In this document: positions 1 to 64,000 of the stretch, one piece after another
How positions within the stretch are numbered: the stretch's first letter is position 1
Layout of the letters: every line of letters starts with the position of its first letter
Source: Bradyrhizobium sp. SK17
GTDB lineage: Bacteria > Pseudomonadota > Alphaproteobacteria > Rhizobiales > Xanthobacteraceae
Direction: 5' to 3'
DNA: 64,000 nt
Assembly: GCF_002831585.1 (NCBI RefSeq)
Contig: NZ_CP025113.1
Coordinates: forward strand, 6,649,001-6,713,000
The notes under the pieces: model-generated
The model's database searches: none
What the model saw: the letters and a program-made list of their open reading frames with translations, nothing else
What the model was told of the DNA's origin: nothing
Made by a program: the position numbers and the translations under genes

Positions 1-885
<885 letters not shown>

Positions 886-991
886 TTGGGATGTGCTCCT
901 TATGGCGAGGATTCGCTAGCGGGACAAACGGGGCGGGTGCGATCAGGCGGAATGCGTTGTTGATAGGAATCTCGTACCACGTTTGTTCTAT

Positions 992-1006
992 GTTCGCAAT
1001 ATGTTC
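992..1006 (-). promoter_or_regulatory. LexA (SOS) box of recA
   Basis: The plus strand reads GTTCGCAATATGTTC, an exact GTTC-N7-GTTC direct repeat, the LexA operator form known for alphaproteobacteria. It lies 107 bp before the recA start codon. A further GTTC at 985-988 precedes it. The position and the exact spacing make a recA operator the natural reading. Confidence 0.85.
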
Positions 1007-1695
1007 TTTCCACCAGATATCAACCCGTTCACGATAAAGACCGGGCAAGCCGCGGCGCCGGAAGCCGAATTCCAACCCTGCTTCGATCGAATTAAGCCAG
1101 TCGTAACTGTGCCTTAGTGCGTTCTCAGTAGGACTACCGAGTTCGCTTGTACGATGTTCTCCCCGACCCGATCGGCAACGAAGTCCTTTGGGACTCGTCG
1201 GCCGTTATGGGGTGATCAGAACCGGTTGCGCCTATCGCTGCCCTGCCCTTGCAGCTCCCTAGCGTTGCGCGATCCAGCGCACTTTTGCGGCATTTCGTCA
1301 TGGCCCACGACGATCCCGTAGTTCTCCGGGCCAGAACAAAGTTCCGGAGCTATGTGACACCCGTCCACTCAAGATAACCGTTAATGATCAATAAGCTACA
1401 GAGTAGGTTCGATCAGGCCAGACAGCGCCTTGGCACAATTTGCATACTACCTTAGTACCTCTCCTGACGCCTGAAAAAACTACGTAGCCTTCATGGGAAG
1501 ACTCAGGTCCCGCCAGTGTTTTTGACATTGGCCTGCTTGGCCGGCGGCGCCGGGAGCGCGGATCTGCTTTCAACGTCTGAAACGACGCCCGAACGGGCGC
1601 AGCAATTCCACATCGCCGTTTGACGAGTGCTAATTATTAATACAACCTTTAGTTTAAGAATCGACGACCGCTTTTCAGCCGCGGAACCGTTCCAG
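1007..1695. other. Gene-poor stretch upstream of recA
   Basis: No convincing coding frame, tRNA, rRNA or known small RNA was found. The base composition looks lower in GC than the flanking genes, and the run around 1629-1660 is distinctly AT-rich (it holds CTAATTATTAATAC), which suits a promoter for the small gene that follows. Possible frames here are short and lack RBS support. It may be an eroded remnant or carry an unrecognised small RNA. Confidence 0.4.
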
Positions 1696-1902
1696 ATGAT
1701 TCACAAGGGCGTCGAGTTCAGCGTCACGCAGTTCGTGGCAGGCGTCTGGAAATGGCGTTTCCAGATCGGCGACCGGGTCTTCATGGGCAAGACCGAAGCG
1801 AAGCTCGACCTGCTGGCGATCCGCCGTGTCCAGTTGCGGATCGACCGCGAGCTCAACAATCTCGAGCGCACGCGCTCCAGCGGCCGTGGCGATGGGGATT
1901 GA
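1696..1902 (+). CDS. Conserved small hypothetical protein, 68 aa
   Basis: The product begins MIHKGVEFSVTQFVAGVWKW and is a small soluble protein with an aromatic-rich first half (predicted beta strands, WKWRFQIGDRV) and a helical second half (TEAKLDLLAIRRVQLRIDR). This layout is common among uncharacterised small proteins of Bradyrhizobium, but no function is known to me. The frame is open back to 1627, where translation could start MLIINTTF; the ATG at 1696 is preferred because the conserved-looking part starts there. It has no signal peptide. No neighbour suggests a role. Confidence 0.6.
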   Translation: MIHKGVEFSVTQFVAGVWKWRFQIGDRVFMGKTEAKLDLLAIRRVQLRIDRELNNLERTRSSGRGDGD

Positions 1903-1952
1903 GGCACGTCGGTCCGGCACGTTCGGATGCGCCGGCGGGCCGGCCTCATGCG

Positions 1953-2183
1953 TCAGTCGGCGCTGGCGAGCCGCCGCATCGTGAACTCGATGTCGCCGCC
2001 GGGCAGTTCGCGCCAGCTCTCGACGGCGCTCATATAGGCGGCCTTCGGATAGCGCTTGAGGAAATCACGCGCCCGCAGCCGGGCCTGATCGCGCGGCAGG
2101 CTGAAGGTCTCGCGCAGATAGCCGTCATCCGGCCTCCGCCGCTCGGCCATCCGGCTTGCGAGATCACGCGGACGAAGCACCAT
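1953..2183 (-). CDS. Conserved small hypothetical protein, 76 aa
   Basis: The frame from the ATG at 2183-2181 encodes a basic protein starting MVLRPRDLASRMAERRRPDD with an Arg-rich helical centre (RDQARLRARDFLKRYPKAAY) and an ending WRELPGGDIEFTMRRL. The organisation looks like a small intracellular protein seen in Bradyrhizobium; function unknown. The upstream frameshifted gene (2278-2579) runs into this same frame, so an automatic caller may fuse the two into one protein of about 208 residues starting at 2579. The internal ATG and the composition change argue for a separate gene. Confidence 0.55.
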   Translation of the reverse strand: MVLRPRDLASRMAERRRPDDGYLRETFSLPRDQARLRARDFLKRYPKAAYMSAVESWRELPGGDIEFTMRRLASAD

Positions 2184-2277
2184 TGCCGCAACTCCGGACC
2201 AACTGACGACGCCTCCAATATAGGGGCGACGCCGGGAGAATCCGAGTCTGCGGGAAACCGGCGAACCCGGACGAGCG

Positions 2278-2579
2278 CTACTGGCTGCGCTGCGCGGAGC
2301 CTGCGGACGGCGTGGTGCTTCCGGTCTTGGTCTTCGGCTTGGCGGGATGGGCCGCCGCCTTCGGCGCGTCGCTGCGCACGACCCCCACGGATCGGACGAC
2401 GTCTTGGCATCGGGAATCTTGCTGAGCGAATCCTTGTAGGCGCGCTGATTGGCTGCGTCCTGATCCTTCTCCTCCTGGGTCTTGGACTTGACCTCAGGCA
2501 TCAGATTGATGTTCGGCATCTGCGCATAGGCCGGCGCCGACAACAGCACCGCAACCGCGACCGCGCACAAAACTCTCAT
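2278..2579 (-). pseudogene. Secreted small DPWG-motif protein, frameshifted
   Basis: From the ATG at 2579-2577 the product starts MRVLCAVAVAVLLSAPAYAQ, a clear Sec signal peptide, followed by a charged helical region (QEEKDQDAANQRAYKDSLSK) and the motif SSDPWG. At the five-G run (CCCCC on plus, 2382-2386) the frame turns into Arg-rich nonsense. One added base restores VVRSDAPKAAAHPAKPKTK and a stop at 2280-2278, giving a 100-residue protein like the intact paralogue at 9269-9499 (KAYKAALDRIP, then DPWGVTKPAP). Either the gene is broken by a one-base deletion or the homopolymer was misread. Function of the family is unknown; export to the periplasm is inferred from the signal peptide. Confidence 0.7.
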
Positions 2580-2689
2580 GAGAACGCTCCTTGCATCTTC
2601 GTCCGCGGGTATATCATCGCAGGAAAGTCGTCGCCAAGCACTCTGGCCAAGCACGTCTGGCCAAGCGCGTCTGAGCAAGCGCACCTGCC

Positions 2690-2821
2690 CTAGAGATGGT
2701 CCGATTTGCAGGATTTGGGCGACTGCACCCAGTCGTCCCAGATCGGACCGCAGCGCGTGCAACCACCAAGCGCAAGCCCGATCGCAATCACGCCGCCGAG
2801 CACCACCAACCTGCGGAACAT
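2690..2821 (-). CDS. Tiny lipoprotein, 43 aa
   Basis: A short minus-strand frame encodes MFRRLVVLGGVIAIGLALGG followed by CTRCGPIWDDWVQSPKSC and a four-residue tail. The lipobox LGGC places the lipidated cysteine at residue 21, leaving a mature peptide of only 23 residues with three cysteines and a tryptophan pair. It is shorter than most gene callers accept. The hydrophobic signal, the exact lipobox and the dense Cys/Trp composition make chance unlikely in this GC-rich DNA. Function unknown; it resembles the small entericidin-like lipoproteins only in size. Confidence 0.65.
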   Translation of the reverse strand: MFRRLVVLGGVIAIGLALGGCTRCGPIWDDWVQSPKSCKSDHL

Positions 2822-2992
2822 GTACGCCCCCACCACGCCGGAACGAGATTGGGCGCCGAAACTGGGGCATTTTCAAGCCGGGCACGGCGCTTGCAGCGCA
2901 GCGCGCGCATCGAACGACGACGCAGCGCGGTGGTTTGACCATACGGCGGCTCAAATTACACTGCGCAACAAATCAGAAAAGGAATCGATCAA

Positions 2993-4468
2993 ATGACTTT
3001 GGCGATGAGCTGGGACGAATGGACGCGGCATGACGGCACCGCGCTCGCGGCGCGTGTCCGGAGCGGCGAGCTGGCGCCCCGGGAGCTGGCGGCGCAGGCC
3101 GCCGCCGCGGTTGCCAAGGTCGATCCCGCGCTCTCCGGCGTCGTCGAGCTGTTCGACGACGTGATCGCCGATCCCGCGCGCGACGGCGCCGATCTCGACG
3201 GACCGTTCGCCGGCCTGCCCTTCCTGATGAAGGATCTCGGCCCGACCTTGAAGGGACGGCTACAGGAGATGGGCTCGCTGATGATGCGCGGCAACCGCGC
3301 CACGGCGGATACGTTCCTGACGACGAAGCTGCGCAGGGCCGGTCTCAATCTGATCGGGCGCACCACCACGCCGGAGTTCGGGGTTTGCAGCTCGGCCGAG
3401 AACCCCGCCGTCTATGTCACGCGCAATCCCTGGAACACCGACTACACCACCTGCGGCTCGTCGGCCGGCAGCGCGGCAATGGTCGCGGCCGGCGCGGTGC
3501 CGATCGCGCATGCCACCGACGGTGGCGGCTCGATCCGGATTCCGGCCGGTGTCAACGGCAATATCGGACTGAAAGTGTCGCGCGGCGTGTTCTCGCTCGC
3601 GCCGCATCTGTCCGATCTCACTGGTCTCGTCTCGATCCAGGGCTGCCAGTCGCGCTCGGTGCGCGACACCGCGGCGTTCGTCGATGCCTGCCGCGGACCC
3701 GCGCCCGGCGAGTTCATGCCGTTCTGGACCTCGCCGGAACCATATGCCGCGATGATCGCGCGCGACCCCGGGCGGCTCAGGATCGCGCTGTCGCACAGCT
3801 GGGGCGACTACCGCGCAACGCCGCACATCGCAGCCGAGCTGGAGCGGGTCGGACGCTTCCTCGAAGGCCTCGGCCATCAGGTCGATTACGCCCTGCCGTC
3901 GATCGACTATCAGGAGGCCTTCGCCGCGCAGACCACCTGCTACATCAGCAATTTCGCCGTCGTGATCGGCAACATGCTCGCCGCACGTGGGCTGACGCGG
4001 CCGCCGGCCGATTTGATCGAGCCGATCAACATCCGGATCTGGGAGCACGGCCGGCACTTCAGCTTCGCCGATCGTGCGCGCATGCAAGCTGTCTTCAATA
4101 CCACCGCGCGCGGCTTCGGCGCCTTCTTCGAGGATTGGGACATCATCCTGACGCCGGTCACCGCGCTGCCGACGCCCAAGGTCGGCACCACGGAATATCT
4201 CACCATCTCGGACAATCCATCGGTGCTGGACTGGTTTGGCAATCTCTGGCGCAATTTCGCCTTCACGCCGCTTGCCAACCTGTGCGGCATCCCCGCGATC
4301 TCGCTGCCGCTCGCCACCAATGAGCAGGGCCTGCCGCTCGGCATACAGGCGATCGGCAAGCAGGCCGATGACGGGCTGCTGCTCCAGCTCGCCGCCCAGA
4401 TCGAGCGGGCGATCGGCGGCAAGTGGAACGACGGCAAGACGCCGGGCGTGCATGTCACGCGCAATTAA
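2993..4468 (+). CDS. Amidase signature family hydrolase, 491 aa
   Basis: Members hydrolyse carboxylic amides through a Ser-cisSer-Lys triad. All three are visible: Lys80 in PFLMKDLG, the bridging Ser157 in CGSSAGSAA and nucleophile Ser180 in GGGSIRIPAG. Length is normal for the family. The usual GSSGGS is GSSAGS here, a mild change. No GatB or GatC lies nearby, so this is a catabolic or aryl amidase rather than the GatA subunit; substrate unknown. There is no signal peptide, so it is cytoplasmic. The ATG at 2993 follows an AAAAGGAATCG RBS-like stretch; MSWDEW at 3005 is an alternative. It is probably transcribed alone, ending at a repeat that starts directly after its stop. Confidence 0.9.
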   Translation: MTLAMSWDEWTRHDGTALAARVRSGELAPRELAAQAAAAVAKVDPALSGVVELFDDVIADPARDGADLDGPFAGLPFLMKDLGPTLKGRLQEMGSLMMRGNRATADTFLTTKLRRAGLNLIGRTTTPEFGVCSSAENPAVYVTRNPWNTDYTTCGSSAGSAAMVAAGAVPIAHATDGGGSIRIPAGVNGNIGLKVSRGVFSLAPHLSDLTGLVSIQGCQSRSVRDTAAFVDACRGPAPGEFMPFWTSPEPYAAMIARDPGRLRIALSHSWGDYRATPHIAAELERVGRFLEGLGHQVDYALPSIDYQEAFAAQTTCYISNFAVVIGNMLAARGLTRPPADLIEPINIRIWEHGRHFSFADRARMQAVFNTTARGFGAFFEDWDIILTPVTALPTPKVGTTEYLTISDNPSVLDWFGNLWRNFAFTPLANLCGIPAISLPLATNEQGLPLGIQAIGKQADDGLLLQLAAQIERAIGGKWNDGKTPGVHVTRN

Positions 4469-4570
4469 AGCATGATCCGGAAAAGCGCGAAGCGGACTTC
4501 CGAAAAGATCATTGCGCAAACAAGAGGCTGAAGCGAGATGACGATTCAACCTCATCGCATCTCGCTTTAG
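4469..4570 (+). repeat. Family A intergenic repeat, copy 1
   Basis: The element starts AGCATGATCCGGAAAAGCG immediately after the amidase TAA, carries a partial inverted copy (TTCCGAAAAGATCATTGCGC) and ends in a second hairpin whose arms are AAGCGAGATG-like and CATCTCGCTTTAG. Related copies are at 11238-11338, 34110-34210 and 48691-48804, with fragments near 5072 and 47801. These are palindromic intergenic repeats of the kind widespread in Bradyrhizobium genomes. Confidence 0.85.
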
Positions 4571-4612
4571 AATAGACCACAAGCAACACATCAACGGAGG
4601 AAACGGAGCGTC

Positions 4613-5074
4613 ATGCAGCAGGCCGGTGAATTCGGGATCGACGAGGCGAAGCGCGTGCTCGCCGACGTCTTTGCGCCCTGGGTGCAGGACCTCAACCTGT
4701 CGATCGAGCAGTTCGACATCGCACCGCCCGCCGGCGGCGATGCCGACTGGCAGCCCGGCGCGATCCTGCGCATGCCGTTCTCCGAGCGGTTGTGCCGGAC
4801 CGGCGGCATCGTCTGCGGCCAGGCGCTGATGGCGTTCGCCGACACCGCGATGGTGCTCGCCAATCTCGCCGCCAACAAGGGCTATCGCCCGATGACCACG
4901 GTCGACCAGACCACGCATTTCATGCGTGCTGTCACCGCCTCCGACGTGCTGGCCGACGCCCGGGTGGTCAGGCTCGGCCGCACCATGAGCTTCGGCCGCG
5001 TCTCGCTGCTCTCCGCCACCGACAACAAGCCGGTGGCGATGGTGTCGAGCGCGTTCGCGATGCTGCCTGGATAG
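4613..5074 (+). CDS. PaaI-family (hotdog) thioesterase, 153 aa
   Basis: The protein has the single hotdog-fold layout of PaaI-type acyl-CoA thioesterases: a central helix with GGIVCGQALMAFADTAM and the strand segment TTVDQTTHFMRAVTASDVL, typical of the tetrameric family. The Gly-Asp region that positions the catalytic acid in PaaI is represented by CGQALMAFADTA. These enzymes release aromatic or medium-chain acids from stalled acyl-CoA. An upstream AACGGAGGAAACGGAGC supplies a good RBS for the ATG at 4613. No phenylacetate genes lie near, so the substrate cannot be named. Confidence 0.85.
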   Translation: MQQAGEFGIDEAKRVLADVFAPWVQDLNLSIEQFDIAPPAGGDADWQPGAILRMPFSERLCRTGGIVCGQALMAFADTAMVLANLAANKGYRPMTTVDQTTHFMRAVTASDVLADARVVRLGRTMSFGRVSLLSATDNKPVAMVSSAFAMLPG

Positions 5075-5105
5075 CGCGTGATCCGAAGGAAGCGTGAAGC
5101 GGTTA
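5072..5105 (+). repeat. Degenerate fragment of family A repeat
   Basis: The 34 bp between two convergent genes (GCGTGATCCGAAGGAAGCG and on) align with the left half of family A. The fragment covers the TAG of the thioesterase and the TAA of the HdeA-like gene, so the two stop codons lie within it. Confidence 0.5.
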
Positions 5106-5396
5106 CTTGCCGAGCACCGCCTCGGCGGCGTTGACGATGCTGATGGTCGGGTTCTTTCCGCAATAGGCCCCGAACTTCCTGGCGTTCTCGGCGAACACGT
5201 CGGTGTCGATGATCGCCTCGTCGGAATCGCCCTTGTACCAGCCGTCCATCCAGACCAGCACCATCTTGATGGTGTCGTCGCCGCCTTCGACGAACTGCTT
5301 GCAGGTCATGGTCGAGAGATCGAGGACGGTGGCGCTGGCGGGCGCGGACGACAGCGCCAGCGCGGCGGCAAGCATGATCGAGGCAGTGATCTTCAT
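5103..5396 (-). CDS. HdeA-like periplasmic protein, 97 aa
   Basis: The product has a Sec signal (MKITASIMLAAALALSSAPA, cleavage near ASA) and a mature domain of about 73 residues with two cysteines, in TCKQFV and AYCGKNP, spaced as in the HdeA/HdeB acid-stress chaperones, where they form one disulfide. DTIKMVLVWMDGWYKG is typical of rhizobial members. HdeA proteins unfold at low pH and shield periplasmic proteins from aggregation; that role is inferred here from the fold only. The start at 5396 is favoured over MEIA 12 bases upstream because GGAGA lies at the proper distance before it. Confidence 0.8.
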   Translation of the reverse strand: MKITASIMLAAALALSSAPASATVLDLSTMTCKQFVEGGDDTIKMVLVWMDGWYKGDSDEAIIDTDVFAENARKFGAYCGKNPTISIVNAAEAVLGK

Positions 5397-5595
5397 CGCA
5401 ATCTCCATGGGCAATGACCTGAAATGAAAAGGTCGCCGGACACCCGGCGCGTCCGCTCGCGACCTCGTAGGCGAAGCGTCGCGAGCAACGCAAGCATGGC
5501 ATCGCGCGGATCGGCCCGCACGTCGTTTCGCTGCACGGATTGAGAACCCGCCGCGCCGATCCGCGATCACACGGATCAACGGGCGTGCGATCGAA

Positions 5596-7629
5596 CTACA
5601 CGGCGTTTGCGCGACGGCTCCGCCGCCAGCGCCACAGCACCACGATGAACGCAATCAGCACGATCAGCGCGAGCGCAGCCTCGACTACCTTGACCGCGAA
5701 GCGTCCGCCGGGACGGTCGACCATGCGCGACCACAACGATGCGGCTTCGCCGGGATGCGGCAGGCGAAACGCCACCACGCTGTCGCCGATCGACGTGCCG
5801 GCCTCGGAATGGCCGCCGGCGCCGATCACGACATACTGCTCGCCCTTCCACAGATAGGTCATCGGATTGGCGACGCCCGGCACCGGCAGCCGGCCGAGCC
5901 ACAATTGCTTTCCTGTCCTGGCATCAAACGCGCGCAGATAGGCATCCATCGCGCCGGTGAACACCAGCCCGCCCGCGGTGATCGCCACGCCATTGACCAG
6001 CGGCGTGCCGCTGTTCAGCGCGATGCCGAGCGGCGCCAGATCCTCACTGGTGCCGACCGTCGAATGCCAGAGGATCTTGCCGGCCTTCAGGTCGAGCGCC
6101 ACCATCTCGCCCCATGGCGGCTTGTTGCAGAGCGATCCGAACGGCGACCGCGCAACCGACCGCGACATCGCGAACGGCGCCCCTTCCTGCTGGCCGAAAT
6201 CATGGCCCGGCGGCGGGCTGAAGCCTTTGGCTTGGTCGCGCGGGATCAATGTGACGATCTGCACGGCGTGGCTGACATTGGCGTAGACGATCTGGTTGAC
6301 CGGATCGAACGCCGCGCTGCCCCAGTTCACGCCGCCGCCGGTCATCGGATAAATGATCGTGCCGCGCGTCGACGGCGGCGTGTAGAGGCCCTCATTGCGG
6401 GATTGCGTGAACAGCTTCTCGCAAGCGGCGCCATCAATATCGAATGGCATATGGAACGCATCATCGGCGCCGATGCGCTGGGTCAGCAGCGGCGGCACAT
6501 GGGTCGGGAACGGCTGCGTCGGCGACAGCTTCTCGCCCTCGGCGCCGTTCTGCGGCACCGGGCGCTCCTCGACCGGCCACACCGGCTTGCCGGTGTCGCG
6601 ATCGAGCACGAACACGAAGCCCTGCTTGGTCGGCTGGATCACGACGTCGCGTTGGCCATCGCCGGTGTCGATCCGCGCCAGCGTCGGCTGCGCCGGCAGG
6701 TCATAGTCCCAGACGTCGTGATGCACGGTCTGGTATGCCCAGACCAGTTCGCCGGTCTCGATCCGGAGCGCGACGACGGAATTGGCGTGCTCGTCATTGC
6801 CGGGACGCTTGCCGCCCCAAAAATCCGGACTGGGCGATGTCGTCGGCAGGAACACCAGGCCCCGTGCCTCGTCCACCGACATCGTTGCCCAGACATTGCT
6901 GTGGCCGGCCTCGACGCCGTCATGGACCAGCGGATCGAAGCTCCAGCGCGGCTGACCGGTCCGTGCATCGTAGGCGCGCACCGCGCCGACCGGCGCGTCG
7001 ACCCTGCGGTTGTCGCCGATCGCGGAGCCGACCACGACCACGCCGTGGCCCGTCACCGGGGCCGACGTGATCTGGAGCTCGCCCGGCCATTCCAGCTTCA
7101 TCCCGGCGTCGATCTTGATCTCGCCGCCATTGCCGAAATCGGTGCACGGCTTGCCGGTTCTGGCATCGAGCGCGATCAGGCGCGTGTCATTGGTGCCGGT
7201 GAAGATGCGTGACTTGCAGGCCGCGCCTTCGGCCGCGCGATCATCCGTCCAGTACGCGACGCCGCGGCAGACAAAGCGGTTGGCCGGGCGCTGCGCCATA
7301 TTGATCTTCGGATCGAAACGCCACTTCTGCGCCCCGGTGCCGGGATCGAGCGCGATCACCTCGTTGAACGGCGTGCAGAAGATCAGGCTGTCCTCGACGA
7401 ACAGCGGTGTCACCTCGAACTTGGTGCGCTTCATCACCTCGGGCGGACGGGCGTCGAGATCGCCGGTGCGGAACTCCCAGCCGCGCACCAGCGTGCCGAC
7501 ATTGTCCGGCGTGATCTGCGTCAACGGCGAGAAGCGTTGTCCTCCACGATCACCGCCCCAATACTCCCAGGCAAGCGCCGGCTGCATACACAGCACCAGC
7601 GCGGCGAGCAGGCCAATCAGGGACCGCAT
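5596..7629 (-). CDS. PQQ-dependent dehydrogenase, membrane-anchored by its C-terminus, 677 aa
   Basis: The mature part is an eight-bladed quinoprotein propeller of the membrane glucose/quinate dehydrogenase class: WEYWGGDRGGQRFSPL at the start, repeated A-LDA-TGK blade motifs, and HHDVWDYDLPAQP, which is diagnostic of this class. The enzyme should oxidise a polyol or sugar in the periplasm and pass electrons to ubiquinone. Unlike E. coli Gcd it lacks the five N-terminal transmembrane helices and has a cleavable signal instead; a single helix near the C-terminus (VVEAALALIVLIAFIVVL) then a basic tail RWRRSRR anchors it. The ATG at 7629 has GGGAGGAC six bases before it, better than MREDAM at 7644. 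No pqq genes are nearby; substrate unknown. Confidence 0.9.
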   Translation of the reverse strand: MRSLIGLLAALVLCMQPALAWEYWGGDRGGQRFSPLTQITPDNVGTLVRGWEFRTGDLDARPPEVMKRTKFEVTPLFVEDSLIFCTPFNEVIALDPGTGAQKWRFDPKINMAQRPANRFVCRGVAYWTDDRAAEGAACKSRIFTGTNDTRLIALDARTGKPCTDFGNGGEIKIDAGMKLEWPGELQITSAPVTGHGVVVVGSAIGDNRRVDAPVGAVRAYDARTGQPRWSFDPLVHDGVEAGHSNVWATMSVDEARGLVFLPTTSPSPDFWGGKRPGNDEHANSVVALRIETGELVWAYQTVHHDVWDYDLPAQPTLARIDTGDGQRDVVIQPTKQGFVFVLDRDTGKPVWPVEERPVPQNGAEGEKLSPTQPFPTHVPPLLTQRIGADDAFHMPFDIDGAACEKLFTQSRNEGLYTPPSTRGTIIYPMTGGGVNWGSAAFDPVNQIVYANVSHAVQIVTLIPRDQAKGFSPPPGHDFGQQEGAPFAMSRSVARSPFGSLCNKPPWGEMVALDLKAGKILWHSTVGTSEDLAPLGIALNSGTPLVNGVAITAGGLVFTGAMDAYLRAFDARTGKQLWLGRLPVPGVANPMTYLWKGEQYVVIGAGGHSEAGTSIGDSVVAFRLPHPGEAASLWSRMVDRPGGRFAVKVVEAALALIVLIAFIVVLWRWRRSRRANAV

Positions 7630-7701
7630 TGCGTCCTCCCGCAAGATGCGATCATCAGTCGCCGCACCTCATGCAGGGCAAGCGTTTACGCGATCGGCAC
7701 G

Positions 7702-9129
7702 TCAGTATCTACCCCCGCGATAACCGCCGCCATAGCCGCCGCGATAGCCACCACCGCCGATGCCGATGCCGATTCCGACCGGCGGACCGACGGGCTCGTA
7801 GACCACGGCCGGAGGCGGACGGCGCACCACCACCACGTCGTCCTCGACCACGACCGGCGGTCGACGCTTGCCGGCGCGCCGCGGCGGATCGGAAACGACG
7901 CGCTTCTTCACCGGCGCATCGGCCTTCTGCTGCTGCGTCGGCGTCGCATTGCAGGGACAGGTCGGCGCCGCCAACGCGACGTTGGTTGCGGGCACGCTGA
8001 GCGCGGCGGCCGGCGTCGGATCGGGACGGTAGCGCAGCCGTTCGATCAGCTTGTTCGCAGTGGCGGTGAGATCGCTGTCGGGATACAGCGCGAGGAAGCC
8101 GCGATAGGCCGCCGCCGTGTTGACCAGAACGGCACTGCTCCACGCCACCATGCGACGATGCCGCTCGAGCCAGTCGCGCGCCTGCAAGCCGCGCGGCGTG
8201 CCGGCGAAGATCGCGGCGAAGGCCTCGTAGGACTCGTCGGTGCCGTCGACCACGATCAAATCGTTTGCGGCCTCGATCGGCTTGCCCTGCAATTCGCGCT
8301 TCCATTCATCGACGGTGCGCCTGGTCTCGGCCGGCTTCGGCGTGGCCGCGGGCGCCGCCGCTGGACCCGCCATGAAGCGGAAATCGTCGGTGAGCGACGA
8401 GGAGTCCCAGGGTGTCTGGCGGCCATCGGTCGCCTTGTTCACCGCGAGACGAACCCGCTTGAAGGTGTCCTCGATCGGAATTCCCGGCTGCTTCGCCGCT
8501 GCCAGTAACGCAGTCGTGTACGGGCTGTTGGCGCCGCTGCCGTCCTCGGCTTCCGCGCCGGGCGACGTCGAGAACGAGACGAAGGTGCCGGGAGCGCCGA
8601 CCTTGGCATCGACGATGGCAAGCCCATGCCCCGCGGTCTTGCTGAGGTCCGGGAACGGATTGTTGCGGCAGGCATCGAGCAGCACGATGCGCATCCGGCT
8701 CGGCACCGAGGTCAGCGTGTTCAGAATGTCGTTGAGGCGAACCGCCTGGATCGGGATATCGGCCTCGCGCTTCGGGTCGACATCGACCGGCACCAGGTAA
8801 TTCTCGCCGTCGATCTGCAAGCCGTGCCCGGCATAGAACACCAGCGCCACGCTGTCGGCGCCCTTCGCCGCCACCTGGCCGGCGAAGTCGCTGATCCGGG
8901 CCCGCATCTCGTCCTGCGACAGATCCGATGCCGTCGTCACCGCAAATCCGGCATCGGTCAGCATCTGTGACATCGCCCTGGCGTCGTTGGCCGGATTGGG
9001 CAGCGCGGGCACCGACTTATAGGCGGACTGCCCGATCACCAGCGCGAGGCGGCTTTCCGCCGATGCCGGCACGGCGCCGAACAGGATCGCCACCGGAACA
9101 ATCAGGCTGAGGAGCGAACGGCTTAGCAT
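7702..9129 (-). CDS. Secreted caspase-like (C14 family) protein, 475 aa
   Basis: A signal peptide (to about residue 24, VPASAES) is followed by a caspase/metacaspase p20-type domain: ESRLALVIGQSAYKSVPALP, NDA, catalytic His102 in FYAGHGLQ and Cys154 in LLDACRNNP. Both dyad residues are present, so it should be active. After the domain (to about 270) comes a linker, then a segment of about 60 residues (YEAFAAIFAGTPRGLQARDW), a Cys pair (CPCN), and a tail rich in Gly, Tyr and Arg (GGYRGGYGGGYRGGRY). Such exported caspase-like proteins are common in Bradyrhizobium; substrates are unknown. It is expressed from its own promoter; the preceding PQQ gene lies 72 bp downstream on the same strand. Confidence 0.88.
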   Translation of the reverse strand: MLSRSLLSLIVPVAILFGAVPASAESRLALVIGQSAYKSVPALPNPANDARAMSQMLTDAGFAVTTASDLSQDEMRARISDFAGQVAAKGADSVALVFYAGHGLQIDGENYLVPVDVDPKREADIPIQAVRLNDILNTLTSVPSRMRIVLLDACRNNPFPDLSKTAGHGLAIVDAKVGAPGTFVSFSTSPGAEAEDGSGANSPYTTALLAAAKQPGIPIEDTFKRVRLAVNKATDGRQTPWDSSSLTDDFRFMAGPAAAPAATPKPAETRRTVDEWKRELQGKPIEAANDLIVVDGTDESYEAFAAIFAGTPRGLQARDWLERHRRMVAWSSAVLVNTAAAYRGFLALYPDSDLTATANKLIERLRYRPDPTPAAALSVPATNVALAAPTCPCNATPTQQQKADAPVKKRVVSDPPRRAGKRRPPVVVEDDVVVVRRPPPAVVYEPVGPPVGIGIGIGGGGYRGGYGGGYRGGRY

Positions 9130-9268
9130 GGCGGCCCTCCGTCGAGGATGTCGGAGATGGGTCGGAGGCCGTCAGAGGAAGGTTCATGGCATGCGGCAAT
9201 CTGCTGCCGGCATCACCGGCTCTGATGTCGAACCGCCGCAGGGACCGTGGGCTGGATCGTTCGGCCGG

Positions 9269-9499
9269 CTATTTCGGCTTCTTGGCAGGATCAGGGGCCG
9301 GCTTGGTGACGCCCCAGGGATCGTATTTCTCCTTGGGCTCGGGGATACGATCGAGCGCAGCCTTGTAGGCCTTCTCGTCGATCTGGGGCTTCTTCTCCGT
9401 CTTCTTGTCATCGCCGCCGCCACCCCCGCGCCGGCCTTGAGCCAGGGTCGGTGTCGCGATCAGCGCCAGAACGACGGCAGCAACCGTGAAGCTTTTCAT
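9269..9499 (-). CDS. Secreted small DPWG-motif protein, 76 aa
   Basis: This is the intact paralogue of the frameshifted gene at 2278-2579. A signal peptide (MKSFTVAAVVLALIATPTLA) precedes a Gly/Lys-rich stretch (GRRGGGGGDDKKTEKK) and the shared core DEKAYKAALDRIPEPKEKYD then PWG, ending in a Pro/Lys tail. The start at 9499 follows GGGAGAGAGACTGAC and is better than the upstream MLLRLWG. Secretion to the periplasm or envelope is inferred; function is unknown. It stands alone between the caspase-like gene and a divergent lipoprotein gene. Confidence 0.75.
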   Translation of the reverse strand: MKSFTVAAVVLALIATPTLAQGRRGGGGGDDKKTEKKPQIDEKAYKAALDRIPEPKEKYDPWGVTKPAPDPAKKPK

Positions 9500-9659
9500 G
9501 TCAGTCTCTCTCCCCCAAAGCCGTAGCAACATCCGGCAATACCTCTACGCCAAAGATAACTTGTCTCTCGACATTTGTTGATCGACAAAGCGCGGCATAC
9601 CGCGAATTCAGCGCCACCAGGGGGGCGCAATCGAGGCAACGGCACATTAAATCCGCTCG

Positions 9660-10112
9660 ATGGGACAGGGACAAGTACATGTGGCCGCGCTGCTGGCCGG
9701 CGCCGCCTTGATCTTGAGTGGCTGCGGGCTGGCGGACAGCCATGCGGTGTGGCCGGAGGTATTGAAGGTCAAGGCCAACGAGCCCGCGCCGCTCGAAGCG
9801 CCGCCCGATGTCAAGCGGCTGGTCGCGGGCCGATTGGACTCGGTCTTCACCGCCGGATCGCAGCCCGCTCATGTTCGGGTCTCCGCCCCGCTGCACGACC
9901 CGCGCGGCACCGGCTGGACCGCCTGCGTGCGCGCCGAACTGACGTCAGTGATCGGTAAGCCGCTGGGGACCCAGACCTATCGCATCTTCATCAATGACGG
10001 CGCGATCTTCGATCGGCGGCAGGCCGAGGCTGACGATAATTGCGTGACCGAGACCTACGAACCGGTCGAGAGCACCGTGGCAGCGGACGCGCAACGAAGC
10101 ACGAAACCCTAG
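9660..10112 (+). CDS. Lipoprotein of unknown function, 150 aa
   Basis: The N-terminus MGQGQVHVAALLAGAALILS ends in the lipobox LSGC, giving a lipid-anchored mature protein of about 130 residues. The body (HVRVSAPLHDPRGTGWTACV, then TYRIFINDGAIFDRRQA) looks like a single alpha/beta domain with two cysteines that may pair (TACVRA and DDNCVTE). The fold is not one I can name. The mature protein carries many prolines just after the anchor (NEPAPLEAPPD), suggesting a linker out from the membrane. It is probably monocistronic. Confidence 0.75.
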   Translation: MGQGQVHVAALLAGAALILSGCGLADSHAVWPEVLKVKANEPAPLEAPPDVKRLVAGRLDSVFTAGSQPAHVRVSAPLHDPRGTGWTACVRAELTSVIGKPLGTQTYRIFINDGAIFDRRQAEADDNCVTETYEPVESTVAADAQRSTKP

Positions 10113-10265
10113 GTGCGGAGCCGGCGCCGGCATCGACCTGCCGACAATCCCCGATGAATCCGTCGAAAATGCCCCAAAGTGGCTGTGTTTGAGGGTCCGG
10201 AAGTTGCCATTTCTCCGGGAACGCGCTTATGACTACGCGCAGGATCGTAAACGTGAGACATTGAA

Positions 10266-11237
10266 ATGGCGATGGAATTGAGGGGCGCGAGCGGCGAGGG
10301 ATTTGCGACGATTGCGGCTGATGGTCGGGTGTTGGATGCCTGGTTTCCTCAGCCGCGGCTGGTTGCGCAGGCCGACAAGGCCGCAACGCTGCGACTGACC
10401 AATGACGAGATCAACAAGTCGCTGGGACAGTCGGCGGACGGATGTGTGCGACACGACGACATCCGCAATGTCGACATCGTTGCGATTCGGACCGAGATCG
10501 GCTCCCTTGCATCTGCGCCAACCGATGTGCACGACGCATATCTTCGCCTGCAACTCCTGAGCCACCGGCTGGTGCAGCCGAATTGCCTGAACCTCGATGG
10601 CATTTTCGGTCTGCTGCCCAACGTTGCCTGGACCACCCTCGGACCCTGTGATTGCGCGCGTGTCCCGGAAGCACGAATGCTGGCGCGCAAGCGCGGCACG
10701 GCGTTCGAGGTGACCGGCGTGGACAAGTTTCCGCGCATGACTGACTACGTGACGCATGCGGACGTGAGAATTGCCGATGCGGATCGCGTCAGGCTCGGAG
10801 CCTATTTGGCTCCGGGCACGACCGTCATGCATGAAGGCTTCTGCAATTTCAATGCGGGCACGCTCGGTCCCTGCATGGTCGAAGGCCGGATCAGCGCCGG
10901 CGTGGTCGTGGCGAGCGGCAGCGACATTGGCGGCGGCGCGTCGATCATGGGCACCCTGTCCGGCGGCGGGAAGGAGAAGATCACAGTCGGCGAGCGCTGC
11001 CTGATCGGAGCCAACGCCGGTATCGGTATTTCGTTGGGCGACGATTGTATCGTCGAGGCAGGCTGTTACATCACGGCAGGCGCCCGCATCCTCCTGCAAG
11101 ATGGCCGGGTGCTGAAGGCCAAGGAGCTCTCGGGCCACAAGGGCCTGCTGTTCCGTCGCAATTCCCAGAGCGGCGCTCTCGAGGCAACCAGACGTGCGCA
11201 GAACTGGGACGGCCTCAACGCGCAACTTCACGCCTAG
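10266..11237 (+). CDS. dapD: Tetrahydrodipicolinate N-succinyltransferase, actinobacterial/pseudomonad type, 323 aa
   Basis: DapD transfers succinate from succinyl-CoA to tetrahydrodipicolinate in lysine and diaminopimelate synthesis. Motifs match the long Mycobacterium/Pseudomonas type rather than the short E. coli type: VDKFPRMTDYV, LGAYLAPGTTVMHEGF, FNAGTLG, MVEGRISAGVVV (catalytic Glu206), GGGASIMGTLSGGG and the ending ARELSG-like AKELSGHKGLLFRRNS. The left-handed beta-helix hexapeptide repeats occupy roughly 160-290. Alphaproteobacteria usually carry the E. coli type near dapE, so this is likely a second or transferred copy; no other lysine gene is adjacent. RBS is weak (GTGAGACATTGAA). 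Function is confident, the physiological need for it is not. Confidence 0.88.
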   Translation: MAMELRGASGEGFATIAADGRVLDAWFPQPRLVAQADKAATLRLTNDEINKSLGQSADGCVRHDDIRNVDIVAIRTEIGSLASAPTDVHDAYLRLQLLSHRLVQPNCLNLDGIFGLLPNVAWTTLGPCDCARVPEARMLARKRGTAFEVTGVDKFPRMTDYVTHADVRIADADRVRLGAYLAPGTTVMHEGFCNFNAGTLGPCMVEGRISAGVVVASGSDIGGGASIMGTLSGGGKEKITVGERCLIGANAGIGISLGDDCIVEAGCYITAGARILLQDGRVLKAKELSGHKGLLFRRNSQSGALEATRRAQNWDGLNAQLHA

Positions 11238-11338
11238 AGCATGATCCGGAAAAGCGCGAAGCGGTTTTCCGAAAAGACCATGCGCAAACAAGAAGCTAAA
11301 GCGAGATGACGATTCAACCTCATCTCATTTCGCTTTAG
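11238..11338 (+). repeat. Family A intergenic repeat, copy 2
   Basis: It starts AGCATGATCCGGAAAAGCG directly after the dapD TAG and ends CATTTCGCTTTAG. Nearly identical to copy 1, including the middle segment CAAACAAGAAGCTAAAGCGA. The right half forms a hairpin AAAGCGAGATG / CATTTCGCTTT with mismatches. Confidence 0.85.
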
Positions 11339-11471
11339 CCCCGTTCGCGCGAGGAAGTCGCCGACTTGCGGCGCGTCAGCTTCCAGCGTGACGCGCCGAC
11401 CACGACTGTCACCGTATCGTTATGAGCCTTCGCGATTTCCGCGGCTACCCTGTCGCGGCGAGCGGAGGATC

Positions 11472-13040
11472 ATGTCGGTCATGAGCGCATTGCTGTCCGC
11501 ACTGATGACGAGCGGGATCCGTGCCGCGTTGGCCACCGTCGCTGGCCTGTTGATCGGCCTTGGCGGCGCGCACGGCGAGACGATCAGGCCGCGGCCCTGT
11601 GACATCTACGCCGCCGCGCATACGCCATGCGTCGCCGCGCACAGCACGGTGAGAGCGCTCTACGACGGATATGCCGGTGCCCTCTATCAGGTGAAGCGGA
11701 CTTCAGACGGCGCCACCGAAAACGTCGGCCTGCTCTCGGACGGCTACGCGAACGCCGCGGCGCAGGACAAATTCTGCGCCAGCACCGCCTGCATCATCAC
11801 CCGGATCTACGACCAGTCGCCCCGGCATAACGACCTCACCATCGCAGCCGGCGGACATTACAAGGGGCCCGGCGCCGGAGGGGCCGACCTCGGCGCCGCC
11901 GCCGACGCGCTTCCGGTCACGGCCGGCGGTCATCAGGTCTACGGCGTCTCGATCTCGCCCGGCATGGGCTATCACAACGTCAGGACGACGGGCGTTGCGG
12001 CGAAGGGCGAGCCGGAGGGGATGTACATGGTTTCCTCCGCAACCCATTTCAATTCGGGGTGCTGCTTCGACTATGGCAATGCCGAGACGAGCAGCACCGA
12101 CACCGGTGCCGGCCATATGGATGCGCTCAATGTCAGTCGCGATCTGGAATGGCCGAACTGCCGCAATGAGCCAGGGCCCGGGGTGCACGCGGACCTCGAG
12201 AACGGGATTTTCCACTGGGATCAGCGAAGCTGCAATCCAGCCGCAAGGATCAGTGGCGGGCCACGCCCGTTCATCTCGGCCTGGCTGAAGAACAATGGCC
12301 AATCCCGGTTTGCGTTGAAGTGGGGTGACGCCCAGTCCGGCGGGCTCAACAAGATTTATGCCGGTGGCCTGCCGCGTGGCTATGCGCCGATGCGGCAGGA
12401 GGGCGCGATCATCCTCGGCATCGGCGGCGACAACAGCCACGGCTCCGCGGGCTCGTTCTTCGAAGGCGCGATGACGGCGGGCTTTCCGACCGACGGTGCC
12501 GACGACGCGGTCCAGTCCAACATTGTTGCCGCGGGCTATGGCGCGCCGAGCGGCCTGTCCGGAACGCTGGCGCCGGGATCGGAAATCTCGCTGCGGGCGA
12601 CCACCGCATGCTGCACGGCAGACTCTCTCCGCAACCAGAACGGCACCGCCGTGATCGCGCCGATCACGTCGCGCAGTGCCGCAGCGGACAGACGCGACGC
12701 GACCTGGATCGTGCGACGGGGCCTCGCCGACAATGCCTGCGTCTCCTTCGAATCCAAGGGCAGTCCGGGTGACTTCCTGCGGCACCAGAACGCCGTGCTC
12801 CGCATGCAGCCATTCGACGGCACGGCGCTCAATCGGTCCGACGCGACCTTCTGCCCGGAGCCGGGGAAAAGCGGCAAGGGAAACTCATTCCACGCAGTGA
12901 ACGCCCCGGCGAAATACATTCGCCACTATTACGGCAAGGTCTATATCGCGGGTGACGGCGACGACAAGAATCCCTGGGACGCCAAGGCGCTTTGGAGTGA
13001 CGACGCCAGCTTCGTCGTCGGTCCGCCCTGGTCGCCATAG
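11472..13040 (+). CDS. Secreted alpha-L-arabinofuranosidase, GH54 with CBM42, 522 aa
   Basis: The protein matches the AbfB architecture: signal peptide (to about residue 35, GLGGAHG), a GH54 catalytic domain from PCDIYAAAHTPCVAAHS to about residue 355, and an arabinose-binding CBM42 beta-trefoil in the last 150 residues. The GH54 nucleophile is Glu205 in GCCFDYGNAE and the acid/base is Asp320 in IGGDNSHGS; the paired cysteines of the nucleophile region (GCCF) are kept. It should release arabinose from plant arabinan and arabinoxylan outside the cell. The ATG at 11472 has GCGGAGGATC just before it. GH54 is mostly fungal, so a transferred origin is plausible. No other hemicellulase is nearby. 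Confidence 0.88.
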   Translation: MSVMSALLSALMTSGIRAALATVAGLLIGLGGAHGETIRPRPCDIYAAAHTPCVAAHSTVRALYDGYAGALYQVKRTSDGATENVGLLSDGYANAAAQDKFCASTACIITRIYDQSPRHNDLTIAAGGHYKGPGAGGADLGAAADALPVTAGGHQVYGVSISPGMGYHNVRTTGVAAKGEPEGMYMVSSATHFNSGCCFDYGNAETSSTDTGAGHMDALNVSRDLEWPNCRNEPGPGVHADLENGIFHWDQRSCNPAARISGGPRPFISAWLKNNGQSRFALKWGDAQSGGLNKIYAGGLPRGYAPMRQEGAIILGIGGDNSHGSAGSFFEGAMTAGFPTDGADDAVQSNIVAAGYGAPSGLSGTLAPGSEISLRATTACCTADSLRNQNGTAVIAPITSRSAAADRRDATWIVRRGLADNACVSFESKGSPGDFLRHQNAVLRMQPFDGTALNRSDATFCPEPGKSGKGNSFHAVNAPAKYIRHYYGKVYIAGDGDDKNPWDAKALWSDDASFVVGPPWSP

Positions 13041-13079
13041 ACCGTGTCTCGACCTTATGCTGAACAGTCCGTTAACCTG

Positions 13080-13098
13080 ACCGCTCAAATTGAGCGGT
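13080..13098. promoter_or_regulatory. Perfect 9+1+9 palindrome
   Basis: ACCGCTCAA and its exact reverse complement flank a single A, 92 bp before the acetyltransferase start and 40 bp after the arabinofuranosidase stop. No T-run follows, so a dimeric-repressor operator fits at least as well as a terminator. No regulator is coded next to it. Confidence 0.35.
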
Positions 13099-13190
13099 AG
13101 CCTCAACGGCATTTTCCATCTCTTCGGGATAACTTCGCGAGCTGTGACGAACGCAGGCCGAACAGCCTCGCGGACCGGGGAAACAAGGAC

Positions 13191-14375
13191 GTGGCCGATA
13201 TTGCTGACCAGGCAATGATCCGCCGTGCATCGCGCCAGGATGCCACGGACGATCGCGCGTTGCCGCCGCTGTCGGCCGCCCCCGTCGGGGCGTGGCGCGC
13301 GCTGGCCGAACGTGCGATCGAGCCCAATGGCTACTATCAACCCGACTGGGAGCTGGCGGTCGATGCCTCCGCGCGCGGCCGCACCGGCGCTGCGCTGCTC
13401 AGCGCCTCCGGTGACGCCGGGCAATTGATCGGGCTGTTGCCGGTCATTCCGATGCGGCGGATCACCCGGATGCCGCTGCCCGCGCTGGTCGGTGCCGAAC
13501 CCTATGGCACGTTGTGCACGCCGCTGCTCGACCGCGACGCCGCCGAGCAAGCCGTGGGCAAGTTGTTGCAGCAGGCCCGCAACGCGGGCGCGCATGCGCT
13601 GATCGTGCGTACCATGTCGCTCGAGGGCCCTGCCATGACGGCGATCCGCGCGGTGCTGGCGCGGGACGGTTTGCAGCCCCGCGTGCTGAGCGCCTATCAG
13701 CGCGCACAGCTCGATGCGACGCGCGATGCCGACGACCTGCTGCGCGACGCGCTCGGATCGAAGAAGCTGAAGGAGCTGCGGCGCCAGCGTCATCGCCTGT
13801 CCGAACACGGCGCGGTGCGGTTCGATGTCGCACGCACGCCGCGCGCCGTCGCCGCGGCGCTCGAGACCTTCCTCGCGCTCGAGGCCGGTGGCTGGAAGGG
13901 CAAGCGCGGCACCGCGCTCAGCCAGCATGCCGGCGACGCCGCCTTCATCCGCCGCGCGACGTCGGCGATGGCCGAGACTGGCCGTTGCGAGATCATCACG
14001 CTGCATGCCGGCGGCACGCCGGTCGCAGCCGGCATCGTGGTGCGCCACCAGGATCGCGCGTTCTTCTTCAAGATCGGCATCGACGAGCGCTTTGCCAGGC
14101 ATTCACCCGGCACGCAATTGACGCTGGATCTCACGCGTCATCTCTGCGCCGATCCCGCGATCAATTCGGCCGATTCCACCGCAGCGCCCGGCCATCCGAT
14201 GATCGACCCGATCTGGCGCGGCCGCTTCGCGATCGGCGACGTGCTGCTGCCGCTGCGGCGCCGCGATCCGCTGGTCGGCGCCATTCATGCCGCACTGACC
14301 CTGAACAATGTCGCCTACGAGGCCGCCCGCGGCGCGGTCCGGCTCATCCGCCGCCGCCGCGGCAAGCCCGGCTAG
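13191..14375 (+). CDS. GNAT-fold acetyltransferase, BioF2/CelD-like, 394 aa
   Basis: The sequence has the two-lobed layout of the BioF2-like (CelD/FemAB-related) acetyltransferases: an N-terminal lobe with QPDWELAVDASARG and LIGLLPVIPMRRI, and a C-terminal GNAT lobe with KKLKELRRQRHRLSEHG, LEAGGWKGKRGTAL, FIRRATSAMAETGRCEIITL and FFFKIGIDERFARHSPGTQL. GWKGKRGTAL and HSPGTQL are hallmark stretches. Such proteins sit in polysaccharide or cell-surface gene sets, but here no such genes are adjacent. Translation starts with GTG at 13191 (AACAAGGAC before it); MIRRAS at 13215 is an alternative. The stop TAG lies in a family B repeat. Confidence 0.85.
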   Translation: MADIADQAMIRRASRQDATDDRALPPLSAAPVGAWRALAERAIEPNGYYQPDWELAVDASARGRTGAALLSASGDAGQLIGLLPVIPMRRITRMPLPALVGAEPYGTLCTPLLDRDAAEQAVGKLLQQARNAGAHALIVRTMSLEGPAMTAIRAVLARDGLQPRVLSAYQRAQLDATRDADDLLRDALGSKKLKELRRQRHRLSEHGAVRFDVARTPRAVAAALETFLALEAGGWKGKRGTALSQHAGDAAFIRRATSAMAETGRCEIITLHAGGTPVAAGIVVRHQDRAFFFKIGIDERFARHSPGTQLTLDLTRHLCADPAINSADSTAAPGHPMIDPIWRGRFAIGDVLLPLRRRDPLVGAIHAALTLNNVAYEAARGAVRLIRRRRGKPG

Positions 14376-14477
14376 AGCCTTTCCCGTCCCGATGGAATCG
14401 GGACGGGGCTCTAGGTTCTTGTCTTGACGCGTTTTCTTCACGCGAACCGGTATCCACTTCGCTCGAAAACGCTCTAG
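14373..14477 (+). repeat. Family B intergenic repeat, copy 1
   Basis: The element opens with a hairpin (TAGAGCC and GGCTCTA ends, with CCCGTCCCGAT/ATCGGGACGGG inner arms) and continues GACGCGTTTTCTTCACGCGA, then ACTTCGCTCGAAAACGCTCT. Its first three bases are the acetyltransferase stop codon. Related copies are at 39361-39459 and, inverted, 46077-46180. Confidence 0.85.
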
Positions 14478-14563
14478 CGCGGCCCCCTCTTACGCGAGCC
14501 TGCGCGGATCGATAGGCTTGGCGCGACGGCCTCGAGCCGATGACATCGTGATCCGGCGGGAAC

Positions 14564-15397
14564 GTGACGATCCAGCAATGCTACGTCCGGCAAGACGCGC
14601 TGACCGACCCTGGCGCATTCGCCGGAGCATATGACGATCTGCCGGAGACGATCGCCGGACTGCGCGAGGTCGTCTCTGGGCTGATCGTCCATGTCGCCCT
14701 GGCGCAGCTCTACGACATGCCGCCCGATGCCCCGATGATCAGGCAAACCCAGCCGGTCGCCGATCGGTTGCAAGCGACCCAGGCGTCGTTCGCCGGATCG
14801 CTCACCGCGACACGCCCGCCGCGCAATCGCACCTTCGGCACCTGTCGCGACTACGCGCTCCTGCTGTGCAGCATGCTCCGCCACCGGTCGATCCCGGCGC
14901 GGGTGCGCTGCGGCTTCGCCACCTACATCGCCGGCGACATCTATCACGACCACTGGATCTGCGAATATTGGTCGCCGGGCGAGCAGCGCTGGAGGCAGGC
15001 CGACGCGCAGCTCGATGCGCTTCAGATCGAGCAGCAGCAGATCACGTTCGACTGCGCGGACCTGCCGCGCGATGCGTTTCTTACGGCAGCGCAGGCCTGG
15101 CAGCTGGCGCGAAGCAACGCGGTCGCGGCCGGCGCCTTTGGGCATGCCGGGACCACCGGCCTGTGGTTTCTTCACGTCAATGTCTACCGCGACCTGTTGT
15201 CGCTCACGAACCGGCAAATGTCCGATTGGGATGGCTGGCGCGACGCGACGCCGGACAACAAGGTCCTGAAGATCGACGCTCTTGCCGAGCTCGACCGGAT
15301 TGCGGACATGGTCACGGCGTTCGAGAATGGCGCGGAGCAAATTGTCGCACTGGATCAAGCGGCATCACATCGCTTGACGCCACCCTGGCATTCGTAG
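14564..15397 (+). CDS. Transglutaminase-like (papain-fold) protein, 277 aa
   Basis: A transglutaminase-like core is seen with Cys94 in FGTCRDYALLLCSMLR, His130 in YHDHWICEYW and Asp147 in WRQADAQLD, the Cys-His-Asp order of the family. GTCRDYA is the usual active-site signature. The remaining C-terminal 110 residues (LLSLTNRQMSDWDGWRDATP) are helical and unassigned. There is no signal peptide, so it is cytoplasmic, and activity may be protease-like or peptidoglycan-unrelated amide hydrolysis. The start is GTG at 14564, with GGCGGGAAC before it. It stands alone, ending in a zone with two hairpins. Confidence 0.8.
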   Translation: MTIQQCYVRQDALTDPGAFAGAYDDLPETIAGLREVVSGLIVHVALAQLYDMPPDAPMIRQTQPVADRLQATQASFAGSLTATRPPRNRTFGTCRDYALLLCSMLRHRSIPARVRCGFATYIAGDIYHDHWICEYWSPGEQRWRQADAQLDALQIEQQQITFDCADLPRDAFLTAAQAWQLARSNAVAAGAFGHAGTTGLWFLHVNVYRDLLSLTNRQMSDWDGWRDATPDNKVLKIDALAELDRIADMVTAFENGAEQIVALDQAASHRLTPPWHS

Positions 15398-15426
15398 CGC
15401 GCCCGGCGCACTGAACGAACACCATT

Positions 15427-15461
15427 CATGGCTACGAACGGTTTACCCTTTCGTAGCCATG
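15427..15461. repeat. 12-bp inverted repeat hairpin
   Basis: CATGGCTACGAA (15427-15438) and its exact complement (15450-15461) enclose an 11-base loop, 30 bp after the transglutaminase-like stop. There is no T-tract, so termination is only one option. The arms include possible ATG codons on both strands but no frame. Confidence 0.5.
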
Positions 15462-15564
15462 CAGACACATCAGGAAATGATCGGGGCCGCCGTCAGGTTG
15501 GCGTCAGCTTGCCCCTCTAGCGTTGTGGTGCGCTGGTTCTCAGACGGCGCGTGCCCTTGCCTGG

Positions 15565-15600
15565 AAAGCCTCATCCGATGGAGACGTCGGGTGAGGCTTT
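15565..15600. terminator. Likely bidirectional terminator
   Basis: A 14-base stem (AAAGCCTCATCCGA against TCGGGTGAGGCTTT, with G-T pairs) closes an 8-base loop between two convergent genes, the transglutaminase-like gene and the NIPSNAP gene. AAA and TTT ends flank the stem, as in bidirectional rho-independent terminators. Confidence 0.6.
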
Positions 15601-15644
15601 CTACTCTGTCGGCTTTCGTCCTGCGCGGGCGAACGCCGCCCTTG

Positions 15645-16283
15645 TCATTGCAACGGCGAATGCGGCGCCGGCAGCATGATGGTCGAATTCATCTCCTCCA
15701 GCAGCAGCGTGCCCTTGCCGAGGAATTCCTGCCAGGCCGGGTCCTTCATCGCTGCGCCGCGCGCGGCGGCGCGGGCGTTGAGATCGGGATAGGCCCAGAT
15801 ATGGCAGACCTCATTCGGCTGCCCGGCGTCGGTGGCCCACAGGCCGACGATCTTCGAATACTTCTCGCGCTCCGGCATCACGCCGGTGAACAGATCGAGC
15901 CACTGCTTGACACCACCGAGCGGCTTGGCCCGGTAGTTGCGGAATTCGTAGAGGTTGCCCTTGGTGGCGGGGGCCACCGGCGGGATGATCGCGTTCATCA
16001 GCCGGACCTCCTGGCGCAGCAGCAGCGGACGGATCGCCGGAATGTATTCGCCGGTCCAGCGCGGATTCTTCCCGAGCTCGGCGCGCAGCTTCGTCCGCTC
16101 GTTGAGATCGGCGTAGCTCCACATGTGCATGACCTGATTGAGCGGACCGATCTCGGTGATCCAGTAGCCCTCCAGCTTGCCGAAATTATCGGCGCGGATG
16201 TCGCGCGAGATCGTGCTCGCCGCCTTCACCATCTCGCCGACGGTGCCTGGACGTACCGTGTAGGTGCGCAGCTCATAGATCAT
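15645..16283 (-). CDS. NIPSNAP-family protein with two domains, 212 aa
   Basis: Two dimeric alpha/beta-barrel NIPSNAP repeats are visible: MIYELRTYTVRPGTVGEMVK to about residue 100, and LYEFRNYRAKPLGGVKQW to the end. Both contain the HMWSYADLNER / HIWAYPDLNAR motif that marks the family. Members bind small hydrophobic ligands or act like monooxygenase-fold proteins; none of this is settled for bacterial ones. ATG at 16283 follows a GGGAGACAACC run that is a good RBS. The stop of the frnE-like gene and its terminator lie just upstream on the same strand. Confidence 0.85.
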   Translation of the reverse strand: MIYELRTYTVRPGTVGEMVKAASTISRDIRADNFGKLEGYWITEIGPLNQVMHMWSYADLNERTKLRAELGKNPRWTGEYIPAIRPLLLRQEVRLMNAIIPPVAPATKGNLYEFRNYRAKPLGGVKQWLDLFTGVMPEREKYSKIVGLWATDAGQPNEVCHIWAYPDLNARAAARGAAMKDPAWQEFLGKGTLLLEEMNSTIMLPAPHSPLQ

Positions 16284-16325
16284 GGTTGTCTCCCTGATTG
16301 TTTCCGATGGATGGTGGGCAAACGA

Positions 16326-16349
16326 AAAGCCCGGCATGAGCCGGGCTTT
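16326..16349 (-). terminator. Rho-independent terminator of the DsbA-like gene
   Basis: A 10-base stem (AAAGCCCGGC and its complement) with tetraloop ATGA is followed, on the minus strand, by TTTTCGTTTG. It starts 17 bases after the stop of the DsbA-family gene. Confidence 0.85.
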
Positions 16350-16365
16350 CGATGAGGATTGCGGA

Positions 16366-17031
16366 CTATTCCGCGGCCTGCGCGTTGATCTCGGCCGAGA
16401 CCTGGCGGATGGCGCGGGCGAGCTGCTCGGCCGGCTGGGCGCCGGACACGGCGTATTTCTGCGCGAACACGAAGGTCGGCACGCCGGAGATGCCCTTCTC
16501 GGCGGCCTCCTGGGCCTGCGCCGAGACCAGGGCGACATCCTCGTCGCTGGCAAGACGCTTGCGCACGTCGTCGGCGTCGAGCCCGACATCGCTTGCCGCC
16601 TGCACCAGCACGTTGGTGTCGGTGAGATCACCGCCGTCGCGGAAATACAATTCCATCAGCCGCTGCTTCATCTCTGCCGCCTTGCCCTTGGCCTCGGCCC
16701 AATGGATCAGGCGGTGGCAGTCGATCGTGTTGGGCTGGCGCTTGACGAGCTCGGGGTGGTAGGTCAGCCCCTCCTCGTTGGCAGCGGCGACCACGCGGCC
16801 GGCAATCCCCTTGTAGGCGTCGACCGAGCCGAACTTGGCGGTCAGATATTCGTCGCGGCTGATGCCCTCGCGCGGTACCCAATTGTTGAGGAAGAACGGC
16901 CGCCAGTGCACCTCGACCGGTACGTCGGGCACCAGCTTGAGCGCGTCCTCGATGCGATGCTTGCCGATATAGCACCAGGGGCAAACGACGTCGGAGACGA
17001 TGTCGAGGCGAAGCGGCTTCAGATCGCTCAT
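16366..17031 (-). CDS. DsbA-family oxidoreductase, FrnE-like, 221 aa
   Basis: The protein has the DsbA/thioredoxin fold with an inserted helical domain. The active site Cys17-Pro-Trp-Cys20 lies in DVVCPWCYIGKH, and GISGVPTFVFAQKYAVSGAQ carries the cis-Pro loop. These belong to the cytosolic FrnE/2-hydroxychromene-carboxylate isomerase group, which handle thiol-disulfide exchange or glutathione-linked isomerisation; no signal peptide is present. It is separated from the divergent-looking XRE gene on the same strand by 62 bp and ends in a strong terminator, so it may be its own unit. Function is well supported, substrate is not. Confidence 0.9.
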   Translation of the reverse strand: MSDLKPLRLDIVSDVVCPWCYIGKHRIEDALKLVPDVPVEVHWRPFFLNNWVPREGISRDEYLTAKFGSVDAYKGIAGRVVAAANEEGLTYHPELVKRQPNTIDCHRLIHWAEAKGKAAEMKQRLMELYFRDGGDLTDTNVLVQAASDVGLDADDVRKRLASDEDVALVSAQAQEAAEKGISGVPTFVFAQKYAVSGAQPAEQLARAIRQVSAEINAQAAE

Positions 17032-17093
17032 GGCGGGGCTCCCGGCGCAAGTGGAACCCCAAAATTAGGCCGAAAGCGCCCCGAGACAAGCCG

Positions 17094-17918
17094 CTATTTC
17101 ATACTGGCTGCCATCTGCCGCATCCGCTCCGCGGTCAGCTCGTCGGCCGGGAAGAAGGTCTCCAGCGCCAGTTCCTGCAACGTGATGTCGACCGGGGTAC
17201 CGAACACCATGGTGGTCGAGATGAAACTCAGGATCTCGCCATTGAGGCGCAGCTTGAATGGCAGCGCGACATTGTTGTCCGCCGTGATCGGCGCCGAGCG
17301 CGCCGGGATCGGATAGGATTTCAGGTCCTGATAGAGCTTCAGCAATTCCGGATCGGCGGTCGCCTCGCATTGCCGGTGCAGCCGCTCCAGGAGATGCGCG
17401 GCCCATTCCGCCAGATTGACCGTGCGTGGCGCCAGGCCCTCGGGATGGAAAGCGAGCCGCAGGATGTTGAAGGGCTGGCCGAGCAGCCGCTGCGGCACCC
17501 CCTCGAGCAGCGGCGCCACCATGCGGTTGGCGGAGACCAGATTCCAGTGCCGGTCATAGGCCAGCGCCGGATTGGGCTCATGCGCCTTGAGCACCAGGTT
17601 GATCGCCTCGCGCGCCGATTTCAGTGCGGGGTCCTCCAGCGAGCGTTGCGGAAATGCGGGGGCGAAACCCGCGGCGACCAGCAGCACGTTGCGTTCGCGT
17701 AGGGGCACGTCGAGGCGCTCCGCCAGTTTGAGGACCATGTCGCGCGACGGCGCCGAGCGGCCGGTCTCGACGAAGCTCAAATGCCGCGCCGAGATCTCGG
17801 CATCGACGGCGAGGTCGAGCTGGCTGAGATGGCGGCGCTGCCGCCACTCGCGCAGGTGCTCGCCGATCAGGACGGGTTTCGCGGGCTCGGCCCGCGCCAG
17901 GGATGCATGTGCGTTCAT
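17094..17918 (-). CDS. XRE-type regulator with MmyB-like ligand domain, 274 aa
   Basis: An N-terminal Cro/C1-type helix-turn-helix (LREWRQRRHLSQLDLAVDAEISARHLS, split here as two helices) is joined to a MmyB-like sensor domain (YDRHWNLVSANRMVAPLLEG, NILRLAFHPEGLAPRTVN). In the family this PAS-related half binds a lipid-like ligand. ISARHLSFVETGRSAPSRDM is the usual recognition helix region. It is divergent from two small membrane-protein genes starting at 18019, and such regulators generally act on their neighbours. A short inverted repeat at 17954-17970 may be its operator. Confidence 0.88.
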   Translation of the reverse strand: MNAHASLARAEPAKPVLIGEHLREWRQRRHLSQLDLAVDAEISARHLSFVETGRSAPSRDMVLKLAERLDVPLRERNVLLVAAGFAPAFPQRSLEDPALKSAREAINLVLKAHEPNPALAYDRHWNLVSANRMVAPLLEGVPQRLLGQPFNILRLAFHPEGLAPRTVNLAEWAAHLLERLHRQCEATADPELLKLYQDLKSYPIPARSAPITADNNVALPFKLRLNGEILSFISTTMVFGTPVDITLQELALETFFPADELTAERMRQMAASMK

Positions 17919-17953
17919 GGTGCAAAACCTATCATGCGGAATTCGCCCGTTCC

Positions 17954-17970
17954 ATTACGCCTGAGGTAAT
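17954..17970. promoter_or_regulatory. Possible operator between the XRE gene and the membrane-protein genes
   Basis: ATTAC and GTAAT flank GCCTGAG, and outer AATTCG/CGAATT halves lie at 17940-17945 and 17971-17976. The site sits in the 100-bp divergent gap, where a XRE autoregulator would bind. The arms are short, so this is a candidate only. Confidence 0.35.
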
Positions 17971-18018
17971 CGAATTGGCGCGCAGGCTGGCTCATCTTCC
18001 ACGGCACAGGAGATGACC

Positions 18019-18237
18019 ATGCTGATGCTGTCCCTTATCCGCGCCTTCGCCGTCCTGCTGCCGTGGCTGGTCCATCTGGCCACCTGGCTGGTCGCACGCT
18101 CGCTCAACATGCCGCAGCCGATCGTGCACGACACCGGCCTGTTCGTGTTCGCGCAGGTCTATGCGGTCGAGATGAGGGTCGGCAAGGCGCTGTGCCCACA
18201 CCGCGTGTGGCGTCAGTTGCGGTCCCTGTTCCGCTGA
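18019..18237 (+). CDS. Small membrane protein, 72 aa
   Basis: The product is MLMLSLIRAFAVLLPWLVHL and on, with one or two hydrophobic segments in the first 40 residues and a basic C-terminal tail (CPHRVWRQLRSLFR). The ATG at 18013 has AGGAG directly against it and is unlikely; 18019 has a 6-base spacer and is preferred. The gene is followed after 31 bp by another membrane protein, and divergent to the MmyB-type regulator, which may control both. No function is known. Confidence 0.65.
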   Translation: MLMLSLIRAFAVLLPWLVHLATWLVARSLNMPQPIVHDTGLFVFAQVYAVEMRVGKALCPHRVWRQLRSLFR

Positions 18238-18268
18238 CCACCCATCCCAGACCAGAGGAGACACTGCC

Positions 18269-18667
18269 ATGATCCATTCGTCCCAGCTGCTGCGCCGCGC
18301 CTTGCTTGCCGATGCCGCCTTCAGCGGCGTATCCGCCGTCGTGATGTCGCTCGATGCCGGCGCGCTGGCGTCGTTCTTCAATCTGCCCGAAGCGCTGCTG
18401 CGCGAAACCGGGTTGTTCCTGATCGCCTACACCGCGCTGGTCGGCTGGCTCGGCCTGCGCGCATCCGTGCCGAGAGCGGTGGTGATGCTGGTGGTCATCG
18501 GCAACGCGGCCTGGACGCTCGCCAGCGTCGCACTGTTGCTCTCGGGCGCGGTGGCGCCGAATCTGCTCGGGACCATCGTGATCCTCGCCCAGGCGATCGC
18601 CACCGGCGTGTTCGCCGAGCTGCAATATGTCGGGCTGCGGCGGAGCGAAGGCGTGGTGGCGGCGTAG
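18269..18667 (+). CDS. Four-helix membrane protein, 132 aa
   Basis: A compact integral membrane protein with about four hydrophobic segments (roughly residues 12-36, 45-63, 68-90, 98-120). The sequence LLRRALLADAAFSGVSAVVM resembles the proteins often coded next to MmyB-type regulators. GAGGAGACACTGCC supplies a clear RBS. Biochemical function is unknown; membrane sensing, transport or partner to the 72-residue protein are all possible. Its downstream region is a repeat-rich zone with no gene. Confidence 0.7.
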   Translation: MIHSSQLLRRALLADAAFSGVSAVVMSLDAGALASFFNLPEALLRETGLFLIAYTALVGWLGLRASVPRAVVMLVVIGNAAWTLASVALLLSGAVAPNLLGTIVILAQAIATGVFAELQYVGLRRSEGVVAA

Positions 18668-18673
18668 CAGCGA

Positions 18674-18845
18674 CCGTCACTGCGAGCGCAGCGGCGCAAT
18701 CCATCTCTTGGGAAGCGGGATTCCCCGGTGCGCAATTGCGCACCTGAGGGCGCGCCTCTTGGCGCGAGCCCGGATTCCATTTTACTTCAAGAACTGTGGC
18801 CCGATGGATTCCGGGCTCTCGCTTCGCGAGCCCCGGAATGACGGA
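18674..18845. repeat. Family C/D composite intergenic repeat, copy 1
   Basis: The left part resembles family D (CGTCACTGCGAGCGCAGCGG and GCGCAATCCATC); the rest is family C, ending with TGGATTCCGGGCTCTCGCTT and CCCCGGAATGACG. It carries internal hairpins such as GGTGCGCAATTGCGCACC. Its right end supplies the final codons of the truncated haemoglobin gene. Confidence 0.8.
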
Positions 18846-19287
18846 GAGGTAGTTCGAATCTCTCCCCGACCGCCAGCATCACGCCGTGTCCGCTGGCGAC
18901 GCCCATCTCCAGGCTCGCGGCGATGCGGCGCGCGCGCTCGATGAAATGAACCGCCGCGACCGGCGGGCACAGCTCATGCGCGGTCGCCTCGAACAGCTCA
19001 AGCCAGCGGTCGAAATGCGCGGCATCGATCGGCAGTCTCATGTGCTTGACCATCGGCGTGCCATGATAGCGGCCCGTCATCAGCGCCACCGACGACCAGA
19101 ACGCGCACATCTGCGTCAGATGCGGCTCCCAATCGGTGATCCTGGCCTCGAACACCGGCGCCAGCATCGCATCGCTCCGGACCCTGGCATAGAAGCCGTG
19201 CACCAGTTGCTCGATCATGGCCTCGGTGATCCCGGTCCGCTCGACAATGCCGGCCGTGATCTGCTCGCGGCGCTCTGCCTCCGCCAT
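18787..19287 (-). CDS. Group III truncated haemoglobin, 166 aa
   Basis: The fold follows group III truncated globins (Campylobacter Ctb type): GITEAMIEQLVHGFYARVR for helix B, WEPHLTQMCAFWSSVALMTG, then KHMRLPIDAAHFDRWLELFE, where His82 is the likely proximal haem ligand. These bind oxygen and NO and are linked to NO tolerance. The last about 18 residues (RHSGAREARARNPSGHSS) are coded by repeat DNA, so the true family domain ends near residue 145. AAGGAG lies before ATG 19287. A perfect NsrR-type operator lies 14 bp upstream and nsrR is divergent, so NO induction is very likely. Confidence 0.88.
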   Translation of the reverse strand: MAEAERREQITAGIVERTGITEAMIEQLVHGFYARVRSDAMLAPVFEARITDWEPHLTQMCAFWSSVALMTGRYHGTPMVKHMRLPIDAAHFDRWLELFEATAHELCPPVAAVHFIERARRIAASLEMGVASGHGVMLAVGERFELPLRHSGAREARARNPSGHSS

Positions 19288-19300
19288 CGCGGGTCTCCTT

Positions 19301-19325
19301 AAATAGGTATTTCAAATACCTATTT
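19301..19325. promoter_or_regulatory. NsrR operator
   Basis: Left arm AAATAGGTATTT (19301-19312), one central C and the exact complementary arm (19314-19325) form a perfect 12+1+12 palindrome. It keeps the AT-rich ATTT-N-AAAT centre of known NsrR sites. It lies between the truncated haemoglobin gene and nsrR and would cover both promoters. Confidence 0.8.
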
Positions 19326-19371
19326 ATCGCGCTATGGAGGTTGCGCCAAGTGCCCAATGCGAGGGGCTTCC

Positions 19372-19806
19372 ATGCGCCTGACGTCGTTCACGGATTTTGC
19401 CCTGCGTGCCCTGATGCGGCTGGCCGGCGAGCCGGACCGCTCATTTGCCACCGGCGAGATCGCGGCCGAGTTCGGCATTTCCCGCAATCATCTCGCCAAG
19501 GTGGTGCGCGACCTCGCCGAGACCGGCTTCATCGCCACCCAGCGCGGCGCTGGCGGCGGCTTTGCGCTGGCGCGTCCGGCGGAGACGATCACGCTCGGCC
19601 AGGTGGTGCGCGCACTGGAAGGCGGCAGCGCGCTGGTCGAATGTTTCAGGGATGATGGCGGCGATTGCATGCTGCTGCCGCGCTGCCGGCTGAAGGCGCG
19701 GCTTGCCGCGGCGCGCGAGGCGTTCATGCGCGAACTCGATGGAACCACGCTGGCCGAATGCGCTTACCGGCCGCGTCCTCCGCGCCATGCCGCGCGGGCG
19801 TCATGA
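19372..19806 (+). CDS. nsrR: Rrf2-family nitric-oxide-sensing repressor NsrR, 144 aa
   Basis: The N-terminal winged helix begins MRLTSFTDFALRALMRLAGE, close to NsrR of E. coli, and the recognition helix is ISRNHLAKVVRDLAETGF. Cys91, Cys99 and Cys105 (in VECFRDDGGDCMLLPRC) give the C-X7-C-X5-C spacing that binds the [Fe-S] cluster; NO damages the cluster and relieves repression. The ATG at 19372, after GAGGGGCTTCC, matches family length better than MRGAS at 19357. Divergent to the truncated haemoglobin gene with a shared perfect operator, so it probably controls both itself and the globin. Confidence 0.92.
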   Translation: MRLTSFTDFALRALMRLAGEPDRSFATGEIAAEFGISRNHLAKVVRDLAETGFIATQRGAGGGFALARPAETITLGQVVRALEGGSALVECFRDDGGDCMLLPRCRLKARLAAAREAFMRELDGTTLAECAYRPRPPRHAARAS

Positions 19807-19807
19807 C

Positions 19808-20485
19808 TCAGGCCTGTAGAGCCCGCGCGGCACCGCTGCGCTTCGGAGCGGCGGCCTTCTTGCTTGTCTTGGCCGCCTTGCCGGTCAGGCTATGGCCGTT
19901 GAGGTGCTTGCCGTTCAGCGCGCCGTTGGACTTCGGAGCTGCCTTCTGGGCCTTCGCCTTGACCCGTTGCTTCGCCCTCTCGTTGGCGAGCTTCTCGGCC
20001 TGCCGCTGCGCCTTGCGCTCGGCCTTTTCCTTCAACCGTTGCCGCTCCGCCCGCGCCTCCGCGCGCTTCTTCTTGCGCTTCTTCTCGCAGGCATCACACT
20101 TGCAGCCGATCGGCTTCAGATAGGCTTTGAAATAGTCGGTTCCGTAGTCGTAATTGATCTCGTCGCCCGGCTCGATGTTCTTGATGGCGCGGATGAACAC
20201 CTTGCGCTTGCGCGGGCGGACATCGGATTCCGCGTTCGGCCGGCAGGCGTGGTTGATGTAGCGGGCGATGTTCTCGCGGATCGAGCCGTCGATGGTCCAG
20301 CGATTGGTCAGCTCGAACAGATATTTGTTCTCGATCTCATCCTCGTCCTTTTTCTTGGAGTCGAGGATCGGGCCGAAATAGCGGATGATCTTGTCACCCT
20401 TCTTGATCGGCTTGGTGGCGAAAAGGCCAAGGCCGGTCCGGGAACGGCCGACGCGATAGGGTTTGTTCGATGAAATCGTGGGCAT
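19808..20485 (-). CDS. SET-domain protein lysine methyltransferase-like, with a basic tail, 225 aa
   Basis: A SET domain occupies about residues 8-133: RTGLGLFATKPIKKGDKI, IRYFGPILD, ARYINHACRPNAE (NH..C.PN SAM site), GDEINYDYGTDYF, and a post-SET cysteine set IGCKCDAC. All the usual SET landmarks for SAM and substrate binding are present. The C-terminal about 90 residues are Lys/Ala/Arg-rich (KKRKKKRAEARAERQRLKEK, KAKAQKAAPKSNGA) and resemble a histone H1-like tail. It may methylate a protein lysine, possibly on a DNA-bound partner; the target is unknown. The stop lies 2 bp from that of nsrR, convergent. Confidence 0.85.
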   Translation of the reverse strand: MPTISSNKPYRVGRSRTGLGLFATKPIKKGDKIIRYFGPILDSKKKDEDEIENKYLFELTNRWTIDGSIRENIARYINHACRPNAESDVRPRKRKVFIRAIKNIEPGDEINYDYGTDYFKAYLKPIGCKCDACEKKRKKKRAEARAERQRLKEKAERKAQRQAEKLANERAKQRVKAKAQKAAPKSNGALNGKHLNGHSLTGKAAKTSKKAAAPKRSGAARALQA

Positions 20486-20650
20486 GTCGATCGAGGTTAC
20501 GGCACGATGGGTGCACGCGACAGAAGTTGCGAAGCCGCCCTTCTAGGACGATTCCGCGCGCCTGTCAGGTGTTTCCCGCGTGTCTATTGAACCTTCCCCA
20601 GATTGCATAAGTCAGACACAAAGTAACGTCCGGATCGCAGGTTTCCCCCG

Positions 20651-21253
20651 ATGAAATACCTTGCTTTTGCAACAGTCGTGATGGTGCTTGCCGGCGCAAA
20701 TGCTGGCCAGGCCGGCGCGGAAACGATCACGAGTTCCTACACGTCGACGGCGCCGAAGGCCTGCCGCATGATCGGCAAGCCCAATGCGGAGGACGGCAGC
20801 AGCACGCGCCTCTGCCCGGGAAAGTCCGGCCTCGTGGTGCTGATCAACGAGGGCGACTTGCGTGAAGTGGTCTCGGTGGGTCGAGATCACGCCGCGGCAG
20901 CCAAGGAACCGGCGGCGCAGGCCTGGTTCGGCCCGTTCAACTCGACCGGCGATACGCTCGAATGGCGCGCCGCCGGCAGCAAGCCGTTCGCGATCATCCA
21001 GCGCTGGCAGATCGCCGACAACAGCGAGCAGAACAAGCGCGGCGGCCCGGTCTCACGCGCGATGCTCGCGGTGACGCGGCTGCCGCCGGGCGAAGTCTGC
21101 CATGTCGCCTATGTCGACGTCGCGGCCAACCCCAACGCCAACGAGCTGGCGCGGCAGGCCGCCGACGATTTCGCGCGTGACTTCAGATGCGGCATCGACC
21201 AGGTCAAGACCATCGGCCAGAGCGGCCGGACCACATCGCTCACCAAGCGCTGA
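20651..21253 (+). CDS. Secreted protein of unknown function, 200 aa
   Basis: A signal peptide (MKYLAFATVVMVLAGANAGQ, cleavage near AGAE) leads into a periplasmic body of about 175 residues. Four cysteines (KACRMIG, TRLCPGK, EVCHVAY, FRCGIDQ) could form two disulfides; the KVACR/GEVCHVAYVD pattern resembles uncharacterised Bradyrhizobium exported proteins. The sequence SEQNKRGGPVSRAMLAVTRL suggests a flexible loop. No domain can be named. It is probably transcribed alone, with its own promoter in the 165-bp gap upstream. Confidence 0.75.
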   Translation: MKYLAFATVVMVLAGANAGQAGAETITSSYTSTAPKACRMIGKPNAEDGSSTRLCPGKSGLVVLINEGDLREVVSVGRDHAAAAKEPAAQAWFGPFNSTGDTLEWRAAGSKPFAIIQRWQIADNSEQNKRGGPVSRAMLAVTRLPPGEVCHVAYVDVAANPNANELARQAADDFARDFRCGIDQVKTIGQSGRTTSLTKR

Positions 21254-21282
21254 TCGCGCGAAGCTCCGCTACCATGCATCGC

Positions 21283-22005
21283 TCACGGCCGCGGCTGTTT
21301 GCCCACAGACAGGCGCAGCATGGCGCTCAACAGCATGTCCGCTGACGTGCCCGCGGGGGCGCGATCCAGGATCGTCTTGAGACGCCCGTCGAGCAGCAGC
21401 GTGGTGAAGCCATGCACCACCGACCAGGCCGATGCGATCGCGGCGGCCTGGTCCAGCGTCAGCTGCTCCTTGGAAATCTCCTCATGCCGGCTGGCGCCGA
21501 CGCCGCGGGTCAACCCGGCGAACGACGCTTCCGACGCCTCGTGCAGCGACGGCCGCGAATGATCGAGCCGCTCGCTGCGGAACATCAGCCCGTACATGCC
21601 GGGATGCGCCTGCGCATAGGCGACGTAGGCCTTGGCGCTCGCCGCGCCCTTCTCGGGCGGCGTCGCCGCCGAGGCGCCGGCGGCGTTCATCGCCTGGCCG
21701 AATTGCCGGAAACCGATCGCCGCGAGTTCGCTGAGCAGGCCGGTGAGATCGCCGAAATGATGCGTCGGCGCGGCGTGCGACACGCCGGCCTCGCGCGCCA
21801 CCGCGCGCAAGGTCAACCCCGGCAGCCCGTCGCGTTCGAGCACGCGCTCGGCCGCCTTCAGCAACGCCTCATGCAGATCGCCATGATGATACGGTGTATC
21901 GCTGGCCCGGCGACGCTGCACCGGACGGCCCGCTTCCGCCCGCGCCCGGCGGGTCCGGGCCGGCGCCGCGCGCGCCGCCTTGTTTTCCTTGGATAATCTT
22001 GCCAT
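21283..22005 (-). CDS. TetR-family repressor, 240 aa
   Basis: After a basic extension (ARTRRARAEAGRPVQRRRAS, about 40 residues) comes the TetR HTH: YHHGDLHEALLKAAERVLER, GLTLRAVAREAGVSHAAPTH, HFGDLTGLL. The C-terminal ligand domain (to 240) contains SEERLDHS-like FRSERLDHSRPSLHEASEAS and a WSVVHGFTTLLLDG helix seen in WHG-domain members (PF13305). The ATG at 22005 is favoured because the frame upstream runs through the operator region. It is divergent from the carotenoid oxygenase gene and its likely operators are the four palindromes at 22025, 22079, 23727 and 23780. Confidence 0.88.
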   Translation of the reverse strand: MARLSKENKAARAAPARTRRARAEAGRPVQRRRASDTPYHHGDLHEALLKAAERVLERDGLPGLTLRAVAREAGVSHAAPTHHFGDLTGLLSELAAIGFRQFGQAMNAAGASAATPPEKGAASAKAYVAYAQAHPGMYGLMFRSERLDHSRPSLHEASEASFAGLTRGVGASRHEEISKEQLTLDQAAAIASAWSVVHGFTTLLLDGRLKTILDRAPAGTSADMLLSAMLRLSVGKQPRP

Positions 22006-22024
22006 GCGACCGTTATAGGTCGCA

Positions 22025-22043
22025 ATTTTTACACTGTAAAGAT
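22025..22043. promoter_or_regulatory. TetR operator O1
   Basis: ATTTTTACACTGTAAAGAT is a 19-bp palindrome with one mismatch to the perfect site O2. It lies just upstream of the -35 hexamer of the oxygenase promoter and also overlaps the likely tetR promoter. Confidence 0.7.
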
Positions 22044-22048
22044 TTTGC

Positions 22049-22077
22049 TTGACGATCGACTGCGCGATCCCTACTGA
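22049..22077 (+). promoter_or_regulatory. Promoter of the carotenoid oxygenase gene
   Basis: TTGACG (22049-22054) and TACTGA (22072-22077) are 17 bases apart, a sigma-70 type spacing with a strong -35. O1 and O2 lie on either side. The same cassette is repeated at 23751-23779. Confidence 0.6.
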
Positions 22078-22078
22078 T

Positions 22079-22097
22079 ATCTTTACGATGTAAAGAT
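22079..22097. promoter_or_regulatory. TetR operator O2
   Basis: ATCTTTACGATGTAAAGAT has perfect 8-base arms around a 3-base centre, centred 54 bp from O1. It directly follows the -10 region, where a bound repressor would block transcription of the oxygenase gene. Confidence 0.78.
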
Positions 22098-22118
22098 CAT
22101 AATTCAGGGAGATCCGGG

Positions 22119-23522
22119 ATGCTCGACCAGGTGACATCGAATACGGCGCGCTCCAATCTGGCGCCGATCCCATTTGAAGCCGACGCACCGTTCCTGAAGA
22201 TCACGGGCGAATTGCCGCGCGAGCTGAACGGCACGCTGTACCGCAACGGCCCCAATCCGCAGTTCGACGTGCCGGGCGCGCACTGGTTCGTCGGTGACGG
22301 CATGCTGCACGCCTTCCATCTCGAGAACGGCCGCGCCAGCTACCGCAACCGCTGGGTCCGCACCGCGAAATGGCAGGCCGAGCACGACGCCGGCCGCGCG
22401 CTGTTCGGCGGCTTCGGCCGCAAGCTACCGGACGCGCCCGCCGACATCACGGTCGATGGCTGCGTCGCCAACACCAACATCATCTTCCACGGCGGCAAGC
22501 TGCTCGCGCTGGTCGAGAGCCATCTGCCGACCGAAATCGAACCCGGCACGCTCAATCGCCTCGGCTATTGCGACTACAAGGGCGCGATCTCCGGCCCGTT
22601 CTCCGCGCATCCCAAGATCGATCCGGTCACCGGCGAGATGGTGTTCTTCGGCTACAACGCCGCCGGTCCGCTGACGCCAGCGCTATCGTACGGCTCCGTG
22701 AGTTCGTCCGGCGAGGTCAAGCGTTTCGAACGCTTCGAGGCGCCCTATGCCAGCATGGTGCACGACTTCATCGTCACCGAGAACCATGTCCTGTTCCCGA
22801 TCCTGCCGATCACCGGCAGCATGCAACGCGCGATGCGCGGCCAGGCACCCTACGCCTGGGAGCCGGAGAAAGGCGCCTATGTCGGCGTCATGAAGCGCAG
22901 CGGCTCGTCCAAGGACATCGTCTGGTTCCGCGCCGAGACCTGCTACGTTTTCCACGTCATGAACGCGTGGGAGGAAGGCAACCGCATCATCGCCGACGTG
23001 ATGCAGTTCGAAGAGGCGCCGCTGTTCAACCATCCCGACGGCTCGCCGACCGATCCGCAGAAGAACCGGGCGCGCTATTGCCGCTGGACCTTCGACCTCG
23101 CCGGCAACACCGACCGCTTCACGCAAACCTATCTCGACGACCTCACCGGCGAATTTCCCCGCGTCGACGATCGCCGCGCCGGCCTTGCGAGCAATCACGG
23201 CTGGTACGCCTGCGCCAATCCCAACCTGCCGATGTTCGGCGCGCTGTCGGGCATCGTGCATGTCGACGGCCGTGGCAAACGGCTCGGTCACTACCTGTTG
23301 CCCGCCGGTGATACGATCTCGGAGCCCGTCTTCGTCGAGCGCAGTGCCGATGCCGCGGAAGGCGACGGCTGGCTGCTCGCCGTGGTCTGGCGCGCCCGCG
23401 AGAACCGCAGCGACCTCGCCGTGTTCAATGCGCAGGACGTCGAGGCCGGCCCGACCGCGCTGGTCCATCTCGGCCACCGCGTGCCTGATGGATTCCATGG
23501 CAATTGGGTCGGGGCGGAGTAG
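22119..23522 (+). CDS. Carotenoid oxygenase family (RPE65/lignostilbene dioxygenase-like), 467 aa
   Basis: This is a seven-bladed Fe(II) oxygenase. The four iron-binding histidines are present: His164 (SAHPKID), His215 (MVHDFIVT), His279 (YVFHVMNAWEE) and His460 (DGFHGNWV). LNGTLYRNGPNPQF and GDGMLHAFHLENG are typical family stretches. Bacterial members cleave carotenoids or stilbene-type lignin fragments across a C=C bond. There is no signal peptide. AGGGAGATCCGGG gives a fair RBS. It is under the divergent TetR and probably monocistronic, the next gene having its own copy of the promoter cassette. The substrate is not known; aromatic stilbenes are as likely as carotenoids. Confidence 0.9.
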   Translation: MLDQVTSNTARSNLAPIPFEADAPFLKITGELPRELNGTLYRNGPNPQFDVPGAHWFVGDGMLHAFHLENGRASYRNRWVRTAKWQAEHDAGRALFGGFGRKLPDAPADITVDGCVANTNIIFHGGKLLALVESHLPTEIEPGTLNRLGYCDYKGAISGPFSAHPKIDPVTGEMVFFGYNAAGPLTPALSYGSVSSSGEVKRFERFEAPYASMVHDFIVTENHVLFPILPITGSMQRAMRGQAPYAWEPEKGAYVGVMKRSGSSKDIVWFRAETCYVFHVMNAWEEGNRIIADVMQFEEAPLFNHPDGSPTDPQKNRARYCRWTFDLAGNTDRFTQTYLDDLTGEFPRVDDRRAGLASNHGWYACANPNLPMFGALSGIVHVDGRGKRLGHYLLPAGDTISEPVFVERSADAAEGDGWLLAVVWRARENRSDLAVFNAQDVEAGPTALVHLGHRVPDGFHGNWVGAE

Positions 23523-23561
23523 CTGCCAATCGTCCCAAAGGCGAAGCGCCAAATCTCTCCA

Positions 23562-23650
23562 CTCGTCATGCCCGGCCTCGTGCCGGGCATCCACGTCTTT
23601 GCCGCCAGCCGAAGAAAGACCCGGGATGGCCGGGACAGCCCGACCACAGA
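23562..23650. repeat. Degenerate intergenic repeat with hairpin
   Basis: A CGTCATGCCCGGCCTCGTGC start with perfect 9-base arms ATGCCCGGC at 23568-23576 and the complement at 23582-23590 is followed by ATCCACGTCTTTGCCG, then a GGGATGGCCGGGACA stretch. This is the GCCCGG class of repeats found between genes in Bradyrhizobium. It fills most of the gap between the oxygenase gene and its neighbour. Confidence 0.6.
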
Positions 23651-23726
23651 GAGCGGCAAGAAGGAAGCATCTTCAAGCTTGGTACATCGACCTTGGAAAC
23701 ACTCACTTTTTCAGTGACACCTCACG

Positions 23727-23745
23727 ATTTTGACACTGTAAAGAT
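23727..23745. promoter_or_regulatory. TetR operator O3
   Basis: ATTTTGACACTGTAAAGAT differs from O1 at a single base. It lies just before the second TTGACG promoter. Confidence 0.7.
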
Positions 23746-23750
23746 TTCGC

Positions 23751-23779
23751 TTGACGCTCTCCTTTTCCGCCCCTAGGGT
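23751..23779 (+). promoter_or_regulatory. Promoter of the membrane-protein operon
   Basis: TTGACG (23751-23756) and TAGGGT (23774-23779) with a 17-base spacer are framed by O3 and O4, exactly mirroring the oxygenase promoter. Confidence 0.65.
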
Positions 23780-23798
23780 ATCTTTACGGTGTAAAGAT
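23780..23798. promoter_or_regulatory. TetR operator O4
   Basis: ATCTTTACGGTGTAAAGAT has the same arms as O2 and differs only in the central triplet. It directly follows the -10, 19 bp before the start codon of the membrane-protein gene. Confidence 0.78.
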
Positions 23799-23816
23799 CA
23801 GCCTTCGAGGCTTGCA

Positions 23817-24392
23817 ATGACGATCTTCCTGATCCTCGCTCCCTACGGCGCCTTCGCCACGCTGATGCTGATGACCTCGGCGACCGTGAGCCTGCTCTGT
23901 GCTGCCCTGATCTGCCTTGCCGTCATCGCCTTCGATGTCGCGCGCGGCCGCAGCATCAACACCCTCGGCATCGGTTCGGTGATCGTGTTCACCGCGATTG
24001 GCATCTATCTGACCTTCGTCGACGCAACGCCGAGCAGCATCGCAGTCAAGATCGCCGTCGATGCCGGCATCCTCCTCGTGTCATTCGGTTCGATGCTGAT
24101 CGGTCATCCCTTCACCCTGCAATATGCCGTCGAGCAGTTCGATGCCGAGACCGCGAAACTGCCCGGCTTCATCCACGCCAACTATTTGATCACCGGAGCC
24201 TGGGCGGCCGCGACGCTGTTGATGATGATCGGCAACATCGCGGTGCTCTACATGCCGACCTTGCCGCTATGGACCGGCCTCCTCGTCGCCTTCGCCGCGC
24301 GCAACGCCGCGGTCGGCTTCACCCGCTGGTACCCGCACTATCGCGCGGCCAAGTACGGCACGCCGCCCGCCAGCGCGCTGCCGTCGCACTGA
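23817..24392 (+). CDS. Integral membrane protein, 191 aa
   Basis: Five to six hydrophobic segments are readable: about residues 3-22, 23-40, 50-68, 78-98, 125-145 and 150-168. The sequence MTIFLILAPYGAFATLMLMT starts after a GAGGCTTGCA RBS. Between helices are acidic and basic loops (YAVEQFDAETAKLPGF), but no catalytic motif can be named. It heads a three-gene operon (with the YciB-like and small beta proteins) driven by a copy of the oxygenase promoter cassette, so it is expected to be induced with it. A role in uptake, export or membrane response to a hydrophobic ligand is possible but not shown. Confidence 0.75.
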   Translation: MTIFLILAPYGAFATLMLMTSATVSLLCAALICLAVIAFDVARGRSINTLGIGSVIVFTAIGIYLTFVDATPSSIAVKIAVDAGILLVSFGSMLIGHPFTLQYAVEQFDAETAKLPGFIHANYLITGAWAAATLLMMIGNIAVLYMPTLPLWTGLLVAFAARNAAVGFTRWYPHYRAAKYGTPPASALPSH

Positions 24393-24449
24393 CGCAGCCG
24401 TTAGCCATCGCAGAACAATCACGCGCCCGAGGAAACGGAAACCACGACG

Positions 24450-25004
24450 ATGAAGAGCGTATTTGCCAAGCTTGCGAGCGACTTCCTCTCCACCATCGTG
24501 TTCCTGGTGGTCTATCTCGCGACCGACAACGTGCTGATCGCCACCGGCGTTGCGATCGTCGGCGCGATCGCGCAGGTGATCTATGCGCGGGTGAAGGGAC
24601 AGGAACTCGGCTATATGACCTGGGCGAGCCTCGGGCTCGTGATCGTGCTGGGTGGCGCGACGCTCCTCACCAACGATCCGCGTTTCGTGCTGGCGAAGCC
24701 CGCGATCGGCCATATCGCGATCGGTGCGATCATGCTCAAGCGCGGCTGGATGCTGCGCTATCTGCCGCCGATCGTGACCCAGACCATTCCGGAATACGCC
24801 ACCCTCGCCGGCTATGCCTGGGCCGGGTTGATGTTCATCCTCGCCGCGGGCACGATTGCGATCGCGGCGACCGGCGACATGAAGCTGTGGGCGTTCTACG
24901 TGTCGGTGGTGCTGCTCGGCGCCAAGATCGCCGCCTTCGCGATCCAGTACGTCGCCTTCCGCTTCCTGATCGGCAACCGGCTGCGCGCCGCCGCCCGCGC
25001 CTGA
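24450..25004 (+). CDS. YciB/IspZ-like inner-membrane protein, 184 aa
   Basis: The length, the early DFLSTIVFLVVYLATDN, the second helix with VGAIAQVIYARVKGQELGYM and the third with GGATLLTNDPRFVLAKPAIG match the YciB/IspZ (septation protein A) family of five to six transmembrane segments. E. coli YciB interacts with cell elongation and division proteins. In this organism the ordinary yciB normally lies near ftsY, so this could be a paralogue adapted to the TetR-controlled unit. It is 57 bp after the membrane-protein gene and 81 bp before the small beta protein. Confidence 0.75.
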   Translation: MKSVFAKLASDFLSTIVFLVVYLATDNVLIATGVAIVGAIAQVIYARVKGQELGYMTWASLGLVIVLGGATLLTNDPRFVLAKPAIGHIAIGAIMLKRGWMLRYLPPIVTQTIPEYATLAGYAWAGLMFILAAGTIAIAATGDMKLWAFYVSVVLLGAKIAAFAIQYVAFRFLIGNRLRAAARA

Positions 25005-25085
25005 TCGCCGCAGCGGCGAACTAGGCGCGCGCGGCAAGATGGGCTATACCCGCGCACGCATTCATCTCGAGGGGAGACATCTATT

Positions 25086-25382
25086 ATGGCGGTGGACGGA
25101 AACTGGAATCTGACGATGACGACGCCGATGGGCGAGCGCAAGGCGACGCTGTCGCTTTCGAGCTCGGGCGGCACGCTCACCGGCACGCAAGGCGCCGAAG
25201 GCAATTCCACCGAGATATTCGACGGCACCGTGAATGGCGACAGCGTCGCCTGGAAGGTTTCCATCACCAACCCGATGCCGCTGACGCTGGAATTCAGCGG
25301 CAAGGTTTCGGGCGACGGCATCTCCGGCGAGATGGGCATCGGCCCGATGGGCAGCTTCCCCTTCACCGGCACCCGCGCCTGA
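25086..25382 (+). CDS. Small beta-rich protein of unknown function, 98 aa
   Basis: The sequence MAVDGNWNLTMTTPMGERKA is followed by alternating Gly/Thr/Ser-rich strands (LSLSSSGGTLTGTQGAEGNS, LTLEFSGKVSGDGISGEMGI), the pattern of a small all-beta barrel. No cysteine, no signal peptide, no catalytic motif. AGGGGAGACATCT is a good RBS. It is the last gene before a strong terminator, so it closes the TetR-controlled operon. Proteins of this design may bind lipids or other hydrophobic ligands, but this is inference from the fold only. Confidence 0.7.
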   Translation: MAVDGNWNLTMTTPMGERKATLSLSSSGGTLTGTQGAEGNSTEIFDGTVNGDSVAWKVSITNPMPLTLEFSGKVSGDGISGEMGIGPMGSFPFTGTRA

Positions 25383-25420
25383 CACACCGACCAGGCGGAT
25401 CGGATTATTCCGCATCGAAC

Positions 25421-25459
25421 ATTCAGGCCGCGCCGATGACCGGCGCGGCCTGAATTTTT
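25421..25459 (+). terminator. Strong rho-independent terminator
   Basis: A perfect 15-base stem (ATTCAGGCCGCGCCG and its complement) with a 5-base loop ATGAC is followed by TTTT. It closes the TetR-controlled operon. Confidence 0.95.
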
Positions 25460-25575
25460 ATCGGCACCATGGTGTGAACGCCAGCATGGCTGCCGGCAAC
25501 AATTTCGCCAACTTTCCTCCCGATCACGTCAGCCGCTCTGGCGGGCGATCGCCGGCAAACCGGAAAGTAGGTGAT

Positions 25576-26463
25576 ATGCCGACCTCAATCACACGCCGTA
25601 TTGTGCTTGCGGCATCGGCCATGGCCGTTCCGGCGCTGCGCGTATCCGCTGCACGAGCCGAGCCTGGGCAGCACAGCATCGAACATCGCTTGAAGGACGT
25701 CGAGGTCCAAAGCCGTGGCCGGCTGGGTGTCGCCCTGCTGGACACCGCGACCGGCAAGCTCATCGGCAACCGCATCGACCAGCGGTTTGCCATGTGCAGC
25801 ACCTTCAAGGCGCTCGCCGTGGCCCTTGTGCTGGCGCGGGTCGACCGCGGCGAGGAACAACTGGACCGCCGCGTCGTCTTCTCCGAACGCGATCTGGTAC
25901 CACCATCGGTCGCGACCCAACCTCACGTTGGTCCCGGAGGGATGACGGTCGCAGAGCTCTGCGAGGCGGCCGTGACGGTGAGCGACAGCACCGCCGCCAA
26001 TCTGCTGCTGGCGAGCTTCGGCGGCCCCGCCGCCCTGACGGCTTACCTGCGCTCGCTGGGCGATCCGGTCACGCGTCTCGATCGGGTCGAACTGGATCTA
26101 AACATCGTCAAGCCGGGCGAGCAGCACGACACCACCTCGCCGGCCGCCATGGCGCGGACACTGCAACGGCTGCTTCTCGGAGATGCGCTGTCGGAGCCCT
26201 CGCGCGCACGGCTGACCGGCTGGATGGCCGGCGCGAAGGACGCCGCAACGACCCGGCTGCGGGCCGGACTGCCGCAGGGATGGCGGATCGCCAACAAGCC
26301 CGGCACCTGGAAGGGCATCGCAACCAACGATGTCGGCGTGATCTGGCCGCCGGGCCGCGCCCCGATCGTGGTCGCAGCCTATCTCGCGGACGCGCCGACG
26401 CCTGTCGCGACGCAGGAAGCCATTCTTGCGGAGATCGGCCGGATCGTAGCCGAAGCCAGCTAG
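25576..26463 (+). CDS. Class A beta-lactamase with atypical motifs, 295 aa
   Basis: A Tat-like signal (TRRIVLAASAMAVPALRVSA) is followed by a class A fold. The nucleophile motif CSTFK holds Ser75 (classic Ser70) and Lys78. The omega-loop Glu is Glu172 in VELDLN. The usual SDN is SDS here (136-138), and the usual KTG is KPG (241-243), in IANKPGTWKG; both changes sit in the active site. The enzyme opens beta-lactam rings in the periplasm. Which spectrum these substitutions allow cannot be read off. The ATG at 25576 suits family length; the upstream frame back to 25474 has no RBS. No ampR-like regulator adjoins it. Confidence 0.88.
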   Translation: MPTSITRRIVLAASAMAVPALRVSAARAEPGQHSIEHRLKDVEVQSRGRLGVALLDTATGKLIGNRIDQRFAMCSTFKALAVALVLARVDRGEEQLDRRVVFSERDLVPPSVATQPHVGPGGMTVAELCEAAVTVSDSTAANLLLASFGGPAALTAYLRSLGDPVTRLDRVELDLNIVKPGEQHDTTSPAAMARTLQRLLLGDALSEPSRARLTGWMAGAKDAATTRLRAGLPQGWRIANKPGTWKGIATNDVGVIWPPGRAPIVVAAYLADAPTPVATQEAILAEIGRIVAEAS

Positions 26464-26469
26464 CGCGGG

Positions 26470-27144
26470 CTAGAACCAGATCTGCATCGGCAGACCATGC
26501 GCATCCAGCGGCCGCGCTCCTTCGGGAACGCAGCCAGTCGGTTCATGCGCGGCAATGGCCACCGCGCAGGCATCGAGTACGTCGTCGCGTTTGGCGCCGG
26601 AGCCGATCCGCGTCACGGTGAGCCAGCGATCGATCTCGCGAAAGCCCGAGCGCTTGAGCAGCTTGCGGCGAAGGACGTCACCCGCTTGCGATTTCTTCGC
26701 CGGCAGCGGCACGCCGCCATTCAGCCGCAGGAAAACCAGTTCTGGATGCACCTCGCGGATGTCACGCCCAGCGTTGTCGCGAACGAACGCATCGACCTCC
26801 ATGATCTTGTTGCCGAGATGCCAGAGCTGGCGTGAGACGCGGGTCTGGCCGCGGCGTAACGCGTCTCTATTGGCCTTGTCGGGATCGGAAAATTCCCGCC
26901 ACAGCCAGCGCCGCGCGCCGGTGAAGACGCGCGAGCTGTGCGGACGCAGGCGTTCGCGGGCAAGAAGATCGCAGATGCGCTCGCCGTCATCGGTCATGCC
27001 GATCGGGATATCGATCCCGGCACGGTCGAACGGCCGCGCGAGCGCGGCCGCAATATCGCCGTGAAAGGAAACCGTGCGCCGGTCGCCATCGATGGTGACG
27101 GCGACCCAGCCCTTTGAAAATCCGTCGAGGCCGACCGCGATCAA
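26470..27144 (-). CDS. DUF429 predicted nuclease, 224 aa
   Basis: The protein begins [20 protein letters not shown], with an early Asp (LDG) and later [27 protein letters not shown] and [15 protein letters not shown]. These match DUF429, an RNase H-like predicted nuclease. The start is a TTG at 27144-27142 that overlaps the fumarase stop codon (TTGA), so translation is probably coupled. It therefore seems to be second in a fumarase operon, which is odd for a nuclease-like protein. Function is not proven for any member known to me. The C-terminus FPMQIWF-like [12 protein letters not shown] is family-typical. Confidence 0.8.
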
Positions 27145-28796
27145 CCCAGATTCAATTCCTTGAAGAAGTCGTTGCCCTTGTCATCGATGATGATGAAGGC
27201 CGGGAAGTCGACCACTTCGATGCGCCAGATCGCTTCCATGCCGAGCTCGGGATACTCGACCACCTCGACCTTCTTGATGCAGTGCTCGGCGAGGTTCGCC
27301 GCCGCACCGCCGATCGAGCCGAGATAGAAGCCGCCATGCTTCTTGCAGGCCTCGCGCACCGCGACCGCGCGGTTGCCCTTGGCGACCATCACCATCGAGC
27401 CGCCTGCGGCCTGGAACTGGTCGACGAAGGAATCCATGCGTCCCGCGGTGGTCGGACCGAACGCGCCGGAGGCATAGCCGTCGGGCGTCTTGGCGGGACC
27501 GGCGTAATAGACCGGGTGGTTCTTGAAATAATCCGGCAGCGGCTCGCCCTTCTCCAGCCGCTCGCGCAGCTTGGCGTGCGCGGAGTCGCGCGCGACGATC
27601 ATGGTGCCGGTCATCGAGACCCGGGTCTTGATCGGATATTGCGACAGCGTCGCCAGGATGTCCTTCATCGGCTTGTTGAGATCGATCTTGACCACCTCGC
27701 CGCCGAGCGACTGCTCGACCGCCGGCAGATATTGCGCCGGATTGTGCTCGAGCTCCTCGAGATAGACGCCGTCTTTGGTAATTTTGCCGAGCACCTGGCG
27801 GTCCGCCGAGCAGGACACGCCAAGCCCGATCGGCAGCGAGGCGCCGTGGCGCGGCATCCGGATCACGCGGACGTCGTGGCAGAAGTATTTGCCGCCGAAC
27901 TGCGCGCCCACCCCGAGCGACTGCGTCATCTTGAGGATTTCCTGCTCCATCTCGAGATCGCGGAACGCATTGCCATCAGGCGAGCCGTGGGTCGGCAGCG
28001 CATCCAGATAGCGCGCGGAAGCAAGCTTCACGGTCTTCATGCAGAGCTCGGCCGAGGTGCCGCCGATCACGATCGCCAGGTGATAGGGTGGGCATGCCGC
28101 GGTGCCGAGCGTCAGCACCTTCTCCTTCAGGAACGCCAGCAGCCGGTCCTTGGTCAGCACCGAGGGCGTTGCCTGGAACAGGAAGCTCTTGTTGGCGCTG
28201 CCGCCGCCCTTGGCCATGAACATGAACTTGTAGGCGTCATCGCCCTCGGCGTAGATCTCGCACTGCGCCGGCATGTTGTTGGCGGTGTTCTTCTCCTCAT
28301 ACATCGACAGGGGAGCGACCTGCGAGTAGCGCAGGTTGCGGCGCAGATAGGCGTCGCGTGCGCCCTCGGAGAGCGCGGCCTCGTCCTCGCCGTCGGTGAT
28401 GACGTTGCAACCCTTCTTGCCCATGATGATCGCCGTGCCGGTGTCCTGGCACATCGGCAGCACGCCGCCGGCGGCGATGTTGGCGTTCTTCAGGAAATCG
28501 AAGGCGACGAACTTGTCGTTGTCGCTGGCTTCCTTGTCTTCCAGGATGTTGCGGAGCTGCTTCAGATGCCCAGGCCGCAGATAGTGATTGATGTCACCGA
28601 ACGCGGCTTCGGAGAGCGCGCGCAGCGCCTCCCGCGACACCACCAGCATGTCCTTGCCCAACACCTTCTCGACCCGGACGCCCTCGCTCGTGACCTTCTT
28701 GTAGGGCGTGGTATCCGCGCCAAGCGGGAACAAGGGCGTGTGCTTGTAGGGCGGAACGGGCTTCTGCTGGTCGGGAAAGGCGGTCGGGGCGTTCAT
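27141..28796 (-). CDS. Fumarate hydratase class I (iron-sulfur), 551 aa
   Basis: This is the one-chain, [4Fe-4S] fumarase that interconverts fumarate and malate in the TCA cycle. The cluster cysteines are in [19 protein letters not shown] and [29 protein letters not shown] is the C-terminal (beta-domain) hallmark. Length is that of E. coli FumA. ATG at 28796 ([10 protein letters not shown]) is preferred; the frame runs on upstream without an RBS. The last base pairs of its TGA overlap the TTG start of the DUF429 gene. A class II fumarase is expected elsewhere. Confidence 0.95.
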
Positions 28797-29032
28797 GGGG
28801 TGCTCTTTGGGCTGCACGTCGGTTCGAAAGGCCGGTGCCAGCCGCGGGGCCGCCCGGCAATGTAGAGCCGTTCTAAGCCTTTTTCGGACAAAGGAAAGGG
28901 AAGCCGGCGGCCTTCCAGCCATGCGCTGCGGCGGCAATCCCCGTGCTAATGTTTCATCCTGCCGTAATCCCGGGTTGCCACTACGCCACGCAATCCATGA
29001 AAGCGACCAAGGGGTTCGCAAAGGGGGCCATC

Positions 29033-29350
29033 ATGAAATCAGGGCTTTTCGCCTCATTCGCAGTGCTGGCCTTGTTGATCGCGCTCCCGGCCAGCACTGA
29101 CGCGGCTCGGCTCGGCCGAGCGTGCGGCGGCATCGCCGGCCTGCAATGCAGCCGTGGCGGCCAGTTCTGCCAGTTCAAGCCCGGGCAATGCGGCCGTGCC
29201 GACCAGACCGGCAGCTGCGCGTTCCGGCCGACGATCTGCAACAAGATCTACAAGCCGGTCTGCGGCTGCGACGGCAAGACCTACGGCAATGACTGCGAGC
29301 GCCGGGCCGCCGGCGCCTCCAAGGCGCAGGACGGCAAGTGCCCATCCTGA
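29033..29350 (+). CDS. Secreted Kazal-type protease inhibitor-like protein, 105 aa
   Basis: A signal peptide (MKSGLFASFAVLALLIALPA, cleavage near TDA) leads to a Cys-rich body. The first segment (CGGIAGLQCSRGGQFCQFK) holds three cysteines and a pair of others follow; the last about 45 residues form a Kazal domain: CNKIYKPVCGCDGKTYGNDC then C near the end, matching the C-x(n)-VCGxDGxTYxNxC pattern. Kazal domains inhibit serine proteases. The AAAGGGGGCC RBS sits before ATG 29033. An exported inhibitor could protect against host or rival proteases. Reactive-site residue follows the second Cys and cannot be named with confidence. Confidence 0.85.
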   Translation: MKSGLFASFAVLALLIALPASTDAARLGRACGGIAGLQCSRGGQFCQFKPGQCGRADQTGSCAFRPTICNKIYKPVCGCDGKTYGNDCERRAAGASKAQDGKCPS

Positions 29351-29425
29351 CGGGCCGGCCGTATTGACGCGCTCGGCGGGAGCCTGCATGTAGCTTCGCG
29401 TATTTTCATACCGCGGGGGTATTTC

Positions 29426-29917
29426 GTGACAGCATCGTTGCGCCGACGCTTGCCTTTGGGCATCAGCTCCACCCTGCCCGCCGCGCTGCTCGCGCTCGCA
29501 ACCGCTTTTGCCGCAGCGCCCGCGCATGCCGATCCCTGCGTCGACATCGCCAAGCAGCTCGCCGGCCAGATCGACGGGCTGAAGGTCAATTTCAGCGCCG
29601 CCAACATCACATACCTCACGCACCCCGCGGCGAAGGAATTGTCGCTCGGCTGCCGTGGCAAGGACTATTCGATCGAGCTCTATGCCAAGACCGATCGCAA
29701 GATGAAGCCGGAGTTCTTCAACCTGGTCGGCTCCGCCACGGCACTGATCTTCACCGTGCCGAAGGACGACGCCGTGACCGGCACCTCGCGCTGCCTGAAG
29801 CGCATGGGCATCCTGCGCGGCAACACCATCACGATGCGCTACCGCCGCCTCAACCTCGAATGCACCCGCAACAAAAACGACGCATCGATCACGGTTCGCC
29901 GCGGCAACAACGAGTGA
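29426..29917 (+). CDS. Secreted protein of unknown function, 163 aa
   Basis: GTG at 29426 starts a protein with a long signal peptide (PAALLALATAFAAAPAHADP) and a mature body of about 128 residues carrying four cysteines (DPCVDIA, LGCRGKD, SRCLKRM, LECTRNK). The middle (YSIELYAKTDRKMKPEFFNL) is strongly basic. No domain is recognised. It follows the Kazal gene by 75 bp on the same strand, so co-expression is possible. It ends 1 bp before the convergent SRPBCC gene. Confidence 0.7.
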   Translation: MTASLRRRLPLGISSTLPAALLALATAFAAAPAHADPCVDIAKQLAGQIDGLKVNFSAANITYLTHPAAKELSLGCRGKDYSIELYAKTDRKMKPEFFNLVGSATALIFTVPKDDAVTGTSRCLKRMGILRGNTITMRYRRLNLECTRNKNDASITVRRGNNE

Positions 29918-30358
29918 TCAGCCTTCGTCGGTGAGGCGGGCGACGCCGTCGAGCACCTTGCCCCATCCCGGGCTCATCATGTCGAACGCGAACCGGTTAC
30001 CCGGCAGCACGAAGCCGTCATGCACCATCCGCAGATGGGTGCCGCCCTCGACCGGCGTCAGCGTCCAGGTGACGACCGTGTCGAGCTTCGAGCCGTACTC
30101 CGGATTGGTGTCGGCGCCGCCCTTCCAGGAATAGCGCAAGAGGCGCGGCGGATCGCAATCCAGCACCTCGCAATGCACGACGCCGTCCCAGTCGCCGATC
30201 GGCTTGGTGTGGAAGTTGAAGCGGTGGCCGACGGCGGCAACGAAATCGTTCGGCATCAGCCATTTCGCGATCCGGTCGCTCGTCGTCAAGGTCCGCCAGA
30301 TCTTCTCGGCCGCGTAGGGCAGCACTTTTTCGACCGTGATCGCACGCGTCTCACCCAT
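29918..30358 (-). CDS. SRPBCC (AHSA1-like) protein, 146 aa
   Basis: A START-like alpha/beta helix-grip protein of the AHSA1 type: RAITVEKVLPYAAEKIWRTL, IAKWLMPNDFVAAVGHRFNF, CDPPRLLRYSW, GGTHLRMVHDGF are all hallmark stretches. These bind small hydrophobic ligands. The ATG at 30358 overlaps the TGA of the preceding arsR-type gene (TGATG), so the two are translationally coupled; GTG at 30361 is an alternative. The regulator probably controls this operon, and the SRPBCC partner may bind or process its inducer. Catalytic function is not implied. Confidence 0.88.
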   Translation of the reverse strand: MGETRAITVEKVLPYAAEKIWRTLTTSDRIAKWLMPNDFVAAVGHRFNFHTKPIGDWDGVVHCEVLDCDPPRLLRYSWKGGADTNPEYGSKLDTVVTWTLTPVEGGTHLRMVHDGFVLPGNRFAFDMMSPGWGKVLDGVARLTDEG

Positions 30359-30684
30359 CACTCACTCTCCTTCAGCAGCTTCTCCAGGCTGGCGAAGCGC
30401 TCGGCCCAGAATGTCTCGTAATGGCTGAGCCAGTCGATCAGCGGACCGAGCCCCTTCGGCGCGACGCGATAATGGATATGCCGGCCCTCGCGTCGCTCGG
30501 CGACGAGGCCGGCATCGCGCAGCGCGCGCAGATGTTGCGACACCGCCGGCTGCGACACCTTCGAACCCAGCACCAGCCCGGTTGCGGCGATCTCGCCCTC
30601 CCGCGCAATCCGCTCGAACACCGCCCGGCGGGTCGGATCCGCGAGGGTCTTGAGCACGGCGGTCAGTTGCATGGCGGCGGTCAT
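30358..30684 (-). CDS. ArsR-family repressor, 108 aa
   Basis: The winged helix reads LKTLADPTRRAVFERIAREG, then KVSQPAVSQHLRALRDAGLV and ERREGRHIHYRVAPKGLG, typical for ArsR/SmtB proteins of the SdpR-like subgroup. There are no cysteines, so it is not a classic metal sensor. No RBS is visible before the ATG at 30684, and the operator-like palindrome lies directly upstream, so the transcript may be leaderless. It is coupled to the SRPBCC gene downstream. Such pairs are common in Bradyrhizobium; the ligand is unknown. Confidence 0.88.
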   Translation of the reverse strand: MTAAMQLTAVLKTLADPTRRAVFERIAREGEIAATGLVLGSKVSQPAVSQHLRALRDAGLVAERREGRHIHYRVAPKGLGPLIDWLSHYETFWAERFASLEKLLKESE

Positions 30685-30690
30685 GAAAAT

Positions 30691-30710
30691 ATATAAGCAA
30701 TTACTTATAT
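30691..30710. promoter_or_regulatory. ArsR operator
   Basis: ATATAAG (30691-30697) and CTTATAT (30704-30710) flank a central AATT within a 6-base spacer. The site lies 7 bp upstream of the arsR start, in a very AT-rich patch, which suits an autorepressor. Confidence 0.65.
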
Positions 30711-30830
30711 GACTGTCAACGCCGCGCCGGCGCGGGAACGTTTCTCCCGCTCCGAAAGTTGATGAATGCGGTCGCATGTTTGCCGGAAAAACAGTGCGAT
30801 AATCGCCGTTGGAATCGCGCGGTGCCGCCC

Positions 30831-31505
30831 ATGATCGCAAAGCTCCTCCTGCAAAACACCGTCTTCGTCATCGCCATGGCCGCGCTGCTGTTCGGCTTCG
30901 CCGGCATGCTGCACTGGCCCGGCGCGTGGACCTATCTGATCGCCTCGGCGGTGATCGGTCCGGCCTGCGGATTCTGGCTTGCCAGGGTCGATCCCGGGCT
31001 GCTTGCCGAGCGCATGCGCCTCACCGCGCGCGAGGGCCAGCCCGCGGCGGACAAGCGGTTCGTGCTGGTGTTCGTCGTCGTCGCCGTGCTGTGGTTCGTC
31101 GCGATGGGGCTCGATCGCCGCTTCGACGGCGCCGATGCCGGCGTGCCGCTGATCGTGCTTGGCCTCGCGCTGTATCTGCTCTCGACCGTGCTGGTCCTGT
31201 GGGTGTTCCGCACCAATTCGTTTGCCGCCCCGGTCGTGAAGGTGCAGACCGAGCGCGATCATCACGTGATCTCGAGCGGCCCCTACGCGCTGGTCCGCCA
31301 TCCGATGTATACGAGCGTGATGCTGTTCTTCATCGCCGTGCCGACGATGCTGGGCTCCTGGTGGGGCCTTGCCTTCGTGCCGGTGTTCTTCGTGATGTTT
31401 GCGATCCGCACCCGCATCGAGGAGCGCACGCTGGTGGCGGGATTGTCAGGTTATGCCGATTATGCGGCGCGGGTGCGCTATCGCCTCGTGCCCGGACTGT
31501 GGTGA
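30831..31505 (+). CDS. ICMT-like membrane methyltransferase family protein, 224 aa
   Basis: The C-terminal part carries the isoprenylcysteine methyltransferase (PEMT/ICMT) signature: VISSGPYALVRHPMYTSVML and then IRTRIEERTLVAGLSGYADY, YRLVPGLW. About five to six transmembrane segments lie before and between. In the family these residues bind SAM and a lipid-like acceptor at the membrane. Bacterial substrates are largely unknown. ATG at 30831 is the first start in the conserved frame, with no strong RBS. The Gfa-like gene follows after 9 bp, so the two form an operon. Confidence 0.85.
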   Translation: MIAKLLLQNTVFVIAMAALLFGFAGMLHWPGAWTYLIASAVIGPACGFWLARVDPGLLAERMRLTAREGQPAADKRFVLVFVVVAVLWFVAMGLDRRFDGADAGVPLIVLGLALYLLSTVLVLWVFRTNSFAAPVVKVQTERDHHVISSGPYALVRHPMYTSVMLFFIAVPTMLGSWWGLAFVPVFFVMFAIRTRIEERTLVAGLSGYADYAARVRYRLVPGLW

Positions 31506-31514
31506 GGGACGATC

Positions 31515-31874
31515 ATGGCTGAGAACAAGGTCTACACCGGCGGCTGCCATTGCGGGCAGGTCCGCTTCGAATGCACCACCGACATGGCGATGGTGACCGC
31601 CTGCAACTGCTCGATCTGCACCAAGAAGGGCCTGCACTTCGTGTTCATGGCGCCGACAAGCTTCCAGCTCCGTGCCGGCGCCGAGAACCTGAAGGAATAT
31701 CTGTTCAACCGCCACGCCATCCATCACCAGCTCTGCGTCGATTGCGGCGTCGACGTGTTCGCGCGCGGCAAGAAGCCCGACGGCGGCGATGTCGTCGCGC
31801 TGAATGTCAGCTGCATCGACGGCATCGACCTGTCGAAGATCACCATGACGCCGGTGGACGGGCGGAACCGATAG
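31515..31874 (+). CDS. Gfa-like zinc protein (glutathione-dependent formaldehyde-activating family), 119 aa
   Basis: Zinc-binding cysteines occur in the family order: GGCHCGQVRFEC, CNCSICTKKG and CVDCGVDVFA. The fold is that of Gfa, which speeds S-hydroxymethylglutathione formation, though many relatives have other or unknown roles. It follows the ICMT-like gene by 9 bp and ends before a family C repeat. GAGGGACGATC provides an RBS. Whether it acts on formaldehyde here is uncertain because no glutathione-formaldehyde dehydrogenase is nearby. Confidence 0.85.
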   Translation: MAENKVYTGGCHCGQVRFECTTDMAMVTACNCSICTKKGLHFVFMAPTSFQLRAGAENLKEYLFNRHAIHHQLCVDCGVDVFARGKKPDGGDVVALNVSCIDGIDLSKITMTPVDGRNR

Positions 31875-31887
31875 CTCTCATTCTCTT

Positions 31888-32009
31888 CGTCATTCCGGGA
31901 TGCGCCAAAGGCACAGGCCGCAGATGCGCAATTGCGCATCGGGGAATCCATACTCACGACTGGGGTTATGGATTCCGGGCTCGCCGCTTCGCGTCGCCCC
32001 GGAATGACG
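31888..32009. repeat. Family C intergenic repeat, copy 2
   Basis: Ends are CGTCATTCCGGG and CCCCGGAATGACG, in inverted orientation. Internal elements include ATGCGCAATTGCGCAT and ATCCATACTCACGACTGGGG. It lies between the gfa-like stop and the glutathione transferase stop. Confidence 0.88.
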
Positions 32010-32012
32010 ACA

Positions 32013-32720
32013 TCACAGATCCAGCGCCTTGTAGCGGCGGAAGATGCCTTCCTCGTTGAACCGAATCCGCCGTTCGCTCGCCAGATACGCCTTGATGTTC
32101 GGCCGCTCGGCGACGCGATCGCGCAATGCGATCAGGCGCGGCACCTTCTTCTCGAACGCCGCCATTCGTTTCGGAAACGCGTAGCGCAGGCCTTCGACGA
32201 TCTGGAACAGCGAGAGGTCGGCGTAGCTGATCCGGCGTCCGGTGACGAACGCGCCGCCATTCGCCTGAACCAGGTCCTCGAAATAGCCGAGATATTTCGG
32301 CACCCGCGATGCCCAGAATTCCGCGGTGCGCTTCTTCGCCGGCGCCTTCTGGTCCTCGTAGTACAGCGACGGGCCGAGCGGATGATGGGTGTCGTGGATC
32401 TCCAGCACGAAGTCCGCGATCGTCAGTTGCAATTGGTGCACCCAGAGCTTTCCGGCTTCCGCCTTCGGCGCCAGGCCGTGACGCGAGCCGAGATAGAGCA
32501 GGATGTTGGCGGTCTGCCCGATCAGCAGGCTGCCGGCCTTGAGGAATGGCGGCGCGAACGGCGGCGTGCCGTTGTGCGCGTCCATCATCTTCGTCATCGC
32601 ACCCATGCCGCCCTTGCCACGCGCCACATCGGTGTAGCCCGCGCCCGCATCCTCGAGCGCGAGCCTCACATATTCGCCGCGGCCCTGGATCATCGGCCAG
32701 TAGTAAAGCTGATAGTGCAT
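32013..32720 (-). CDS. Glutathione S-transferase family protein, 235 aa
   Basis: A thioredoxin-like N-terminal domain starts HYQLYYWPMIQGRGEYVRLA, with a Pro-like loop (PPFLKAGSLLIGQTANILLY), and a helical C-terminal domain contains GRRISYADLSLFQIVEGL. QLYYWPM and GQTANI mark the G-site of the sigma/mu-like class often seen in rhizobia. Likely a cytosolic detoxification or reductase role with glutathione; substrate unknown. It has its own promoter in the gap before the DUF3606 gene, and its stop abuts a repeat. Confidence 0.9.
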   Translation of the reverse strand: MHYQLYYWPMIQGRGEYVRLALEDAGAGYTDVARGKGGMGAMTKMMDAHNGTPPFAPPFLKAGSLLIGQTANILLYLGSRHGLAPKAEAGKLWVHQLQLTIADFVLEIHDTHHPLGPSLYYEDQKAPAKKRTAEFWASRVPKYLGYFEDLVQANGGAFVTGRRISYADLSLFQIVEGLRYAFPKRMAAFEKKVPRLIALRDRVAERPNIKAYLASERRIRFNEEGIFRRYKALDL

Positions 32721-32873
32721 GCACTTACCTCCAAAAACTTTGCAACGTCGTCGCTCTTCAATGCGATCGTAGCCGCGTGGCGGTCAGATCGTCCATCGCA
32801 TGCGGGCCGCCTGTGCGAACCGAATGGAGGCTGCTAAGGTTCCCGCGTCGAATCTTCGATGAAGGATCATGTT

Positions 32874-33284
32874 ATGGCCGACGACAAGAAGAAGCGGGGC
32901 GCACAGGATCGTGCCCTGATCGCGTTGAGCGAGTCCTACGAAGTTGCGTACTGGTCCAAGAAGTTCAAGGTCACGCCGGCAAAGCTCAAGGCCGCCGTCA
33001 AGAAGGTCGGGCACTCCGCCAAGAAGGTGGAAGCCCATTTCAAGGAGCAGCGCCACCGGGCCGCCGACCGCGCACGGATCGCGATCCACGAGCCGTACGA
33101 GGTCCGCTACTGGTCGACGAAGTTCAAGGTGACCCCTGCACGGCTCAAGGCCGCGGTGGCCGAGGTCGGGCATTCCTCGAAGAAGGTCGAGGCCTACTTC
33201 GCGGCCAAGAAGAAGAAAAAGACCGCCAAGAAAAAGAAGACTGCGAAGAAGGTCGTCAAGAAGACCGGACGCAAGAAGAGCTAA
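32874..33284 (+). CDS. Tandem DUF3606 protein with lysine-rich tail, 136 aa
   Basis: Two copies of the DUF3606 helical unit are clear: YEVAYWSKKFKVTPAKLKAA / VKKVGHSAKKVEAHF and YEVRYWSTKFKVTPARLKAA / VAEVGHSSKKVEAYF. The last about 30 residues are nearly all Lys and Ala (KKKKKTAKKKKTAKK). The duplication followed by an H1-like tail suggests DNA or RNA binding, which is inference. GAAGGATCATGTT before ATG 32874 gives the RBS, better than MKDHV at 32859. DUF3606 singletons are frequent in Bradyrhizobium; tandem ones are less so. Confidence 0.85.
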   Translation: MADDKKKRGAQDRALIALSESYEVAYWSKKFKVTPAKLKAAVKKVGHSAKKVEAHFKEQRHRAADRARIAIHEPYEVRYWSTKFKVTPARLKAAVAEVGHSSKKVEAYFAAKKKKKTAKKKKTAKKVVKKTGRKKS

Positions 33285-33291
33285 GCGATCC

Positions 33292-33376
33292 CGTCATTGC
33301 GAGCGAAGCGAAGCAATCCATCGTTCGGCACACGCGGATAGATGGATTGCTTCGTCGCTGTCGCTCCTCGCAATGA
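33292..33376. repeat. Family D intergenic repeat
   Basis: CGTCATTGCGAGCGAAGCGA and its inverted copy TCGCTCCTCGCAATGATGG flank a centre with GATGGATTGCTTCGTC and AAGCAATCCATC arms. A typical Bradyrhizobium element, lying between two convergent genes. Confidence 0.88.
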
Positions 33377-33408
33377 TGGACATGCACTCGCAGACCCGCC
33401 CCTGCCCC

Positions 33409-34083
33409 TCAGTTCGCCGCGAAACAGTACAGCAGGCCGTCGCCGCCGGTGGTCTTCAGGTCGGCCTGCGAGCAGCCGCCATCCGGACCGCGCGACGGAT
33501 GCGACGAGTTCCACGATTTCGATGCATCGTCATCGCGCAGGCCGATGCGGTCGGAATGGCCGAGCATCGCAGCGCCCTGCGTGCTGGTCGTCCAGTTCTT
33601 GCAGGTGCGGTCCTCCCCGGCCGCGAAGGCGGTGCCATCGGGTTGCGAGCCGGTCAGGATGTCGTGACGGTTCGGCGTGTCGCCGCGGCCGTTGATCGGC
33701 TCGCCCTTCTCGGAGAGCGCGGTCTGCTTGGTCAGCGCGTTGCCGGCACTGTGCAGGTCGGCGACGTCCTTGGCGACCACGACGCCCTTCACGTTCTTCC
33801 ATGGTCCCGTGCCGATGCGATCCCGCGCATTGACCGCGGGCTTGCCATCGGCGGCCTGGGTCGAGAGATAGGCGCGCCACGTCTTCGGCGCACCGAAGCC
33901 CGCGGCCTGCGCCAGGGTCTGGCAATGATTGTCGGCACCGGCGAGGCCGCCGAGATTGCCGCCATTGCCGATGCCGTTGCTGGTCACGAAGAAGCTGGTC
34001 TCCGCGGTCTGTGCGCTTGCCGGCGACGCGGCTGTGACGACGAACGCAAGACAGGCAGGAACCGCGATATGTGCAAACTTCAT
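33409..34083 (-). CDS. Secreted lectin-like (endostatin-fold type) protein, 224 aa
   Basis: A signal peptide (LAFVVTAASPASAQ) is followed by TSNGIGNGGNLGGLAGADNH and CQTLAQAAGFGAPKTWRAYL, typical of the exported lectin-like/endostatin-related family found in Bradyrhizobium. Cysteines at CQTL, TCKNW, GCSQ and YCFAAN could form two disulfides. SWNSSHPSRGPDGGCSQADL and GGDGLLYCFA close the domain. Binding of sugars or surface polymers is inferred. It appears to be monocistronic. Confidence 0.75.
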   Translation of the reverse strand: MKFAHIAVPACLAFVVTAASPASAQTAETSFFVTSNGIGNGGNLGGLAGADNHCQTLAQAAGFGAPKTWRAYLSTQAADGKPAVNARDRIGTGPWKNVKGVVVAKDVADLHSAGNALTKQTALSEKGEPINGRGDTPNRHDILTGSQPDGTAFAAGEDRTCKNWTTSTQGAAMLGHSDRIGLRDDDASKSWNSSHPSRGPDGGCSQADLKTTGGDGLLYCFAAN

Positions 34084-34109
34084 CTCATCCTCCCGATGGT
34101 TGTTCTCAA

Positions 34110-34210
34110 GGCATGATCCGGAAAAGTGCGAAGCGGTTTTCCGAAGAGATCATGCTCAAACAAAGAACCAAAGCGCGATGATGGCCCAACCTGATCTCAT
34201 CGCGCTTTGG
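34110..34210 (+). repeat. Family A intergenic repeat, copy 3
   Basis: It starts GGCATGATCCGGAAAAGTG, contains TTTTCCGAAGAGATCATG and ends TCTCATCGCGCTTTGG. It lies in the upstream region of the lectin-like gene. Confidence 0.85.
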
Positions 34211-34280
34211 TCCGCTGACATCAACCCGCGGCCTGTCTGGATATTCCGATGCTAGTACACGGTAATGAAGCCACAAGACA

Positions 34281-34309
34281 AAAGCGCCGCGGACCAGGCC
34301 GCGGCGCTT
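34281..34309 (-). terminator. Rho-independent terminator of the Tim44-like gene
   Basis: AAGCGCCGCGG and its complement form an 11-base stem around a 6-base loop, and the minus strand continues TTTTGTCTTG. It lies 26 bp after the stop of the Tim44-like gene. Confidence 0.9.
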
Positions 34310-34334
34310 CGCATTTGTCATCTCTCGCAATCGA

Positions 34335-35297
34335 TCAGTTGGTCTGCTGGATCGCCGAGAGCTCCCAGTTGCCGCCGCGCTGGCGCACGAAGGTCCAGAC
34401 CTCGGTGATCTCCTCCGGCTGGGTGCTGCCGCCGACCTGGCGGCCGCTGCCGCGCTCCAGCATGGTGTCGACCAGCGAGTAGCGCATCGCGACCGTCGCA
34501 TATTCGCTGTCGCCTTCGCGCCAGGCTTCCGCCAGATCGCCCTGCAACAGCTTCACATTGGACGTCTTGTTGGTGACGTTGCGCGCCTTGTTCTCCTCGA
34601 GGTCCTTCGAGAAGTACGACACCATCTCAGGCGTCGCGAGCGTGTGCAGCTTCGCGATGTCCTCGTTCGACCACGCGGCCTGGACGTCGCCGAGCAGGCG
34701 CTCGAAGGTCTCGTAGTCGCCGGGCGCGATCTCGACCGGCGCGTTCGATCCGCCGCCAAGGCCGAAGCCGAAGCCCGAACGGGCGTTCGCCTGCGGGCCG
34801 GGGCCGACGTCGGGACCACCCGCATAAGCCGTGGCGGGCGTATTGCGGCGCTGCCACCACGACATCGCGAGCCGGACCACGATCACGATCAGACCGACCT
34901 GCAGCAGCAAGCCGAGGATCGACGACAGGCCGCCGAGACCCGAGAACAGGCCGCCGCCAAACAGCATGCCGAACAGGCCCGCGCCGAGGAAGCCCGCGGC
35001 CAGGCCGCCGAGCAGGCCACGTCCCATTCCACCGCGGCCGAACATGCCACCGGCATTCGCGGCGGCCGGCGCGGCCATGCCCGGGCTGCCAGGCTGGCTG
35101 AAGGTACGGTTCATCGGCGCGACCGAACCCGGCGCGGTGCTGGTCGAGGGCGGCGCGGAGAACGTCCGCGAGCCGCGCGAGCCGCCGCTGCCGACGCGGG
35201 CATCGGCCGCCGAAACGGTCATCATTACGGGCAGCGCCAGCGCCATCGCGACGGCGATCGCCCGAACAATTCCACGCGTGCGTTGCGAGAAATTCAT
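34335..35297 (-). CDS. Tim44-domain membrane protein, 320 aa
   Basis: A signal-like N-terminal segment (RAIAVAMALALPVMMTVSAA) precedes a Gly/Ser/Pro-rich linker, a Gly-rich hydrophobic stretch (GLLGGLAAGFLGAGLFGMLF), a transmembrane helix (LGLLLQVGLIVIVVRLAM) and a Tim44-type domain in the last about 130 residues (YETFERLLGDVQAAWSNEDI, TPEMVSYFSKDLEENKARN, EITEVWTFVRQRGGNWELSA). Bacterial Tim44-like proteins are envelope proteins of unclear function, some linked to secretion or to cell envelope upkeep. The ATG at 35297 follows GAGGAAACCAAG. The gene ends in its own terminator. Confidence 0.85.
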   Translation of the reverse strand: MNFSQRTRGIVRAIAVAMALALPVMMTVSAADARVGSGGSRGSRTFSAPPSTSTAPGSVAPMNRTFSQPGSPGMAAPAAANAGGMFGRGGMGRGLLGGLAAGFLGAGLFGMLFGGGLFSGLGGLSSILGLLLQVGLIVIVVRLAMSWWQRRNTPATAYAGGPDVGPGPQANARSGFGFGLGGGSNAPVEIAPGDYETFERLLGDVQAAWSNEDIAKLHTLATPEMVSYFSKDLEENKARNVTNKTSNVKLLQGDLAEAWREGDSEYATVAMRYSLVDTMLERGSGRQVGGSTQPEEITEVWTFVRQRGGNWELSAIQQTN

Positions 35298-35515
35298 CTT
35301 GGTTTCCTCAAAGGATTCCCCGGCATGGGGAAACGTCCCTAACATGGGCAGGGCCTGATAAAAGTGAAGCGGGAAACGGGAACCGCGGCTGCGGCCCTCG
35401 GTCGCGGCGATGTGACACTATGGTCCTTGTGGGTGCGACAGCGCGTCCTAGCGCGGGATGAGGCCAGGTTTCAACCGGAACAGCGCTCACCCGGAACCCG
35501 CCTCGGAAGGACTCG

Positions 35516-35540
35516 GCCGCGGGGAAACTCGCCCCGCGGC
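35516..35540 (-). terminator. Hairpin just after cckA
   Basis: GCCGCGGGG and its complement form a 9-base stem around AAACTCG, starting on the last base of the cckA stop codon. No T-run follows, so the terminator assignment is tentative. Confidence 0.5.
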
Positions 35541-38146
35541 TAATTCCCCGTCATGGTTTCCTTCACCGCGGCGACCAGTTGTGTCAGCGTGAACGGCTTC
35601 GGCAGGAACGCGAATTGCTGGTTCTCCGGCAGGCTCTTCTCGAATGCATCCTCGGCGTAGCCGGAGACGAAGATGATCTTAAGCTCGGCGTTCCGGCTGC
35701 GCATCTCCTTCAGCAGCGTCGGCCCGTCCATCTCCGGCATCACGACATCGGAGACGACAAGGTCGACCTTGCCGTTGTTTTCCTCGAACGCCTCCAGCGC
35801 CTCGACGCCGTTGGCCGCCTCGATCACGCTGTAGCCACGCGAGCGCAGGCCGCGCGCATTGAGCGAGCGCAGGCCGTCCTCGTCCTCGACCAGCAGGATG
35901 GTGCCCTGCCCGGTGAGATCGGGCTTCGGCTTGGCGGCTTCCACGGCGGCCGCGGCGTCCTTTGCCGCGCCGTTGCCGGCATGTGCCTCCGGGGCAACCT
36001 CCTGCTCCTGGCGATGCCGCGGCAGATAGATCCGGAACGTGGTGCCGCCGCCCGGCACGGAATCGACATAGACGAAGCCGCCGGTCTGCTTGACGATGCC
36101 GTAGACCGTGGACAGGCCGAGGCCGGTGCCCTTGCCGACTTCCTTGGTCGAGAAGAACGGCTCGAAGATCTTGTCGATGATCTCGTGCGGAATGCCGGTG
36201 CCGGTGTCGGCGATCTCGATCTTCACATAGTCCGCCGCCGGCATGCCCTTGTTGGCGAGCTGGGCGGCTTCCTCGGTCGACACGTTGGCGGTGCGGATGG
36301 TCAGCTTGCCGCCATCGGGCATCGCGTCGCGCGCATTGACCGCGAGATTGACCACCACCTGCTCGAACTGCGAGACGTCGACCTTGACCGGCCAGAGATC
36401 GCGGCCGTGCACGAGGTCGAGCTTGACCTTCTCGCCGATCAGCCGGCGCAGCAGCATGGTGAGATCGGAAAGCGCGTCGCCGAGATCGAGCACCTGCGGC
36501 CGCAGCGTCTGGCGGCGCGAGAACGCGAGCAGCTGCCGCACCAGCGTCGCGGCGCGGGTCGCGTTCTGCTTGATCTGCATGATGTCCTGGAACGACGGAT
36601 CGGTCGGCTTGTGCGCGTTCAGCAGGAAGTCGTTGGCCATCATGATGGCCGACAGCACGTTGTTGAAGTCGTGCGCGATGCCGCCGGCGAGCTGGCCGAC
36701 CATCTCCATCTTCTGCGACTGGTTGATCTGGTTTTCCAGCGCGCGCCGCTCGGTGGTCTCGAGCATGTAGACGATCGCGGTCTCGGCGTCGCGCTCGTCC
36801 TTCTCGACGGTGGTGACGAAGAACTGCGCGAAGCGCTCCTTGGCGCCGTCGAGCATGACCTCGACCGGCGCGATATCGCCCTGCCCCTCGGCGGCCTGGT
36901 TGATCGCCGCGATCAGCAGGCCGCGGTCGCGCGGATTGACCGCGCGGAAGATCGACTTGGCCGCGCCGCCGTCGCCGTTCAGGCCCTGCGCCAGCTTGGC
37001 ATAACGCGCATTGGCGCCGACCACGTTGCCACCGCGGTCGACGGTCGCGATCGCCATCGGCGTATGATCGAAGAAGCGCATGAAGCGCACCTCGGCGGCG
37101 CGCTCGGGATCGGAATGCTCGTCGCGGGCGCGGCTGATCACCAGCGTGCGCGAGGCGCCCGCCGCGCCGTCGGCGCCGAAGGCAAGCTTGTGATAGAGCC
37201 GCACCGGCATCGTCTTGCCGCCGCGCATCCGCAGGTCGATGTCGAACACCTCGGTCTTGACCTCGCCGGGCACCGCCGCGATCGAGGTCAACAGCGCCGC
37301 GCCGTCGCCGGAGACGACGTCGGTCAGCTTCAGGCCGCCCGAGCCGATCTCGGCCAGATCGTAGTCCAGCCAGTTGGCGAGCGTAGCGTTGACATAGGCG
37401 ATCTCGCCGGCCGGATTGACCGAGAAGAACCCGCAGGGCGCGTGATCGAGATATTCGATGGCGTGCCGCAGCTCCTGGAACACGTCTTCCTGGCGCTCGC
37501 GGTCGCGGGTGATGTCGGCGATCGACCACACCGCATATCTCGCGTCGCGCTTGCCCTCGCCGAGCGGGCGTACCCTGAGCCGCAACCAGCGGCCTTGCCC
37601 ACCACCTTGCCCACCACCTTGGCCGGCCGCGTGACCGGCGATGCGGACCTCCTCCTGTTGCCGCTTGCCTTCGCGCGCGGCCTTCAGCAGGCGGAATACC
37701 GCCTCGGAGACATCAGGATTGCCGATGAAGACGCGCTCGACGGGACGGACGTCCTGCGGCCCGGCGGCACCGGTCAGCGTCAGATAGGCGGCGTTGGAAT
37801 AGACCACGTGGCCACGGGAGTCGGTGACGACGAGCCCTTCCTGGGCATGGTCGGCGATCCGCCCCATCACTGGATCGTCCGTGGTGCGGTCGGAGAAGCG
37901 GATGATGCCGGCCGCAAGCGCGAACAGGTTGAACAGCCCGACGGTCGCGAGCAGCGCCAGCACGCCGAGGATATAGGGCTGCGCCTGGCTCCGGCCGATG
38001 GTCATCAGCCAGACCGCCACCGCGACGATGCCGGCGGCAATCAGCAGCACCAGCAAGATGCTGCCGCTGCGCCGCGCTGGCCCGTGGGCCACGAACGGCT
38101 CGGTCCCGGGAGGATCGTTACTGTCGGCAGTCATCTGGAGAGACAT
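35540..38146 (-). CDS. cckA: CckA-type hybrid histidine kinase, 868 aa
   Basis: CckA phosphorylates ChpT, which passes phosphate to CtrA, the cell-cycle and flagellar regulator of alphaproteobacteria. Two transmembrane helices (about 29-50, 57-80) precede PAS domains (about 93-215, 225-340 and 350-465), then the dimerisation/His domain with His492 in [14 protein letters not shown], HATPase motifs ([35 protein letters not shown]), and a receiver ([11 protein letters not shown], Asp800 in [15 protein letters not shown]). The short tandem [11 protein letters not shown] lies in the first PAS (175-185). It lies downstream of flhB, the same strand, 129 bp gap. CtrA boxes before flgB, fliL and the TPR gene make it a good upstream partner. 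Confidence 0.93.
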
Positions 38147-38275
38147 GGCTCGTCTGCATCAAGAAGGCGCCCGTCCGGCCGCCTTGCCCCTGAGTGCCTG
38201 AATCGGACCCGAAAACGCAAGTCCATCAGGCGGCAATTTCGCAAGTTACGCGCATTTCAAGCGGTTTTCCGCCCC

Positions 38276-39349
38276 TTACTGGCGCAGGCCGGACAGCCCC
38301 CGCCTCAGCCGCATCACGTAGCCGATGATTTCGGCAACCGCATGATAGTGCTCGACCGGGATTTCCTTGTCGATCTCGACGGTCGCATAGAGCGCCCGGG
38401 CCAGCGGCACGTTCTCCACGATCGGGATGTCGTGTTCCTTGGCGATCTCCCGGATCTTGAACGCCAGATTGTCGACGCCCTTGGCGACGCAGACCGGCGC
38501 CGACATGCTGCGGTCATAGGCCAGCGCCACCGAGTAGTGGGTCGGGTTGGTGATGATCACCGAGGCCTTAGGAACCTGGGCCATCATGCGCTTCTTGGCG
38601 CGCTGCACCCGCAACTGCTTGATCCGGCCCTTGACGTGCGGGTCGCCTTCCGACTGCTTGAACTCCTCCTTCATCTCCTGGAGCGACATCTTGTGACGCT
38701 CGTACCAGGTCCGGTACTGGAAGAAGTAGTCAGCGATCGCGACCGCGGCGAGGATGGCGACCACCGCCGCCAATAGGTGCACCGTCATGCCGGTCACCGC
38801 CGGCAGCAGCTCGGCCGGATCGACCCGCAGGAACGATTCCATCCGCATCCGATCGGGCCACAGCACGATGACCATCACGACGCCGAGCGCAATCAGCTTG
38901 AACAGGCCTTTCAGGAAGTTCGCGATCGCCTGCTTGCCGAACAGCCGCTTGAAGCCGGCGGCCGGCGAGATCTTGGAGAATTTCGGCGCGAGCTGTTCGG
39001 CCGACCACACCAGCTGGTGCTGGATCATGTTGCCCGCGATCGCCGCCAGCGCCAGCATCAAGAACGGCACGCCGATCGCGGCGACCACGGCGTAGCCGAG
39101 CGTCTGGGTCAGTTGAAGCAGGCCGGCACCGTCGGTGCGGATCATCCAGGAATTGGCGATCAGGTTGCGCAGCGGCATCAAGATGCCGCCGCCGACCGAG
39201 CCCGAGAAGGTCGACAGCACCAGCGTGGCGCCGGCGATGATGAACCAGGTGTTGACCTCCTGGCTCTTGACGACGTCGCCTTTCTCAAGGGCTTCGTCGA
39301 GGCGTTTTTGCGTAGGGTCTTCTGTTTTGTCTTCGGTATCCTCGGCCAT
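38276..39349 (-). CDS. flhB: Flagellar export gate protein FlhB, 357 aa
   Basis: FlhB is the substrate-specificity switch of the flagellar type III export gate. Four transmembrane helices lie between residues 33 and 210, followed by a cytoplasmic domain with the autocleavage motif Asn268-Pro-Thr-His271 (VIITNPTHYSVALAYD). AEDTEDKTEDPTQKRLDEAL is the expected N-terminal start. It follows fliR at 112 bp, with a family B repeat between; whether one transcript reads through is unclear. It is the last flagellar gene before cckA. Confidence 0.96.
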   Translation of the reverse strand: MAEDTEDKTEDPTQKRLDEALEKGDVVKSQEVNTWFIIAGATLVLSTFSGSVGGGILMPLRNLIANSWMIRTDGAGLLQLTQTLGYAVVAAIGVPFLMLALAAIAGNMIQHQLVWSAEQLAPKFSKISPAAGFKRLFGKQAIANFLKGLFKLIALGVVMVIVLWPDRMRMESFLRVDPAELLPAVTGMTVHLLAAVVAILAAVAIADYFFQYRTWYERHKMSLQEMKEEFKQSEGDPHVKGRIKQLRVQRAKKRMMAQVPKASVIITNPTHYSVALAYDRSMSAPVCVAKGVDNLAFKIREIAKEHDIPIVENVPLARALYATVEIDKEIPVEHYHAVAEIIGYVMRLRRGLSGLRQ

Positions 39350-39360
39350 CTCTGCTCCCT

Positions 39361-39459
39361 AGAACATGATGCGACTTGATCGCATCATGTTCTGCGGTCC
39401 CTATTTTTGACGCGCTTTCTTCACGCGAACCGGTTCCCACTTCGCTCGAAAACGCTCTG
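39361..39459 (-). repeat. Family B intergenic repeat, copy 2
   Basis: Opens with AGAACATGATGCGACTTGAT / CGCATCATGTTCT hairpin and ends GCGCTTTCTTCACGCGAACC, then ACTTCGCTCGAAAACGCTCT. It fills the fliR-flhB gap and lies within the flagellar operon. Confidence 0.85.
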
Positions 39460-39461
39460 CG

Positions 39462-40232
39462 TCAATTCATCGGAGCGAGCTGGCGCATGACGCCGAGGAA
39501 GTAATCGAGATAGGTGTTCATCATCGCCGCGAGCACGCCGGCGAAGATCAGGAAGCCGACCATGATCGAGAGCGGCACGCCGACGAAATAGACCTGCATC
39601 TGCGGCATCAGCCGTGCCAGGACGCCGAGCCCGATGTTGAAGACGAGGCCGAACACCAGGAACGGCGCCGACAATTGCAGGCCGATCTTGAAGGCGGCGG
39701 AAAAGGCCGAGGTCGCGAGCGCCGCGACGTCGCCGGTCGGCATGATCTCGCCCGGCGAGAAGATCCGGTAGCTTTCGCTCAATGCCGCGATGACGAGATA
39801 GTGGCTGTCGGTGGCAAACAGCAGCGTCAGGCCGAGGATGGTGAGGAAGTTGCCGATGATCTGGCCCTGCTGCCCCTGGGTCGGGTCGACCGCGGTGACG
39901 AAGCCGAGGCCGAGCTGCTGCGCGATCACGGAGCCCGCGACGTTGAGCGCCGACAGCGTCACCCGCGCGGTGGCGCCGAGCACGATGCCGATGATCAGTT
40001 CGTGCACCATCAGGACGCCAAGCGAGGAGATCGACGTCAGGTCGACGTGATAGGCGTTGCGATGCAAGGGCAGGATAATCAGCGTCAATAGCAGCGCGAT
40101 CGAGAGCTTGACCCGTGCCGGGATGTTGCTCTCGCCGAAACCGGGCAGCAGCATCACCATCGCGCCCACGCGCGCGAACACCAGCACGAAGATTGCGGCC
40201 AGCGCCGGCAGCAGTGAGACATCGATGCGCAT
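39462..40232 (-). CDS. fliR: Flagellar export gate protein FliR, 256 aa
   Basis: FliR forms the helical export-gate complex with FliP and FliQ. The sequence has about six hydrophobic helices, starts MRIDVSLLPALAAIFVLVFA, and contains FVTAVDPTQGQQGQIIGNFL, the FliR family core. No signal peptide. The stop TGA-like is 2 bp from the repeat. It follows fliQ at 18 bp, so co-transcribed in the fliQ-fliR unit. Confidence 0.95.
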   Translation of the reverse strand: MRIDVSLLPALAAIFVLVFARVGAMVMLLPGFGESNIPARVKLSIALLLTLIILPLHRNAYHVDLTSISSLGVLMVHELIIGIVLGATARVTLSALNVAGSVIAQQLGLGFVTAVDPTQGQQGQIIGNFLTILGLTLLFATDSHYLVIAALSESYRIFSPGEIMPTGDVAALATSAFSAAFKIGLQLSAPFLVFGLVFNIGLGVLARLMPQMQVYFVGVPLSIMVGFLIFAGVLAAMMNTYLDYFLGVMRQLAPMN

Positions 40233-40250
40233 GACCGCGGCATTAGTGCA

Positions 40251-40514
40251 TCAACCGCCGATGATTCGCGACGAAATCCGCATCATGTGGCTGGCCAGCG
40301 AATCCGCCATGAACGGCAGCGCCAGCAGCAATGTGACGAAGATCGCGAGGATCTTCGGCACGAAAACCAGCGTCTGCTCCTGGATCTGGGTCAGGGCCTG
40401 GAACAGCGACACCACGACGCCGACCACGAGGCCGACCACCATCAGGGGCGACGACACGATCACGATGGTCCAGATCGCATCGCGCGCCACGTCGAGAGTT
40501 TCAGGACCGGTCAT
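40251..40514 (-). CDS. fliQ: Flagellar export gate protein FliQ, 87 aa
   Basis: Two hydrophobic helices (WTIVIVSSPLMVVGLVVGVV, FVPKILAIFVTLLLALPFMA) and the family motif SLFQALTQIQEQTL mark FliQ. Length is the usual 85-90 residues. ATG at 40514 is preferred over the upstream start in the repeat. It is followed closely by fliR and preceded by a family C repeat that separates it from fliE. Confidence 0.95.
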   Translation of the reverse strand: MTGPETLDVARDAIWTIVIVSSPLMVVGLVVGVVVSLFQALTQIQEQTLVFVPKILAIFVTLLLALPFMADSLASHMMRISSRIIGG

Positions 40515-40545
40515 TGCTATGTTCTCGCTCTCAGTTGTTTGCTTC

Positions 40546-40641
40546 CGTCGTTCCGGGGCTCGCGAAGCGAGAGCCCGGAATCCATACTCCCGATCGTGGT
40601 TATGGATTCCGGGCCTCGGCCTTCGGCGCATCCCGGAATGG
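40546..40641. repeat. Family C intergenic repeat, copy 3
   Basis: CGTCGTTCCGGGGCTCGCGA at one end and CATCCCGGAATG at the other, with ATGGATTCCGGGC in the middle. It lies between fliE and fliQ, interrupting an otherwise tight flagellar operon. Confidence 0.88.
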
Positions 40642-40644
40642 CAA

Positions 40645-40956
40645 TCAGATCGGCATCTTCATGATGTCTTCGTAGGCCTGGATCACGCGGTCGCGGACCG
40701 AGACCAGCGTCGACACCGCGACGTCGGTGTCGGCGACCGCCGTCACCACGTCCATCACGTTGGCCTTGCCCGAGGCCATCGCCATGGTTTGCGCGTCGGA
40801 CTTCTTGCCCGCTTCCAGCACGCTGCCGACCGAGTCCTTCAGCAGCGCGCTGAAGGACGGGCCGGCGACCGCCTGCCCCGCCTTCTCGACGCCGCCGCGC
40901 TCCATCATCTTGGCGAGGCTGGCATAGGCGTTGGCGGCGACTGTCGGTGTAGCCAT
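40645..40956 (-). CDS. fliE: Flagellar hook-basal body protein FliE, 103 aa
   Basis: FliE links the MS ring to the rod and is exported early. The ending TLVSVRDRVIQAYEDIMKMP is the conserved C-terminal motif. KANVMDVVTAVADTDVAVST is the matching central stretch. It follows flgC at 26 bp and forms the flgB-flgC-fliE unit. Confidence 0.95.
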   Translation of the reverse strand: MATPTVAANAYASLAKMMERGGVEKAGQAVAGPSFSALLKDSVGSVLEAGKKSDAQTMAMASGKANVMDVVTAVADTDVAVSTLVSVRDRVIQAYEDIMKMPI

Positions 40957-40982
40957 GATTTAGGCTCCCTGTTCTTGTTGGG

Positions 40983-41408
40983 TCAGGACTTGAGGATGTC
41001 GAGCGTGCGCTGGATCATCCGCCGCGTCGCACTGATGATGTTGAGGTTGGCCTCGTAGGAGCGCTGGGCATCCCGCATGTCGGTCATTTCGACCATCGAG
41101 TTGACGTTCGGATATTTGACGTTGCCGGAAGCATCCGCCGCCGGATTGCCCGGTTCGTGCCTGATGCGGAACGACGACTGGTCCGGCCGGATCCGGCCGA
41201 GCGTCACGACCTGGGCGTCGAGCGAACGGTCGAGCGCGGAGGAGAAGGTCGGCACCTTGCGGCGATAGGGATCGCCGCCTGCGGTCTGCGCCGTCGAATC
41301 GGCGTTCGCGATATTCTCCGAGATCACCCGCATCCGCCCCGCCTGCGCGCGCAGGCCTGACGTCGCGATGCTCATCGAGCGGGTGAAGTCGCTTGTTCCA
41401 TCTGCCAT
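40983..41408 (-). CDS. flgC: Flagellar proximal rod protein FlgC, 141 aa
   Basis: FlgC is a proximal rod subunit. SGLRAQAGRMRVISENIANA and MVEMTDMRDAQRSYEANLNI are the two conserved ends of the rod family. Length fits. It lies 38 bp after flgB and 26 bp before fliE, same strand. Confidence 0.96.
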   Translation of the reverse strand: MADGTSDFTRSMSIATSGLRAQAGRMRVISENIANADSTAQTAGGDPYRRKVPTFSSALDRSLDAQVVTLGRIRPDQSSFRIRHEPGNPAADASGNVKYPNVNSMVEMTDMRDAQRSYEANLNIISATRRMIQRTLDILKS

Positions 41409-41446
41409 GGGATCCTCCTGCCGCCGTCAGGCGGCCAGCCCTCGTG

Positions 41447-41857
41447 CTAGCCCTTGCCGATCGCGGTTTTCAGCAGACGCAGACTCTTGCTGTAGAGCGC
41501 GGTGACGGCCGCATAGTCCATCTGGTTGTCCGAGACTTTCAGCATCTGGTCCTCCAGATTGACGGCATTGCCGGCCGGGCGGGTCTGGAACCCGCTCTTG
41601 CCGCGGTCATTGTCGAAATTGTCGGGTGTGCCGGACGCCGCCATGTGGGTGGCGCTGGTCTGCATCATCGGCAGCGTCCCCATGCCGCCGCCGACCGTCG
41701 TGCCGGCGCGGTCGAACTTCGGCTCGACCAGGTCGCGCGGCCGGAAGTTCGGCGTGTCGGAATTGGAAATGTTCTCGGCGAGCACCCGCTGGCGCTCCTG
41801 GTGCCACTGCATCTTGGTGCGCAACGCCGACAGGATCGGGAGATCGTTCATGGCCAT
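41447..41857 (-). CDS. flgB: Flagellar proximal rod protein FlgB, 136 aa
   Basis: FlgB is the first proximal rod protein. MAMNDLPILSALRTKMQWHQ, RQRVLAENISNSDTPNFRPR and DNQMDYAAVTALYSKSLRLL are conserved FlgB features. It heads the minus-strand run flgB-flgC-fliE-fliQ-fliR-flhB. A CtrA-type box lies 72 bp upstream. MNDLPI at 41851 is an alternative start. Confidence 0.95.
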   Translation of the reverse strand: MAMNDLPILSALRTKMQWHQERQRVLAENISNSDTPNFRPRDLVEPKFDRAGTTVGGGMGTLPMMQTSATHMAASGTPDNFDNDRGKSGFQTRPAGNAVNLEDQMLKVSDNQMDYAAVTALYSKSLRLLKTAIGKG

Positions 41858-42209
41858 CGCCGTGGCTCCGTTAACCTCTTGGACGCCCCTTGGCCCTCCC
41901 GAGGTAGGCAGAATTTGCCCGGTGTATGGTTAACGGTTGGTTAAAATGCCGGACTGATCCGTGGAGAACACGGCAACCGTGGCCCGCGAGCGCATTTTCG
42001 CCACGAATGCTGCGTTAACCAGCACAAACCAAGACAGCGTGGGGCGCTGAGAAGTCGTTTTGGGACAAGCGATTCTTGGTTTATTAATAGAACAGTCGGC
42101 TGCAAGCCGCTGGGAATTAAGAAATAAGGCGAATCTCGGGCGCGATTCGCTGCGCAAATCGCAGTTGTCAATCTGCGCTCGTTGATGGCGGAAGCTGAGG
42201 AAGGCCACG
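41858..42209. other. Divergent control region between flgB and fliO
   Basis: This 352-base gap holds a perfect CtrA box at 41929-41944 and half-sites (TTAACCAG at 42015, TTAACCTC near 41872). No gene or repeat was seen. It should carry promoters for flgB (minus) and fliO-fliP (plus); the fliO RBS GAGGAAGG is at 42197-42204. Confidence 0.6.
41929..41944 (-). promoter_or_regulatory. CtrA box upstream of flgB
   Basis: Read on the minus strand the site is TTAACCAACCGTTAAC, a perfect TTAA-N7-TTAAC CtrA site, followed by CAT so that the classic half TTAACCAT is complete. It lies 72 bp before the flgB start codon, a normal promoter distance. This is the binding form known in Caulobacter and other alphaproteobacteria. 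Confidence 0.8.
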
Positions 42210-43160
42210 ATGGCCGGGGACTCCAATATGCAGGTCATTACATTTGTCTTGGCGTTCGTGGTCGTGCTGGCGCTGATCGGCGTCACCGCCTGGCTGGTTC
42301 GCCGCTTCGGCGGAAATCGCCTTGGCGCCAATGCCAATCGCGGGCGCATGCCGCGACTGGCGGTGATCGACGCCGCCGCCGTCGATGGTCGCCGCCGTCT
42401 GGTGCTGGTCCGCCGCGACAACATCGAGCATCTGCTGATGATCGGGGGCCCGACCGACATCGTCGTCGAGCCGAACATCGTGCGTGCGATGCCGGGGCGC
42501 GATCAGATGTCGAGCCGCCCCGCGGTCGCTCCCGAGGCTGCGCTGCCGCGCGCCACACCGCTTCCCGACGCGGCCTGGAACGAGAGCGAAGCCGCCCGTT
42601 CCGATACTTTCGAGCTTCCCGAGCCCGAACTGCCGCCGCGTCAGGCGCGCCCCTCCTTCGCCGACGAGCTTCGCCGGCCCCCACCGCCGCCGCCGATCGG
42701 TGACCGCCGCAGCGATCCGCTCGCGGGCTTCGCGCCCGAGCCGCGGCCCGATCCGATGCCGCCGCGCCTGCCCCGCTCCGAATCCGTCGCACCGCCGCGT
42801 CCGCCGCGCGCCGCCGAGCCACCAAAGGCACCGCCGCCGCTGCGCGCGCCGGATCGCGCCGTCGCGCCGCCGCCGCCTCCCGCTCCACCGCCGATTGCGG
42901 CACCAACGCCTTCCAGCCCACCACCGGCATCGAATGCCGACGCCAATCTCGCCGAGATGGCGCAACGGCTTGAAGCAGCGCTGCGCCGCCCGACCGGCGC
43001 CGCCGAGACCGTTGCACCGCCGGTTGCGCCCGAAGCGCCGCCGGTGCGTCCGCCGCGGAGCGAGCCGGCCGCTCCGCCCGCCGCTGGCCAGAAGAGCGGG
43101 TTCGAGAATCTCGAGGACGAGATGGCCTCGCTGCTCGGCCGACCGAAGTCCCCTTCGTGA
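42210..43160 (+). CDS. fliO: FliO-like flagellar biosynthesis protein with a proline-rich tail, 316 aa
   Basis: A single transmembrane segment (VITFVLAFVVVLALIGVTAW) is followed by a small FliO-like domain (RMPRLAVIDAAAVDGRRRLV then VRRDNIEHLLMIGGPTDIVV), ending near residue 90. From about 95 to 300 the protein is Pro/Ala/Arg-rich, then GFENLEDEMASLLGR at the end. FliO helps assemble FliP. The long tail is far beyond the E. coli protein. It overlaps the GTG of fliP by four bases (GTGA), so the two are coupled. Confidence 0.88.
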   Translation: MAGDSNMQVITFVLAFVVVLALIGVTAWLVRRFGGNRLGANANRGRMPRLAVIDAAAVDGRRRLVLVRRDNIEHLLMIGGPTDIVVEPNIVRAMPGRDQMSSRPAVAPEAALPRATPLPDAAWNESEAARSDTFELPEPELPPRQARPSFADELRRPPPPPPIGDRRSDPLAGFAPEPRPDPMPPRLPRSESVAPPRPPRAAEPPKAPPPLRAPDRAVAPPPPPAPPPIAAPTPSSPPPASNADANLAEMAQRLEAALRRPTGAAETVAPPVAPEAPPVRPPRSEPAAPPAAGQKSGFENLEDEMASLLGRPKSPS

Positions 43161-43909
43161 GATCGGGGACCGTCCCGCGTAGAGTTTTTTTCATCGCTGT
43201 CCTGATCGCCGCCGGGCTGTTCGCTGGCCCGGCGATGGCGCAGGACATCTCCATCAATCTCGGCGGCGGCAATGGCGGCGTGACCGAGCGCGCGATCCAG
43301 TTGATCGCGCTGCTCACGGTGCTGTCGATCGCGCCGTCGATCCTGATCATGATGACGTCGTTCACGCGCATCGTGGTCGTGCTGTCTCTCTTGCGCACCG
43401 CGCTCGGCACCGCGACCGCGCCGCCGAACTCCGTGATGATCGCGCTGGCGATGTTCCTCACCGCCTTCATAATGGGGCCGGTGCTACAGAAATCCTATGA
43501 CGACGGCATCAAGCCGCTGGTCGCCAACCAGATCGGCGTCGAGGAGGCGTTGCAGCGCGCCTCGGTCCCGTTGCGCGGCTTCATGCAGAAGAACGTGCGC
43601 GAGAAGGATCTGAAGCTGTTCATGGACCTCTCCGGCGAGCCGCCGCCGGCAACCCCGGAGGAGATGTCGCTGCGCATCCTGGTGCCGGCCTTCATGATCT
43701 CCGAACTGAAGCGCGCCTTCGAGATCGGCTTCCTGCTGTTCCTGCCGTTCCTGATCATCGACCTGGTGGTCGCCTCGGTCCTGATGTCGATGGGCATGAT
43801 GATGCTGCCGCCGGTCGTGGTGTCGCTGCCGTTCAAGCTGATCTTCTTCGTGCTGGTCGACGGCTGGGCGCTGGTCGCCGGCAGCCTGGTGCAGAGTTAC
43901 GGGGGGTAG
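43157..43909 (+). CDS. fliP: Flagellar export gate protein FliP, 250 aa
   Basis: FliP is the core of the export gate. After a signal peptide (RVFFIAVLIAAGLFAGPAMA) come the conserved SIAPSILIMMTSFTRIVVVL, SLLRTALGTATAPPNSVMIA and LVPAFMISELKRAFEIGFLL. The start is a GTG at 43157 overlapping the fliO stop. It is the last flagellar gene in this cluster; a 85-bp gap separates it from the VOC gene. Confidence 0.96.
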   Translation: MRSGTVPRRVFFIAVLIAAGLFAGPAMAQDISINLGGGNGGVTERAIQLIALLTVLSIAPSILIMMTSFTRIVVVLSLLRTALGTATAPPNSVMIALAMFLTAFIMGPVLQKSYDDGIKPLVANQIGVEEALQRASVPLRGFMQKNVREKDLKLFMDLSGEPPPATPEEMSLRILVPAFMISELKRAFEIGFLLFLPFLIIDLVVASVLMSMGMMMLPPVVVSLPFKLIFFVLVDGWALVAGSLVQSYGG

Positions 43910-43994
43910 CCCCGCGTAACATTCATGGCCCGTCGGCTGGATCGGCCGGGCCGTTGCACTATCATGCGCGGCACCGCATCCAGGGAGCCGTGCC

Positions 43995-44873
43995 GTGCAG
44001 CAGCCATTCGACCGCGCCGCAGAAGACCTCGGCAACGCCATCCATCTCGAGCATGTCAATGTGCAGGTGCCCGACCAGCGCCTCGCCACGCTGTTCTATG
44101 TCGCGGGCATCGGGCTGACCCGCGATCCCTATCTGATGGTCTCCGACAGCAACATGTGGGTCAATGCCGGCCGCAGCCAGTTTCATCTGCCGAGCGGACG
44201 GCAACAGGTGCTGCGCGGCCACACGGCGATCGTGATCGCCGGGCGACAGGCCCTGCTCGCGCGGCTCGCCGCGGTCGCGCCCAAGCTCGACGGCACCGCG
44301 TTCAGCTATCGCGAGCGCAACGACCACGTCGAAGCCACCTGCCCCTGGGGCAATCACCTGCGCTGCTATGAGCCCGACGCCGGGCGGTTCGGGCGCATCG
44401 CGCTCGGCATGCCCTATGTCGAGTTCGACGTGCCGCGCGGTACGGCTGAAGCGATCAGCCGGTTCTATCCCGAAATCATGGGCATCCCGGCCAGCATGGA
44501 GGACGGCGTCGCGCGCGCCAAGGTCGGCAAGGATCAGTATCTGCAATTCCGCGAGACCGATTCTGCGCAGGGCGAGTACGACGGCCATCACGTCCAGATC
44601 TACATCACGGACTTCTCGGGTCCCTACAAGCGGCTGCGCGAGCGCAATTTGGTCTCGCGCGAGGACAATCAGTACCAGTACCGGTTCTGCGACATCGTCG
44701 ATCCGGCTGATGGCCGGCATCTGTTCACCGTCGAGCACGAGGTGCGCAGCGCCACCCACCCGATGTATCTGCGGCCGCTCGTCAACCGCAATCCTGTCCA
44801 GACCAACCGCACCTTCGCCAACGGCTACGACCAGGCGCCATGGGCGATGGGGCCGGACCAGTATGACGGCTGA
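43995..44873 (+). CDS. VOC (glyoxalase/dioxygenase-fold) family protein, 292 aa
   Basis: Two VOC modules are visible: IHLEHVNVQVPDQRLATLFY and GLTRDPYLMV in the first, and GMPYVEFDVPRGTAEAISRF with HHVQIYITDFSGPYKRL in the second. His44-like and His-x-x-Ile-Tyr residues are in metal-ligand positions. The start is GTG at 43995. It lies 54 bp before an aminotransferase-class gene, so the two probably form an operon. Substrate unknown. Confidence 0.8.
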   Translation: MQQPFDRAAEDLGNAIHLEHVNVQVPDQRLATLFYVAGIGLTRDPYLMVSDSNMWVNAGRSQFHLPSGRQQVLRGHTAIVIAGRQALLARLAAVAPKLDGTAFSYRERNDHVEATCPWGNHLRCYEPDAGRFGRIALGMPYVEFDVPRGTAEAISRFYPEIMGIPASMEDGVARAKVGKDQYLQFRETDSAQGEYDGHHVQIYITDFSGPYKRLRERNLVSREDNQYQYRFCDIVDPADGRHLFTVEHEVRSATHPMYLRPLVNRNPVQTNRTFANGYDQAPWAMGPDQYDG

Positions 44874-44927
44874 GCAGGTGCTGCTCCGCCTCACACCATC
44901 ATTCGCGCATTCCAGCCACGAGACGCC

Positions 44928-46079
44928 ATGCTTCCCTCCCAGCGCCATCTGTTCGAGATCCCACGCGAGGTCTGCTACCTGAACTCGGCGTCCTACAGCC
45001 CGTTGCCGCTGAAGACGCTCGATGCCGGCCGCATGGCGGTCGGACGCAAGGGCCAGCCCTGGAGCATCGATGGCGGGTTCGCCGGGCGCCAGCATGAGCG
45101 CGCGCGCATCGCGGCGGCGCGCCTGATCAATGCCGATCCCAACGACGTCGCGCTGATCCCGGCGATCAGCTACGGGGTCGCCACGGTAGCGAAGGCACTG
45201 ACCATTCCCCGCGGCTCGCGGGTCGTCGTGCTGGAAAACGATCACTCCTCGCCGGTGCTGGAATGGCACGCCCGCGCCGAGGCGCAGGGCTTCGACGTCG
45301 ACACCGTGCGCCAGCCCGCCGACGGCGACTGGACGACGGCGGTGCTCGCGACCATCGAACGGTCAGGCGCGGCGCCGGTGGGGCTCGCCTCGATCTCGTC
45401 GGTGCACTGGTCGGACGGCGGCATGATCGACGTCGACAAGGTGCAGGCCGCGCTGCGCCGACAGGGGGCGATGTTCGTGATCGACGCGACGCAGAGCGCC
45501 GGCGTCGTGGCGATGGACGTGACGAAGCTCGATCCCGATGCGGTGATCTTCCCGACCTATAAGTGGCTGATCGGTCCTTACGGCCGTGCCTTCCTCTATG
45601 TCGCAAAACGTCACCAGAACGGCGTGCCACTCGAGCAGACTTCCGCCGGCCGCCGCAACGTCAACTCCGAGAACCCGGTCTATTTCGGCGACCTCGGCTA
45701 TGTCGACAACGCCCGCCGCTACGACATGGGTGAGCGCGATCATTTCATCACCCTCGAAATGGCCTCGATCGGCATGGAGATGATGGCGGAATGGGGCGCT
45801 GCCGCCATCCGCGAGCGGCTCACGATGCTCAATGCGCGGATCGCCGACGGCATCCAAGGTCTCGGGCTCGACGTGCTGGCGCAGGCCGTGCGCGCGCCGC
45901 ATATCCTGAGCCTCGGCATGGATGGCGGCATCCCGAAGGAACTGATCGCGCGGCTCGCCGCGGAGAACATCCATGTCGCGCTGCGGCTCGGCCGGATGCG
46001 GATCTCGCCGCATGTCTTCAACGACGAGGCCGACGTCGACCGCTTCGTCGCCGCGTTGACGAAAGCGCTGCGTGGCTAG
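44928..46079 (+). CDS. Class V aminotransferase-fold PLP enzyme, 383 aa
   Basis: This PLP enzyme has the class V layout: CYLNSASYSPLPLKTL at the N-terminus, HWSDGGMIDVDKVQAALRRQ, the pyridine-contacting Asp187 in VIDATQSAGVV, and the Schiff-base Lys212 in FPTYKWLIGPYGRAF. It resembles cysteine desulfurase/isopenicillin epimerase-like members. The last three bases (TAG) lie in a family B repeat. Substrate unknown; with the VOC gene upstream it may act on a small metabolite. Confidence 0.88.
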   Translation: MLPSQRHLFEIPREVCYLNSASYSPLPLKTLDAGRMAVGRKGQPWSIDGGFAGRQHERARIAAARLINADPNDVALIPAISYGVATVAKALTIPRGSRVVVLENDHSSPVLEWHARAEAQGFDVDTVRQPADGDWTTAVLATIERSGAAPVGLASISSVHWSDGGMIDVDKVQAALRRQGAMFVIDATQSAGVVAMDVTKLDPDAVIFPTYKWLIGPYGRAFLYVAKRHQNGVPLEQTSAGRRNVNSENPVYFGDLGYVDNARRYDMGERDHFITLEMASIGMEMMAEWGAAAIRERLTMLNARIADGIQGLGLDVLAQAVRAPHILSLGMDGGIPKELIARLAAENIHVALRLGRMRISPHVFNDEADVDRFVAALTKALRG

Positions 46080-46180
46080 AGCGTTTTCGAGCGAAGTGGA
46101 TACCGGTTCGCGTGAAGAAAACGCGTCAAGACAAGAACCTAGAGCCCCGTTCCGATTCCATCGGAACGGGAAAGGCTCTA
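46077..46180 (-). repeat. Family B intergenic repeat, copy 3 (inverted)
   Basis: TAGAGCGTTTTCGAGCGAAG at the left and GGAACGGGAAAGGCTCTA at the right, reverse orientation to 14373-14477. It gives the TAG stop to the aminotransferase (46077-46079) and, read on the minus strand, the TAG stop to the MFS gene (46180-46178). Confidence 0.9.
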
Positions 46181-47413
46181 ACCGGGCTTGCGCCCCCGTA
46201 CGACGACGCTGAACAATTCGATCGCCAGCGCGATGGCGACCGCGGCCGCACCGATCACGAACAGCAGCGCATAATCGCCGCCACTTCGGGCGAACAGATA
46301 GGACAGGCCATAGGCGCCCGCCGCCTGGAACAGCGCGAAGGCGGTGGTGGCCTGCGCCCAGGCGGAGCGCTGGCTCGCCGCCGAATGCGGGATCAGCTCA
46401 TGGATGCGGCCGATCACCAGCGGCACGATACCGGGCGTGAAGCCGCCGACGATCAGGCTGGATACGATCAGCGCGGCGGGCGATGTCGTCACGGCAGGCA
46501 ATGCGACCGCAACCGCCTCGATCAGGAACGCCACGCGCAGCGCCGCGGCGAAGCCGGCGCGATCGGCGAGATGTCCCGACAGCAGCGGACCGACCACGGC
46601 ACCGATGCCATACAGCACCCAGTAATACGATCCCGCTGAAATCCCCTGCCCGAGCCCGCGGGCGACGAAATCGACCAGGAACACCATGTGCGGCACCAGC
46701 GCCAGCGCGTTGAGGCCGTATTCAAGGCACAATGCGAGCACCAGCGGCGAGCGCACGCCATGCGCGGCGACCGGCTGCTCCTTCGCGGCATGCACGGCGG
46801 GCGCTTCCGCCGGCCACGCCGTCCAGCTGATCAGGGTCAGCACCGCCGACAGCACGCCAAGGCCGTACCAGGCTTGCTTGACGCCCTGCTGCAACAACAG
46901 CGGCACCAGCGTGCCGGAAGCTGCGACACCGAGGCCAACACCGGCAAAGATCACACCGCCGACCAGGCCGCGCTTGCTCGGCGCGGTGTGCGGCAGGATC
47001 GCGGTCGCCGCCAGCACCATGATCACGCCGCCCGTGGTGCCGGCGAGGAAGCGGAAGCCGAAGAACCAGATGAAAGAGATCGGCACCGAACAGGCAAAGC
47101 AGGTGATGGCGGCCAGCACCATCATGCTGCGCAGCGCCCACACCGAACCGATGCGTGCGCCGAGGTCGCGCGCAATCAGCGCGCCGGCGAGATAACCGGC
47201 GAGATTGGCGGCGCCCAGATAAACCGCTTCCGCCGGCGTGAACCACTTGGCCGCGATCAAGGCCGGGATCAGCGGCGTGTAGGCAAAGCGCGCCAGCCCC
47301 AGCCCGACCAGCGAGGCGCACAGGCCCGCTGCCGCCGCAACCCACAACGGCTTGCCGGCATCGCCATGCGGCTCGGCATGATGGCGCCTGCGATGTTCGA
47401 CATTGGCTGACAT
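46178..47413 (-). CDS. YbfB/YjiJ-type MFS transporter, 411 aa
   Basis: Twelve hydrophobic segments with MFS motifs: GLGLARFAYTPLIPALIAAK (helix 1-2), AYLAGALIARDLGARIGSV-like GYLAGALIARDLGARIGSVW, and RFLAGTTGGVIMVLA. The N-terminal GLGLARFAYTPLIPAL is the mark of the YbfB/YjiJ group, of unknown substrate. Start 47413 (MSANVEH) is preferred over MPRGSI. It is convergent with the aminotransferase gene. Confidence 0.88.
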   Translation of the reverse strand: MSANVEHRRRHHAEPHGDAGKPLWVAAAAGLCASLVGLGLARFAYTPLIPALIAAKWFTPAEAVYLGAANLAGYLAGALIARDLGARIGSVWALRSMMVLAAITCFACSVPISFIWFFGFRFLAGTTGGVIMVLAATAILPHTAPSKRGLVGGVIFAGVGLGVAASGTLVPLLLQQGVKQAWYGLGVLSAVLTLISWTAWPAEAPAVHAAKEQPVAAHGVRSPLVLALCLEYGLNALALVPHMVFLVDFVARGLGQGISAGSYYWVLYGIGAVVGPLLSGHLADRAGFAAALRVAFLIEAVAVALPAVTTSPAALIVSSLIVGGFTPGIVPLVIGRIHELIPHSAASQRSAWAQATTAFALFQAAGAYGLSYLFARSGGDYALLFVIGAAAVAIALAIELFSVVVRGRKPG

Positions 47414-47541
47414 GGACACGCCAATAGACCCTCTGGGCATTCGTTAAAAATGATTAGTTGCGATCGCAGCAATCACTCTCAGCGATCACATCGCACCTCT
47501 CCCGGCCGGGAGAAGTGCTCTGTTTGATGCGGCAAAGGCCG

Positions 47542-47781
47542 TCAGCGGGTGCCCGCCGCGGCGAGCTTCCTGCGATATTCCAGCGCGGGCAGCCCGCCCC
47601 AGCCCCAATTGTCGGTATCGACCTCCTCGATGATCACGAAGGTCGATTCCGAGGGCTTGCCGAGCACGTCGCGCAGCAACTCGCTGGCGCCCTTGATCAG
47701 AGCAGCCTTCTGTTCCGCCGTGGTGGACGACGCCCCGGGCGTCGTCCCCTCACGCGTGATCTGGATGGTGACGATCGGCAT
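47542..47781 (-). CDS. 4-oxalocrotonate tautomerase-like protein, 79 aa
   Basis: The tautomerase superfamily needs a catalytic N-terminal Pro; MPIVTIQITREG shows Pro right after the start Met, so the ATG at 47781 must be used rather than the GTG at 47784. TFVIIEEVDTDNWGWGGLPA is the family core and the length suits the short 4-OT type. Substrate unknown, often aromatic-derived keto acids. Confidence 0.9.
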   Translation of the reverse strand: MPIVTIQITREGTTPGASSTTAEQKAALIKGASELLRDVLGKPSESTFVIIEEVDTDNWGWGGLPALEYRRKLAAAGTR

Positions 47782-47800
47782 CACACGCTCCGCTTCAATT

Positions 47801-47849
47801 GAGCATGATCATTTCGGAAGACCGGTTTCCACTCTTCCGGATCATGCTC
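47801..47849. repeat. Inverted repeat related to family A
   Basis: GAGCATGATC and GATCATGCTC are the outer arms; inner CGGAAGA/TCTTCCG pair as well, around a loop CCGGTTTCCAC. It lies between the tautomerase and SDR genes, both on the minus strand. Confidence 0.8.
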
Positions 47850-47855
47850 GTGCCC

Positions 47856-48566
47856 CTAGTGCCCGGCGCTCTGGCCGCCGTCGACATGCAGGATCTCGCC
47901 GGTGACGAAGCCCGCGCCTTCCAGGAACAGCACGGCATCGACGATGTCCTTCATCTCGCCCATCCGTCCGACCGGATGCAGCTTGGCGAGGTAGTCATGC
48001 GTGGCGGGCGCGTGCATCGGGGTCTTGATGACGCCGGGCGCCACCGCGTTCACGCGGATGCCCTTGGCGGCATATTCGATCGCGAGCGACTTGGTCGCGG
48101 CGGCGAGACCGCCCTTGGTCAGCGAGGCCAGCACCGAGGGCACCTTGCTGTTGGCGTGGTCGACCAGGCTGGTCGTGATCTGCACGATGTGTCCGGATGC
48201 CTGCTTCGCCATCTCCCTGGCGACGCGGCGGGTGATGTAGAAGAAGCCGTTCAGGTTGGTCGCCAGCATCGCGGCGTAATCCTGGTCGGTGTAGTCGGCG
48301 AACGGCTTGGCGACGAAGATGCCGGCATTGTTGACCAGCGTGTCGACCCGGCCGAACTGCCCGAGCGCCTGCTTGACGACGCGCTCGGCAACCTCGGGAT
48401 CGCCGATGTCGCCCGCGACCGCCAGTACACCCGGGTCCGACGACGGCTTGATACTGCGGGAGTTGGCGACGACGCGCCAGTTGCGGTCGCGATAGCCCTT
48501 GACGATGGCCTCACCGAGGCCTTGCGAGCCGCCGGTGACGATTGCGACCTTCTGCTCTGCACCCAT
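47856..48566 (-). CDS. SDR-family protein lacking the catalytic Tyr, 236 aa
   Basis: The Rossmann fold is evident: VAIVTGGSQGLGEAI (TGxxxGxG), VAGDIGD, LVNNAGIFV (NNAG) and IRVNAVAPGVIKTPM. At the usual Ser-x12-Tyr-x3-Lys position the sequence is SLVDHANSKVPSVLASLTKG: the Lys remains but the Tyr is Ala and the Ser position is only loosely matched. So it may be a non-classical SDR or a pseudoenzyme. MGAEQ at 48566 is the start. A dinucleotide-dependent reductase role is not guaranteed. Confidence 0.8.
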   Translation of the reverse strand: MGAEQKVAIVTGGSQGLGEAIVKGYRDRNWRVVANSRSIKPSSDPGVLAVAGDIGDPEVAERVVKQALGQFGRVDTLVNNAGIFVAKPFADYTDQDYAAMLATNLNGFFYITRRVAREMAKQASGHIVQITTSLVDHANSKVPSVLASLTKGGLAAATKSLAIEYAAKGIRVNAVAPGVIKTPMHAPATHDYLAKLHPVGRMGEMKDIVDAVLFLEGAGFVTGEILHVDGGQSAGH

Positions 48567-48690
48567 GATGTCTCTCCATCCCTTGCTGAAGCAGCCCAGC
48601 GCCGCCTCGATGGAGAGCAACCTAGATACATCCGATTTGCGCGCGAATGCCCGCTATTCGGCAGACACTCTTCCGCGCCGCGAACGACTG

Positions 48691-48804
48691 AGCATGATCC
48701 GGAAAAGTGTGAAGCGGTTTTCCGGCGCGACAAACGCGAAGCGTTTGCGCGGAGATCATGCGCAAAAAGAACATAAGCGCGATGATCCTATCGTCGCGCT
48801 TTAG
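48691..48804 (+). repeat. Family A intergenic repeat, copy 4 (with insertion)
   Basis: AGCATGATCCGGAAAAGTGT at the left and ATCGTCGCGCTTTAG at the right. Compared with other copies it has an extra hairpin (CGACAAACGCGAAGCGTTTG) in the middle. Its right end supplies the last six codons and the stop of the LysR gene on the minus strand. Confidence 0.88.
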
Positions 48805-49732
48805 CATCGGCCCGTCTCGCCTCGCGCGACAGCCGCTCGAAATAGCGCTTCAGCCGCGGGCCGGCGAAATCGACGAAGGCGCGCACCTTCGGTACGTCGA
48901 AGCGGCCGTGCGGCGCCAGCAGATGCACCGGCAGCGGCGGATGCTCGTCGCCGGCGAGCAATATCTGCAGCCGCCCGTCGCGGATTTCCTCGGCGATGTG
49001 ATACGAGAACAATCGCGTGACGCCGTGGCCTTCGCTGGCGGAGGCGACCGCCGCCCGCACCGTGTTGACGACCAGCCGCGGCGCGAATTGCACCGCGCGT
49101 GCCACCTTCGATTTCGCGGCCGGCGGGAAACTCCAGGAGTCGAGCCCGAAATGCGTCATCGCGATGATCTGCTGCTTCGCCAGATCGGCGGGCTCGCGGA
49201 TCACCGGATGCTGCGCGAGGTAGCCCGGCGACGCCGCGACCACCCGGCGCACCTCGCCGAGCTTGATCGCGACGAAACTGGAATCGGCGAGATGGGCGAT
49301 GCGCAGCGCGACGTCGATGCCCTCGTCGATCAGGTTGACGGTGCGATCGAGCATCACCAGCCGGACCGTCACGGCTGGATATTCCGTCATGAATGCGTCG
49401 AGCACCGGCCGCAGCACGTCCTCACCCACGACGATGGGCGCGGTGATGGTCAGCGTGCCGCGCGGCGCGGCCCGCTCGCCGGCGGCCGAGATGTCGGCCT
49501 CATCCAGCTCGCTCAGGATGCGGCGGCACGCCGATGCATAGCGCTCGCCGGCGTCGCTCAGCTTCAGCGACCGCGTGGTGCGATGGAGTAGCTCGGCGCC
49601 GACATGGTGCTCGAGAAACGCGATCGCCCGGCTCACCGCCGCCGGCGATCGCCGCAGTTTCCGCCCCGCGCCCGCAAGGCTGCCCTCGTCGACCGCCGCG
49701 ACGAAGACCTTCATGGCGTCGATGCGGTCCAT
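48788..49732 (-). CDS. LysR-family regulator, 314 aa
   Basis: N-terminal HTH: MDRIDAMKVFVAAVDEGSLA, KLRRSPAAVSRAIAFLEHHV, HRTTRSLKLSDAGERY, then a periplasmic-binding-like effector domain (LTITAPIVVGEDVLRPVLDA). The layout is a typical LTTR. The C-terminal residues ADAKARR come from the family A repeat. It is expressed toward the SDR gene, so it may regulate or be unrelated; the intergenic repeat separates them. Coinducer unknown. Confidence 0.92.
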   Translation of the reverse strand: MDRIDAMKVFVAAVDEGSLAGAGRKLRRSPAAVSRAIAFLEHHVGAELLHRTTRSLKLSDAGERYASACRRILSELDEADISAAGERAAPRGTLTITAPIVVGEDVLRPVLDAFMTEYPAVTVRLVMLDRTVNLIDEGIDVALRIAHLADSSFVAIKLGEVRRVVAASPGYLAQHPVIREPADLAKQQIIAMTHFGLDSWSFPPAAKSKVARAVQFAPRLVVNTVRAAVASASEGHGVTRLFSYHIAEEIRDGRLQILLAGDEHPPLPVHLLAPHGRFDVPKVRAFVDFAGPRLKRYFERLSREARRADAKARR

Positions 49733-49758
49733 CGATTCCCCCGTCTCGCGGCAGCCCG

Positions 49759-49995
49759 CTAACCTTTCACATCATACTGCTTGCTGAGATGGTCGCCGAT
49801 CTGCACCAGCATGGCGACGCATTCGGGATAGCCAGGCTTTGCCACCGTCGCCTCGCCGGCGCTGGCGCGGAATTCCCAGCTCTCGCCGTCACGCAGCACG
49901 GAGATGTCGATGCCATCGGGACAATCGGCATGGACCTTCAGCTCGGCCCGCGCCATCGCGATGAGTTCGGCTTCGGTCTTGATCGGCTTGCTCAT
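49759..49995 (-). CDS. Small conserved hypothetical protein, 78 aa
   Basis: The sequence MSKPIKTEAELIAMARAELK, VHADCPDGIDISVLRDG, WEFRASAGEATVAKPGY, then ECVAMLVQIGDHLSKQYDVK is a compact alpha/beta protein with two cysteines. Proteins of this design are common in Bradyrhizobium with no known function. ATG at 49995 follows GGGAGGACGTTGTCAC. It is on the same strand as the LysR gene, 26 bp before the LysR start. Confidence 0.75.
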   Translation of the reverse strand: MSKPIKTEAELIAMARAELKVHADCPDGIDISVLRDGESWEFRASAGEATVAKPGYPECVAMLVQIGDHLSKQYDVKG

Positions 49996-50265
49996 GTGAC
50001 AACGTCCTCCCAGCTTGCGACGAGCGCCATGGTGGCCGATTTGGCAAGGCAATGTCGAGAGGACGAACGCGATCACGCGCTCTTGCAATTGACAATTCGC
50101 ACCACCCCGGCGAACATCCGGTCCGGGTCGATACTACCCGCCGCTTGCACCCCGCCCGGGGACGGTGAATGTATCAAGCCGATTTCAGGCTTCCTTTGCC
50201 CGCACGAACGGGTCAGCAACGCAAGCCCCTGACGCTTTCCGTTCGTCGATGCAAAGGACCATTCC

Positions 50266-51111
50266 ATGCGCGACTTCCGTGATGCCAAGGCCATGGCGCA
50301 AACCCTGCGTGAAACCCTCGGCGCCAGATCGATCCCCCTCACCCATAGCGACAGCCTGGAGCTGATCGCCAAACTGTTCGGTCAACGCGACTGGAACACG
50401 CTGGCGGCGCGGATCCAGGTCGCCGGTCCGCCAAGCACGCTGGCCCAGACCGCAGAGCCCGCTGCGGAATCACCGCCGATCACGGCGCGGCACGAGGTCG
50501 CAGTCGATCCAGCCGTGCTCGATCATTATTCCGGATTCTACCGGCTCAGCGACCGCACCGTGTTTACGGTGACGCCCGACGGACATCATCTGATGATGCA
50601 ACTCACCGGACAGCGCTCGGTGCGGTTCTTTGCAGAGAGCACAACCGAATTCTTCGCCAAGATTGTCGATGCGCAGGTCAGCTTCGTGGTCGGGCCGGAC
50701 CGACGCGCCACTTCGCTTATTCTGCATCAGAACGGCAGCGACATTCCGATGGCGCGCATCGACGCCGCGACGGCAACGAAGATCGCCGATCAGACCGCGC
50801 AGCGCGTCAAGAACCAGTCGGCCAGTCCCGGAACCGAAGCTGCGCTTCATCGCCTGATCGATGGAATCGCATCGGGGAATCCCGACTACAACGAGATGAG
50901 CCCGGCGCTGGCGGCGGCCACCCGCAAGCAGATGCAGTGGCTTCAGCCGCTCGCGGACCTCGGCAACATCCAGTCGATCCGCTTTCTCGGCGTCGGCGAG
51001 CAAGGCGAGGACGTCTATAGCGTCAGGCACACGGACGGCGCCGCGCATTGGCGCATCGCGCTTGACGACAAGGGGATCATTTCGACCGCGTGGGTGACGC
51101 CCGGACCGTAA
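50266..51111 (+). CDS. Glyoxalase-related N-terminal domain protein, 281 aa
   Basis: The first about 50 residues (MRDFRDAKAMAQTLRETLGA, SHSDSLELIAKLFGQRDWNT) match the helical glyoxalase-related unit found ahead of other domains in rhizobial proteins. Then follows a region with DHYSGFYRLSDRTVFTVTPD and a C-terminal part with YSVRHTDGAAHWRIALDDKG that resembles the DUF3471/beta-lactamase-associated fold. No signal peptide. Function unknown. It lies alone on the plus strand. Confidence 0.7.
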   Translation: MRDFRDAKAMAQTLRETLGARSIPLTHSDSLELIAKLFGQRDWNTLAARIQVAGPPSTLAQTAEPAAESPPITARHEVAVDPAVLDHYSGFYRLSDRTVFTVTPDGHHLMMQLTGQRSVRFFAESTTEFFAKIVDAQVSFVVGPDRRATSLILHQNGSDIPMARIDAATATKIADQTAQRVKNQSASPGTEAALHRLIDGIASGNPDYNEMSPALAAATRKQMQWLQPLADLGNIQSIRFLGVGEQGEDVYSVRHTDGAAHWRIALDDKGIISTAWVTPGP

Positions 51112-51122
51112 GGCTGGCGCGG

Positions 51123-54100
51123 CTACTGAGCGGCGCTGGCGCGCCGCTCGCCCTTGATCGCCGGCAGCGTGCTCACCGGCGCGGCTTTCGGCTTGTCAGG
51201 CACCGATCCGGTCGACACCGGATCGGGCAGCAGCGCCCGGGCGGTGGCATCGGGGAAGCGGGACTTCATCTCGCGGATGAAGCCGTCCAGCGTGTCGACG
51301 CTGGCGGCCATCCGCGCGATCTGGGCGAACTCGGCGCTGGAGGTCGCGACCGGCTTGCTGGCCGCGTCGAACGCCAGCTTGTCGGCGTCGCCCGACATCA
51401 GCGGCGCGTATTTCTCGCGGAACCGGGACAGCCCGATGGCATCCTCTGCGAGCGCGTAGCCGACCACGGCGCGGATGATATCGGCCTTCTCGCTGGGATT
51501 GAGCGGGGTGAAGTCGCGCCAGCGGTCGCCGTAATAGAGCTCGATCTGCTCGGACGCTTCGCGCCAGTGCCGCGATGCCCAGTAGATGTCGGAGCGCAGC
51601 CGGATCGCCTCGCGGCCAGTGATGTTCGAGATGATGTCGAGCGCGAGGTCGTGCCGGCCGACGTCGCTCTGCGCCCTCGCCTCGAGCAGCAGCCGTTGCT
51701 GGCGCAGTTCGCCGGAGAGATCGGCGATCCGGGTCGAGCGCAGCGCGCCGATGGCGCGCTCGGGCTTGCGGTTCATCAGATAGACCATCGCAAGCCGGGC
51801 CGCGACCTGGGCGCGTGCCGCGCCTTCGAGACGCTTGTCGACCTGGTATTGCAGGAGATCGGCGGCCTGATCCAGCAGATCGACACCGACGAGGCGGTCG
51901 GCGAGCCGGCGAATCATCTCGTCGCCGCGGCGACCGATCGGCGTCAGCTCGCGATATTCGTAGAAGGTGCCGAGCGCATCGATCGGCGCCATCTCGTCGC
52001 CTTTCGGCCCGAGATAGAGCTGCACGAACAGCGCGGAAGCCGCGTCCTGCGCCTGACGCGATTCCGGCGCGTTCGGCTGGAGCCGGGTCGCCGCACGCGT
52101 CACCGCGAAGGCATCGGCATAGCGCGCGGTCTCGGCATAGATCTTCGACAGCTCGTACAGCGTCTTCAGCTCGATGTTGTCGCCGCGCCACAGCATCGAC
52201 AACAGCTCGAGCTCTTTCAGCACATCGTCACGGCCGATCTCACCACGCTTCTGCCGGAGCAGCGTCTCAAGCAGCTTGCCCTCGGCGGCGGCCTGGCGGT
52301 CGGCCGAACCGGCGGCGAAGCGGTAGGCGTCGAGCGCATCCTTCTCCTGGCCCAGCGCTTCGGCGAGCCGTCCGCGCAGCACCGCGGCCGCGGGCTTCAG
52401 CCCGTCGGGAACGCCGACCACGTCGAGGTCGCTCTTGCGCCGCGCGGCGCCGGAATAATCCTTCACCTCGAGCGAGGCCTTCATCGAATCCATCGTGACG
52501 ACACGTTGCAGGTCAGGCGGCAGGGTCGCGACCGCGAATTCGGCGTTCTTGAATTTTTCGCGCGCCTCGGCCCATTTGCCCTCGCGGGCGAAGGCGAGCC
52601 CCTTCCACAATTGGATATCGTAGCCGTTGCCGATCACGGGATTGGCGAGATCCTTGAGGCCGCGTGCCGGGCGTCCGATCAGGATGCTGGCGACTGCGTG
52701 CACCATCACCACCGACGGCGTCTCGCCGCCGCGCTTGCTCTCGGACAGGATCAGGTTGGCCACGCCATGGGCTTCCTGATACATGCCGCGCGCCATGTAG
52801 AAATCGGCGAGATCGAGCCGCGCCTGCGGCAGCTGCTCGGCATCGGCCGTCGACGCCGCCGCAATCAAGGTGTCGAGCTGCTTGAGGAAATTCTCCGACT
52901 GGTTCTTGCGCCACTCATCCGGATCGAACAACGGCTTCACCGCCGTGGTCGCCCGCTCGGCAGAAACGTCGGCCGATGACAGCGTCAGGCCGCCGGGCCG
53001 GCCGAGCGTCACCTTGTCGGCGCCGACCTCCGCCTTGACGTCGTCGGCGTTCGGACGAACCACGAGGCCATGGATCGATTCCAGCAACGAGAGCTCGACG
53101 AAATCCTGCCGCTTGATGATGCCGCGGGTCGGCGGCGGTGCGGTCACGACCCAGAGCGTATCGCCGGCGTCGGGATCGACCAGTTTATGGAGCTGGCCGG
53201 GATTGGCGAGCGGCACACTGACATTGGCGAGCGATGGTTCCGAGATGTTGCGCGCCACGGCGAGCGGCAGCGGCGGCTTCTGCCCTCGGTCCGCGAAAGT
53301 CAGCGTCCAACTCACGCCGCGCGAACGATCATCGCTCTCCAGCGACGGCATCTGCGGCCGGTTGAGGCGAAAGCGCACCGCTTGCCCCTTCTCCAGCGCG
53401 ATCGGGCTGACATCGGAGATCAGCGCGCCGCCCTTGGCGCGGATCGGATCGACATCGATCGCATCAAGCGTGTCGAACACCATCCACACCGTGTCGGCGC
53501 GGCGGAACAGCGCCGCCGGCGTCGCCCCAGGGAATGAGAACGTCACGCGCAGCCCGTCGCTGTCGCGCTGGGCTTCGACCATGGGCTTACCGCTGGCGCG
53601 GGCTTCGGCTGGCGGCGATGAGGTCACAGCGGGCTTCGGCGCGTCCGTCGCCGGCGCGGCCGCGACGATCGGTGCCGGCTTCGGCGGATCGTTCACGGGG
53701 GCCGGCTGCTCCATCGCCGTGCCGGCGCTGCCGTCGTGTGGCGCAGCCGCGATCTTCGGCAGCTCCGGATTGGGGCCCTCCGACCTGGGCTGTTCCGCTT
53801 TGGCGGGCGCCGGTTGCTCACCGCTCCCTTGCCCGGTCTTGACCGCTTCGGATTGCACTTGCGGCGGATCGGCCTTCGCTGGCTCCGCCTTTGGCTGCTC
53901 AGGCTTGGATTGTTCGGATTTAGACTGTTCGGGCTTGATCTCGATCTTGGCCTGCTGCGCGATGCTTTCCGACGTCACCGGTGCGATCGCCGCCGCACCC
54001 TTGGGTTTGCCGCGCGGCGTGGGCAACAACGAACTCAGCGAGGGCTTCGCCGCCTGCTGCTCGGTCGGCTGGAAGGCGACGTCGACGATATAGTTCTTCT

Positions 54101-54911
54101 CGTCGCGGAACGAATGCAAATCGACATCGCCGATCAAGGTGAGATCGACCGCCGACGTATCGGTGTCGGCACGCGCGCTGATCGATGCGACGTTCGGAGG
54201 CGCGGCGACCTTGGCGTCGGCAAGGTCGAAGGTCAGGACCGAGTTGAACGACAATGTCAGTTTCTGCTCGTTCAGCACCGAGGACACGCTGACCCCGTCG
54301 GGAACCTCGAACACGAAGCGCACGAAAGTGGGCTGCACCAGCGCGCGAACCCGCACCGGCGGCTTTTTCTTTGCCGCATCGGCGGCGCGCTGCATGCGCA
54401 GCAGGCGCTCGGCGGCGCGGGCGCGCTCGGCGAGCTCGCGGATCACCTCCTGCGGCAGCGACGGCGGCGGGCCGGTCCAGCTATCAGGCAGGAAGTCGAC
54501 GAAGATGCGCTCGCCGGCGGTCATGGTGTTGACGGTGACGCGGCGCGCCAGCGACAGGCGGATCGCCGAGCCGTCCGGATCGCGGCGCGCGGCGCCGACG
54601 TAATCGGGCACCGCGTCCGACAGTTTCTCGACGGGGATATCGACCGGACGCTTGAAGCGGATCACGATGATCGAGCCAGCGGTCGTCACCTCGGACTCGA
54701 CATCCTCCTTCAGCTTCAGCACCAGCCGCGCGAAGCCGTTCGCGGCGGAGAATGTCGCCTCACCTGGCACCGGCGGCGGATCTTCGGCACGCGCTGCGGT
54801 CGGACAGGCCAGGCCCGCGAGTGCAAGGCCGGCGGCAAGCAGGCACAAACGCGCAGTCCGCGCCCAGGCGCGGCCTCGCGACCATGTTCCAGCGGCAGCC
54901 GTTCGCGCCAT
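51123..54911 (-). CDS. Giant TPR/AMIN-like envelope protein in the flagellar region, 1262 aa
   Basis: A signal peptide (to about residue 42, TAARAE) is followed by a strand-rich AMIN-like region (FVRFVFEVPDGVSVSSVLNE, TFDLADAKVAAPPNVAS) to about 290, a Pro/Glu/Lys linker with short SEQ/PEQ repeats (to about 430), a second strand-rich part to about 690, and a helical TPR-type half (ARLDLADFYMARGMYQEAHG, WKGLAFAREGKWAEAREKFK). It is likely periplasmic and scaffold-like. A CtrA box lies 83 bp upstream, and it follows motE-fliM in the same orientation (with higBA between), so a motor or polar role is plausible. No enzyme motif. Confidence 0.8.
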   Translation of the reverse strand: MARTAAAGTWSRGRAWARTARLCLLAAGLALAGLACPTAARAEDPPPVPGEATFSAANGFARLVLKLKEDVESEVTTAGSIIVIRFKRPVDIPVEKLSDAVPDYVGAARRDPDGSAIRLSLARRVTVNTMTAGERIFVDFLPDSWTGPPPSLPQEVIRELAERARAAERLLRMQRAADAAKKKPPVRVRALVQPTFVRFVFEVPDGVSVSSVLNEQKLTLSFNSVLTFDLADAKVAAPPNVASISARADTDTSAVDLTLIGDVDLHSFRDEKNYIVDVAFQPTEQQAAKPSLSSLLPTPRGKPKGAAAIAPVTSESIAQQAKIEIKPEQSKSEQSKPEQPKAEPAKADPPQVQSEAVKTGQGSGEQPAPAKAEQPRSEGPNPELPKIAAAPHDGSAGTAMEQPAPVNDPPKPAPIVAAAPATDAPKPAVTSSPPAEARASGKPMVEAQRDSDGLRVTFSFPGATPAALFRRADTVWMVFDTLDAIDVDPIRAKGGALISDVSPIALEKGQAVRFRLNRPQMPSLESDDRSRGVSWTLTFADRGQKPPLPLAVARNISEPSLANVSVPLANPGQLHKLVDPDAGDTLWVVTAPPPTRGIIKRQDFVELSLLESIHGLVVRPNADDVKAEVGADKVTLGRPGGLTLSSADVSAERATTAVKPLFDPDEWRKNQSENFLKQLDTLIAAASTADAEQLPQARLDLADFYMARGMYQEAHGVANLILSESKRGGETPSVVMVHAVASILIGRPARGLKDLANPVIGNGYDIQLWKGLAFAREGKWAEAREKFKNAEFAVATLPPDLQRVVTMDSMKASLEVKDYSGAARRKSDLDVVGVPDGLKPAAAVLRGRLAEALGQEKDALDAYRFAAGSADRQAAAEGKLLETLLRQKRGEIGRDDVLKELELLSMLWRGDNIELKTLYELSKIYAETARYADAFAVTRAATRLQPNAPESRQAQDAASALFVQLYLGPKGDEMAPIDALGTFYEYRELTPIGRRGDEMIRRLADRLVGVDLLDQAADLLQYQVDKRLEGAARAQVAARLAMVYLMNRKPERAIGALRSTRIADLSGELRQQRLLLEARAQSDVGRHDLALDIISNITGREAIRLRSDIYWASRHWREASEQIELYYGDRWRDFTPLNPSEKADIIRAVVGYALAEDAIGLSRFREKYAPLMSGDADKLAFDAASKPVATSSAEFAQIARMAASVDTLDGFIREMKSRFPDATARALLPDPVSTGSVPDKPKAAPVSTLPAIKGERRASAAQ

Positions 54912-54993
54912 CTCGAAACGTCTTCTTGAGATTCTCAGCCAAGCCAGCGCGAAGCGCCCTCGCCCACGCGTCCCGATCTTGGATCGGGCGGCG

Positions 54994-55009
54994 TTAAGGA
55001 CCTGTTAAC
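54994..55009. promoter_or_regulatory. CtrA box upstream of the TPR gene
   Basis: TTAAGGACCTGTTAAC is an exact TTAA-N7-TTAAC. It lies 83 bp upstream of the TPR-gene start on the minus strand and 126 bp before higB on the plus. Because higBA has its own operators, the TPR gene is the likelier target. Confidence 0.7.
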
Positions 55010-55074
55010 GTCAACGGATTGTTTCGGATCGGGGCATGGCTAGACTAGCCGCGGTAAATTAATGCGGGCGAGCA

Positions 55075-55093
55075 TGTATCAAATTACGATACA
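55075..55093. promoter_or_regulatory. HigBA operator 1
   Basis: TGTATC and GATACA flank AAATTAC. Shares the GTATC half with operator 2. Confidence 0.65.
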
Positions 55094-55108
55094 GCGCTAT
55101 TGCCTTTT

Positions 55109-55125
55109 GTATCATGCCATGATAC
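55109..55125. promoter_or_regulatory. HigBA operator 2
   Basis: GTATCATG and its exact complement CATGATAC flank one C, a perfect 8+1+8 palindrome ending 9 bp before the higB start. Type II antitoxins commonly bind such paired sites to autoregulate. Confidence 0.75.
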
Positions 55126-55134
55126 CGTTTTGCC

Positions 55135-55419
55135 GTGATTAAGAGCTTCAAAGACGCTGTGACCAGAGCGGCCTTTGACGGCGAGACCCGAAAGGGATTT
55201 CCGGCCGACTTGCTTAAAGTCGCGCGCCGCAAACTCCAGTATCTTCACGCCGCCACGACGTTGCAGGACCTTCGGTCTCCTCCTGGCAATCGGCTGGAAG
55301 CTCTAAAGGGAGATCGCCGGGACCAACATTCAATCCGGGTGAACGATCAGTTCCGCATCTGTTTCATCTGGACCGAAGAAGGTGCGGTGGACGTGGAATT
55401 CACGGACTACCACTCCTAG
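55135..55419 (+). CDS. higB: HigB-type toxin, 94 aa
   Basis: A RelE/ParE-superfamily mRNA interferase of the HigB type: IKSFKDAVTRAAFDGETRKG, RKLQYLHAATTLQDLRSPPG, NRLEALKGDRRDQHSIRVND and QFRICFIWTEEGAVDVEFTD match the family. Such toxins cut mRNA at the ribosome. The start is GTG at 55135. It precedes the antitoxin gene by 44 bp, in the toxin-first order that marks hig systems. Confidence 0.93.
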   Translation: MIKSFKDAVTRAAFDGETRKGFPADLLKVARRKLQYLHAATTLQDLRSPPGNRLEALKGDRRDQHSIRVNDQFRICFIWTEEGAVDVEFTDYHS

Positions 55420-55463
55420 CTACGAGGTCCGCGCAGGATCGCCCCGACCAGAGAGAGTCGCAC

Positions 55464-55763
55464 ATGGCAAAGAAGCTGCCCCCCATGCATCCCGGCGAAG
55501 TACTTCGGGAAGAATTCCTGATCCCGTTGTCACTGTCGGCCGGTGCGTTGGCCAAGGTCTGCGGTGTTCCGCGCACCAGGATCGAACGCATCGCAAATGA
55601 GGAAACTGCTATCTCGGCGGATACCGCCCTGCGCTTGTCGAGGGCGCTGAACACGTCTGCCCAGCTCTGGCTAAATCTGCAGAACGCCTATGACGTCCGC
55701 GTGGCCGAGGCATCGCTTGCGAACGAGCTGAACAAGATCAAACCGGTGGTAGAGGCGGCCTAG
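55464..55763 (+). CDS. higA: HigA-type antitoxin, 99 aa
   Basis: A Cro/C1-type HTH in the HigA family: LPPMHPGEVLREEFLIPLSL, ALAKVCGVPRTRIERIANEE, TALRLSRALNTSAQLWLNLQ. HPGEVL is typical. It neutralises HigB and, with it, represses the operon. The pair is in the plus direction, wedged between the TPR gene and motE, both minus. Confidence 0.94.
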   Translation: MAKKLPPMHPGEVLREEFLIPLSLSAGALAKVCGVPRTRIERIANEETAISADTALRLSRALNTSAQLWLNLQNAYDVRVAEASLANELNKIKPVVEAA

Positions 55764-55805
55764 CAACTTCTCGCGCCAATTGACGGGCTTCTTGATCGGA
55801 GCCCC

Positions 55806-56609
55806 TCAATTCGATTTCGGCGCGAGGATCTTGCCTTCGATCTTGGGAAGCTCGTCGGTCGCCGCCGACTTGTCGCCGCCGGCGCGGCGGGCGAGTTCGA
55901 CGGTGAGCCGCTCGGCGGCCTCCGGCTGCATCAGGCCGAGAATGTCCGACATCTTGCGCGGCTGGATCTGCGAGGCGATCTGGTAGAGCACGCCCATCTC
56001 GAGCCGGTCGAACACCTTGGCGGCGTCCTTCGGCTTCATGTTCTCATACATCGTGACGATGCCCTTGAAGCGGGCGGCCTCGGCTTCGACCTTTGCCGCC
56101 GCATCGGCATTCGCCTTGGCGTCATTGGCCTTGGCCTCCTCGACCTTGGCCTCGATGCGCTTCTCGGCCGCCTTCAACAGGCTTTCGCGGATCTCGACCT
56201 CGCGTGCCCGCGTCTCCAACTCCTGGCGGCGCGACTGCAACCGTTCCAGGATCGCGCGCTCGGACGCCGACACCGGCGCGGGCGCATCGAGATTGACCAC
56301 GACGCCGTCGGGCTTGGCGGCTTCGGCGGCCGGCGCTGCCGGCTTCGGCGCCTCCTCCTTCTTTTCCTCCTTGCCGTGCACCGAGCCGGTGATGTCGCCG
56401 GAATCGGCTCTGTTCTTGCTGTCGGCCACCGGCTTGCTGGCGCCGGGGAAGTTGAAGTTCTGCTGCGCCCAGGACGGACCGGCCGGCGGCGTGTCGTCGG
56501 CAAACACGTAGCCGCCATCGAGCACGAGGCCCGCGACCTTCAGCACCATCAGGCCGAAGATCGCGACCAGCACCACGGGCATCACTCTGATGTCACGAAG
56601 CCACTTCAT
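55806..56609 (-). CDS. motE: MotE-like flagellar motor chaperone, 267 aa
   Basis: MotE-type proteins are periplasmic chaperones for MotC or related motor parts. Signature features: one N-terminal transmembrane segment (VLVAIFGLMVLKVAGLVL), a Pro/Ala/Lys-rich linker, a coiled coil (ILERLQSRRQELETRAREVE), and the MgtE-N-like end (YENMKPKDAAKVFDRLEMGV, ASQIQPRKMSDILGLMQPEA). The ATG overlaps the stop of the next gene upstream (ATGA). The operon is fliL-fliM-DUF6468-like-motE. Confidence 0.9.
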   Translation of the reverse strand: MKWLRDIRVMPVVLVAIFGLMVLKVAGLVLDGGYVFADDTPPAGPSWAQQNFNFPGASKPVADSKNRADSGDITGSVHGKEEKKEEAPKPAAPAAEAAKPDGVVVNLDAPAPVSASERAILERLQSRRQELETRAREVEIRESLLKAAEKRIEAKVEEAKANDAKANADAAAKVEAEAARFKGIVTMYENMKPKDAAKVFDRLEMGVLYQIASQIQPRKMSDILGLMQPEAAERLTVELARRAGGDKSAATDELPKIEGKILAPKSN

Positions 56610-57079
56610 GCAGCGAGGCCGGCGGCCCTCCGGCGCTCGGTGAAGGCTTCAGCCGCCGCGGCGACCGCGTGAGCGGCGGAGACCCTGGGCGCCGGTGCCG
56701 CCGGTGCGGCGGGCGCGGACGCGCGTACCGGTGCAGGCGCGGGCTCGGACGGCCGTGCCGCGAGCGCGATCTTGGAGAGCCGACGCACCACGTGATCGCC
56801 TTCGGCGAGCTGGGTCTTCAGCAGTCCCGACATCTGCGTCGCCGCGTCGAGCTGGTTGCCGAGGTTCTCGTTGACGTCGCGCACGGCGTGCTTCAACCCG
56901 CCGATCGCCCGCTCGGCGATCTCCGTGGCCGTGATCAATTCGGCAATGACAGCCTTCAGCGAATGCTCGTCCGCCTTCAGCCGCTGCAGGCGCTTGTTGA
57001 GCAGCCAGCAATAGCCGATCGTCAGCATCAGCAGCACGGCCACCAGGCTCTCGATTGCCAGTCCTAGTAGATGACTCAT
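56606..57079 (-). CDS. DUF6468-type flagellar-locus membrane protein, 157 aa
   Basis: One N-terminal helix (LAIESLVAVLLMLTIGYCWL), then a coiled region (NKRLQRLKADEHSLKAVIAE, NENLGNQLDAATQMSGLLKT) and a Pro/Ala-rich tail. This matches DUF6468, regularly found between fliM and motE in alphaproteobacteria. Its ATG overlaps the fliM stop (ATGA) and its stop overlaps the motE ATG, giving tight coupling. Function unknown. Confidence 0.85.
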   Translation of the reverse strand: MSHLLGLAIESLVAVLLMLTIGYCWLLNKRLQRLKADEHSLKAVIAELITATEIAERAIGGLKHAVRDVNENLGNQLDAATQMSGLLKTQLAEGDHVVRRLSKIALAARPSEPAPAPVRASAPAAPAAPAPRVSAAHAVAAAAEAFTERRRAAGLAA

Positions 57080-58278
57080 GGGGCCTCCATCATCTTGGTC
57101 CGCTCATCCGCCTTCTCGAACATCGCGAAGGTGGTTTGGGGTTTGCGCAAATTCTTGGTGACGCGGATCGCGACGCGGTCGCCGACGCGGCCCATGCGGC
57201 CTTCCGTCAAGGTGACGTTGCCGCAACGGACCGAGACCAGCGCGTCGGAACGGATATCCAGCGGCAGCGTGTCGCCGACCTTGAGCTTCATCAGCTCCTT
57301 CAGCGGGATATCGGCTTCATAGAGCACCGCGTCCACCGCGATCTCGGCCTGTGCCACTTCGGTCGCGAAATGGCCTTCCCAGATCGGGTCGCGGCCGAAT
57401 TTTTCGCCCATGAACATCTGCAACAGCACGTTGCGGATCGGTTCGATGGTGGCATAAGGCAGCAGCAATTCGACATTGCCGCCGCGGTCTTCCATGTCGA
57501 TGCGCAGGCGGACCAGGATCGCGGCATTGGCCGGGCGGCTGATTGCGGCAAAGCGCGGATTGGTCTCGAGCCGGTCGATCGTGAAGGTCACCGGCGACAG
57601 CGGCCGGAACGCCTGCTCGGCGTCGGACAGCACCACCTCGACCAGCCGCTTGACCAGATTGGTCTCGATCGTGGTGTAGGGCCGGCCCTCGATGCGCAGC
57701 TGGGTCTGGCCGCGGCGGCCGCCGAGCAGCACGTCGATCATCGAATAGATCAGGCTGGAGTCGACGGTGGCGAGCCCGAAATTCTCCCACTCCTCCGCCT
57801 TGAACACCGAAAGCACCGCCGGCAGCGGGATCGAATTCATGTAGTCGCCGAACCGCACCGAGGTGATGCGGTCGAGTGAGACTTCGACGTTGTCGGAGGT
57901 GAAATTGCGCAACGATGTCGTCATCAACCGCACCAGGCGGTCGAACACGATCTCGAGCATCGGCAGACGCTCGTAGGACACCATCGCGGAATCGATGATG
58001 GCGCGGATGCCGGAATGGTCGTCGAGGCTGACGTCGCCGACCGTGAAGCCGAGCAGATTGTCGATCTCCTCCTGCGACAGCACGCGCTCGCCATTGGTGC
58101 TCTTGCCGCCGAAGTCGCGGCTGCCGTCCTCGACCATGGCGGCCCATTGCAGCGCCATGTTCTCGGTGAGCTCGTTCTTGGCAGCTTCCGCCGCGGCCGC
58201 CGCGGGATCCTCGGAATCGAGCGAGGCTTCCCATTGGGCGGCAATGGCGTCCTGGTCCATCTGGTCGTTGCCGGCCAT
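57076..58278 (-). CDS. fliM: Flagellar motor switch protein FliM, 400 aa
   Basis: FliM forms the C-ring and binds CheY-P. VLSQEEIDNLLGFTVGDVSL carries the CheY-binding type start, and INSMVSYERLPMLEIVFDRL, TIDRLETNPRFAAI and GDTLPLDIRSDALVSVRCGN are conserved. The N-terminal extension of about 60 residues before LSQEEI is longer than in E. coli. It follows fliL by 18 bp and overlaps the DUF6468-like start. Confidence 0.96.
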   Translation of the reverse strand: MAGNDQMDQDAIAAQWEASLDSEDPAAAAAEAAKNELTENMALQWAAMVEDGSRDFGGKSTNGERVLSQEEIDNLLGFTVGDVSLDDHSGIRAIIDSAMVSYERLPMLEIVFDRLVRLMTTSLRNFTSDNVEVSLDRITSVRFGDYMNSIPLPAVLSVFKAEEWENFGLATVDSSLIYSMIDVLLGGRRGQTQLRIEGRPYTTIETNLVKRLVEVVLSDAEQAFRPLSPVTFTIDRLETNPRFAAISRPANAAILVRLRIDMEDRGGNVELLLPYATIEPIRNVLLQMFMGEKFGRDPIWEGHFATEVAQAEIAVDAVLYEADIPLKELMKLKVGDTLPLDIRSDALVSVRCGNVTLTEGRMGRVGDRVAIRVTKNLRKPQTTFAMFEKADERTKMMEAP

Positions 58279-58296
58279 GGCTCTACATCCATCCCG

Positions 58297-58788
58297 TCAC
58301 TGGATCACGACTTCCTTGAACAGCACCGCGTTCACCGAATTGGGCGCCAGCGCGAGGTTGACGCGCTTGGTCAGCTCTTCCTTGAGGCGGAACAGGCCGG
58401 CCGAGCCGTTGAGATCGCTCGGACGCAGTTCGCGCATGTAGGTCTGGAACAGGTCGGTGACCCGCGGCAGCGCCGGCTTGATCGCCTCGGCCTGCTTCTC
58501 TTCCTTCACCTCGAGCACGAGCTTCAGCTTGAGATACTGCACCCGCTCGCCGGGGGCGCCGACCAGATTGACCAGCATGTCCGGCACGTCGACGAAGCTT
58601 GGCGGCTTCGGCGGCGGCGCCGCCTCGGCATGCTGCTCGTCGCCATGGCCGCGCATGAAGAAGAACCAGCCGCCTGCGCCCGCGCCGAGCACGACGAGGA
58701 AGCCGACGACGGCAATGATCAGCTTGAGCTTGCCCTTCTTCGGAGCGGCCGCGCCTTCGCCGCCATCCGTCTTTTCCTCGTCCGCCAT
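58297..58788 (-). CDS. fliL: Flagellar basal-body-associated protein FliL, 163 aa
   Basis: A single-pass membrane protein that stabilises the stator: KLKLIIAVVGFLVVLGAGAG, WFFFMRG, then PSFVDVPDMLVNLVGAPGER, VTDLFQTYMRELRPSDLNGS. It begins the operon fliL-fliM-DUF6468-like-motE. A CtrA-type box lies 121 bp upstream, divergent from flgF. Confidence 0.95.
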   Translation of the reverse strand: MADEEKTDGGEGAAAPKKGKLKLIIAVVGFLVVLGAGAGGWFFFMRGHGDEQHAEAAPPPKPPSFVDVPDMLVNLVGAPGERVQYLKLKLVLEVKEEKQAEAIKPALPRVTDLFQTYMRELRPSDLNGSAGLFRLKEELTKRVNLALAPNSVNAVLFKEVVIQ

Positions 58789-58908
58789 CGTCCGCTCGCT
58801 TCACTCTGAAGGATGCGAACGCGATTTGCCCCAGCCTTGGCCTGAAGACGCAATACAAATGCCGCCGGCGCACACGCGCCCCACTGCGGCAACGCTAGGG
58901 CCCGAATG

Positions 58909-58924
58909 GTTAACGGAAGATTAG
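58909..58924 (-). promoter_or_regulatory. CtrA-type box upstream of fliL
   Basis: On the minus strand CTAATCTTCCGTTAAC, followed by CAT, fits TTAA-N7-TTAAC with one mismatch (first T is C). TTAACCAT is complete. It lies 121 bp upstream of fliL. Confidence 0.65.
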
Positions 58925-59041
58925 GATTTACCATCCACTAGGAAAAAACTGCCGGGCAAACATGGTCAACAAGACCTTTCTGCCGCCCGTTGGGGCGCCC
59001 GGAAAAACACCTAATCAATTGAAACATCTCAGTATTTCAAG

Positions 59042-59058
59042 TTGGCACGGCTTTCGCT
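59042..59058 (+). promoter_or_regulatory. Sigma-54 promoter of the flgF operon
   Basis: TTGGCACGGCTTTCGCT has GG and GC exactly 10 bases apart and differs from TTGGCACG-N4-TTGCT by one base. It lies 112 bp before the flgF start. The sigma-54 class needs an activator, likely FlbD, which is not in the window. Confidence 0.7.
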
Positions 59059-59078
59059 GAGAGGACGGCGTGACTGGC

Positions 59079-59165
59079 GGGTTTGGGAGAACCCAATGGT
59101 TACCGACGGTCCGGCGTAAGGGTTTGGGAGAACCTCTGCTTCGGATCACCTCACAGGGGAGAACC
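59079..59165 (+). repeat. Leader with three GGGAGAACC copies and a 7-codon ORF
   Basis: GGGTTTGGGAGAACC occurs at 59079-59093 and again at 59120-59134, exactly 41 bp apart; the shorter GGGAGAACC recurs at 59157-59165, right before the flgF ATG, where it supplies the RBS. Between the first two lies ATG-GTT-ACC-GAC-GGT-CCG-GCG-TAA (59096-59119), with its own RBS-like GGGAG. This could be a leader peptide or just a byproduct of the duplication. Confidence 0.6.
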
Positions 59166-59169
59166 ACCG

Positions 59170-59934
59170 ATGCAGAATACGCTTCTGGTCGGACTATCGA
59201 AGCAGATGGTGCTGGAACGGCAGCTCGACGTCGTTGCCAACAACATCGCCAACGCGAACACCAACGGCTACAAGGCCGACCGGTCGCTGTTCCAGGAGTA
59301 CCTCTCCTCGAACGCGCATGAGGACAATTTCGCGGGCAATGACCGCCGGGTGTCCTTTGTGCAGGACCGCGCGACCTATCGCGACTATTCGCAGGGACCG
59401 ACCGAGCAGACCAAGAACCCGCTCGACGTCGCGATCGACGGCAGCGGCTTCCTCGTGGTGCAGACGCCCGCCGGCGAACGCTACACCCGCGACGGCAATC
59501 TGCAGATCAACAATCAGGGCCAGCTCGTCACCTCCGACGGCTTCCAGGTGCTCGGCAACTCGGGTCCGATCACCTTCCAGCAAACCGACCACGACGTCGC
59601 CATCGCAGCCGATGGCAACATCACCGTGCTCGAGGGCACCTCCACCATCGATTCGGTACGCGGCAGGCTGCGCCTCGTCTCGTTCCCGGAGGCGCAGCGC
59701 CTGCTCAAGGAAGGCGCCAACCTCTACGCGCCGGGCGAAGGCGCGGCGCCGGTCAACGATACCAGATCGATGCTGCGCCAGGGCTTCGTCGAGAAGTCCA
59801 ACGTCAACTCCGTCGTCGAGATGAGCCGCATGCTCGAGATCACGCGGACCTACACCCAAATCGCGACCCTGCTGCAACAGCAGAGCGACCTGCACAAATC
59901 GGCGATCGAGAAGCTCGCCGACGTGCCGACCTGA
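59170..59934 (+). CDS. flgF: Flagellar proximal rod protein FlgF, 254 aa
   Basis: FlgF is a proximal rod subunit. QNTLLVGLSKQMVLERQLDV, VVANNIANANTNGYKADRSL and MSRMLEITRTYTQIATLLQQ are conserved. ATG at 59170 follows the GGGGAGAACCACCG RBS. The operon reads flgF-flgG-flgA-flgH. Confidence 0.95.
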   Translation: MQNTLLVGLSKQMVLERQLDVVANNIANANTNGYKADRSLFQEYLSSNAHEDNFAGNDRRVSFVQDRATYRDYSQGPTEQTKNPLDVAIDGSGFLVVQTPAGERYTRDGNLQINNQGQLVTSDGFQVLGNSGPITFQQTDHDVAIAADGNITVLEGTSTIDSVRGRLRLVSFPEAQRLLKEGANLYAPGEGAAPVNDTRSMLRQGFVEKSNVNSVVEMSRMLEITRTYTQIATLLQQQSDLHKSAIEKLADVPT

Positions 59935-59948
59935 TCGGAGGCTGACCC

Positions 59949-60737
59949 ATGCGCGCACTCTACACCGCTGCGACCGGGATGGCCGCCCAGGAACTCAGCG
60001 TCCAGGTTATCTCCAACAACATCGCGAACCTGCAAACCACGGGCTACAAGAAGCAACGCGCCGCGTTCCAGGACCTGATCTACGACCATGTGCGCCGCGT
60101 CGGTGCGCAGGCGTCGCAACAGAACACCATCCTGCCGATGGGCATCGATCTCGGCGGTGGCGTCAAGACCGTCGGCACGCCACGGATGATGACCCAGGGC
60201 ACGCTGTCGCCGACCGGCAACGACCTCGACATCGCGGTCCGCGGCGAAGGCTTCTTCAAGATCCTGATGCCGGACGGCACTTTCACCTATACCCGCGACG
60301 GCTCGTTCCAGATGGACAACCAGGGCCGCGTCGTCAACGCCCAGGGCAACCCGGTGCAGCCGACGATCACGATCCCGCAGAACGCCTCCGGCCTCACCAT
60401 CAACACGCAGGGCCAGGTCTCGGTGACGCTGCCCGGCCAGACCGCATCGACCACGATCGGCCAGATCGGCTTGACGCGCTTCGTCAACAAGGCCGGTCTG
60501 AACCCGATCGGCGACAACTTGTTCCAGGAAACGCCGGCGTCGGGCCAGCCGCAGGACGGCATCGCCTCGACCGACGGCTACGGCGACATGCAGCAGGGCA
60601 ACCTCGAGCAGGCCAACGTCGAAGTGGTGTCTGAAATCTCCAACCTGATCGCAGCCCAACGCGCCTATGAGATGAACTCGAAGGTCATCTCGGCGGCCGA
60701 CCAGATGATGCAATCGACCTCCAACCTGTTCCGCTGA
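59949..60737 (+). CDS. flgG: Flagellar distal rod protein FlgG, 262 aa
   Basis: FlgG is the distal rod. MRALYTAATGMAAQELSVQV, ISNNIANLQTTGYKKQRAAF, and EVVSEISNLIAAQRAYEMNS are FlgG hallmarks. It is 14 bp after flgF and 2 bp before flgA. Confidence 0.97.
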   Translation: MRALYTAATGMAAQELSVQVISNNIANLQTTGYKKQRAAFQDLIYDHVRRVGAQASQQNTILPMGIDLGGGVKTVGTPRMMTQGTLSPTGNDLDIAVRGEGFFKILMPDGTFTYTRDGSFQMDNQGRVVNAQGNPVQPTITIPQNASGLTINTQGQVSVTLPGQTASTTIGQIGLTRFVNKAGLNPIGDNLFQETPASGQPQDGIASTDGYGDMQQGNLEQANVEVVSEISNLIAAQRAYEMNSKVISAADQMMQSTSNLFR

Positions 60738-60739
60738 GG

Positions 60740-61801
60740 ATGATGTCGATGATCACCCGCTCGCTCTTCGTCGCCATATTGTTAGCAGTCTCCGCGACGC
60801 CCTCGCTCGCACAAGTGCAGGGCCAAAGCGAGAGCGTCATCGCGCAGCCGACATTGCGCGCCAGCGTCACCGTCGCCGACGACATCGTGCGGGTCGGCGA
60901 CCTCGTCGAGAATGCCGGCAGCGCCGCCTCGATCGCGATCTACCGCGCGCCGGATCTCGGCACCACCGGCACGCTGCCGGTCGCCCAGGTCCTGAACATC
61001 CTGCGCGCCCGCCAGATCATCGGCGTCGACACCCGCGATCTCAAGGAAATCACCGTCACGCGGCTGGCGCGCACGGTCGACGCCAAGGAGATCGAGCAGC
61101 AGGTGGCACGGGTGCTGGAGCGCCGCCACGGCCTCGGCAATGCCGCCGACATCGCCCTGACCTTCGACCGCGATCCAGGCGACCTCCGCCTCGAAGCCAC
61201 CAACACCGGCACCTTGCAGCCGGTCGCCGTGCGCTACGACCCGCGCAGCACGCGCTTCGACGTCAGCTTCGAGATCGGCAACGACGCCGGCAGCGCGCCG
61301 CTCAAGCTGCGCTTCACCGGCACAGCGATCGAGACCGTCGAGGCCGCGATCCTGACCCGCAGCGTCGAGCGCGGCGACGTGCTGAAGGCGTCCGACGTGA
61401 TCGTCGAACGCCGCCCGAAAGCCGAGGTCGGCAACGACGCTGCGATCCGCGACAGCGCCGTCGGCATGCAGGCCCGCCGCCAGATCGGTGCCGGCCGCGC
61501 GCTGCGCGTTCCCGACCTCGCCAAGCCCGATCTTGTCACCCGTGACCAGAACGTCACGCTGATCTACCAGAACGGCGGCCTCTACCTCACGATCCGCGGC
61601 AAGGCGATGGATGGCGGCGCCGAAGGCGACGTCGTCTCGGTGATGAATCTGCAAACCAAACGCACCATCTCCGGCGTCGTCAGCGGCCGTGGCCAGGTGA
61701 CGATCTCGGTCGCCACCCCCCGCGCCGCACCGGTCGCCGACGACGCCCCGTCAAATCCCGCTCCCGTCAAGCTGAGTTCAGTTGCACCAAACGCCGAGTA
61801 A
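60740..61801 (+). CDS. flgA: P-ring assembly chaperone FlgA, 353 aa
   Basis: FlgA escorts FlgI to form the P-ring in the periplasm. A signal peptide (RSLFVAILLAVSATPSLAQ) leads to a long form of about 330 residues with an SAF-type domain (VLTRSVERGDVLKASDVIVE-like AILTRSVERGDVLKASDVIV) and VTLIYQNGGLYLTIRGKAMD at the end. Start at 60740; MSMITR at 60743 also possible. flgI is expected after flgA in some genomes but is not here. Confidence 0.92.
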   Translation: MMSMITRSLFVAILLAVSATPSLAQVQGQSESVIAQPTLRASVTVADDIVRVGDLVENAGSAASIAIYRAPDLGTTGTLPVAQVLNILRARQIIGVDTRDLKEITVTRLARTVDAKEIEQQVARVLERRHGLGNAADIALTFDRDPGDLRLEATNTGTLQPVAVRYDPRSTRFDVSFEIGNDAGSAPLKLRFTGTAIETVEAAILTRSVERGDVLKASDVIVERRPKAEVGNDAAIRDSAVGMQARRQIGAGRALRVPDLAKPDLVTRDQNVTLIYQNGGLYLTIRGKAMDGGAEGDVVSVMNLQTKRTISGVVSGRGQVTISVATPRAAPVADDAPSNPAPVKLSSVAPNAE

Positions 61802-61806
61802 GGTTC

Positions 61807-62559
61807 ATGTCCCAGTACCGTACCAACCGCCTCGCTTTGACCAGTGCGCTGGTCGCACTCGGAACGATCGCCAGCGGTTGCTCCTCGATCGACCGGCTCT
61901 CCCAGATCGGCGAACAGCCGAAGCTGTCCTCGATCGACAACCCGACCACGCAGCCCGGCTACAAGCCGGTGCAGATGCCGATGCCGAAGCCCGAGGTCGC
62001 CTCCTACAGCCCGAACTCGCTGTGGCGCAGCGGCTCCCGCGCCTTCTTCAAGGACCAGCGTGCGGCGCGCGTCGGCGACATCCTGACCATCACGGTGAAC
62101 TTCACCGACAAGGCCGCGATCGCCAACGAAACCCAGCGCAGCCGGACCAATTCGGAAGATTCCGGCGTGACCAACTTCCTCGGCTCGCAGACCATCTCGC
62201 AGGCCAACAAGATCCTGCCCGGCCGCCTGCTCACCGCCGATTCCTCGGCGTCGAGCGACGGCAAGGGCTCGGTGAACCGCCAGGAAGCGTTGCAGACCAA
62301 CGTCGCCGCCGTCGTCACCCAGGTGCTGCCGAACGGCAATCTCGTGGTCGAGGGCAAGCAGGAGATCCGCGTCAACTATGAAATCCGCGAACTGATCGTG
62401 GCCGGCATCGTGCGCCCCGAAGATATCCAGAGCGACAACACCATCGACTCCTCGAAGATCGCGCAGGCCCGCATCGCCTATGGCGGACGCGGCCAGATCA
62501 CCGACGTGCAACAGCCGCGCTACGGCCAGCAGGTTCTCGACGTGCTCTTGCCCTTCTAG
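61807..62559 (+). CDS. flgH: L-ring lipoprotein FlgH, 250 aa
   Basis: FlgH forms the outer-membrane L-ring. The lipobox IASGC has Cys at residue 25. NSLWRSGSRAFFKDQRAARV, GDILTITVNFTDKAAIANET, NGNLVVEGKQEIRVNYEIRE and ITDVQQPRYGQQVLDVLLPF are conserved. It is 5 bp after flgA and followed by a terminator. Confidence 0.97.
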   Translation: MSQYRTNRLALTSALVALGTIASGCSSIDRLSQIGEQPKLSSIDNPTTQPGYKPVQMPMPKPEVASYSPNSLWRSGSRAFFKDQRAARVGDILTITVNFTDKAAIANETQRSRTNSEDSGVTNFLGSQTISQANKILPGRLLTADSSASSDGKGSVNRQEALQTNVAAVVTQVLPNGNLVVEGKQEIRVNYEIRELIVAGIVRPEDIQSDNTIDSSKIAQARIAYGGRGQITDVQQPRYGQQVLDVLLPF

Positions 62560-62866
62560 CCACATGATCCCGAAAGATTTCCGATGAGGATCAGGCCCGA
62601 CTAAGACTTTCACGAGCTCCCACATCTCGTCGCGAACCTAGGCGCGACGCGGTGTACCAACACGGCCCTCGCTAGCTCCCCTGGCGAGGGCCGTGGCATT
62701 TTGTGACCGGTCGCGTGCACTCGCACGAGCGACGCGCATCAGTCAGATGCTGCCTTGCGCAAGTCGCGCGATCGCTTTCCGGGTTCGTTAACCGTCGCGA
62801 CAACGCACAGTGGCAGTCCCAACGCTTGCAACGTAGTGAGAAGACAACGCAGGGTTTTCGGGTCGT
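62560..62866. other. Gap after flgH
   Basis: This 307-base gap contains the flgH terminator (62661-62699) and a GTTAAC half-site at about 62786. Nothing else can be supported. Confidence 0.5.
62661..62699 (+). terminator. Rho-independent terminator of the flgF-flgH operon
   Basis: CACGGCCCTCGC and its complement form a 12-base stem with an 11-base loop, followed by GCATTTTGT. It lies 102 bp after the flgH stop. Confidence 0.85.
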
Positions 62867-63319
62867 ATGACGGCCATGCAAAGAGACGGTCAATATGCGG
62901 CGTGGTTCCGGACGCCGCGCGGCGAAGGCACCGGAATAGTCCAGCTCGCAAACGGCAGGATCAGCGGCGGCGACGCCATGTTCAGCTATGGCGGCTCCTA
63001 TCAGCTCGACCAGGATCGCTTCACGGCGACCCTGACGACGCGCCGCTATGCCGACGGCCCGTTCACAACCGTGTTCGGATGCGACGAGGTCGAGGCAGAG
63101 CTGACGGGCACGTTCAACGGCAATCGCGCGGTGTGCATGGGCACGGCCAAACAGGCCCCCGGCGTGCTGTTCGAGGCCACGCTGTTCCTGCAACTACCGG
63201 ATGCTGCGCCTCCGCCAAGACCAACCTGCCCGCCGGCATCCGGCGATCTGGCGCGGCTGCCGCGGCTCACCGTCGATCGCCGCGCGCCAAATCCATTGGC
63301 GAGCAAGCGCTTCGTCTGA
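62867..63319 (+). CDS. GrlR-like small regulatory-domain protein, 150 aa
   Basis: The central part (DGQYAAWFRTPRGEGTGIVQ, LANGRISGGDAMFSYGGSYQ, FTTVFGCDEVEAELTGTFNG) is like the GrlR beta-barrel family, where GGD-YGGSY is typical. The C-terminus is Pro-rich and unrelated. In enteric bacteria GrlR binds a transcription activator, but rhizobial relatives are uncharacterised. Starts at 62867 or 62876 (MQRDGQ). No signal peptide. Confidence 0.65.
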   Translation: MTAMQRDGQYAAWFRTPRGEGTGIVQLANGRISGGDAMFSYGGSYQLDQDRFTATLTTRRYADGPFTTVFGCDEVEAELTGTFNGNRAVCMGTAKQAPGVLFEATLFLQLPDAAPPPRPTCPPASGDLARLPRLTVDRRAPNPLASKRFV

Positions 63320-63418
63320 TCCGCGCCCGTTCCCGATAGCGTCCGCGCCCTGGCCGGCGTAGCATCGCTCATGCGCGTCAAGCGCAGCCCGATCGATCCA
63401 GCCGGAAGGAGCAGACCG

Positions 63419-63712
63419 ATGTATGCCGCTATCCGTCAGGCCAAGGCAAAGACCGGTACCGCCGAAGAACTCGCGCGCCGGATCAAGGAAGGCGCGATCC
63501 CGATCATCAGCGACGTCGAAGGCTTCATGGCCTACTACGTCGTCTATGCCGGCGACGACACCGTCACCGCGATCAGCGTCTTCAACAACCACGCCGGTGC
63601 CGAGGAAGCCAACCGCCGCGCGCTGGCCTGGATCGACGACAATCTCGGGCCACTGCTGGTCGGGCAGGCCACGGCGGTTGCGGGTCCAGTGATCGTGCAC
63701 ACGAAGGCATAG
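63419..63712 (+). CDS. Antibiotic-biosynthesis-monooxygenase-fold protein, 97 aa
   Basis: A small ferredoxin-like fold protein of ABM type: MYAAIRQAKAKTGTAEELAR, IISDVEGFMAYYVVYAGDDT, VTAISVFNNHAGAEEANRRA. ATG at 63419 follows GGAAGGAGCAGACCG. Substrate unknown. Confidence 0.78.
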   Translation: MYAAIRQAKAKTGTAEELARRIKEGAIPIISDVEGFMAYYVVYAGDDTVTAISVFNNHAGAEEANRRALAWIDDNLGPLLVGQATAVAGPVIVHTKA

Positions 63713-63749
63713 CGGCCGCAACCGGGTTGCGGGTCGCCCGATTGCGCGG

Positions 63750-64000
63750 CTAGGCGGACGCGGCTTCCGGCATCGGCATTGCGCGCCCGGTCATGGACGA
63801 TCTGCGGAGCATCGCCTCGACTTTCATCGCCGCCAGCCACAGCAGCGCTCCGCAAATGAGATCGATGACGTAATGGCCCCCGATCGGGATCGTCGAGACG
63901 AGGACGAGAACGTTCCAGATCAAGGTGATGCCGAACAGCCACCGCATGCCGATCGTCGCGAAAATCGTCATCAGGGCGAGGCAGGTGTGGAACGACGGAA
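63750..64000 (-). CDS. PAP2-superfamily membrane protein, C-terminal part (runs off the window)
   Basis: The frame enters from beyond the window as PSFHTCLALMTIFATIG and continues through two helices to STIPIGGHYVIDLICG, a PAP2/Aur1-like signature with His in the GGHY motif and an earlier SFHT histidine. It is the C-terminal about 82 residues of a phosphatase or phosphotransferase of the inner membrane. Substrate cannot be named from this part. Confidence 0.8.
   Translation of the reverse strand, partial: PSFHTCLALMTIFATIGMRWLFGITLIWNVLVLVSTIPIGGHYVIDLICGALLWLAAMKVEAMLRRSSMTGRAMPMPEAASA

Follow-up and report, generated by a model that had tools for sequence, protein, structure and literature searches.

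TetR-family local autorepressors that act through two operators are exemplified by tetO1/tetO2 of Tn10, in which a divergent repressor gene is accompanied by palindromic operators lying over divergent promoters, two per control region. The same arrangement is found in Bradyrhizobium sp. SK17, in a locus that we analyzed within a window of 64 000 nucleotides (the whole stretch of DNA examined). Unlike in the Tn10 system, however, one operator–promoter–operator unit is repeated here at two or three promoters, unlinked promoters are included in some relatives, and the spacing is mostly 52–56 bp. We propose, with a probability of roughly 0.6, that this locus is a regulon under a single TetR, which would use the repeated unit to answer a hydrophobic conjugated alkene with a cleaving enzyme, membrane proteins and a barrel protein. 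The features are as follows:

21283..22005, minus strand: tetR, 240 aa, with TetR_N and TetR_C_33 domains; probable autorepressor that would bind all four palindromes
22012..22040, minus strand: putative tetR promoter, read from the sequence; –35 TTTACA (22035–22040, inside operator 1), 17-nt spacer, –10 TATAAC (22012–22017)
22025..22043, no strand: operator 1 of the oxygenase promoter, 1 mismatch, overlapping the tetR –35
22049..22077, plus strand: oxygenase promoter; –35 TTGACG (22049–22054), 17-nt spacer, weak –10 TACTGA (22072–22077)
22079..22097, no strand: operator 2 of the oxygenase promoter, perfect palindrome, at the expected transcription start
22119..23522, plus strand: RPE65/carotenoid-oxygenase-family enzyme, 467 aa, PF03055 at 449 bits (Pfam)
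23727..23745, no strand: operator 1 of the membrane-operon promoter, 2 mismatches
23751..23779, plus strand: membrane-operon promoter; –35 TTGACG (23751–23756), –10 TAGGGT (23774–23779)
23780..23798, no strand: operator 2 of the membrane-operon promoter, perfect palindrome
23817..24392, plus strand: TM1, 191 aa, predicted all-helical and presumably a membrane protein, weakly VC0807-like
24450..25004, plus strand: YciB/IspA-like membrane protein, 184 aa, PF04279 at 62.2 bits (cut-off 28.7)
25086..25382, plus strand: 98-aa protein, predicted calycin-type beta-barrel with eight strands
25421..25455, plus strand: intrinsic terminator-like site, 15-bp stem with 11 GC pairs, followed by T's

The four 19-bp palindromes form two pairs, each bracketing one CTTGACG promoter, with start-to-start distances of 54 bp and 53 bp and gaps of 35 and 34 bp. 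By chance, 0.01 are expected per window, and none of 100 shuffles attained four. The sequence-only reading had described such pairs around TTGACG before the oxygenase gene and again before the membrane-protein gene, which is confirmed, and had placed 53–54 bp between the palindromes, which is correct as a start-to-start distance and incorrect as a gap. Since a 38-nt direct repeat of 87% identity (22020–22057 and 23722–23759) spans operator 1 and the –35 of both promoters, its term 'duplicated cassette' is fair wording; the 15-bp-stem terminator that it saw at the end of the operon was also recovered, in a scan that returned 5 terminator-like sites against 2.6 expected. Neither CTTGACG promoter was flagged by a sigma-70 consensus scan, and the –10 boxes are weak; CTTGAC and the TA of the –10 are kept among relatives at both promoters. 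The operators themselves carry 1.79–1.96 bits per column in relatives, versus 0.33–1.2 for the sequence around and between them (for operators 1 and 2, respectively, means of 1.89–1.95 and 1.88–1.96 at the oxygenase promoter in 78 relatives, and 1.91–1.94 and 1.79–1.85 at the membrane-operon promoter in 66). Two sites with at most three mismatches precede the oxygenase gene in all 80 named relatives, with a spacing of 53 or 54 in 78, and TM1 in 68 of the 80. The TATA of the tetR –10 is at least 90% conserved in the 29 relatives with an operator spacing of 53 and looser (60–90% for three letters) in the 49 with a spacing of 54. As the predicted tetR start point lies approximately at the ATG, a leaderless tetR mRNA is possible.

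The adjoining repressor scored 36 bits against PF00440 (cut-off 24) and 52.6 bits against PF13305 (cut-off 26.8) in Pfam; with this TetR_N domain, a TetR-type C-terminal domain and palindromic operators between the divergent genes, it is a predicted repressor of the TetR family. Its co-occurrence with the sites was compared in 25 genomes, most of which were chosen because the oxygenase or an exact copy of the palindrome was absent, complemented with three of other genera and our own; G260, whose tetR is cut at a contig edge, was left out. A TetR orthologue (at least 64% identity) was accompanied by paired sites in 18 of 18 genomes, and sites occurred in none of the six lacking TetR (P = 7e-6, ignoring relatedness). 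That an unlinked regulator binds the palindromes, with the adjoining TetR a bystander, is highly improbable given this co-presence, the position of operator 1 over the tetR –35, and the fact that the only sites with 0–1 mismatches in the genome adjoin the tetR locus. It finds a point in its favor in G147, a member of another genus outside the sample that would count against the association, where a 65%-identical TetR has an adjoining site with four mismatches. Also against the regulon that we prefer, G133 has a single site only, and G323 has lost the tetR-side pair, one pair being kept by a fusion gene (see below). On balance, genome comparison supports the earlier claim that one TetR probably governs two promoters derived from one operator–promoter–operator unit, and autoregulation of tetR is likely. 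A TetR dimer would sit on each palindrome, with its partner site approximately five helical turns away, and the dimers would bracket the –35 and –10 of the oxygenase gene and the membrane operon while also covering the tetR –35. All three transcripts would thus be held down until a ligand frees the repressor. With its well-defined, paired 19-bp operators, this TetR could also serve as a ready-made biosensor and as a route to the probably hydrophobic ligand.

We searched for the palindrome genome-wide, as the sequence-only reading had recommended. All sites with 0–1 mismatches in our genome are located at this locus. A wider regulon in this genome was rejected, as the search gave 22 matches, 15 of them with two mismatches (one overlapping a site in the window), and the reversed control gave 31 rows. 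The most motif-like of the two-mismatch sites (C1:2311113) is single and unpaired, the gene that it precedes being nitronate monooxygenase-like by eye, and no paired site was present at two further places fetched from this genome. Among related genomes, the exact palindrome occurs in 181 of 195 sampled from the same genus, whose members live in soil and root nodules (reversed control, 0). No description of the TetR–oxygenase–membrane regulon was found in the literature searched, and the accessible parts of PMC12308385, PMC5133782, PMC12878257 and PMC10216419 do not treat the locus. We identified 229 operator pairs in 158 fetched loci, and 227 of these precede genes of the TetR regulon, whereas one reversed and two scrambled control motifs gave no pairs in the same loci, which were mostly fetched for holding the cassette or the fusion, contain many near relatives and represent some genomes twice. 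In two genomes, a pair precedes a gene for an amidohydrolase of the M20 family, which has no evident connection with polyenes.

The PF03055 domain and four intact iron-binding histidines (His 164, 215, 279 and 460, present in 94–96 of 98 aligned sequences) assign the oxygenase to the RPE65/carotenoid cleavage oxygenase superfamily, in agreement with its initial identification as a carotenoid-type oxygenase. The alignment omits 12 of 110 candidates, whose frames were short or interrupted by a stop, and its few aberrant cells probably stem from rows read in the wrong frame. Bradyrhizobium members of this enzyme family were reportedly tested by Marasco and Schmidt-Dannert in 2008. Lignostilbene dioxygenases, NOV1 and NOV2 are likewise RPE65-family enzymes with four His, and among proteins of solved structure, lignostilbene dioxygenases and NOV1 are nearest in sequence (E = 5e-96 to 1.4e-92; 5J53 is named NOV1 in PMC12308385). 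It is also the lignostilbene dioxygenase model that scores best in NCBIfam. These matches would fit a regulon whose ligand and substrate are a plant stilbenoid or a lignin-derived phenylpropene, with the oxygenase acting as a lignostilbene/isoeugenol-type dioxygenase. However, the score against that model is 417 bits, far under the equivalog cut-off of 800, and the enzyme also falls short of a second stilbene-type equivalog (342 bits, cut-off 650) and of NF052295, the 8΄-apo-carotenoid 13,14-cleaving dioxygenase (314 bits, cut-off 675). The cassette oxygenase therefore marks an RPE65-family group outside every NCBIfam equivalog. Moreover, where four solved lignostilbene-type sequences have Tyr and Lys, our enzyme has Phe 99 and Val 132; across the 98 aligned sequences, the Tyr position is Phe in 94, and the Lys position is Glu in 90 and Val in 4. 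The Tyr and Lys by which 4-hydroxy-stilbene dioxygenases hold the 4-hydroxyl of the substrate, and which presumably correspond to Y136 and K169 of MapADO, are thus replaced. This replacement weakens stilbene dioxygenase as a default reading of the enzyme, and with it the stilbene suggested as a ligand in the sequence-only reading. The Y136–K169 pair is described as important in PMC12308385.

Some relatives provide further evidence in a fusion gene unlinked to the cassette, encoding a TM1-like membrane domain (26–34% identity between TM1 and the fusion N-termini) and a CrtISO/CrtI-like, carotenoid-isomerase-like flavoenzyme. Its C-terminal part resembles carotenoid isomerase and CrtI-type flavoenzymes; unlike these, it is joined to a membrane domain and scores far under the equivalog cut-offs (best NCBIfam match, carotenoid isomerase, 142 bits with a cut-off of 587). 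The fusion is present in 11 of 195 same-genus genomes, and was not found in that of Bradyrhizobium sp. SK17 at the E-value used. An operator pair precedes nine of the 11 genes, and the fetched flanks of these nine contained no TetR relative. The idea that the fusion replaces the oxygenase was not convincing (3 of 11 fusion genomes lack the oxygenase versus 13 of 184, Fisher P = 0.05); the count was lowered from 4 of 11 since G341 proved to have an oxygenase gene split between two contig ends. The presence of a flavoenzyme nearest carotenoid isomerase in the regulon of some relatives also argues against a plant stilbenoid or phenylpropene, which we consider improbable. Together with the substitution of the Tyr–Lys pair by Phe and Val, the operator-bearing fusion favors a hydrophobic polyene over a 4-hydroxystilbene. 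We infer that a hydrophobic conjugated alkene, such as an apocarotenoid-like plant or microbial isoprenoid, is the most probable ligand; the non-heme-iron enzyme, once induced, would oxidatively cleave a double bond of this compound. A broader idea, rather unlikely as a whole, is that bradyrhizobia and their relatives sense and clear an apocarotenoid-type signal made by plants, or another polyene isoprenoid, with a system devoted to that task: TetR as the receptor, an oxidative cleaving enzyme for a new substrate class, a new calycin as the carrier and, in some lineages, the carotenoid-isomerase-like flavoenzyme fused to the membrane module.

The oxygenase is a usual but dispensable member of the regulon, kept by 178 of the 195 genomes of the genus; in some genera it is located elsewhere, without operators. 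Cassettes in which it is missing (G030, G267, G299, G304, G319, G335, G222, G261, G331 and the G064 locus) or broken (G240) still have membrane-protein genes, the barrel gene and operator pairs, although some of the oxygenase-less ones keep TM1 alone or the YciB-like gene alone. What recurs as a core is TetR together with the 98-aa barrel and one or two of the small membrane proteins. This persistence could indicate a membrane-stress response, in which TetR senses membrane-active hydrophobics generally, the response is effected mainly by the YciB/VC0807-like proteins, and the oxygenase plays an accessory part, perhaps on the cell's own lipids or isoprenoids. We regard this as somewhat unlikely, since retention in 178 genomes is hard to square with a mere accessory, and one locus (L109, in G147) keeps tetR, the oxygenase and the barrel with no match to TM1 or the YciB-like protein. 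Under the alkene-responsive reading that we prefer, the two small integral membrane proteins may deal with the compound inside the membrane or shield the membrane from it. The coupling of an RPE65-family oxygenase to a membrane operon under one TetR, a combination raised by the sequence-only reading, is likewise supported by the comparison of genomes.

The YciB-like protein resembles the YciB/IspZ septation proteins in exceeding the PF04279 cut-off, and is a distant paralogue of them: our genome has three members of this family, and the copy at C1:1516361 scores 201.7 bits to PF04279, compared with 61.2 bits for the cassette copy in the same genome scan. The cassette protein also scores far under the septation protein A and IspZ equivalogs (66.7 bits, cut-off 180, and 55.2 bits, cut-off 165.2). 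The family named by the first reading was therefore correct, whereas septation is unsupported as its default function, given the separate and far better-scoring protein. For TM1 (AlphaFold2 model, pLDDT 78.8), Pfam gave no match and a fold search no solved relative, both at E 0.001, and NF041646 (VC0807 family, NCBIfam) scored 33 bits with a cut-off of 65. TM1 was found in 11 of 337 sampled genomes of the class, our own included. Of the 10 other TM1 places outside the family, 8 were fetched, and none of these showed the cassette (tblastn with the proteins of the window); TM1 relatives there include two beside fatty-acid-hydroxylase-family genes (L279 and L281), one among fatty-acid-synthesis-type genes (L282) and one in a CrtISO-type fusion (L280).

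The product of the last gene, previously noted as a small beta-rich protein, is a predicted eight-stranded barrel that belongs by its fold to the calycin superfamily (eight- to ten-stranded up-and-down barrels) and may carry the ligand or product. Pfam gave no match at E 0.001. Compared with other calycin-type barrels (streptavidin, bradavidin2, FABP/CRABP and designed barrels), it has 98 aa; its identity with avidin is 20% over the fold alignment, and a profile search at E 1 did not find avidin. Its fold neighbors are mixed, with a cyclic-dinucleotide receptor as well as designed barrels among them, so that no ligand follows from the fold; a single inducer screen could open up the roles of all three small proteins. 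Of the 14 other barrel places outside the family, 10 were fetched, and none of these showed the cassette (tblastn with the same proteins); the search for the barrel itself gave matches in 12 of the 337 class genomes, including our own.

The locus, in a genome of 8.29 Mb, reads as follows, an operator being a 19-bp palindrome and an operator pair being operators 1 and 2 around a CTTGACG promoter:

22005-21283, minus strand: tetR, followed by operator 1, promoter and operator 2
22119-23522, plus strand: oxygenase gene, followed by a second operator 1, promoter and operator 2
23817-24392, plus strand: gene of TM1, a 191-aa protein, after the second operator pair
24450-25004, plus strand: YciB-like gene, between TM1 and barrel
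25086-25382, plus strand: gene of a 98-aa predicted beta-barrel, the last before the terminator-like site
25421-25455: terminator-like site, 3' of the barrel gene

The relatives retrieved through the oxygenase were Bradyrhizobium, and the nearest named orthologues listed, from which records very near the window's own were possibly omitted, were those of B. mercantei, B. embrapense and B. macuxiense (96% identity). The sequence-only reading had described paired palindromes before the oxygenase gene and again before TM1, and both arrangements recur among 80 named relatives. Two sites with up to three mismatches were found at the oxygenase promoter in all 80 (spacing 53 or 54 bp in 78; 55 and 42 bp in the remaining two), and two sites 52-54 bp apart at the TM1 promoter in 68; the other 12 comprised seven with no TM1 match (some contigs stop there), three with TM1 and no site and two with a single site. 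Across 78 oxygenase promoters and 66 TM1 promoters, operator columns carried 1.79-1.96 bits, compared with 0.33-1.2 in flanks and spacer; within the spacer, CTTGAC was the conspicuous conserved stretch.

We compared these sites with chance expectation. The window holds four palindromes with at most two mismatches, against 0.01 expected. The proposed genome-wide search placed all seven rows with no or one mismatch to the 16-base core at this locus, and rows with two mismatches showed no excess over the reversed control. The exact 19-mer occurred in 181 of 195 same-genus genomes, usually in one or two copies, and its reversed control matched in no row. Operator pairs at 51-56 bp numbered 229 in 158 loci (1.89 Mb), which are non-independent and were chosen mostly for holding the cassette, and three control motifs (one reversed, two scrambled) gave none there. 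All except two precede an oxygenase/tetR, TM1, YciB-like, fusion or M20 gene (227/229); one of the two lies close to a contig end, and the other faces a tetR near which no oxygenase was found.

The adjoining TetR was considered as the binder in 25 chosen genomes, mostly exceptions rather than a random draw, one with a cut tetR being excluded. Paired sites were present in 18/18 usable genomes with a TetR orthologue (at least 64% identity), adjoining tetR in 17; in the other, G323, the pair lies at a fusion gene, and the tetR side has one good site and a 3-mismatch site 170 bp off. No site with at most two mismatches was found in the six genomes whose TetR matches were absent or at most 46% identical. 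However, the TetR of G147, which belongs to another genus, is 65% identical and is adjoined only by a site with four mismatches, and G133 has a single site only. Repressor dimers on both operators, about five helical turns apart, would clamp the intervening promoter, and a ligand freeing the repressor would raise tetR, oxygenase and membrane operon jointly. Autorepression of tetR and a leaderless mRNA are likely, since operator 1, as read from the sequence, covers the -35 element of a good tetR promoter (TTTACA, 17 nt, TATAAC) and the predicted transcription start lies approximately at the ATG.

Besides tetR and the operator pair, the recurring core comprises the barrel gene and one or both of the TM1 and YciB-like genes, with sporadic losses: barrel matches are absent in loci L102 and L115, the YciB-like match in L091, and both TM1 and YciB-like matches in L109. 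The oxygenase was found in 178/195 same-genus genomes (E 1e-150). Operator pairs are kept in oxygenase-less cassettes (G030, G267, G299, G304, G319, G335, G222, G261, G331, G064). Two otherwise recognisable cassettes hold a broken oxygenase gene, its pieces lying in different frames (L302:5042-6367 in G240 and L135:2123-3503 in G245), and keep operator pairs and approximately full-length tetR, TM1 and YciB-like genes. G341 was rejected as oxygenase-less; its gene is split between two contigs, one piece on each. Outside the genus but within the family, the oxygenase may stand elsewhere, operator-free (L105, L107, L114), while in G064 it is separate from tetR, operator pair, TM1 and barrel. G083 and G123 have tetR, two sites and the TM1, YciB-like and barrel genes next to another oxygenase, 39% identical, which has a divergent TetR-like gene of its own. 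Additional YciB-like genes, one short, lie right behind the oxygenase at L304:6672-7193, L307:5387-5905, L309:2312-2854 and L102:6957-7280.

The operator pair also occurs at unlinked genes. A fusion of about 720 aa, joining a TM1-like domain to a CrtISO/CrtI-like flavoenzyme, was found in 11/195 same-genus genomes, nine with an operator pair immediately 5' (at most three mismatches, spacing 52-56 bp); the two that lack it are L176, truncated 5' by a contig end, and L177. The fetched flanks of the nine contained no TetR relative. In the window's own genome, the fusion was not found at the E-value used, nor a further paired site at the places examined. A TM1-like/CrtISO-like fusion of 39% identity lies far outside the genus, in another family of the class (L280:4945-7182, G411), and cassette genes were not found in that fetched stretch; the fusion may therefore predate its recruitment into the regulon. 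In G295 and G017 the operator pair precedes an M20-family amidohydrolase gene; the pair (L116:5582-5653 and L130:5306-5377) lies between two adjacent M20-family amidohydrolase-like genes, the second copies recognised by eye, close to a GMC-oxidoreductase-like gene, also named by eye.

A hydrophobic conjugated alkene would be the most economical ligand class, because the RPE65 and CrtISO-like families, which act on polyenes elsewhere, share the operator pair, alongside a calycin-type barrel and a membrane module; a 4-hydroxystilbene would be a less likely ligand. Every part is a member or neighbour of a known family. The literature searched, covering few subscription journals, held no description of the combination, of the repeated operator-promoter-operator unit or of its spread to unlinked fusion genes.

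Directly behind the terminator lies a class A beta-lactamase gene (25576-26463, plus strand), which passed the NCBIfam class A cut-off of 200 with 295.7 bits and stayed under the respective cut-offs of all 24 further families shown. Upstream, a SET-domain protein (PF00856), here in a bacterium, is encoded at 19808-20485 (minus strand), and a relative adjoins the cassette in 72/80 named loci. A 200-aa protein with a signal-peptide-like start by eye (20651-21253, plus strand) gave no match in a Pfam search and is present in 64/80 named loci. An ORF at 28943-29350 (plus strand) shows a Kazal-like cysteine pattern, CGCDGKTYGNDC, spotted by eye in the translation.
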